Part shown: positions 1 through 22,051 of the stretch, in pieces
How positions within the stretch are numbered: position 1 is the stretch's first letter
How the letters are laid out: the number at the start of each line of letters is the position of its first letter
IMG/VR virus record: IMGVR_UViG_3300045911_000278
Coordinates: 1-22,051 of that record
Direction: 5' to 3' (one strand)
DNA: 22,051 nt
From: a virus
Translations under genes and position numbers: made by a program
The notes under the pieces: generated by a model
Databases searched by the model: none
What the model saw: only the letters and a program-made list of their open reading frames with translations
Told to the model about the DNA's origin: nothing

Positions 1-1025
1 ACATTATAATCTTCTCTCGATACTGTATGATCAAACCCTCCAGGTATTCCTTTAGTAATAACTGCAATAGCGTTATGGCTATGTAAACTTTCATTATGAG
101 AAGCAATTATTTTAAAATCTTTGATATCGGGATTGTTACTTAAAGACTTGTACACTAATCTTACTGCATCTTCAACAAATTTTAAATAAGAACCGTTTAA
201 CTCTGCAAAAGCTTGTTCATCTTCTCTTTTAACCATAACTTGAGTTTCTGTTTGAAGAGCTTCTAAACACAAATCCTTCAAATCTTCAATCCATATCATT
301 TTTGCACAATCAATTGAGACTCTCATTACACTTCGTTGAGAGTGAGATACAGTTGCTTTGTTTCTATATTTGCGAGCATGTTCAGCTAACTCAAATGAAC
401 ATGGACAAGCAGAAGAGTATACAAAATCAAAATGTAATATTTCTTTTGTATTACCATCTTTATCCATATCTACTTCAAAACAAACATCATAATATTGATA
501 CCCTTCTAATCCACTTCTCAATGATTTTTGAATAATAGGGTAAGAAAATTTCATCATTATTCTTGCTTCAAAAGAACCAAGTTTTTCTTTATATGAATTT
601 AAGATTCGTCTTACTGTTTCTAAAGTGAATACTTCATCTTTATATTCATAAAAAGTTCTCATAATGCGAGACATATTAATACCTTTTTTATGAGCTTCTA
701 ACGATACAGTACCTGTAACTGAAGTTTCTAATTCCAAAGGTATAGGGTTGTTTTTGCGAGAATATCGTAATGGTAATCGAAAATTATGAATTCCAACTTG
801 TTGAATTGCTACAGGAGCGCCTTGAATTAAAGCAGCATGCCCATTTTGTAAATCTGGTAAACTACTTATATATTGTTCATCAACTCGTAATTGTTTATCA
901 AATTCAAAGTTAGGTTCTTTATATGATCTTGAATATTCATTTTCTGGTAAAGGAGCTTTAATGTTTTTAAGATTATCTATTTTATCATCTCCTAACCATT
1001 CGTAATTACTTTTTTGATTATCCAT
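1..1025 (-). CDS. folE2: GTP cyclohydrolase FolE2 (type IB), 3' end cut by window edge
   Basis: Reading from an ATG at 1025 gives 341 residues with no stop before the window edge. It matches the FolE2/COG1469 family, which converts GTP to dihydroneopterin triphosphate, first step of folate and of 7-deazaguanine (queuosine/preQ0) synthesis. Recognisable blocks are VGIHNFRLPLRY (77-88), TSVTGTVSLEAHKKGINMSR (101-120), RSGLEGYQYYDV (170-181), the CPCS motif with presumed catalytic Cys207, HSQRS with a likely metal-ligand His228, FVED (283-286), and SLHSHNAIAVI near the C-terminus. Family members are usually about 260-310 residues, so only a short tail is missing. It follows the terminator at 1080-1111, so it probably has its own promoter. 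In a phage, DNA modification is a likelier purpose than folate supply, but the neighbours that would show this lie outside the window. Confidence 0.9.
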   Translation of the reverse strand, partial: MDNQKSNYEWLGDDKIDNLKNIKAPLPENEYSRSYKEPNFEFDKQLRVDEQYISSLPDLQNGHAALIQGAPVAIQQVGIHNFRLPLRYSRKNNPIPLELETSVTGTVSLEAHKKGINMSRIMRTFYEYKDEVFTLETVRRILNSYKEKLGSFEARIMMKFSYPIIQKSLRSGLEGYQYYDVCFEVDMDKDGNTKEILHFDFVYSSACPCSFELAEHARKYRNKATVSHSQRSVMRVSIDCAKMIWIEDLKDLCLEALQTETQVMVKREDEQAFAELNGSYLKFVEDAVRLVYKSLSNNPDIKDFKIIASHNESLHSHNAIAVITKGIPGGFDHTVSREDYN

Positions 1026-1042
1026 TTATGTTTTTAATTTAA

Positions 1043-1064
1043 GTTCACTTTAAAAGTAGTGAAC
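1043..1064 (-). promoter_or_regulatory. Inverted repeat upstream of folE2, possible operator
   Basis: GTTCACT and AGTGAAC form a perfect 7-base inverted repeat around an 8-base AT spacer. It ends 17 bases before the folE2 start codon, just after the upstream terminator. The position suits an operator or a short 5' UTR hairpin. The role is inferred. Confidence 0.35.
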
Positions 1065-1079
1065 CAATTTTAAAAACAC

Positions 1080-1111
1080 AAAAAAAAACCAATAGAATAT
1101 TCTATTGGTTT
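1080..1111 (-). terminator. Rho-independent terminator of the leftward late operon
   Basis: A perfect palindrome with arms AAACCAATAGAAT / ATTCTATTGGTTT (1086-1111) is followed, reading leftward, by a run of T residues. It lies 22 bases past the stop of the coiled-coil membrane gene and separates that operon from folE2. Confidence 0.85.
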
Positions 1112-1133
1112 GATAATTTAAAATAACAAAATA

Positions 1134-1463
1134 CTATTTTAAATAATTTAATATAGCTATAACTGCTCCAAACGCAATTTGTACGATAAGCCAAGCTGTA
1201 GTAGAAATCGTTTTAAATGTTTTTAATCTTTCAATTTCTATTTTCATATCTCTCAACTGTGAAGGGGAAGCAACATCATCAATATCTTTTTTCCACTGCT
1301 TTAATTCTCCAATAATAGTAGTTGTTGCTTTTATTTCTGCAATTTCTTCGCGCATATCAGCCAATTCTGCTTTAATACTTTCATAATTAGCATTTAATCG
1401 TTCTAGTTCTTTTAATACATGTTTAGACCATTCAGTCCAACTGTTATCACGTTCTTCTGCCAT
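1134..1463 (-). CDS. Small coiled-coil protein with C-terminal membrane helix (XhlA/holin-accessory-like)
   Basis: A 109-residue protein starting MAEERDNSW. A start 69 bases further upstream is open but would overlap the preceding gene; the chosen ATG lies 4 bases after that gene's stop. Residues 10-55 are charged and heptad-like (KELERLNANYESIKAELADM), and the C-terminus is one hydrophobic helix (AWLIVQIAFGAVIAILNYLK). A coiled coil plus C-terminal anchor is the layout of XhlA-type lysis-accessory proteins and of some holin partners. It is the last gene before the operon terminator. The lysis role is an inference from architecture, with no diagnostic motif seen. Confidence 0.65.
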   Translation of the reverse strand: MAEERDNSWTEWSKHVLKELERLNANYESIKAELADMREEIAEIKATTTIIGELKQWKKDIDDVASPSQLRDMKIEIERLKTFKTISTTAWLIVQIAFGAVIAILNYLK

Positions 1464-1467
1464 TAGG

Positions 1468-1977
1468 TTAAAAATTACGATGGAAGTTAATAATATTTTT
1501 AAAGTCGGTAAAATCTTGAATAGATTGGCCACTCATACGAATTAATCCGTTAATATATACTAATATATTGATCGGGTTGCTCAATTCTGGGTCAGAGTAA
1601 ACAAATTTAATAGCTCCAGAGGATACTCTTTCTCCATCATCTAAACTACCTTTAAGATCATGCACCCAATTTTTCAAATTAAAAATAGCTTCTTCTTGTT
1701 GTGATAAACTTATCTTTTTATCTTCTATACCATCTCTCACTTCAACTGAATTAATCTCATTCTCTTCATCTTCAGTGATATTAATAGTAGCTTTTTTTGC
1801 TAAATCAGCTACTTTATTTGCATCAACCTTTGCTAAAGTGTCTGCTTTAATATTAATTGAGGGAGCACTTTCTTCTAAAGAAGCGTTTTCTTCTTCGATT
1901 TGTTTATCAATACGGCTTATAGAAGCTTCTATAAGTTTTAAAATTCTTTCATTTCTTTTACGTGCAGCGTAATTCAT
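1468..1977 (-). CDS. Unknown acidic phage protein, 169 residues
   Basis: Not recognised. The N-terminal half is helical and acidic, with a KLIEASISRIDKQIEEENA stretch and a low-complexity region rich in Glu, Asp and Ala up to about residue 95. The C-terminal 70 residues look like a compact domain (NLKNWVHDLKGSLDDGE, then VYINGLIRMSGQSIQDFTDF). There is no signal peptide or membrane helix. It sits 4 bases upstream of the coiled-coil membrane gene, so the two are probably co-translated. A promoter-like TATATTTAAA element lies 20 bases upstream. A structural or assembly role is possible from context only. Confidence 0.7.
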   Translation of the reverse strand: MNYAARKRNERILKLIEASISRIDKQIEEENASLEESAPSINIKADTLAKVDANKVADLAKKATINITEDEENEINSVEVRDGIEDKKISLSQQEEAIFNLKNWVHDLKGSLDDGERVSSGAIKFVYSDPELSNPINILVYINGLIRMSGQSIQDFTDFKNIINFHRNF

Positions 1978-1997
1978 TTATTGCAAGTATACTTTCC

Positions 1998-2007
1998 TTT
2001 AAATATA
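1998..2007 (-). promoter_or_regulatory. TATATTTAAA element, candidate phage promoter
   Basis: Leftward-reading TATATTTAAA, 20 bases before the start codon at 1977. One of seven similar elements upstream of minus-strand genes here. Promoter function is inferred. Confidence 0.3.
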
Positions 2008-2043
2008 AGGTTTTTATAAAAAATATAATCCAATCTTAATGTT

Positions 2044-2358
2044 TTACAAAAATTGAACATATGTATTATGTTCTTTTAAGTAATTAAAATTTGTTTCTGC
2101 TTTATTACAACACTCTTCAAACAAATTAACTTGTTGAATATCAAGTCTAAACCACTCTCCTTCTAATTTATTTGATCGAAAGAACGAATGTAAGTTTTTT
2201 TCTAGTTTATAACCATAATTAGTGTTAAATTGTTTAACAACTACTAATTTAACCGGGCTAGAAGTTTGTAAAGCACTTAACCTTTTACTTAAATTTTTAG
2301 TAACTCCAATTTTATATAAATCGGTACCTTCTTGATTGATTAAATAGACAGTATGCAT
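2044..2358 (-). CDS. GIY-YIG-type nuclease-like protein (T5orf172/MUG113 family)
   Basis: A 104-residue protein starting MHTVYLINQEG, a single GIY-YIG-related domain. The first strand is VYLI, the second is LYKIGVTKNLSKRL, with the family's K-I-G-x-T and a basic R-L helix. Then come TSSPVKLVVVKQF and the C-terminal block EKNLHSFF...LEGEWFRL, whose conserved Glu and E-W-F are typical of T5orf172/MUG113 proteins. The family is common in phages; its activity is mostly unproven and presumed to be DNA cleavage. The start chosen lies 1 base after the upstream stop; an ATG 12 bases earlier would overlap that gene. Its place among late genes could reflect homing-endonuclease-like mobility or a DNA-processing role. 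Confidence 0.8.
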   Translation of the reverse strand: MHTVYLINQEGTDLYKIGVTKNLSKRLSALQTSSPVKLVVVKQFNTNYGYKLEKNLHSFFRSNKLEGEWFRLDIQQVNLFEECCNKAETNFNYLKEHNTYVQFL

Positions 2359-2359
2359 T

Positions 2360-3649
2360 TTAAATAACACAATTTAATTTCTCTAAAACTTGTTGAAATA
2401 AATCTTTATAATCTCCTACTATAATTAATTGTGGGTCGATAGGAGTGTCGTTAACCGTAATGTTAGATAATATTTTACTATCTAACACTGGTTGTTGAGG
2501 AGTTAAATCGTATATATTTTCAAAATTTAAAACAATTATATGTTCTTTATCGTTGTTTTGTAACTTATAAACTTCTGAGGAGTTAGTTGTATAATATCCT
2601 GATTCAGCAATTTCTTCAGTAATAATTAATTCATCTTCTTGACTACTGCTTTTAAGTAAACAATTACTGTTTTCTTTTAATATTTCTTCAAAGAATTTCT
2701 CTATAATTTGTTCGTTTGTAAGCTCTTTTTTATTATCGTTTAAAACTTCTTTTTGTGTGTTAATAAAAGTATCTATTGTATTTTCACATGTGTCTCTAGT
2801 TTCTTTTAATTTATCTAAAGCAACGGTAATATTTTGTTTTTGTTCTGTTTCAAGATTAATATCTGAATTAATTAATAAAGCTTCTAATTGCTCAATTAAA
2901 GTGTTTAGTTGAGATTTTAATGTTACTTTATTTTCTATATCTATATTTTTTTCTTTTTTATCTGACTCAATAGTTTCTAGCTGATCATAATATTTGGGGT
3001 TTTCCATTAAATGATCTAATGCGATTTCTTTAGCAATATTAGGATCATTTGTATGTTCCATTTCGATCTCAATACCTTTTTTTAATTGTTTTTCTAATTC
3101 AGGCAATAAGTTTTCTATATCATAATATTCTGCAGTCCATTTTTTTGCTATATCTTCTATAGTTAAATTATCTGATAAACCACCTGTAATATAATCTATC
3201 TCTGGATCATTACTCTCTTCTTTTAAAGAAGCTCTTTGTATTCTCTTTTTTAACTTTTGTATTTCGTTTTCTAAATCATATGTTTTAGCTTTCCATAACT
3301 TCTTCACCTCAGGAGATAAATTAACCCAAAAATCATCATCGTTATAATCATTATATCTTGCCTGTAAATTTGCTTCTAAGCGAGATAATTCTTGTTGCAT
3401 ATCTTCTATAGATTGTTTTTCTAAAAGAATATTATTATTGCTCATTTTATTTTCTCTTATAGGTTTTCTATTAACTTGTATTAACTTAGAAATAGGTTTA
3501 TAATATACTTGTAGTCCATTTAAGGTAACAAATAATCCTTTTCTATCTGCAGAAATATTACGAATAGTATATTCTTTAGGATCTCCAGCAAATTTAACTA
3601 AAGCTCCTGGACCTAAAAAATTTTTTTTAATTATTTCTTCAGTATCCAT
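2360..3649 (-). CDS. Large unknown phage protein with DUF5661-like segment
   Basis: 429 residues, mostly helical and acidic. The first 65 residues look like a small beta domain (GALVKFAGDPKEYTIRNIS... GLFVTLNGLQVYYKP), perhaps SH3-like. Residues about 80-145 are coiled-coil-like. The stretch QLKKGIEIEMEHTNDPNIAK with the following IALDHLMENPKYYDQL matches the pattern I associate with DUF5661, a family frequent in phages and of unknown function. Residues 240-310 form another helical stretch, and the C-terminal 90 residues look mixed alpha/beta. Its ATG overlaps the upstream stop by one base (TAATG), implying translational coupling. It lies in the late operon, so a virion or assembly protein is likely, but the function is unknown. 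Confidence 0.75.
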   Translation of the reverse strand: MDTEEIIKKNFLGPGALVKFAGDPKEYTIRNISADRKGLFVTLNGLQVYYKPISKLIQVNRKPIRENKMSNNNILLEKQSIEDMQQELSRLEANLQARYNDYNDDDFWVNLSPEVKKLWKAKTYDLENEIQKLKKRIQRASLKEESNDPEIDYITGGLSDNLTIEDIAKKWTAEYYDIENLLPELEKQLKKGIEIEMEHTNDPNIAKEIALDHLMENPKYYDQLETIESDKKEKNIDIENKVTLKSQLNTLIEQLEALLINSDINLETEQKQNITVALDKLKETRDTCENTIDTFINTQKEVLNDNKKELTNEQIIEKFFEEILKENSNCLLKSSSQEDELIITEEIAESGYYTTNSSEVYKLQNNDKEHIIVLNFENIYDLTPQQPVLDSKILSNITVNDTPIDPQLIIVGDYKDLFQQVLEKLNCVI

Positions 3650-4146
3650 TAAAATCTATTCATTAAAATAACTATATCATGTGGTGCTGTTTCTACTCCT
3701 CCAAAATAAGGAAATAAACGATAACCTATAGAACAGGTTTTTTCTTTTTGAATCTCACATGATAAATATTTATTTTTATCATATATTATAAATATATACT
3801 TGTCCCCTAAATCTTCGATACTCATATGATATATTTCACATATATCTAAATTTCCAATTTTTTTTACAACTCTCTTTCCTTGAATATAACAATAAGCATA
3901 AACGTATATTTTATTATTTAAACAATTCCAGCCAATTCTTGCCGAATTTTTATGATGAAATCCTCTAGAAAATCCAAAAAGTTTATTAATAGCATAGTTA
4001 TTAGAGTTGTTTAAATCATATAAACACGTATCAGTAAAGCAAACATCATAACACAATTTGTTTTTTAAAAAAGGTATAAATCGAAATATTTGACTGGAAT
4101 AATGTTTGCCTTTTTTAATAATTACTTCTTGTAAGCTCCATTTCAT
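3649..4146 (-). CDS. Conserved protein with FGGxETAPHD motif, function unknown
   Basis: 165 residues, rich in aromatic residues and beta-prone, with no signal peptide. Notable blocks are GFHHKNSARIGWN (about 63-75), VYAYCYIQGKRVVKKIG (82-98) and the C-terminal YRLFPYFGGVETAPHDIVI. I recall the last pattern, as FGGDETAPHD, from uncharacterised bacterial proteins, but cannot give a function. The conserved Asp, Glu and His residues there suggest a binding or catalytic site. It ends overlapping the next start by one base and sits 8 bases after the small membrane gene, so it belongs to a compact accessory cluster (3649-4782). A moron-type host-modifying role is only a guess. Confidence 0.7.
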   Translation of the reverse strand: MKWSLQEVIIKKGKHYSSQIFRFIPFLKNKLCYDVCFTDTCLYDLNNSNNYAINKLFGFSRGFHHKNSARIGWNCLNNKIYVYAYCYIQGKRVVKKIGNLDICEIYHMSIEDLGDKYIFIIYDKNKYLSCEIQKEKTCSIGYRLFPYFGGVETAPHDIVILMNRF

Positions 4147-4154
4147 TGTTTTGC

Positions 4155-4379
4155 TTATCTGGAAATACCCTTTTTAATATCTCTCCAATGTTGCCAGGTT
4201 TTGAATCCGAAAATAAGACCCATGAGTTGAATTAATCCTAGTAATATATATCCCCACAATATCGGATCAAATTGTGAAAATTGCATAAGAATAGTAATAG
4301 TAAAAAATATATAAGCTACTAATACTAGTATATTACTAGGGATTAAAAACCATTTCCAAAAATTAATTTCCTTTTTCAT
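4155..4379 (-). CDS. Small membrane protein with two predicted helices
   Basis: 74 residues. Two hydrophobic stretches, about residues 12-33 (FLIPSNILVLVAYIFFTITI) and 42-59 (WGYILLGLIQLMGLIFGF), are joined by a short loop, with a basic C-terminus (WQHWRDIKKGISR). Size and topology would fit a holin or antiholin, but also any small inner-membrane protein. Its start overlaps the end of the upstream signal-peptide gene by 17 bases, so the two are probably translated together. No family recognised. Confidence 0.65.
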   Translation of the reverse strand: MKKEINFWKWFLIPSNILVLVAYIFFTITILMQFSQFDPILWGYILLGLIQLMGLIFGFKTWQHWRDIKKGISR

Positions 4380-4782
4380 TACTTAAGTAAATTTTATCTA
4401 TTTTTTTGTTAAACACAAATGTTAATTTAGTAGGATATAATAACTCGTTGTTATACAAAACAACATTAATATAATTATTATCTGTTATATATACTTTTAA
4501 TCTAGTAGGATTTGTTTCATTATATATATAATCAATAGCTTTCACTATTTCTTTTTTAGGGTAATAATAGTAAGAAATATTATAGTCGTATATCACAAAA
4601 AAGAAAACAGAATCGTCTAGTAAATCTAAAAACTTTTCAAACTGTTTAGTTTGGAAAATCTCCGTTATAATATTTTTTTCTTGTTTAACAGTTTGTGGTA
4701 CACGCACTTTACTAGTATCTGTATTAGCATACCCTACAATACTAAATAATAACAACAATAAAATAATTATATTTTTTTTCAT
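4363..4782 (-). CDS. Exported small protein with signal peptide, possibly NTF2-like
   Basis: 139 residues from the ATG at 4782. An upstream start is open but would add a hydrophilic segment ahead of a clear signal peptide (MKKNIIILLLLLFSIVGYANTD), and the chosen ATG is preceded by an A-rich ribosome-binding stretch. The mature part begins with a helix (EIFQTKQFEKFLDLLDDSVF) followed by aromatic beta strands (FFVIYDYNISYYYYPKKEIV). This is compatible with an NTF2-like or DUF4783-like fold, which I rate weakly. The product should be exported to the periplasm. An exported protein in a phage operon suggests action on the host envelope, for example superinfection exclusion, which is inference. Confidence 0.65.
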   Translation of the reverse strand: MKKNIIILLLLLFSIVGYANTDTSKVRVPQTVKQEKNIITEIFQTKQFEKFLDLLDDSVFFFVIYDYNISYYYYPKKEIVKAIDYIYNETNPTRLKVYITDNNYINVVLYNNELLYPTKLTFVFNKKIDKIYLSNEKGN

Positions 4783-4794
4783 CTTTTTTTTAAT

Positions 4795-4917
4795 GTGAAC
4801 TACCCACTCACAGTAAAGTTGATGAATGGGTTTTACGCTCAGTCTTATAAACAAAATTCCCCATGTTTAATTGTTTATTATTTTTATTAAACACAGGGAA
4901 TTTGCTATTTTTTTAAA
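4795..4917 (+). ncRNA. Candidate plus-strand small RNA or mobile-element end (GTGAACTACCC hairpin)
   Basis: GTGAACT (4795) is followed by a hairpin ACCCAcTCA / TGAaTGGGT (4802-4831, 12-base loop) and then TTTACGCTCAG. A second large hairpin follows at 4854-4903: two 8-bp stems (AAATTCCC/GGGAATTT and TGTTTAAT/ATTAAACA) around a symmetric two-base internal loop, then GCTATTTTTTT. On the plus strand this resembles a short RNA ending in a terminator, antisense to the gap between the tail tube and signal-peptide genes. GTGAACTACC plus a hairpin also opens the element at 20029 and recalls IS200/IS605-type ends. The big hairpin could instead act on the minus strand as a weak terminator of the tube gene. 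Confidence 0.4.
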
Positions 4918-4957
4918 GTTTACTTAACTATAATATAATTTACTTAAAACTAAAATA

Positions 4958-5497
4958 TTAAAATGCAATTTCAAAAGAATCATATTGTATAGTCATAGTT
5001 ACATTAGCGATTTCATCAGAGCTCATGTCTAAATCACCTCCGTCAAGTTCAGTAATAAAACATCCGTAAAGATAAAATTTTTGTATTACTGCTCCCGTAG
5101 GATCTTCCATATTTAAAACCAACGTTTTCTTATACGTAGCTGCATAACCACCTTTACCTGTTGCAAAGTCAGTATGTTCTCTTTGCCATTGCATTAACTT
5201 TTGATAGATAGATGTGCCAATAGCATCTCTAAAAGTAATTGTAATTGGTTCTACTTTAGTTTTACCTTTATAGAAAGTAGTTAAATTTTTATATTGTACT
5301 TCTACTGGGTTGTTTGATAATTTAGGTCTTGCTGCTTGTACTTGCAAATTCTCAGGTATATTCATCTGTACAGGAAATTCAATAGACCATAAATCTTTTC
5401 TTATTACCTCAAATTGATTAGGTAAAAGAGAAAACATCTGACCTGCGTTTACAATGCCTGTTTTATATGTCTTTAATGTGTTTAAATTAGTTTTCAT
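4958..5497 (-). CDS. Tail tube protein (T4 gp19-like)
   Basis: 179 residues, close to the 163 residues of T4 gp19. The family pattern is present: a beta-rich protein with an N-terminal strand region (NQFEVIRKDLWSIEFPVQMN), a central PITITFRDAIGTSIYQKLMQW helix, TYKKTLVLNMEDPTG, and a C-terminal FYLYGCFITELDGGDLDMSS leading to the ending VTMTIQYDSFEIAF. This matches the phage_T4_gp19/tube family, whose hexamers stack into the inner tail tube through which DNA passes. It is separated from the sheath gene by about 4 kb of other genes, unlike T4 where they are adjacent. An AATATTTAAA element lies 20 bases upstream. Confidence 0.85.
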   Translation of the reverse strand: MKTNLNTLKTYKTGIVNAGQMFSLLPNQFEVIRKDLWSIEFPVQMNIPENLQVQAARPKLSNNPVEVQYKNLTTFYKGKTKVEPITITFRDAIGTSIYQKLMQWQREHTDFATGKGGYAATYKKTLVLNMEDPTGAVIQKFYLYGCFITELDGGDLDMSSDEIANVTMTIQYDSFEIAF

Positions 5498-5517
5498 TAA
5501 GCTTTTTTTTGTTTATT

Positions 5518-5527
5518 TTTAAATATT
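5518..5527 (-). promoter_or_regulatory. AATATTTAAA element, candidate phage promoter
   Basis: Leftward-reading AATATTTAAA, 20 bases before the tail tube start codon. It overlaps the stop codon of the gene upstream of the tube. Confidence 0.3.
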
Positions 5528-6356
5528 ATTTTTTAAATTTGCTTTGATCTTTTTTTTCATATAAAGTAGAAATTGCTTTAAATATTGCGTATAGAATTGG
5601 TGTTCTATTGTTTTTAAACACTTCTATAGCTATGTCGTAAGATTCTGAAGGATTAAGTGCTCGCTGTTTGATTGCTTCTAGTTCTTGTAATATAGCGTTA
5701 TATATTTTTATAGATGGCGCAGTTTCTTCTTCAACTAACTTAACTTTTTTATTAGTTAATTTTTCTAATAAAGTAATATATTTTAATACTTTACTTTCTT
5801 CTAAAAATGTAATATAAAAACTATGATTATCATATACTACATCAAATAATCCACTATCCTCTAATTCCCCTGCCATTTCATTCGCATCATCAATAGTCAT
5901 ATCATCTTCAGGAATTACTTCAAATTCGTTATTACTTAAATAAGTAATCTTTCTTGCTTTATCTCGAAAAGTATTCCATAATACTTTTTTAATTTCTTCT
6001 GGTGTGTAATTTTCTTTCATTTCAGTAACAGTAATGACAGCATCATTAGGATTATTAGGTACAAAATTCTTTTTTCTATGGACTGTAAAAACTTTAAAAA
6101 TTAAATCTTTTCCCTTTTTAATTAAACCACCAACGACAGCTAATCCTCGTTTACCTTTAATTACAAAAGTTTTATACTTATCAGATAATTGCTGAATTTT
6201 ATCTTCAGCTTTATTAATTAAATCTTCTACTTCTTGTCTAAACCAAATTAAAGGCTCACCGCCTCTTTCAATTGCTCTATCTAAAGCATGATGTGACATA
6301 GAAGTAATTAATTCTTCTTTTAACGGCTGACAATTACTCCAATCAACTAATATCAT
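5526..6356 (-). CDS. Unknown protein: DUF4258-like N-terminal domain plus recurring LEKLTNKKV module
   Basis: 276 residues. The N-terminal 100 residues contain SHHALDRAIERGG (21-33), then TFVIKGKRGLAVVGGLIKKG and IFKVFTVHRKK. A leading H-A-x-x-R-x-x-x-R helix followed by strands ending in a V-x-T/V segment is the layout of DUF4258-type domains, related to RelE-like folds; this is a tentative match. Residues about 120-185 form a mixed alpha/beta linker. At 196-210 lies LLEKLTNKKVKLVEE, the short module shared with four other proteins in this window, followed by a helical tail. In the protein encoded at 13641-13967 the same module is also followed by a helical segment of similar character. It lies between tube and sheath genes, so a virion-packaged protein is plausible. 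Confidence 0.65.
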   Translation of the reverse strand: MILVDWSNCQPLKEELITSMSHHALDRAIERGGEPLIWFRQEVEDLINKAEDKIQQLSDKYKTFVIKGKRGLAVVGGLIKKGKDLIFKVFTVHRKKNFVPNNPNDAVITVTEMKENYTPEEIKKVLWNTFRDKARKITYLSNNEFEVIPEDDMTIDDANEMAGELEDSGLFDVVYDNHSFYITFLEESKVLKYITLLEKLTNKKVKLVEEETAPSIKIYNAILQELEAIKQRALNPSESYDIAIEVFKNNRTPILYAIFKAISTLYEKKDQSKFKK

Positions 6357-6370
6357 TGTTAAATCGTATA

Positions 6371-7258
6371 TTATTTATTTTTGTTAATTTCTTTATTTAA
6401 ATTTTTTAAAACTGATTGTATTTTTTGTTGTTTTGATTCATAATTTACTCTTATGTTTCCTTTATTAGCATACACTAAAGAAATAACAAATTCGCAATAC
6501 ATATTATCTTTCCCTTTAACAGTACGTACACCTCTAATAGCAAAAGAAGGTATGTTAAATTTTGTTAATATTTCTTTTTCTAATTCATATTTGATTTTAT
6601 ATGCTTGTTCTTTAGCCTTTTCTCTTGTAAATTGATTTTGTTGTGAAGGTTCTTCTACTTCAAATCTTAAATCTAAATGCCAAATATCTCCTGACCCATC
6701 AATGTTAATTACTTCAAGGTCTTTAAATTTCTTTTTAATAATAGCTAATATCTCTGTTATTAAAGGGTTATCTTTAAACTTAGTAATTTGTGTTAAACCA
6801 AACTCGGAACCTGTAGCTTCGTTAATAATATTAAAGTTTTTATTAATATTATCAATTAACTCATTACCTCTTTTTAAAGCACTATCTAAATTATCAAACA
6901 ATTCATCATCTCCTAACACATCATATAATTGATCTTTTATTTTTTTTAACTTATCTAAAAGCTCTTCTGCTGATTTTATCTCGTTTTTATTTTTCGGTAA
7001 ACTCCAAGTACCTTCTTGCAATGAATCAGTAGCTTGGTTGTTTATAACCGAATATATAAATTCTTCTAACTCTTCAATATCAACTTCACCTTCATCAGTT
7101 AATTGAGAAGACCAATCCCAATAAAACTCTTTTAATTGTTCTAAATCGTTTTTATCTGCAATTTGCATAAACTCAGAAATTTCTTTATAAGTTAATTTGC
7201 TGTTTCCAAACATTCCTTGTGCGACATCTTGTAAAAATTTTTCTAATACTTCTTTCAT
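6371..7258 (-). CDS. Unknown phage protein with GTW...GDDELFD module
   Basis: 295 residues in three parts. Residues 1-75 are helical and acidic (FLQDVAQGMFGNSKLTYKEI). Residues about 82-125 contain EGTWSLPKN, then LYDVLGDDELFDNL. I recall this pairing of GTW-x-LP with GDDELFD as a recurring short domain in proteins of marine T4-like phages, of unknown function. Residues 150-295 form an alpha/beta domain with VINIDGSGDIWHLDLRFEVE, then SFAIRGVRTVKGKDNMYCEF. There is no signal peptide or membrane helix. It starts upstream of, and is probably co-transcribed with, the DUF4258-like gene 14 bases away. Likely a virion or virion-associated protein, from context. Confidence 0.65.
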   Translation of the reverse strand: MKEVLEKFLQDVAQGMFGNSKLTYKEISEFMQIADKNDLEQLKEFYWDWSSQLTDEGEVDIEELEEFIYSVINNQATDSLQEGTWSLPKNKNEIKSAEELLDKLKKIKDQLYDVLGDDELFDNLDSALKRGNELIDNINKNFNIINEATGSEFGLTQITKFKDNPLITEILAIIKKKFKDLEVINIDGSGDIWHLDLRFEVEEPSQQNQFTREKAKEQAYKIKYELEKEILTKFNIPSFAIRGVRTVKGKDNMYCEFVISLVYANKGNIRVNYESKQQKIQSVLKNLNKEINKNK

Positions 7259-7269
7259 TTGTTATATGA

Positions 7270-7279
7270 TTTAAATATT
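7270..7279 (-). promoter_or_regulatory. AATATTTAAA element, candidate phage promoter
   Basis: Leftward-reading AATATTTAAA only 11 bases before the start codon at 7258. This is the shortest spacing in the set; if it is a promoter the transcript would have almost no leader. Confidence 0.25.
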
Positions 7280-7283
7280 TTTA

Positions 7284-7766
7284 TTATAACTTCCAAGGTT
7301 CATATATTGTTTGACCTCTTTGATTTTTTTTTGCTTTTAAAATTTGTTTTCTGTTTCCGCTTCTTTTATAAGAAACGTGTACCCATTGAGGTGTACCATC
7401 AGGGTTATCAAATTCCCAAATTAATTGGTCGAAATCTAAATTTAATCGTATATAGTCAAATATTTGTTTGTTATTAATTTTACCGAAAATATCCGCATCA
7501 ATATCCATTGCTTCACCTGTACAATGTTGTGAGTTTGCTGCTCCACCTATTGCTTTGTTTAACTTAGGGCTTCTATAAAATGAAGAAATAGCAATAGGAG
7601 TATTAAAATGTGCACGTAAGGGTTCAAATACTTTTGTAGCTAATAATTGCATATTAGCAAAATGTTCTGGGGTAGGTGTATTATCTATATTCTTCCTTTG
7701 TGCAGTTTGACTTTTAATTGCTTCTGCTAATGTAATATTAGGGGAAACTCTATTAGGTAAACTCAT
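7284..7766 (-). CDS. Peptidase M15-type peptidoglycan carboxypeptidase
   Basis: 160 residues, one domain, matching the Peptidase_M15_3 type. Hallmarks are ITLAEAIKSQTA at the N-terminus, PIAISSFYRSPKLNKAIGG (57-75), the zinc motif SQHCTGEAMDID with His81 and Asp88, the catalytic-Glu region LIWEF (Glu118), and QWVHVSY with the third zinc ligand His130. Members cleave peptide bonds of peptidoglycan stem peptides. There is no signal peptide. In a tail-gene region it may be a virion-associated enzyme that opens the wall during injection, or a cytoplasmic endolysin needing a holin. A terminator lies upstream and a GATATTTATT element 17 bases before the start, so it is probably transcribed separately from the genes on its 5' side. 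Confidence 0.88.
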   Translation of the reverse strand: MSLPNRVSPNITLAEAIKSQTAQRKNIDNTPTPEHFANMQLLATKVFEPLRAHFNTPIAISSFYRSPKLNKAIGGAANSQHCTGEAMDIDADIFGKINNKQIFDYIRLNLDFDQLIWEFDNPDGTPQWVHVSYKRSGNRKQILKAKKNQRGQTIYEPWKL

Positions 7767-7783
7767 TGTGTTACTTATTTTAA

Positions 7784-7793
7784 AATAAATATC
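7784..7793 (-). promoter_or_regulatory. GATATTTATT element, candidate promoter of the M15 peptidase gene
   Basis: Leftward-reading GATATTTATT, 17 bases before the start codon at 7766 and just after the terminator at 7801-7837, where a new promoter is expected. Confidence 0.35.
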
Positions 7794-7800
7794 AATTAAC

Positions 7801-7837
7801 TAAAAAAAAGAAAGAATAGTTTTAAACTATTCTTTCT
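7801..7837 (-). terminator. Rho-independent terminator
   Basis: Arms AGAAAGAATAGTTT / AAACTATTCTTTCT (14 bp, one central base), followed leftward by eight T residues. It lies 24 bases past the stop of the gene ending at 7862 and closes the unit 7862-9277. Confidence 0.88.
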
Positions 7838-7861
7838 AAAAAATTCACAAGTTAAATTGTT

Positions 7862-8464
7862 TTAAATTTTTTTTGTTACTGCTTCTAATTCATCTGCAGC
7901 TAGTGAAAAATCTTTAACTGATTTAAAAAACGAACTTAATGTATTTTTTACCCAATCCCAAGCACCTCTAACTGTATCTAAAACGCCTTCATTTACTTTA
8001 TTTCCTTTATCTAATTTAAGAGAATAATGCTCAGCTGTATCTCTATATTCTGTTAAAGATTTTTTCATCTCTAATAATACATTTCTTGTTGCTTCGTTTA
8101 CTTTTGTTAAACTAGTTTCCCACAGTTGCTTATAACTTGGAGGAAATTCTTTATTCTTAGCACCTGCTACAATTTTGGCAACAGCATTGTCTACTTTATG
8201 TGTTTTAATATCTAAAGCTTTCATGATTTTATAAACCTTATCCTCTAACTCAGAAGCGTTTTTTAATTTATCTGCAATCATAGCTTCAAATGCTGCTTTA
8301 TGATCTTCTATTTCTTTTGTTAATCTAGACCACTCTTTTATTTTATTAGTTAATAGATCAATAGAATATTCTTCTTCGTTTTCTTTATAAATAACTTTCT
8401 TACCAGTTAACTTTTCGATCTTAGTTTCTAATAAAGCTATTTGTAGTTTTTTTAATTTGCTCAT
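7862..8464 (-). CDS. Helical protein with N-terminal LTGKKV leader module
   Basis: 200 residues, almost entirely helical and highly charged. Residues 11-28 (LLETKIEKLTGKKVIYKE) closely match residues 10-27 of the next gene upstream, and similar modules occur in three other proteins of the window. The middle is coiled-coil-like (DHKAAFEAMIADKLKNASEL). The C-terminus has an amphipathic stretch (VRGAWDWVKNTLSSFFKS). No enzyme motif. A shared N-terminal leader on otherwise different small helical proteins recalls the capsid-targeting leaders of T4 internal and scaffold proteins, so a packaged internal protein is my leading guess. Together with 8486-8965 and 8996-9277 it forms a three-gene unit between terminators. 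Confidence 0.7.
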   Translation of the reverse strand: MSKLKKLQIALLETKIEKLTGKKVIYKENEEEYSIDLLTNKIKEWSRLTKEIEDHKAAFEAMIADKLKNASELEDKVYKIMKALDIKTHKVDNAVAKIVAGAKNKEFPPSYKQLWETSLTKVNEATRNVLLEMKKSLTEYRDTAEHYSLKLDKGNKVNEGVLDTVRGAWDWVKNTLSSFFKSVKDFSLAADELEAVTKKI

Positions 8465-8485
8465 TAGTCTATTTTTTTAATTTGC

Positions 8486-8965
8486 TTATAAGCTTTTTTG
8501 GTCAAAAATTTTATTTAAAATAGTTTTGTCAAACTTTTCAGCTTTAATAGTATTATTAGTAAATGCTGCAAGTCTTGATAATTGTTTTACTAAAAAAGAA
8601 ATTCTCTCTGTTAATACAGAAAAATCTTCATTAGATGCTGTAGCTCCAGTTGCAATTTGTTTCTTTATTGCTCTTAATTGTGTTGTTGCTTTATCAATTT
8701 CTGCTAATGTATTATTAACATAATCTTCTATTTCTTTAATAACAGAAGTAGGTATAATGTTTCCTAAAATAGGTTCATTAGCATTAGAAGTAGCTGCTTT
8801 AGTTTCTTTAGATTCTTTCTCTTTAGAAGTTTTTTCTTCTTTTTTTGCTTCTGTTAAAGTTGATTTGCAAGAACAATTTACTTTTTCTTTATAAACAATT
8901 TTTTTGCCTGTTAACTTTTCAATTTTAGCTTCTAATAAAGCTATTGTTTTATCTTTGTTTTTCAT
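8486..8965 (-). CDS. Helical protein with N-terminal LTGKKI leader module
   Basis: 159 residues. The leader LLEAKIEKLTGKKIVYKE (10-27) is nearly identical to that of the following gene, and the DNA is alike too, so a recent partial duplication is likely. Next comes a C-S-C-K pair of cysteines (about 30-33), then a low-complexity Lys/Glu/Ser/Thr/Ala linker (35-62), then a helical region (SVIKEIEDYVNNTLAEIDKA and onward). No family recognised. The layout leader, disordered linker, helical body would suit a packaged or scaffold-type protein. A TATAAATA string, identical to the T4 late promoter consensus, lies 27 bases upstream. Confidence 0.7.
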   Translation of the reverse strand: MKNKDKTIALLEAKIEKLTGKKIVYKEKVNCSCKSTLTEAKKEEKTSKEKESKETKAATSNANEPILGNIIPTSVIKEIEDYVNNTLAEIDKATTQLRAIKKQIATGATASNEDFSVLTERISFLVKQLSRLAAFTNNTIKAEKFDKTILNKIFDQKSL

Positions 8966-8977
8966 TATTATTAACTG

Positions 8978-9000
8978 ATTTATTTATTTATTTATTTATA
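8978..9000 (-). promoter_or_regulatory. TATAAATA in an AAAT tandem tract, possible late promoter
   Basis: The leftward strand reads TATAAATA (9000-8993) and continues as four more AAAT repeats. TATAAATA is the T4 late promoter -10 consensus, and it sits 27 bases before the start at 8965. It also overlaps the stop of the upstream gene. The tract could be a slippage-prone repeat only. Confidence 0.35.
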
Positions 9001-9277
9001 TGTTTGTTTCTTGATGAATACGTTTTGCTAATATTTGTATTTCTGCAATTGCTTTACCACAATGATTATATATACTATCTAACTCTGTTTTATATGCTTG
9101 TTGATACATATTAGGCATTTGTATATATATATTTGCTTGAGCGTCTTGTAATGCTTTTCTAGCTTCATCTAATAAATTAAATACATCTTTAACTTTATCC
9201 CCTTCTGCTTCTACTAATTGTACTTTTTTAATACTCTCTTCAATAACTTTTTGTATTTTAATTTCTTTATTTTTCAT
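8996..9277 (-). CDS. Small helical protein with degenerate leader
   Basis: 93 residues from the ATG at 9277. The reading frame stays open 27 bases further to a TTG, but the ATG has the better A-rich upstream context. The protein is helical throughout (NLLDEARKALQDAQANIYIQ). Its first 26 residues end in SIKKVQLVEAEG, which resembles the tail of the LTGKKV module (K-K-V-x-L-V-E) found in neighbouring proteins, so it may be a diverged member. First gene of the unit 7862-9277, with a GATATTTAAA element 15 bases upstream. Confidence 0.65.
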   Translation of the reverse strand: MKNKEIKIQKVIEESIKKVQLVEAEGDKVKDVFNLLDEARKALQDAQANIYIQMPNMYQQAYKTELDSIYNHCGKAIAEIQILAKRIHQETNI

Positions 9278-9292
9278 TAAGAAAAGTTTTTC

Positions 9293-9302
9293 TTTAAATA
9301 TC
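9293..9302 (-). promoter_or_regulatory. GATATTTAAA element, candidate phage promoter
   Basis: Leftward-reading GATATTTAAA, 15 bases before the start at 9277 and directly after the sheath gene terminator. Its context GATATTTAAAGAAAAA is repeated exactly before the gene at 19556. Confidence 0.4.
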
Positions 9303-9312
9303 AAGATTTAGT

Positions 9313-9349
9313 AAAAAAAAAATAAAACCCAGAAACATTTCTGGGTTTT
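9313..9349 (-). terminator. Rho-independent terminator after the tail sheath gene
   Basis: Arms AAAACCCAGAAA / TTTCTGGGTTTT with a two-base loop, followed leftward by a T-rich run. It starts 28 bases past the sheath stop codon. Confidence 0.9.
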
Positions 9350-9376
9350 ATAAACTAATTATTAAAACTTAAAAAA

Positions 9377-12208
9377 TTATTGATTGAATTCTAATGTACC
9401 GTTTCTTAAAACAAACTCGATTACGATTCTTTCAACAGGATATAGAGGTACAATTTCTACCACTCCATACAATGTTGTTCTATCTTCTTCTTGGTCTACA
9501 ACTGTTACTTTAAACTCCTCTAATCCATTTAGTTTTTTAATTCTTTCGAAAATCGGAGTCACTGCATTAACAAAAGCGTTACGTAAACTAGCATTGTTTA
9601 ATTGATGTAAAATAGGTCTTAAACTTTGATTAAGGGCCTTTTTAGCATATCCTAATAACAATCTATTATGTACAAAAGATAAAGCAGATAATACTTCTTG
9701 TGTTGTGCGAGATTCAGTAATTTCAAAACCTGATCCCGGAAACTCAGTAATAGGATTAATATTAGCTGATTTTAGTATTTCTCTGTCTCCTATTTTCATA
9801 CGCTTTCTAGTACGTACTAAATTACCTGTTACAGTTCTCAATGAACCTGCAGGTGGTTGCCATACTTGTTCATTGGTTGCGGTAGAAGCTATCGTTGCTA
9901 AAGCAATAATAGAAGGTGGAAGCCAAACATTTGTTTTGTTAATGTTATCTTCTATTTGCACCCATGGGAAATATATAGCTGTGAAATTAGATTTAATATT
10001 AGATGTTTCTAAATCTAATTTAGCATTTTGTGGAATAGGGTCAATGTCATATCTAAAATCAGGAATATACAAAGCATCTCCGCGAGAAGTTACCATTTCT
10101 AAAGTAGCTTCTACAGCAGCTGAATGATCTTGGAAGTTTAAATCTGGAGTTACTAATACAGAAAAATCAGTAACTAAACTTTCCTTATCAGATAGTACAT
10201 CTAATGCTATTTTTAAAGCTTCATAATCTTTAGAAAGTGGATTTCCCCACGCTCTTTCACTATATACATTAAATCCATCAAAACCTCCTGCAAATGCAAC
10301 AACATAATTACAACGAGCTGCTTTAGCAGACCCTGTTACTTGAGTAGTGTTGTTTTGAGAAACATAATAAATACTTGGATCTGCTACTGTAAACAATGCA
10401 CTATTAATATTGTTATTGCTATTTGGATTTAAATGAAATCCTTTTCCAGTAGATGTACTTGTATTTGCTGTATTTTTAAACGATAATATATCAGTATGTA
10501 ATGTTTGGAACATATTAGTTCTATTATTAGCTAAACCTAAAGTTTGTTTACTTAGTGGTTTAGTTAAATCATATTGCGTTGTCCAAACAACATCAGGTAA
10601 TGTTAAACCTGCTACGTTTACATACCCCTCTACTCCATATGGAAGAGCATCATCCGGAATAGTATCTGTTTCATTTAACTCAACAAAGATATATTTAGAT
10701 TTTAACTCAAATGTCTCTCCGTCTCCTATTCTTCTTGCAATATAATTATCTGACTTAGGATTTAAAGTTAAATTTCTAAACGCTTCTAAAATTGTTTTAG
10801 ACGTATCTTCTCTATCATTAAATGATCTTACAAGTAAATCAAAAGAACCTTTTCCTAAATTTCCGTCAGGATTAATATTAGCAATTTCAATTTTAATTTC
10901 TGTGTTAGCATTATCACCATCAGAAATACTCCATAAACGGAATAATCTTTTAACATCTCCGTTAGTATCAGCATCAGATACAAACCAAGGAGTAATAGGT
11001 GTTTGGTATTCTATTTCTGATCCAGGTCCTCCTAAATTGGTTACCTCTGGTTCCCATGTAGGAATAAATACCCTTTGAACACTGCCTGCATTAGTTACAG
11101 TTCCCGAGGTAATAACCGGTGTTGTTAATGCACTATCTACATATAAATCAAAAGTAGTACCTGAAACATTTCCTACATACCAAGTATGGTTATTTAAAGA
11201 AGTTACGCCACTAACGTTTGTTACTGTACCTCCAACTACACCTGTAAATTTAACCGGTGTTCCGTTTATATATCCGTGAGGTGTTGTAAACGACACAGTT
11301 GTAGGATTACCAGTAGTAATAGTTGATGCTGATTGGGAAGGATATGTAAATCCAATTTGAGTAGTGATATCTCCTGTTAAAATATTTAAAAAATTCTGAG
11401 ATGCAGGAGAGCCGGGATAGCGATATGCAGGCGTGCCTGTAGCTAAAGTTTTTCTAGGTATAGAAGGAAATACAAAATCAACCCATAAAGGAGAAACAAT
11501 CCCTGCTACTTTGGTATTATCACGAGGATTAGTTCCAAATACATTAGCTATATATTCTTTTGTTCCTGGTCTTAAAGAACAATTAACTGTAATTGGTGGA
11601 TATAAAGTTGGATTAGTAAAATTAATTTGTACTCCAAATAAATCATCAGTAGCCCCTGTACTACCATCTCTCTGAGTTGTTGGAACAATTTCAACATAAC
11701 TTATTGTTCCATATTGTGTAAATGCTACTCTTCTTGGTTTTAAAATAGCTGCTATTGATTCCATAGGAGCAGTCAATGGTGATGTGTATGGTCCACCTGT
11801 TGGCGTTGCTGGTGTTGCCCCAGTAATTGCATATACAATTGTAAATGTTTTTCCTATTCCAGTGTTAGGGTCGGGTGTATTAGGCGGTGCTGGGGGAGGT
11901 AAAAACCCTTGTGTTTCATTATATCCTTCTAAACCTAAGATTCTTACTTCTTTATAATTATTTGCTTGTTGTAAGAACTCTCTAGCATAATAAGAACTAG
12001 GATATAAAGGATTTAGATCACCCATTCTTACAACTCTGTCTCCAAATGATGAAGAAGTCATTACTTCAAAAGCAGGACCCTTTTCTGTTAATCCGATCAT
12101 TGCACCAGCAAATACACCGGCAGCTTGTTGTACAACGGTTAAATCTGTCTCTTTGAAGTAAATCCCACTTGAGATATTAGTAATTGATTTTAAAGTTGAT
12201 GTTGCCAT
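9377..12208 (-). CDS. Tail sheath protein (T4 gp18-like), enlarged
   Basis: 943 residues, against about 660 in T4 gp18. The N-terminus is typical (GIYFKETDLTVVQQAAG, then FAGAMIGLTEKGPAF and an F/A-R-E-F-L-Q region). The conserved C-terminal sheath domain is clear: PPSIIALATIA, RTVTGNLVRTRKRMKIGDRE, then ALSFVHNRLLLGYAKKAL, and the final VVEIVPLYPVERIVIEFVL. Extra length sits in the first half: a Pro/Gly/Thr-rich stretch (102-148) and a beta-rich insert at about 295-375 with TTPHGYINGTPVKFTGVVGG and VSGTTFDLYVDSA. I recall that H-G-y-x-x-G-x-x-V pattern from phage structural proteins and FCCH-like beta domains. The protein should polymerise around the tube and contract. It has its own upstream element and downstream terminator, which suits high expression. 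Confidence 0.92.
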   Translation of the reverse strand: MATSTLKSITNISSGIYFKETDLTVVQQAAGVFAGAMIGLTEKGPAFEVMTSSSFGDRVVRMGDLNPLYPSSYYAREFLQQANNYKEVRILGLEGYNETQGFLPPPAPPNTPDPNTGIGKTFTIVYAITGATPATPTGGPYTSPLTAPMESIAAILKPRRVAFTQYGTISYVEIVPTTQRDGSTGATDDLFGVQINFTNPTLYPPITVNCSLRPGTKEYIANVFGTNPRDNTKVAGIVSPLWVDFVFPSIPRKTLATGTPAYRYPGSPASQNFLNILTGDITTQIGFTYPSQSASTITTGNPTTVSFTTPHGYINGTPVKFTGVVGGTVTNVSGVTSLNNHTWYVGNVSGTTFDLYVDSALTTPVITSGTVTNAGSVQRVFIPTWEPEVTNLGGPGSEIEYQTPITPWFVSDADTNGDVKRLFRLWSISDGDNANTEIKIEIANINPDGNLGKGSFDLLVRSFNDREDTSKTILEAFRNLTLNPKSDNYIARRIGDGETFELKSKYIFVELNETDTIPDDALPYGVEGYVNVAGLTLPDVVWTTQYDLTKPLSKQTLGLANNRTNMFQTLHTDILSFKNTANTSTSTGKGFHLNPNSNNNINSALFTVADPSIYYVSQNNTTQVTGSAKAARCNYVVAFAGGFDGFNVYSERAWGNPLSKDYEALKIALDVLSDKESLVTDFSVLVTPDLNFQDHSAAVEATLEMVTSRGDALYIPDFRYDIDPIPQNAKLDLETSNIKSNFTAIYFPWVQIEDNINKTNVWLPPSIIALATIASTATNEQVWQPPAGSLRTVTGNLVRTRKRMKIGDREILKSANINPITEFPGSGFEITESRTTQEVLSALSFVHNRLLLGYAKKALNQSLRPILHQLNNASLRNAFVNAVTPIFERIKKLNGLEEFKVTVVDQEEDRTTLYGVVEIVPLYPVERIVIEFVLRNGTLEFNQ

Positions 12209-12233
12209 TTAATATATAATTTTTCTATTTTTT

Positions 12234-12243
12234 ATTAAATATC
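12234..12243 (-). promoter_or_regulatory. GATATTTAAT element, candidate sheath promoter
   Basis: Leftward-reading GATATTTAAT, 25 bases before the sheath start codon, in the 74-base gap after the gp15-like gene. Confidence 0.35.
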
Positions 12244-12282
12244 GAGTTTCTATAAAACTAACTAAGAAACTTATAATTATAC

Positions 12283-13092
12283 TTATTCCAAATTTGTCTT
12301 ATCTATAGTTATAGTTGGATATCGTCCTTCAATTTTAGAAACTTCTTGTAAAATATTACCACTCTTTTCTCCAATTTGTAAAACCCAAGTGTTTGGTCTT
12401 TCACGCTTTTGTACTTGCGACATATCTCTTAAATAACATATTACTCCTACTTCATATGTTAAAGTATATAATGTCATACCATTAGCTCCCTCTCTTTCTA
12501 CTACTTCTAAATCATTAGGTTTTTCAGAGTTTTCTGGTTGTATTTCAAATCGTTCGTTATCTACTATAATAATATTGCGCTTATTTTTAAAATATTCTAA
12601 CATAAATTCTTCAAACGTGTTTATATTTTCCCTTAATGTAGTAGTAAATTTCATAGTATATGTAGCTTTTAATAGTTGTGGTGGTGGCATAATATATTCT
12701 TCATAAACCACACCTTGTGCTTTTGTTTTGGGGATAACATATATTAAAGGTTTATTAGAAGGAGAAGTTCTAGTTAAAGGACTTGTATTATTTCTCCATA
12801 AAGTAAAATATGGAAATTTTATATACCCATCTTTCCCGAATTGGTCTGGGATTTGGTGTTTAAAAGAAGCAATATCTGCATCTAATGGAATTAGATTTAA
12901 CGGTTTACCTGCTATGATAATTTTTCTATGAAAACTCTCCCATACTGCTTTATCTATATCTTCTAATGTAATATCTCTTAAGACAAAATTTGAATTATCA
13001 TCTACCAAATGACTAGGATTAAGAGGACTAGTTTCATTATATGTAGATACAACTTGTGGGTATAATTTTAATGTTCGCTTTTTAATAGCCAT
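12283..13092 (-). CDS. Tail completion / sheath terminator protein (T4 gp15-like)
   Basis: 269 residues, matching the 272 of T4 gp15 in size and position (between neck genes and sheath). The central part has VVYEEYIMPPPQLLKATYTM and TTTLRENINTFEEFMLEYF, then NIIIVDNERFEIQPE and a strand-rich TLYTLTYEVGVICYL. I associate this ordering with gp15-like proteins of T4-like phages. Such proteins cap the tail, end sheath polymerisation and join tail to neck. The assignment rests on gene order, length and these blocks. The first bases overlap the end of the gp14-like gene by 11 bases, so translation is coupled. Confidence 0.6.
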   Translation of the reverse strand: MAIKKRTLKLYPQVVSTYNETSPLNPSHLVDDNSNFVLRDITLEDIDKAVWESFHRKIIIAGKPLNLIPLDADIASFKHQIPDQFGKDGYIKFPYFTLWRNNTSPLTRTSPSNKPLIYVIPKTKAQGVVYEEYIMPPPQLLKATYTMKFTTTLRENINTFEEFMLEYFKNKRNIIIVDNERFEIQPENSEKPNDLEVVEREGANGMTLYTLTYEVGVICYLRDMSQVQKRERPNTWVLQIGEKSGNILQEVSKIEGRYPTITIDKTNLE

Positions 13093-13651
13093 TAGTTTTA
13101 TTAGTTTGTGAAGATCCAGTAATATCGTTTTTTGAACCTATATTTGAGGAATAATCTCCTGGTGGTATTAGTTGTTCATCTACTAATTCTATGCAATCAT
13201 ACTTAATATATACTGCTTCTTGGTCTGTTGCAATAGAGACCATATTCGCATCTAATATAGTTTTATTATAAATCATATAAATTCTATTTTTAATAGAAAA
13301 ACAATCTCCTAATTCTGGTTGTATGTTTAACTCTCTTAAATGATCTAAATAACAACTGAAATTTAGTTTCATAGTTTTATTAGGAATATCTTCTACAGTA
13401 ATTTCATCTCCTTCAATTAAATCAATAATACCTTTTACTTCTATACCTAGCGGATTAACCCATTTACGAACAATCAATTCTCCATAAAAATTTTTTTTAC
13501 TATTATTATAATCAACTTGGAAGTATAACACTGAAGTGTTAGTATGTTGTTCGGTTGCTTCTCTAGATACTTTTTTTAAATAATTAATATCTTTATTGCT
13601 GAACCACTCTTGCCCACTTTGTGAATTTCCGTCAAAATATTTAGTTGGCAT
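13082..13651 (-). CDS. Neck protein (T4 gp14-like)
   Basis: 189 residues. Features are a helical N-terminus (KDINYLKKVSREATEQHTN), a beta region (SVLYFQVDYN, then FYGELIVRKWVNPLGIEVKG), and the block NIQPELGDCFSIKNRIYMIY, which fits the G-D-x-F...Y-x-I pattern of gp14-type connector proteins. The C-terminal 25 residues are polar and probably disordered (SSNIGSKNDITGSSQTNKTN). T4 gp14 is longer (256 residues). Neck proteins seal the filled head and dock the tail. It overlaps both neighbours by 11 bases, a tightly coupled arrangement. Gene order supports the call more than sequence does. Confidence 0.55.
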   Translation of the reverse strand: MPTKYFDGNSQSGQEWFSNKDINYLKKVSREATEQHTNTSVLYFQVDYNNSKKNFYGELIVRKWVNPLGIEVKGIIDLIEGDEITVEDIPNKTMKLNFSCYLDHLRELNIQPELGDCFSIKNRIYMIYNKTILDANMVSIATDQEAVYIKYDCIELVDEQLIPPGDYSSNIGSKNDITGSSQTNKTNGY

Positions 13652-13967
13652 TTTTTAAATTATTTTTATAATTAGTGATAATTAACTTTAAAGCTTTTTT
13701 ATCTATAATTTTATTATCTGCCATAATGTTTAAAGCTAATTGTTTGATATTTTCTATATCAAATTGGGTTAATGTTTTATCTAAACTTTTAATAACATGA
13801 TACAATTTGTTAGGATAGATTAATTCAGAATCTTCCGATTCTACTAGTTTGACTTTCTTATTAGTTATCTTTTCTAACTTTTCAATTAAAACTCCTACTT
13901 TAGTTTGTGTAAGAGAAACTAAATCTAATTGAGAAGTTTTTGCTTTTTGTAATGTTTTCTTTCTCAT
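13641..13967 (-). CDS. Small protein with LEKITNKKV leader module, between neck genes
   Basis: 108 residues. After a basic N-terminus (MRKKTLQKAKTSQ) comes LIEKLEKITNKKVKLVE (27-43), the recurring module, whose L-V-E ending fits the L/I-x-E cleavage consensus of T4-type prohead proteases. The rest is helical (NKLYHVIKSLDKTLTQFDI, then ENIKQLALNIMADNK). That body resembles the C-terminal 65 residues of the protein at 5526-6356, where the module also precedes it, so both may share a two-part unit. It sits 15 bases after the gp13-like gene and overlaps the gp14-like gene. Function unknown; packaging in the head or neck is an inference. Confidence 0.65.
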   Translation of the reverse strand: MRKKTLQKAKTSQLDLVSLTQTKVGVLIEKLEKITNKKVKLVESEDSELIYPNKLYHVIKSLDKTLTQFDIENIKQLALNIMADNKIIDKKALKLIITNYKNNLKNAN

Positions 13968-13982
13968 TTTAAATCGATTAAA

Positions 13983-15095
13983 TTATCCGAGAAACCATTT
14001 TCTTGGTGAAAACCTGTTTATCTTAGCTGCATTTTCTGCAATAGAAGCCTTATCTTCAAATTGTTTAACTGTATCAATATATTGTAATAAATGTTCTTGT
14101 AACTTTAATTTTAAATCTTCTTGTAATTGTTTAGATTCTTCTATTAATCCTTGATAATCAAACTCAACTTGATATTCACTGTTTGGACTTGCTATAGTAC
14201 GAACTTTGCGCCATTTTGCACCTTGTACATATTTAGCTAATGCTAATGTATAATTGTCAATCCAGCTCTTAGCCATATCATTTAATTTTGAATAAGGGAT
14301 ATTACTTATTTTTACTTGTGCAGGGTTAGCAATCAACTCTTCAACCTCTTCACTTTCTTGTGTATCTAAACCTAAAAAATCTTGTTCATCCATATAATAA
14401 TAATATACTCTCCCGCCTGTAGTCCATCCTTGTGATGATGAGCCACCTGGACCAGGGGTTAATTCTACTATATCTCCCGAAATGTTATAAAAAAATTCAC
14501 TACGCAATACTTTAGATCTCATTTCTAAAGCTTGAGCTAATAAAACTACATCAAACAAATTTCCTAAATACATTAAAGGAGAATTACCATAACTCAATCC
14601 ATACTGTCCAAAAGAAAATAAAGATAGGTTAGTAATATCTCCAGTTACTGTAGCAGATCCGAATATTTCTGGCGGACCATACCACATAATCCTATGAATT
14701 CTTCTTTCACCTCTAACATATGGTACAGAAGATTCTACTGTCAAATCGTATATTTGCTTATCTTTTTCTAGAACAAAATAATCTTTTTTCCATGGAATTT
14801 TTCCTCCCACTCGCACCATAGAAGCAAACCAGTCGCTAATACGCTGAGCTATCATAGTATTATCATAAATAAACTTATTGGTAAAATCTCGAGATGCATT
14901 TGTCCCTACTATGTTAGAAAATTGATTGCGAATTTGCCATTGATGAATTTCATATAAAAAATCTTTCAAGGCTCTTCTAGCTAAAATCCACACTTCTTTT
15001 TCAGTTATATCAACTCCAATTTCTTCACCACCTAACAACACTTGTATATATTGATATAACTCTTTAACTTCATCGGGAGTCATGTCTAATAACAT
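13983..15095 (-). CDS. Neck / head-closure protein (T4 gp13-like)
   Basis: 370 residues (T4 gp13 has 309). Helical N-terminus (TEKEVWILARRALKDFLYEI), then a beta-rich centre with KQIYDLTVESSVPYVRGERR and IHRIMWYGPPEIFG, a Gly-rich loop (about 217-229), and a C-terminal helical segment SWIDNYTLALAKYVQGAKWR followed by KLQEHLLQYIDTVKQFED. An R-I-x-W/Y-Y-x-P-P region followed by late A-L-A-K-Y-x-x-G-x-K-W-R is what I expect for gp13-like neck proteins of T4-like phages. First gene of the leftward virion operon, downstream of the divergent control region at 15096-15252. A second in-frame ATG four codons in is an alternative start. Confidence 0.65.
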   Translation of the reverse strand: MLLDMTPDEVKELYQYIQVLLGGEEIGVDITEKEVWILARRALKDFLYEIHQWQIRNQFSNIVGTNASRDFTNKFIYDNTMIAQRISDWFASMVRVGGKIPWKKDYFVLEKDKQIYDLTVESSVPYVRGERRIHRIMWYGPPEIFGSATVTGDITNLSLFSFGQYGLSYGNSPLMYLGNLFDVVLLAQALEMRSKVLRSEFFYNISGDIVELTPGPGGSSSQGWTTGGRVYYYYMDEQDFLGLDTQESEEVEELIANPAQVKISNIPYSKLNDMAKSWIDNYTLALAKYVQGAKWRKVRTIASPNSEYQVEFDYQGLIEESKQLQEDLKLKLQEHLLQYIDTVKQFEDKASIAENAAKINRFSPRKWFLG

Positions 15096-15252
15096 TAGCT
15101 TATTTTTTTTAAATGTATTATTGTCAATATAATAATTTTATATTATTTGTATATATTGAACTAAATTAACTAACAAAGTAAATAAGAACATTAAATTTTT
15201 TATTATAAATTCCTATATTTAATATACTTTTAAATATCTTTTTATTAGAAAA
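15096..15252. promoter_or_regulatory. Divergent promoter region between virion operon and macro/SNF2 unit
   Basis: 157 bases of nearly pure A/T between divergently read genes, so at least two promoters are expected. A plus-strand TATATTTAAT (15214-15223) lies 29 bases before the macro-domain start and resembles the minus-strand element set. TTTAAATATC follows at 15230-15239. I see no canonical sigma70 pair and no strong hairpin. Confidence 0.5.
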
Positions 15253-15876
15253 ATGTTTAGTTATAAATTAAATAACATTAAGATACGTATTACACATGAC
15301 CCTATTAATAAAGTTGTAGGTGATTGTTTAATAAATTATACGACTGATAATTTATTAACAGGAGGATTAATGTTTAGGCAAATTCATAGAGAGGGTGGTT
15401 CAGTAATTGCTAAAGATTGTCAAGGACAATTGGTTAAATTTGGTCACGTTACATCTACAGGAGAAAAGAGATTATATATAGGAGAAGGGGTAGTGACTAA
15501 TGCTGGTTTGCTTTTACCTAAAAAACTTATACATATTGTGTGTCCTAATTATAGAAACCCAGAAGAAAATAAAAATAAATTAAATTTATTTCTTACAGGA
15601 ATTAATTATTCTTTTGCATTAATTAATGAATTAAAAATTTCTCATTCAATTCGCAGAGTTATTTATCCTAGTATTTGTACCTCTTTATATGGAACCCCTA
15701 CTAAAGAAGAAATTGTTAAGTTTATAAAAACTATTATTAGTAACGCTCAATCATATGAACTAAAAGAAATTACATTTGTTTGTACTTCTGTTGAAGAATA
15801 TGAACTATATGTTAAATTATTTACTGATACTTATCTTACATTTTGGGATAAATTATATAATAAAATTTTCAAATAA
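15253..15876 (+). CDS. Macro-domain protein (ADP-ribose-binding or -hydrolysing)
   Basis: 207 residues. The macro fold is recognisable from VVGDCLINYTTDNLLTGGLM (21-40) with FRQIHREGG, which lines up with the canonical G-D-I-T...N-x-A-N...G-x-G-G-V-x-x-A-I-H-x-x-G region. Further on are GHVTSTGEKRL, then KKLIHIVCP, and the second ligand loop IYPSICTSLYGTP (137-149). The usual N-A-A-N is changed to N-Y-T-T-D-N, so binding may differ from standard MacroD enzymes. Such proteins bind or remove ADP-ribose from proteins or nucleic acids. It lies 6 bases ahead of the SNF2 helicase gene and is surely co-transcribed with it. The C-terminal 30 residues are less typical. The substrate is unknown. Confidence 0.82.
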   Translation: MFSYKLNNIKIRITHDPINKVVGDCLINYTTDNLLTGGLMFRQIHREGGSVIAKDCQGQLVKFGHVTSTGEKRLYIGEGVVTNAGLLLPKKLIHIVCPNYRNPEENKNKLNLFLTGINYSFALINELKISHSIRRVIYPSICTSLYGTPTKEEIVKFIKTIISNAQSYELKEITFVCTSVEEYELYVKLFTDTYLTFWDKLYNKIFK

Positions 15877-15882
15877 TATTAT

Positions 15883-17442
15883 ATGACTCTTGAAGATAAT
15901 TTAAAAAATTATAAAGGAAAAAACTTATATCTTAATGTATTAAAAGATATAGTATTAAGAGGGGAATCATTATCACCTTCTCAAATAAAAATTGCTGAAA
16001 AATTCTTATTTAACCATGCTACTAAAGAAGAAGATTTGAGTTTAATATCTAGTTCAGAACAAATTAAAGAATTTAATATTGATTGGGAGAAATATAATCA
16101 TAAAAGCCCTTTTTCGTTTCAAAAAGAAGCTGTTAATTGGCTTTTAAATAAAGATAGAGCTATTTTAGGAGATGATCCGGGTTTAGGAAAATCTCTCACT
16201 TCAATAATTGCAGCTTTAGAGTCAAAATCAAAAAAAATTCTCGTTATTTGTCCAGCTACGTTAAAACTAAATTGGGAGAGGGAAATAAAAGTTTTTTGTG
16301 ATGAAGTTACAATAATTGATAAAGAATTTAATACTTCTCGATTTACAATTATTAACTATGATATTTTAAAAAAACATATTGATAATATTTTAAAAGCAAA
16401 ATTTGATTTGGTTATTGCTGATGAAGCGCATTTTTTAAAAAATTATTCATCTAAGCGCACTCGTTATGTTATGAGAATAGCTAATAAAACCCCTAAGATT
16501 TGGTTACTAACTGGAACTCCTATAGCAAATAAACCTATTGACTTTTATACACTTTTAAAAATGTGTAAACATGAATTAGGAAAAAATAAACAATTCTTTG
16601 GTGAAAGATATTGTAAAGGTGAAAGAACGAGATGGGGTTGGGTTTTTAATGGAGCTTCTAATTTAAGAGAATTGCATTTAAAAACTAAAAATATAATATT
16701 AAGAAGAAAAAAAGAAGATGTTTTAGACTTACCACCCAAAACTAGAATTCCTGTTTATCTAGAATTAAAAAACAAAAAAGGATATGATAGAGCATTAGCA
16801 GATTATTATCTTAACAAGTACCAAGACGTTTTAGATGAAGAAACATTAGAATTATTACAGGAAGAAAAAACATTAACAGATAAATTAGTAGAAATAAGTG
16901 TTTTAAGATACTTTACCGCTTTAGAAAAAACACAAGACGGTTCTTTGTTTGAATTAATAGATAGTTATTTAGAACAAGGTAAAAAAATTGTAGTATTTAC
17001 TAACTATCTTAAAGTTATTGATTTAATAAAAGAAAAATATAATAGTCAATGTGTTACATTAGATGGTAGATTATCTTTAGAAGAAAGACAAAAAAATATA
17101 GATTTATTCCAAAACAATTCTGAAGTTAAATTAGTAGCTTGTAATTTAGCTATTGCTTCTGTAGGATTAACATTAACAGCAGCTACTGTTGCAATTATGA
17201 ATGATTTAAATTGGTCTCCGTCTGTTATGATACAAGCTGAAGATCGAATTATGAGAATTGGACAAACTAATGCGGTTGATATTGTATTCCCTATATATCA
17301 AGGAACAATTGATGAAAATATTTTTGATGTATTGCAAGATAAAATGATTAATATATCACAAATTATAGAAGGAAAAATTATTTCATATGTAAATAAAGAT
17401 ATTACTTCAGAAATATATTCTAGATTAAAAAACAAACCCTAA
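15883..17442 (+). CDS. SNF2-family DNA-dependent ATPase/helicase
   Basis: 519 residues with a complete two-lobe SNF2 core. The Q-motif-like FSFQKEAVNWLL precedes Walker A GDDPGLGKS (96-104; SNF2 proteins usually have D-E-M-G-L-G-K-T, so this is a variant). Motif Ia is ILVICPATLKLNW, motif II is DEAH (180-183), motif III LLTGTPIAN, and the second lobe has KIVVFTNYLKVID, then LVACNLAIASVGLTLTAA and motif VI QAEDRIMRIGQ (451-461). The N-terminal 70 residues include a short SPSQIKIAEKFL helix. It resembles the small SMARCAL1-like group that remodels forked DNA. In T4-like phages UvsW-type helicases act in recombination and replication restart, which may be the analogous job. It is followed by a clear terminator. 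Confidence 0.92.
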   Translation: MTLEDNLKNYKGKNLYLNVLKDIVLRGESLSPSQIKIAEKFLFNHATKEEDLSLISSSEQIKEFNIDWEKYNHKSPFSFQKEAVNWLLNKDRAILGDDPGLGKSLTSIIAALESKSKKILVICPATLKLNWEREIKVFCDEVTIIDKEFNTSRFTIINYDILKKHIDNILKAKFDLVIADEAHFLKNYSSKRTRYVMRIANKTPKIWLLTGTPIANKPIDFYTLLKMCKHELGKNKQFFGERYCKGERTRWGWVFNGASNLRELHLKTKNIILRRKKEDVLDLPPKTRIPVYLELKNKKGYDRALADYYLNKYQDVLDEETLELLQEEKTLTDKLVEISVLRYFTALEKTQDGSLFELIDSYLEQGKKIVVFTNYLKVIDLIKEKYNSQCVTLDGRLSLEERQKNIDLFQNNSEVKLVACNLAIASVGLTLTAATVAIMNDLNWSPSVMIQAEDRIMRIGQTNAVDIVFPIYQGTIDENIFDVLQDKMINISQIIEGKIISYVNKDITSEIYSRLKNKP

Positions 17443-17470
17443 TAGAGTAGCGAATCCTATTAGGGTTTTT
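17433..17470 (+). terminator. Rho-independent terminator after SNF2 gene
   Basis: Arms AAACCCTAATAG / CTATTAGGGTTT (12 bp, 11-base loop) followed by TT. The stem begins within the last codons of the SNF2 gene, so the stop codon is inside the hairpin. Confidence 0.88.
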
Positions 17471-17518
17471 GCCATAATAGCAAACAGGTCCTAAGTCCAT
17501 GTATCTTTAATAGTTTTT

Positions 17519-17794
17519 TTACACAAATGAAACTTTTTTACCAGTTAATCGCTCTAATTTTTCTTTTAAGTTTTTAGTTTTACGCCAACGCCATAATTCT
17601 AGCGTTCCTTTTGATATTGCTGCATCTTCATTATCGTAAATTCCAATAATTTCATCTCTCTTTAAACCCCCTTTAAATTGTAATTCAAGCTCTGGAATAG
17701 TACATTTAAAAACAATATCCTCTATAACTGGAGAAGTAGCTGAGTGAGGTACTTTGGTTACAAACCAAAACTCTGATGTTAAAAAATTTGCCAT
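17519..17794 (-). CDS. Small unknown protein ending in the LTGKKV module
   Basis: 91 residues from the ATG at 17794; the frame stays open 57 bases further but MANFLTSEFWFV is the more plausible start. The body is mixed (VTKVPHSATSPVIEDIVFKC, then FKGGLKRDEIIGIYDNEDAA) and continues into LWRWRKTKNLKEKLERLTGK, so the recurring module (LERLTGKKVSFV) is the extreme C-terminus here. The DNA of this end resembles the leader DNA of the genes at 7862 and 8486. The gene stands alone on the minus strand among plus-strand genes. Function unknown. A terminal tag on an otherwise different protein strengthens the view that the module is a sorting signal. Confidence 0.65.
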   Translation of the reverse strand: MANFLTSEFWFVTKVPHSATSPVIEDIVFKCTIPELELQFKGGLKRDEIIGIYDNEDAAISKGTLELWRWRKTKNLKEKLERLTGKKVSFV

Positions 17795-17947
17795 TATAAA
17801 TAACCTAGTGTTACTAGTAAATATGTTAAAATTAGGTTTGTTATAATACAAAGTGTATTTTTAGCTATTATTTTTATATGCCTGGTGAAAAAAGTACATC
17901 TAATATTTATTCCTTTGTTTGGGTTTGCTAAACATGAAGGAGGTTTG

Positions 17948-18301
17948 ATGGTTGTAATGGGGGGAGAAGAAAGCATTAGTTATGAAGCTATAGGTAGTAG
18001 TTATATAAACTGCGCACGGTTAGAACACGGATGTTATACATATTACAATAAAGCTTCTATGTGTAGTTTTTTTATACAAAGTGAATTAAATAGGGAGAAT
18101 CTTAAAGTAGGCGATTCAGTTATATATATACCAGATCATGTAAGTTTTATGGATTATATTCATTTTGAATATGGAATTGTAACAAGTTTCAATTCTGATG
18201 GTGATCCGTTTGTAAAATATTTTAACAATTACACTAAAGAATATCAACTTACTTCTCAATTAACTAGTTTAAACAATGTTTACCCTTACAAACAACAATA
18301 A
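17948..18301 (+). CDS. Small phage protein with SH3-like C-terminal part
   Basis: 117 residues from the ATG at 17948, which has AAGGAGG four bases upstream, the only strong Shine-Dalgarno sequence I noticed in the window. A GTG 63 bases earlier is in frame but poorly supported. Residues 20-55 contain four Cys or His residues and many aromatics (NCARLEHGCYTYYNKASMCS). The C-terminal part, LKVGDSVIYIPDHVS, then EYGIVTSFNSDGDPFVKYF and TSQLTSLNNVYPY, has the V-G-D-x-V-x-Y-x-P...G-x-V...F-V-x-Y-F pattern of small SH3-like proteins common in phages. Function unknown. First of a four-gene plus-strand set. Confidence 0.65.
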   Translation: MVVMGGEESISYEAIGSSYINCARLEHGCYTYYNKASMCSFFIQSELNRENLKVGDSVIYIPDHVSFMDYIHFEYGIVTSFNSDGDPFVKYFNNYTKEYQLTSQLTSLNNVYPYKQQ

Positions 18302-18313
18302 TAATAATTAATT

Positions 18314-18529
18314 ATGAATGTTTTAGATTTTCCTAATGAAGAGATTTCGGAAATGAAACAATTTTACGGCTGTAAAGTACGCGTAAAGGATATAAATGGC
18401 CAATATTGGCAAGGAATATTAAAATATTGTGGAGGAAACTCTATTATTAATTGGAAACTACAAGTAACTCTTGATGGAACTCCCATACAAATTAATAGTA
18501 TTGCAGATATTGAACTTTTAGAAAATTAA
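18314..18529 (+). CDS. Small unknown protein, SH3/LSm-like
   Basis: 71 residues. The stretch FYGCKVRVKDINGQYWQGIL, then WKLQVTLDGTPIQINSIADI, looks like a small beta-barrel (K-V-R-V-x-D...G-x-L...L-x-V...I-x-x-I), as in SH3- or LSm-like modules. It lies 12 bases after the preceding gene and 6 before the next, so it is in an operon. No specific family recognised. Confidence 0.65.
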   Translation: MNVLDFPNEEISEMKQFYGCKVRVKDINGQYWQGILKYCGGNSIINWKLQVTLDGTPIQINSIADIELLEN

Positions 18530-18535
18530 CAAATT

Positions 18536-18877
18536 ATGCTTAATATACTCAAAGACTTTATTGTTCTCGAAAAACCTTATTATCTAAGTAAGAGCGAATT
18601 AGATGAAATATTAGACTTTTATGTTACAAAAGGATATAATTATTTCGGTAGTATGGGAGAAAAATTAAAAAAAGAAATAAGTTCAGGTATAGCTGTATAT
18701 AATATACAAATTAATTATGAACCAAATGATATTAGACTTAGTAATATAATTATCCCAGGCTCTATAGTTAAAATTACAGATTGCTCTTCAACAGAAGATA
18801 AAAACCTTTTTTTAAAAAAAATAAGAAACAATTCTATAAGTTATCATATTAATATTATCAATGAAGAATTATCATAA
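18536..18877 (+). CDS. Unknown small protein, 113 residues
   Basis: Not recognised. N-terminal helices (KPYYLSKSELDEILDFYVTK) are followed by a strand-rich half (GIAVYNIQINYEPNDIRLSN, then IIIPGSIVKITDC). There is no membrane segment. Its end overlaps the next gene by 17 bases. Probably an early or accessory phage gene. Confidence 0.6.
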   Translation: MLNILKDFIVLEKPYYLSKSELDEILDFYVTKGYNYFGSMGEKLKKEISSGIAVYNIQINYEPNDIRLSNIIIPGSIVKITDCSSTEDKNLFLKKIRNNSISYHINIINEELS

Positions 18878-19250
18878 TTACAAATGGCAGGAGCGTAACT
18901 CCAAAGAAAAGAAAGATAAAAAAAAATTAAAAATTAAATCTTCTTTTCATCTTAGTAATAATTCTTTAATTGCTATTAGAGATAGAATAGAAAAAGAAAG
19001 ATTTAATCGACTAATTCACAACACTTTAGACAGTGGAAAGGTAACTATAAAATATGACGTTTCTGGAAATGAATATTATAGCACATATTCAGTATGTGAT
19101 CTTAAATTTTTTAATTATACTGATAAAGCATATTATATTGGACATAAAGATGAGGGAATATTAGGGATTTTTGAACTATCTTCTATTATCCTGATGCCAT
19201 TGACTGATTTAGAATTTGCACTTTACAATATAAACAAAGAACTAGGGTAG
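18861..19250 (+). CDS. Unknown small basic protein, 129 residues
   Basis: Not recognised. The N-terminal 30 residues are very Lys/Arg-rich and likely disordered (NSKEKKDKKKLKIKSS), a possible nucleic-acid-binding tail. The rest is alpha/beta (SLIAIRDRIEKERFNRLIHN, then KVTIKYDVSGNEYYSTYSVC). Its start lies inside the preceding gene (17-base overlap), implying coupled translation, and its stop overlaps the convergent minus-strand gene by 9 bases. Confidence 0.6.
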   Translation: MKNYHNYKWQERNSKEKKDKKKLKIKSSFHLSNNSLIAIRDRIEKERFNRLIHNTLDSGKVTIKYDVSGNEYYSTYSVCDLKFFNYTDKAYYIGHKDEGILGIFELSSIILMPLTDLEFALYNINKELG

Positions 19251-19556
19251 TTTGTTTAACGTAGCGATCGTCCAAGTGATTTCTAAATATTCTAAATTAT
19301 TATCTTCTATTAATTTTACTTTATAGCCCTTATTTTTTAAAGAATCTATAATTAAATTTTTAATGCGTTGTTTTTGTAATGGACCTGAAGTACTCACCAA
19401 AGGAGTAGTAATGTTGTAAAGTAATTTATATTCTTCTTCTTGAGAAGTAATTTGGTCGATTAAATTATTTAATTCGTCATTTATGTTATTTATAAATGGT
19501 TGATCTCTTTGTTGAGCTTCCTTAGTTAATTGTTTAATATTTTTTAATTCAGCCAT
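19242..19556 (-). CDS. Unknown small helical protein, 104 residues
   Basis: Not recognised. The protein is helical in its first 50 residues (NINDELNNLIDQITSQEEEY), then has a short alpha/beta end (RIKNLIIDSLKNKGYKVKLI, EYLEITWTI). The G-Y-x-V...I-x-W ending resembles small proteins whose last strand pairs with a partner, but this is no identification. It is a lone minus-strand gene between plus-strand genes, convergent with one and divergent from the other. A GATATTTAAAGAAAAA element lies 14 bases upstream, identical to that before the gene at 9277. Confidence 0.65.
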   Translation of the reverse strand: MAELKNIKQLTKEAQQRDQPFINNINDELNNLIDQITSQEEEYKLLYNITTPLVSTSGPLQKQRIKNLIIDSLKNKGYKVKLIEDNNLEYLEITWTIATLNKLP

Positions 19557-19570
19557 TTTTACTATTTTTC

Positions 19571-19580
19571 TTTAAATATC
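19571..19580 (-). promoter_or_regulatory. GATATTTAAA element, candidate phage promoter
   Basis: Leftward-reading GATATTTAAA, 14 bases before the start at 19556, inside a 29-base gap between divergent start codons. Confidence 0.4.
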
Positions 19581-19585
19581 TTTAA

Positions 19586-19939
19586 ATGTATGAAATTAAA
19601 CTAAACAAATGTTTATATGAAATTTATTCAGAACTTAATTTAGAAGATCCGTTTGAATATAATAGTAGTTATTATTTAATCGGAGAAGATGATACTATCA
19701 TTCAATTTCGTATTGTTGCAAATACATATAATGTCTATTTAGTTGAATTTAATAACAAAAAAGCTGGTAAACCTCTTCATACCTTAGCTAATTCTACTTT
19801 GTTTAAACAAAACAATCGTGAACTTGATTATAATAGTTTAAATGAAAATTTAACTTACCAATATATTGATGGTGCTGATTTAGAACAATATATATTTGGT
19901 TTAAAAAAATTAGAATATATATGGGGTTCTAAAATTTAA
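19586..19939 (+). CDS. Unknown protein, 117 residues
   Basis: Not recognised. It is an alpha/beta protein beginning MYEIKLNKCLYEIYSELN, with a strand pair around YYLIGEDDTIIQFRIVANTY and NVYLVEFNNKKAGKP, and a C-terminal helical part (GADLEQYIFGLKKLEYIWG). There is no signal peptide or membrane helix. The start codon is only 29 bases from the divergent start of the gene at 19556. The large structured gap 19940-20290 follows. Confidence 0.6.
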   Translation: MYEIKLNKCLYEIYSELNLEDPFEYNSSYYLIGEDDTIIQFRIVANTYNVYLVEFNNKKAGKPLHTLANSTLFKQNNRELDYNSLNENLTYQYIDGADLEQYIFGLKKLEYIWGSKI

Positions 19940-20028
19940 TTAGAGAATTATTTAATTAAATAGATAATAAAAGTTTTTAAAAAGTGTAATAAAATTTTAA
20001 AGTCAAATTTTAAAGCCAAATATTTATG

Positions 20029-20214
20029 TGTGAACTACCTAAAATTTAAAAAATTATAGGCTTCCTGCAAATTAAACTTTGCAATACATTAGTATTTACT
20101 ACTAATGGCTCGTTCACAGAAGCAAATTAGTTATATTGATAATAACTTATCAATAACTAAACTAATAATATTACAGTAAAGCACCTAAAAGCTAAAGACT
20201 TTTAAGTTTTCTTT
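20029..20214 (+). ncRNA. Candidate structured RNA: four-way junction, HEARO/IS605-like
   Basis: Lies in a 351-base gene-free stretch (19940-20290). TGTGAAC (20029-20035) pairs with GTTCACA (20112-20118), enclosing three hairpins: CCTAaAATTT/AAATTaTAGG (20038-20060), TGCAAA/TTTGCA (20066-20083) and ATTAGTA/TACTAAT (20088-20106). A 14-bp bulged hairpin with a TAAC loop follows (20127-20160), then a weak terminator-like hairpin (20184-20206) with TTTTCTTT. GTGAACTACC-hairpin-GGCTTCCTGC and ACTAATGGCTC recall HEARO (IscB-associated omega RNA) and IS200/IS605 sequences. That match is from memory. No IscB, IsrB or TnpB gene is in the window. A cis-regulatory leader for the gene at 20291 is the main alternative. 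Bases 19940-20028 are AT-rich without clear features. Confidence 0.55.
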
Positions 20215-20245
20215 GGAAAATTATACAAAAAGGTTGTTTGGTTAC

Positions 20246-20282
20246 TTGTTTTAATATATCTTTAGGTAACAAATTAAAACAA
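20246..20282 (+). promoter_or_regulatory. Hairpin just before the start codon at 20291
   Basis: TTGTTTTAAT and ATTAAAACAA form a 10-bp stem with a 17-base loop, ending 8 bases before the ATG. It could hide the ribosome-binding region of the gene at 20291 and so regulate translation. Confidence 0.4.
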
Positions 20283-20290
20283 CTAAAACT

Positions 20291-20797
20291 ATGGCAACTA
20301 AATTAATTAGTACTGAAGAATTAAAAAATATTTTAGCAAACATTAAAGGTGCAACAATGGTAACTGTAACAACTGTTACAGAGCCTAACATGAAAAAAAC
20401 AAATAATCCTTATTTAGGGGTAAAAAAAATCACTACAACGAATTGCACAATTAATTTTATTTATGCAAACAGTGTAAATAATCAACGTGCAAAAGAAGGA
20501 TCTACTACTGATTTTACTCCGTATCCCAGAAAATGGGGACACCGTATACAAGGTACTCCACTTATTGAACATAAAGGTGAATATTATTTAGAAGTAAAAC
20601 CTAATGGAAAACCACAAGATGTAACCTATTCTTTAAACGGAACTATCATTCCTGTAGAAACTTTAAAACCGTTTTTATACGAAAACAAATCAAACGCTGC
20701 TCACCAAGGAGTTGATAAAGAAATTATTGTAAGAGATATTAAATTATCAAATATCTCTCAAATTCAAATGAAAGGTGATTTATTATTAATTAAGTAA
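20291..20797 (+). CDS. Conserved phage protein, function unknown
   Basis: 168 residues, beta-rich. Blocks such as ATMVTVTTVTEPNMKKT, INFIYANSVNNQRAKEG, PRKWGHRIQGTPLIEHKG and YYLEVKPN match a family I recall from many unrelated phages, annotated only as hypothetical. The C-terminal third (VRDIKLSNISQIQMKGDLLL) fits the family too. There is no signal peptide or membrane segment. It has an unusually long leader holding a structured RNA candidate and a hairpin right before its start. The repeat-protein gene follows 30 bases later, probably in the same transcript. Confidence 0.75.
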   Translation: MATKLISTEELKNILANIKGATMVTVTTVTEPNMKKTNNPYLGVKKITTTNCTINFIYANSVNNQRAKEGSTTDFTPYPRKWGHRIQGTPLIEHKGEYYLEVKPNGKPQDVTYSLNGTIIPVETLKPFLYENKSNAAHQGVDKEIIVRDIKLSNISQIQMKGDLLLIK

Positions 20798-20827
20798 AGC
20801 GTTTAAAAATCTTTAAAACAAATCTTC

Positions 20828-22051
20828 ATGAAAAATCAAAAAATAATAGCAGAAATTGAAAAAATAATTAAAGAGTTAAACTTAAATTGTACTTTAGAAA
20901 AATTTAAAGATAAAGTAGATTGGACGCGCATTTCAACATATCCAAATTTATCTGGGGATTTTATAAGAGAATTTCAAGATAAAGTAAATTGGTATTGCAT
21001 TTCAATACACCAAAAATTATCTGAAAATTTTATAAGAGAATTTAAAGATAAAGTAGATTGGAGACATATTTCAATACATCAAAAATTATCAGAAAATTTC
21101 ATAAGGGAATTTAAAGACAAAGTAGATTGGAATTATATTTCAACGTATCAAAACCTATCTGAAGATTTCATAAGGGAATTTAAAGATAAAGTATATTGGG
21201 AATGGATTTCAACACATCAAAAATTATCTGAAGATTTTATAAGAGAATTTAAAGATAAAGTAGATTGGTATTATATTTCAGTATACCAAAAACTATCTGA
21301 GGATTTTATAAGAGAGTTTAAAGATAAAGTAAGTTGGTATTGGATTTCAATACATCAAAACTTATCTGAAAAGTTTATAGGAGAGTTTAAAGATTATGTA
21401 TATTGGGATTGTATTTCAATACATCAAAAGTTGTCTGAAAGTTTTATAAGAAAGTTTCAAGATAAAGTAAATTGGAAGTATATTTCAACATATCAAAAAC
21501 TATCTGAAGATTTCATAAGGAAATTTAAAGATAAAGTAGATTGGAATTGTGTTTCAGAATATCAAAAGTTATCTGAAAGTTTTATAAGAAAGTTTCAAGA
21601 TAAAGTAAATTGGGTTTATATTTCAATGCACCAAAACTTATCTGAAAGTTTCATAAGAGAATTTAAAGATAAAGTAGATTGGTATTATATTTCAAAATAT
21701 CAAAAACTATCTGAAAGTTTCATAAGAGAGTTTAAAGATAAAGTAAATTGGGTTTATATTTCAATGTGTCAAAAACTATCTGAAGATTTTGTAAGAGAAT
21801 TTAAAGATAAAGTAAATTGGGATTATATTTCAATGTATCAAAAATTATCAGAAAATTTCATAAGAGAGTTTAAAGATTATGTAAATTGGAAGTATATTTC
21901 AACGTATCAAAACCTATCTGAAGATTTCATAAGGGAATTTAAAGATAAAGTAAATTGGGGTTGCATTTCAATACATCAAAAACTATCGGAAGATTTTATA
22001 AGAGAATTTAAAGACTATGTAGATTGGTGGTACATTTCAATACATCAAAAC
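20828..22051 (+). CDS. Repeat protein of 23-residue units, 3' end cut by window edge
   Basis: 408 residues without a stop, ending exactly in frame at the window edge. A 22-residue N-terminal helix (MKNQKIIAEIEKIIKELN) and one shortened repeat precede sixteen complete 23-residue units (residues 41-408). Each unit reads LSEDFIREFKDKV, then D/N-W, two variable residues, I-S, two variable residues, and Q-K or Q-N. The framework is almost invariant, while the residues after W and after I-S change widely (YC, RH, NY, EW, DC, VY; then IH, TY, EY, KY, MC). A helix-turn-helix solenoid is likely. I do not know a function; modular binding or host-antagonising repeat proteins are the ideas that fit. Downstream extent unknown. 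Confidence 0.8.
   Translation, partial: MKNQKIIAEIEKIIKELNLNCTLEKFKDKVDWTRISTYPNLSGDFIREFQDKVNWYCISIHQKLSENFIREFKDKVDWRHISIHQKLSENFIREFKDKVDWNYISTYQNLSEDFIREFKDKVYWEWISTHQKLSEDFIREFKDKVDWYYISVYQKLSEDFIREFKDKVSWYWISIHQNLSEKFIGEFKDYVYWDCISIHQKLSESFIRKFQDKVNWKYISTYQKLSEDFIRKFKDKVDWNCVSEYQKLSESFIRKFQDKVNWVYISMHQNLSESFIREFKDKVDWYYISKYQKLSESFIREFKDKVNWVYISMCQKLSEDFVREFKDKVNWDYISMYQKLSENFIREFKDYVNWKYISTYQNLSEDFIREFKDKVNWGCISIHQKLSEDFIREFKDYVDWWYISIHQN
20948..22051 (+). repeat. Sixteen tandem 69-base coding repeats
   Basis: 1104 bases equal exactly sixteen 69-base units, all in frame and continuing to the window edge. Units share runs such as AGAGAATTTAAAGATAAAGT and differ mainly in codons for the variable residues. 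High similarity suggests ongoing homogenisation and copy-number change. Confidence 0.92.

Follow-up and report, generated by a model that had tools for sequence, protein, structure and literature searches.

A 117-aa ORF and a 168-aa ORF of a virus are separated by a gap of 351 bases (19940-20290): what kind of RNA, if any, lies there, on which strand is it read, and to which gene system does it belong? The ORFs are those of the ORF listing of the window, by which we mean the whole stretch of DNA analysed, 22,051 nt of IMG/VR record IMGVR_UViG_3300045911_000278. A preliminary description of the gap, made by reading the sequence, had proposed a plus-strand four-way-junction RNA of the HEARO or omegaRNA type, consisting of an outer stem around three hairpins, a further 14-bp hairpin and a weak terminator. 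The outer stem (6-7 bp) and the three hairpins that it encloses are present in the gap, as is the additional long hairpin, with an A/T-rich palindrome beyond it; no terminator-like site was found. The region 20020-20240 folds at -42.5 kcal/mol (z -3.3), a value equalled by none of 200 shuffles. Within it, 20030-20168 folds at -32.6 (z -7.1) on the plus strand and at -35.0 (z -5.5) on the minus strand, and because both strands fold strongly, folding alone cannot assign the strand of the RNA. A tRNA/tmRNA search of the window found none, and DNA similarity to cultured phages amounted to a 34-nt chance match with Synechococcus phages.

The proposed likeness of the motif GTGAACTACC-hairpin-GGCTTCCTGC to IS200/IS605 RNAs proved correct. 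Viral sequences yielded 90 stretches with this 20-base spaced pattern, and genomes at least 120, most of them with the same spacing and context. Read on the opposite strand it becomes GCAGGAAGCC-hairpin-GGTAGTTCAC, which we take to be the right end of TnpB-type elements. The proposed plus-strand RNA thus has to be turned round: the pattern is an omegaRNA 3' end in reverse complement, which puts the RNA on the minus strand. Among the pattern matches, a body of the window type occurs in five viral loci (L013, L024, L030, L057 and L065); in L013, both phage and site are those of the window, and the other four have flanks of their own. The structured patch is a homologue, by both sequence and structure, of the RNA found at tnpB 3' ends; it overlaps the end of the tnpB coding sequence and stops at a transposon right end, with flanking DNA after it. 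Its identification as the 3' domain of a TnpB omegaRNA (reRNA) on the minus strand is well supported.

The preliminary description had suggested a search for covarying homologues in related phages, and these were found. Seven tnpB 3' ends from other phages were aligned without gaps (alignment A5), and a covariance model (R1) was built from A5 alone, so that the window was in neither the alignment nor the training set. R1 matched the window at 20119-20029 on the minus strand with 63.2 bits (E 3.5e-17); the cognate tnpB-linked copy in L030 scored 68.7 bits. In A5, 17 of the 32 pairs changed on both sides and 94.2% of cells were paired; shuffles reached 77.1% and slid controls no more than 45%. 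RNAalifold, run unaided on A5, returned an identical structure. In 23 copies aligned by the model (A8), an alignment that leans towards the model, covariation extends to 24 of 32 pairs, with 97.5% of cells paired. Covariation was counted on A5 and A8 because MAFFT alignments of window-type copies with distant tnpB ends (A2, A3 and A4) misplaced hairpins 1 and 2, owing to differing loop lengths.

The four-way junction is found at the 3' end of nearly every tnpB gene in 21 viral TnpB loci, with outer stems such as GTGAAC/GTTCAC, ATGAAC/GTTCAT, ATGACA/TGTCAT and CTGATA/TATCAG, and the sense strand gives the better fold in 19 of 21 sequences. Short copies of the element show the changes GAAGCC to GAAACT (L030b, L227) and TAGG to CGGG (L065), and some of the hairpin 3 changes in these three copies stay paired, as G-U, only in the minus-strand RNA. 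Both the sequence and the G-U pairs speak for the minus strand. The four-way junction is real on that strand, at 20117-20030, with one broken pair in hairpin 3 of the window copy (Table 1).

Table 1. Parts of the element and associated sites, with their positions in the window.
Feature	Position	Strand	Remarks
Element-free site matching the guide of the L065 copy	17797..17816	-	Preceded by ATTTAC
Remainder of the AT-rich stretch of 90 bases outside the right end that the sister phage lacks	19940..20009		
Would-be guide ACATAAATATTTGGCTTTAA	20010..20029	-	Flank immediately following GTTCAC; placed by analogy with ISDra2 reRNA (PMC8612924)
omegaRNA 3' domain, four-way junction	20030..20117	-	R1 match, covariation
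P1 outer stem	20112-20117 with 20030-20035	-	GTGAAC/GTTCAC
Hairpin 1	20088-20106	-	Part of omegaRNA 3' domain
Hairpin 2	20066-20084	-	Part of omegaRNA 3' domain
Hairpin 3	20037-20061	-	Part of omegaRNA 3' domain
tnpB 3' end remnant YQYN*FASVNEPLVVNTNVLQSLICRKPIIF*	20046..20141	-	Against YQDNHLASVNEPLVVTTNVLQSLICRKPIIL* of intact L030 TnpB
Long hairpin, apparently the product of a core deletion in an upstream helix of the tnpB 3' region	20127..20165	-	
Left-end-like terminal palindrome CAAAGAAAAC-TTAAAAGTC-TTTA-GCTTTTAG	20184..20225	-	Dispersed left-end matches in L226, L057, L227, L065 and L030

On the minus strand these parts stand in the order left-end-like palindrome, core-deletion hairpin, the last ~30 tnpB codons with their stop, the RNA, GTTCAC and a 20-nt flank. 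The long hairpin was interpreted by comparison with L030, L057, L226 and L065: it matches a tnpB region from which ~36 bases have been deleted (L030 against L057 and L226), and a related upstream helix is predicted in tnpB genes. The palindrome gives a weak match to R1 (20.3 bits) and may be a fused left and right end. Its outer flank is TTTGTATAA in the window, and TTTATAA at the same place in other copies; the fuller short copies open with the left end after TTTATAA (CTCAAAGAAAACCTAAAAGTCTTTAGCTTTTAG). The window has lost the ~120 bases that separate the palindrome from the RNA in other copies and is thus a further-deleted copy. TTTAT or TTTAC is proposed, from the flanking sequences, as a candidate TAM.

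Short copies without tnpB occur in L226, L030 (4.5 kb), L057/L024, L227 and L065. All end in GTTCAC, the flank after it varies from site to site, and the copies adjoin unrelated genes. They are short and transposase-free and carry IS605-like terminal palindromes, with end motifs common to the L030 contig and the short copies; they are also dispersed (L226, L030, L057, L227 and L065) and vary in presence between close strains. The stretch from ~20225 to 20030 on the minus strand (~196 bp) is probably a core-deleted, non-autonomous IS200/IS605-type element of a T4-like phage, resembling a PATE (palindrome-associated transposable element) or a 'ghost' element. A search for other phages with the window guide sequence returned a single, unrelated chance match (L272).

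Presence and absence could be followed in a sister phage (L065/L213), whose proteins are 97-99% identical to those of the window. Its gap between the same two genes measures 66 bases, against 351 in the window; it keeps the gene at 20291 (99% identical) and the hairpin upstream of that gene (20232-20280), without the element. The 90 bases beside the element (19940-20029), which may have arrived together with it or been lost in the sister phage, are also missing from that phage, and the empty site here is not clean. Conversely, L065 bears a copy of the element where the window bears none, and the 20 bases that follow GTTCAC in that copy are identical (20/20) to 17816-17797 of the window, minus strand. 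This agreement between an occupied flank and an empty site fixes the boundary of the right end, and means that a guide from the L065 copy would match the empty site in the window. The hairpin at 20232-20280 is itself a ~50-base module upstream of the 168-aa gene; modules of this type are dispersed upstream of other genes in L030 (1310-1363, 1623-1676 and 10323-10358) and are perhaps a phage promoter or terminator unit.

As the preliminary description had observed, no nuclease gene stands beside the RNA in the window. The window and its sister contigs, G001 and G005, all three of them fragments, contain neither TnpB nor TnpA. The preliminary description had also suggested looking for TnpB elsewhere in the genome; the nearest contigs carry none, and an intact gene is present in L030 (contig 3300045922_000782), which comes from the same sample series as the window and also carries two short copies of the element. 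The L030 protein (406 aa) contains OrfB_IS605 (E 7e-11) and Cas12f1-like TNB (E 7e-8) domains and resembles ISDra2 TnpB over residues 2-374 (E 2e-7). Searches with it gave 21 viral loci, the other proteins being 48-59% identical; in cultured phages, the best among the matches listed were 25-28% identical.

In all members of the protein alignment (A1) Gly279 replaces the canonical RuvC-II Glu and Glu329 is invariant, and the zinc-finger Cys pairs are missing in the phage clade. A repositioned catalytic Glu defines the 'E-alt' TnpBs and Fanzors (PMC10711439); here, too, the RuvC-II Glu is lost and a conserved Glu stands shortly before the zinc-finger position, the zinc finger itself being lost. 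Judged by its sequence, the TnpB is a member of an uncultured phage clade that lacks the zinc finger and has its catalytic Glu repositioned. That it acts as a nuclease is uncertain, because the canonical RuvC-II Glu and the zinc-finger Cys pairs are missing. Two large relatives, G015 and G019, have homologues of the window tail sheath, the L030 baseplate-like protein and TnpB on a single contig, so one phage can hold all three; the window and L030 may belong to one genome. A Y1 TnpA was found in G008, G010 and G022, in the last of which it adjoins a clade tnpB, and in none of the fragments of the window phage. Relative G019 (contig 3300043436_004687, 339,635 bp), a jumbo-phage contig, carries eight tnpB genes.

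We propose that copies of the element would be moved in trans by Y1 TnpA. In this model, a minus-strand transcript would serve as an omegaRNA scaffold, with P1 closing the three hairpins and the flanking 16-20 nt acting as guide, and the phage TnpB would bind this transcript in trans. RNA and protein together would cut element-free copies of the insertion site, and repair would restore the element, giving a homing or gene-drive effect. We infer that the RNA works in trans with an L030-type TnpB because functional ghost omegaRNAs are known elsewhere, and transcription, TnpB binding and cleavage are likewise predicted by analogy. By the same analogy, the likeliest role of the RNA would be that of a trans-acting guide belonging to a non-autonomous element that is, or recently was, mobile. 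TnpB has been described as a gene drive in plasmids (PMC11870625). A speculative and rather improbable extension is that one phage TnpB is served by dispersed ghost omegaRNAs with different guides, each targeting the element-free allele of its own site, as a multi-guide gene drive. If that were true, element-bearing phages would, at co-infection, cut and convert, or exclude, their sister phages.

Other explanations of the structure have to be weighed against a TnpB guide RNA. One is a HEARO RNA left behind by an absent IscB or IsrB, a type to which the preliminary description had likened the structure. What speaks for HEARO is a general resemblance; the scan with its model (RF02033) gave no match at any threshold in the window, the gap or the window's own record, though in a locus of a relative (L231) it recovered a genuine HEARO with 109 bits. 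Homologues of the RNA lie at the 3' ends of tnpB genes; the RNA belongs to TnpB, and we give an IscB/IsrB origin next to no probability. Searches of the window and the gap against the whole of Rfam at permissive thresholds yielded chance matches to miRNA, snoRNA and sRNA families only; canonical TnpB right ends are also absent from Rfam, and a missing Rfam match therefore says nothing against a TnpB RNA. Of the first interpretation, an orphan guide-type RNA and IS200/IS605 relic without an adjacent nuclease stands, the type being OMEGA; HEARO and the plus strand do not. The same description had considered a domesticated cis-regulator, and a plus-strand regulator or leader RNA of the 20291 gene would suit the position of the element directly upstream and its strong plus-strand fold. 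The sister phage, however, keeps this gene and the hairpin at 20232-20280 without the element, other copies of the element sit by unrelated genes, and the strand evidence given above favours the minus strand. The 66-base gap of the sister phage makes the element dispensable for the gene at 20291, of which the RNA is not an obligate regulator, and a cis-regulatory role is very improbable.

The main rival, which we consider somewhat unlikely, is an inert relic: a decaying PATE whose fold persists only through its youth and which makes no RNA and serves no function. The stop and the core deletion in the tnpB remnant would suit a relic, as would the apparent loss of part of the left end and the fact that the sister phage manages without the element. 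Scans of both strands for sigma-70 and Bacteroidota-type promoters, which gave nothing convincing, only chance-level signals, would suit it too. Against it, the RNA part of the window nearly matches the tnpB-linked copy (63.2 against 68.7 bits), and the copies L030b, L227 and L065, which have no coding frame in common, preserve hairpin 3 pairing in the minus-strand RNA through some G-U changes.

Several known systems come close to the proposed element. PATEs of the IS200/IS605 group are known from Haloquadratum (PMC3119063) and Halanaerobium (PMC7290912), and share with the present copies their short length, the lack of a transposase and terminal palindromes akin to those of an IS605-type element. 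In the Halanaerobium PATE, 28 nt of the left end and the final 58 nt of tnpB remain together with the right end (PMC7290912), as do their counterparts here; PATEs consisting of exactly a left end, the last tnpB codons and a right end are thus already known (PMC7290912, PMC3119063). The present copies differ in their phage host, and in that the retained right end is a covarying omegaRNA domain; their mobilization is presumed. Ghost Spu-1 elements, or ghost omegaRNAs, support Fanzor activity in trans (PMC10432273) and likewise comprise omegaRNAs without a nuclease gene at many loci with differing flanks, whereas here the host is a prokaryotic virus, the nuclease is TnpB and not Fanzor, the RNA architecture is another and the system is known from sequence. 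In ISDra2, RNAs of ~150 nt derive from the tnpB 3' end and the right end and take ~16 nt of the flank as their guide, and the donor joint is cut by TnpB (PMC8612924). An RNA of this origin with a guide drawn from the flank is common to both systems; unlike ISDra2 TnpB, the phage TnpB has no zinc finger and a repositioned Glu, and compared with canonical right ends among the pattern matches, two extra hairpins here create a four-way junction. The IS200/IS605_NA MITEs of eukaryotic viruses (PMC6004678) are also non-autonomous IS605-type elements with TnpB-only partners, but here the host is a bacteriophage, no terminal inverted repeats are reported and the guide RNA is retained.

As far as the literature was searched, what is new is the occurrence in a phage, the four-way-junction architecture and the association of that architecture with the zinc-finger-less E-alt clade. 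These features extend ghost omegaRNAs and PATEs to bacteriophages, and add to the omegaRNA architectures a four-way junction that overlaps coding sequence and is missing from Rfam. The homing or gene-drive idea can be put to a direct test in pairs of sister phages that are set apart by single copies. The locus also warns that what looks like an RNA structure between phage genes may be a transposon end seen on the wrong strand.

A second family of short orphan elements was seen in the same phages, at L030 9739-9826, L065 8835-8922 and L269 (G001:14529-14616). It has a more conventional TnpB right end, CCAAGAAGCC-hairpin-GG.ACTTCAC, and some copies are nested with or abut the first family; a TnpB for it was not found. 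Stand-alone TnpB-type right ends are also present in other tnpB-bearing phages (L262, L264 and L265, in G017 and G016), where no tnpB reading frame was seen directly upstream. In L231 (1003-2448), a full HEARO RNA (109 bits) directly precedes a 448-aa IscB-like HNH protein, immediately upstream of a truncated clade tnpB, so that two OMEGA systems adjoin on one phage contig. L232 contains a GOLLD RNA at 5185-5599 (279 bits), ~1.5 kb downstream of a clade tnpB. Elsewhere in the window are a FolE2-like GTP cyclohydrolase (3-1025), a Macro-domain protein followed by a SNF2-type helicase (15253-17442), and a long protein with ~24-residue repeats (FIREFKDKVDW.YIS..QKLSE) that runs off the window (20828-22051); in the sister phage (L065), the repeat protein is 630 aa long and is accompanied by a short duplicate.
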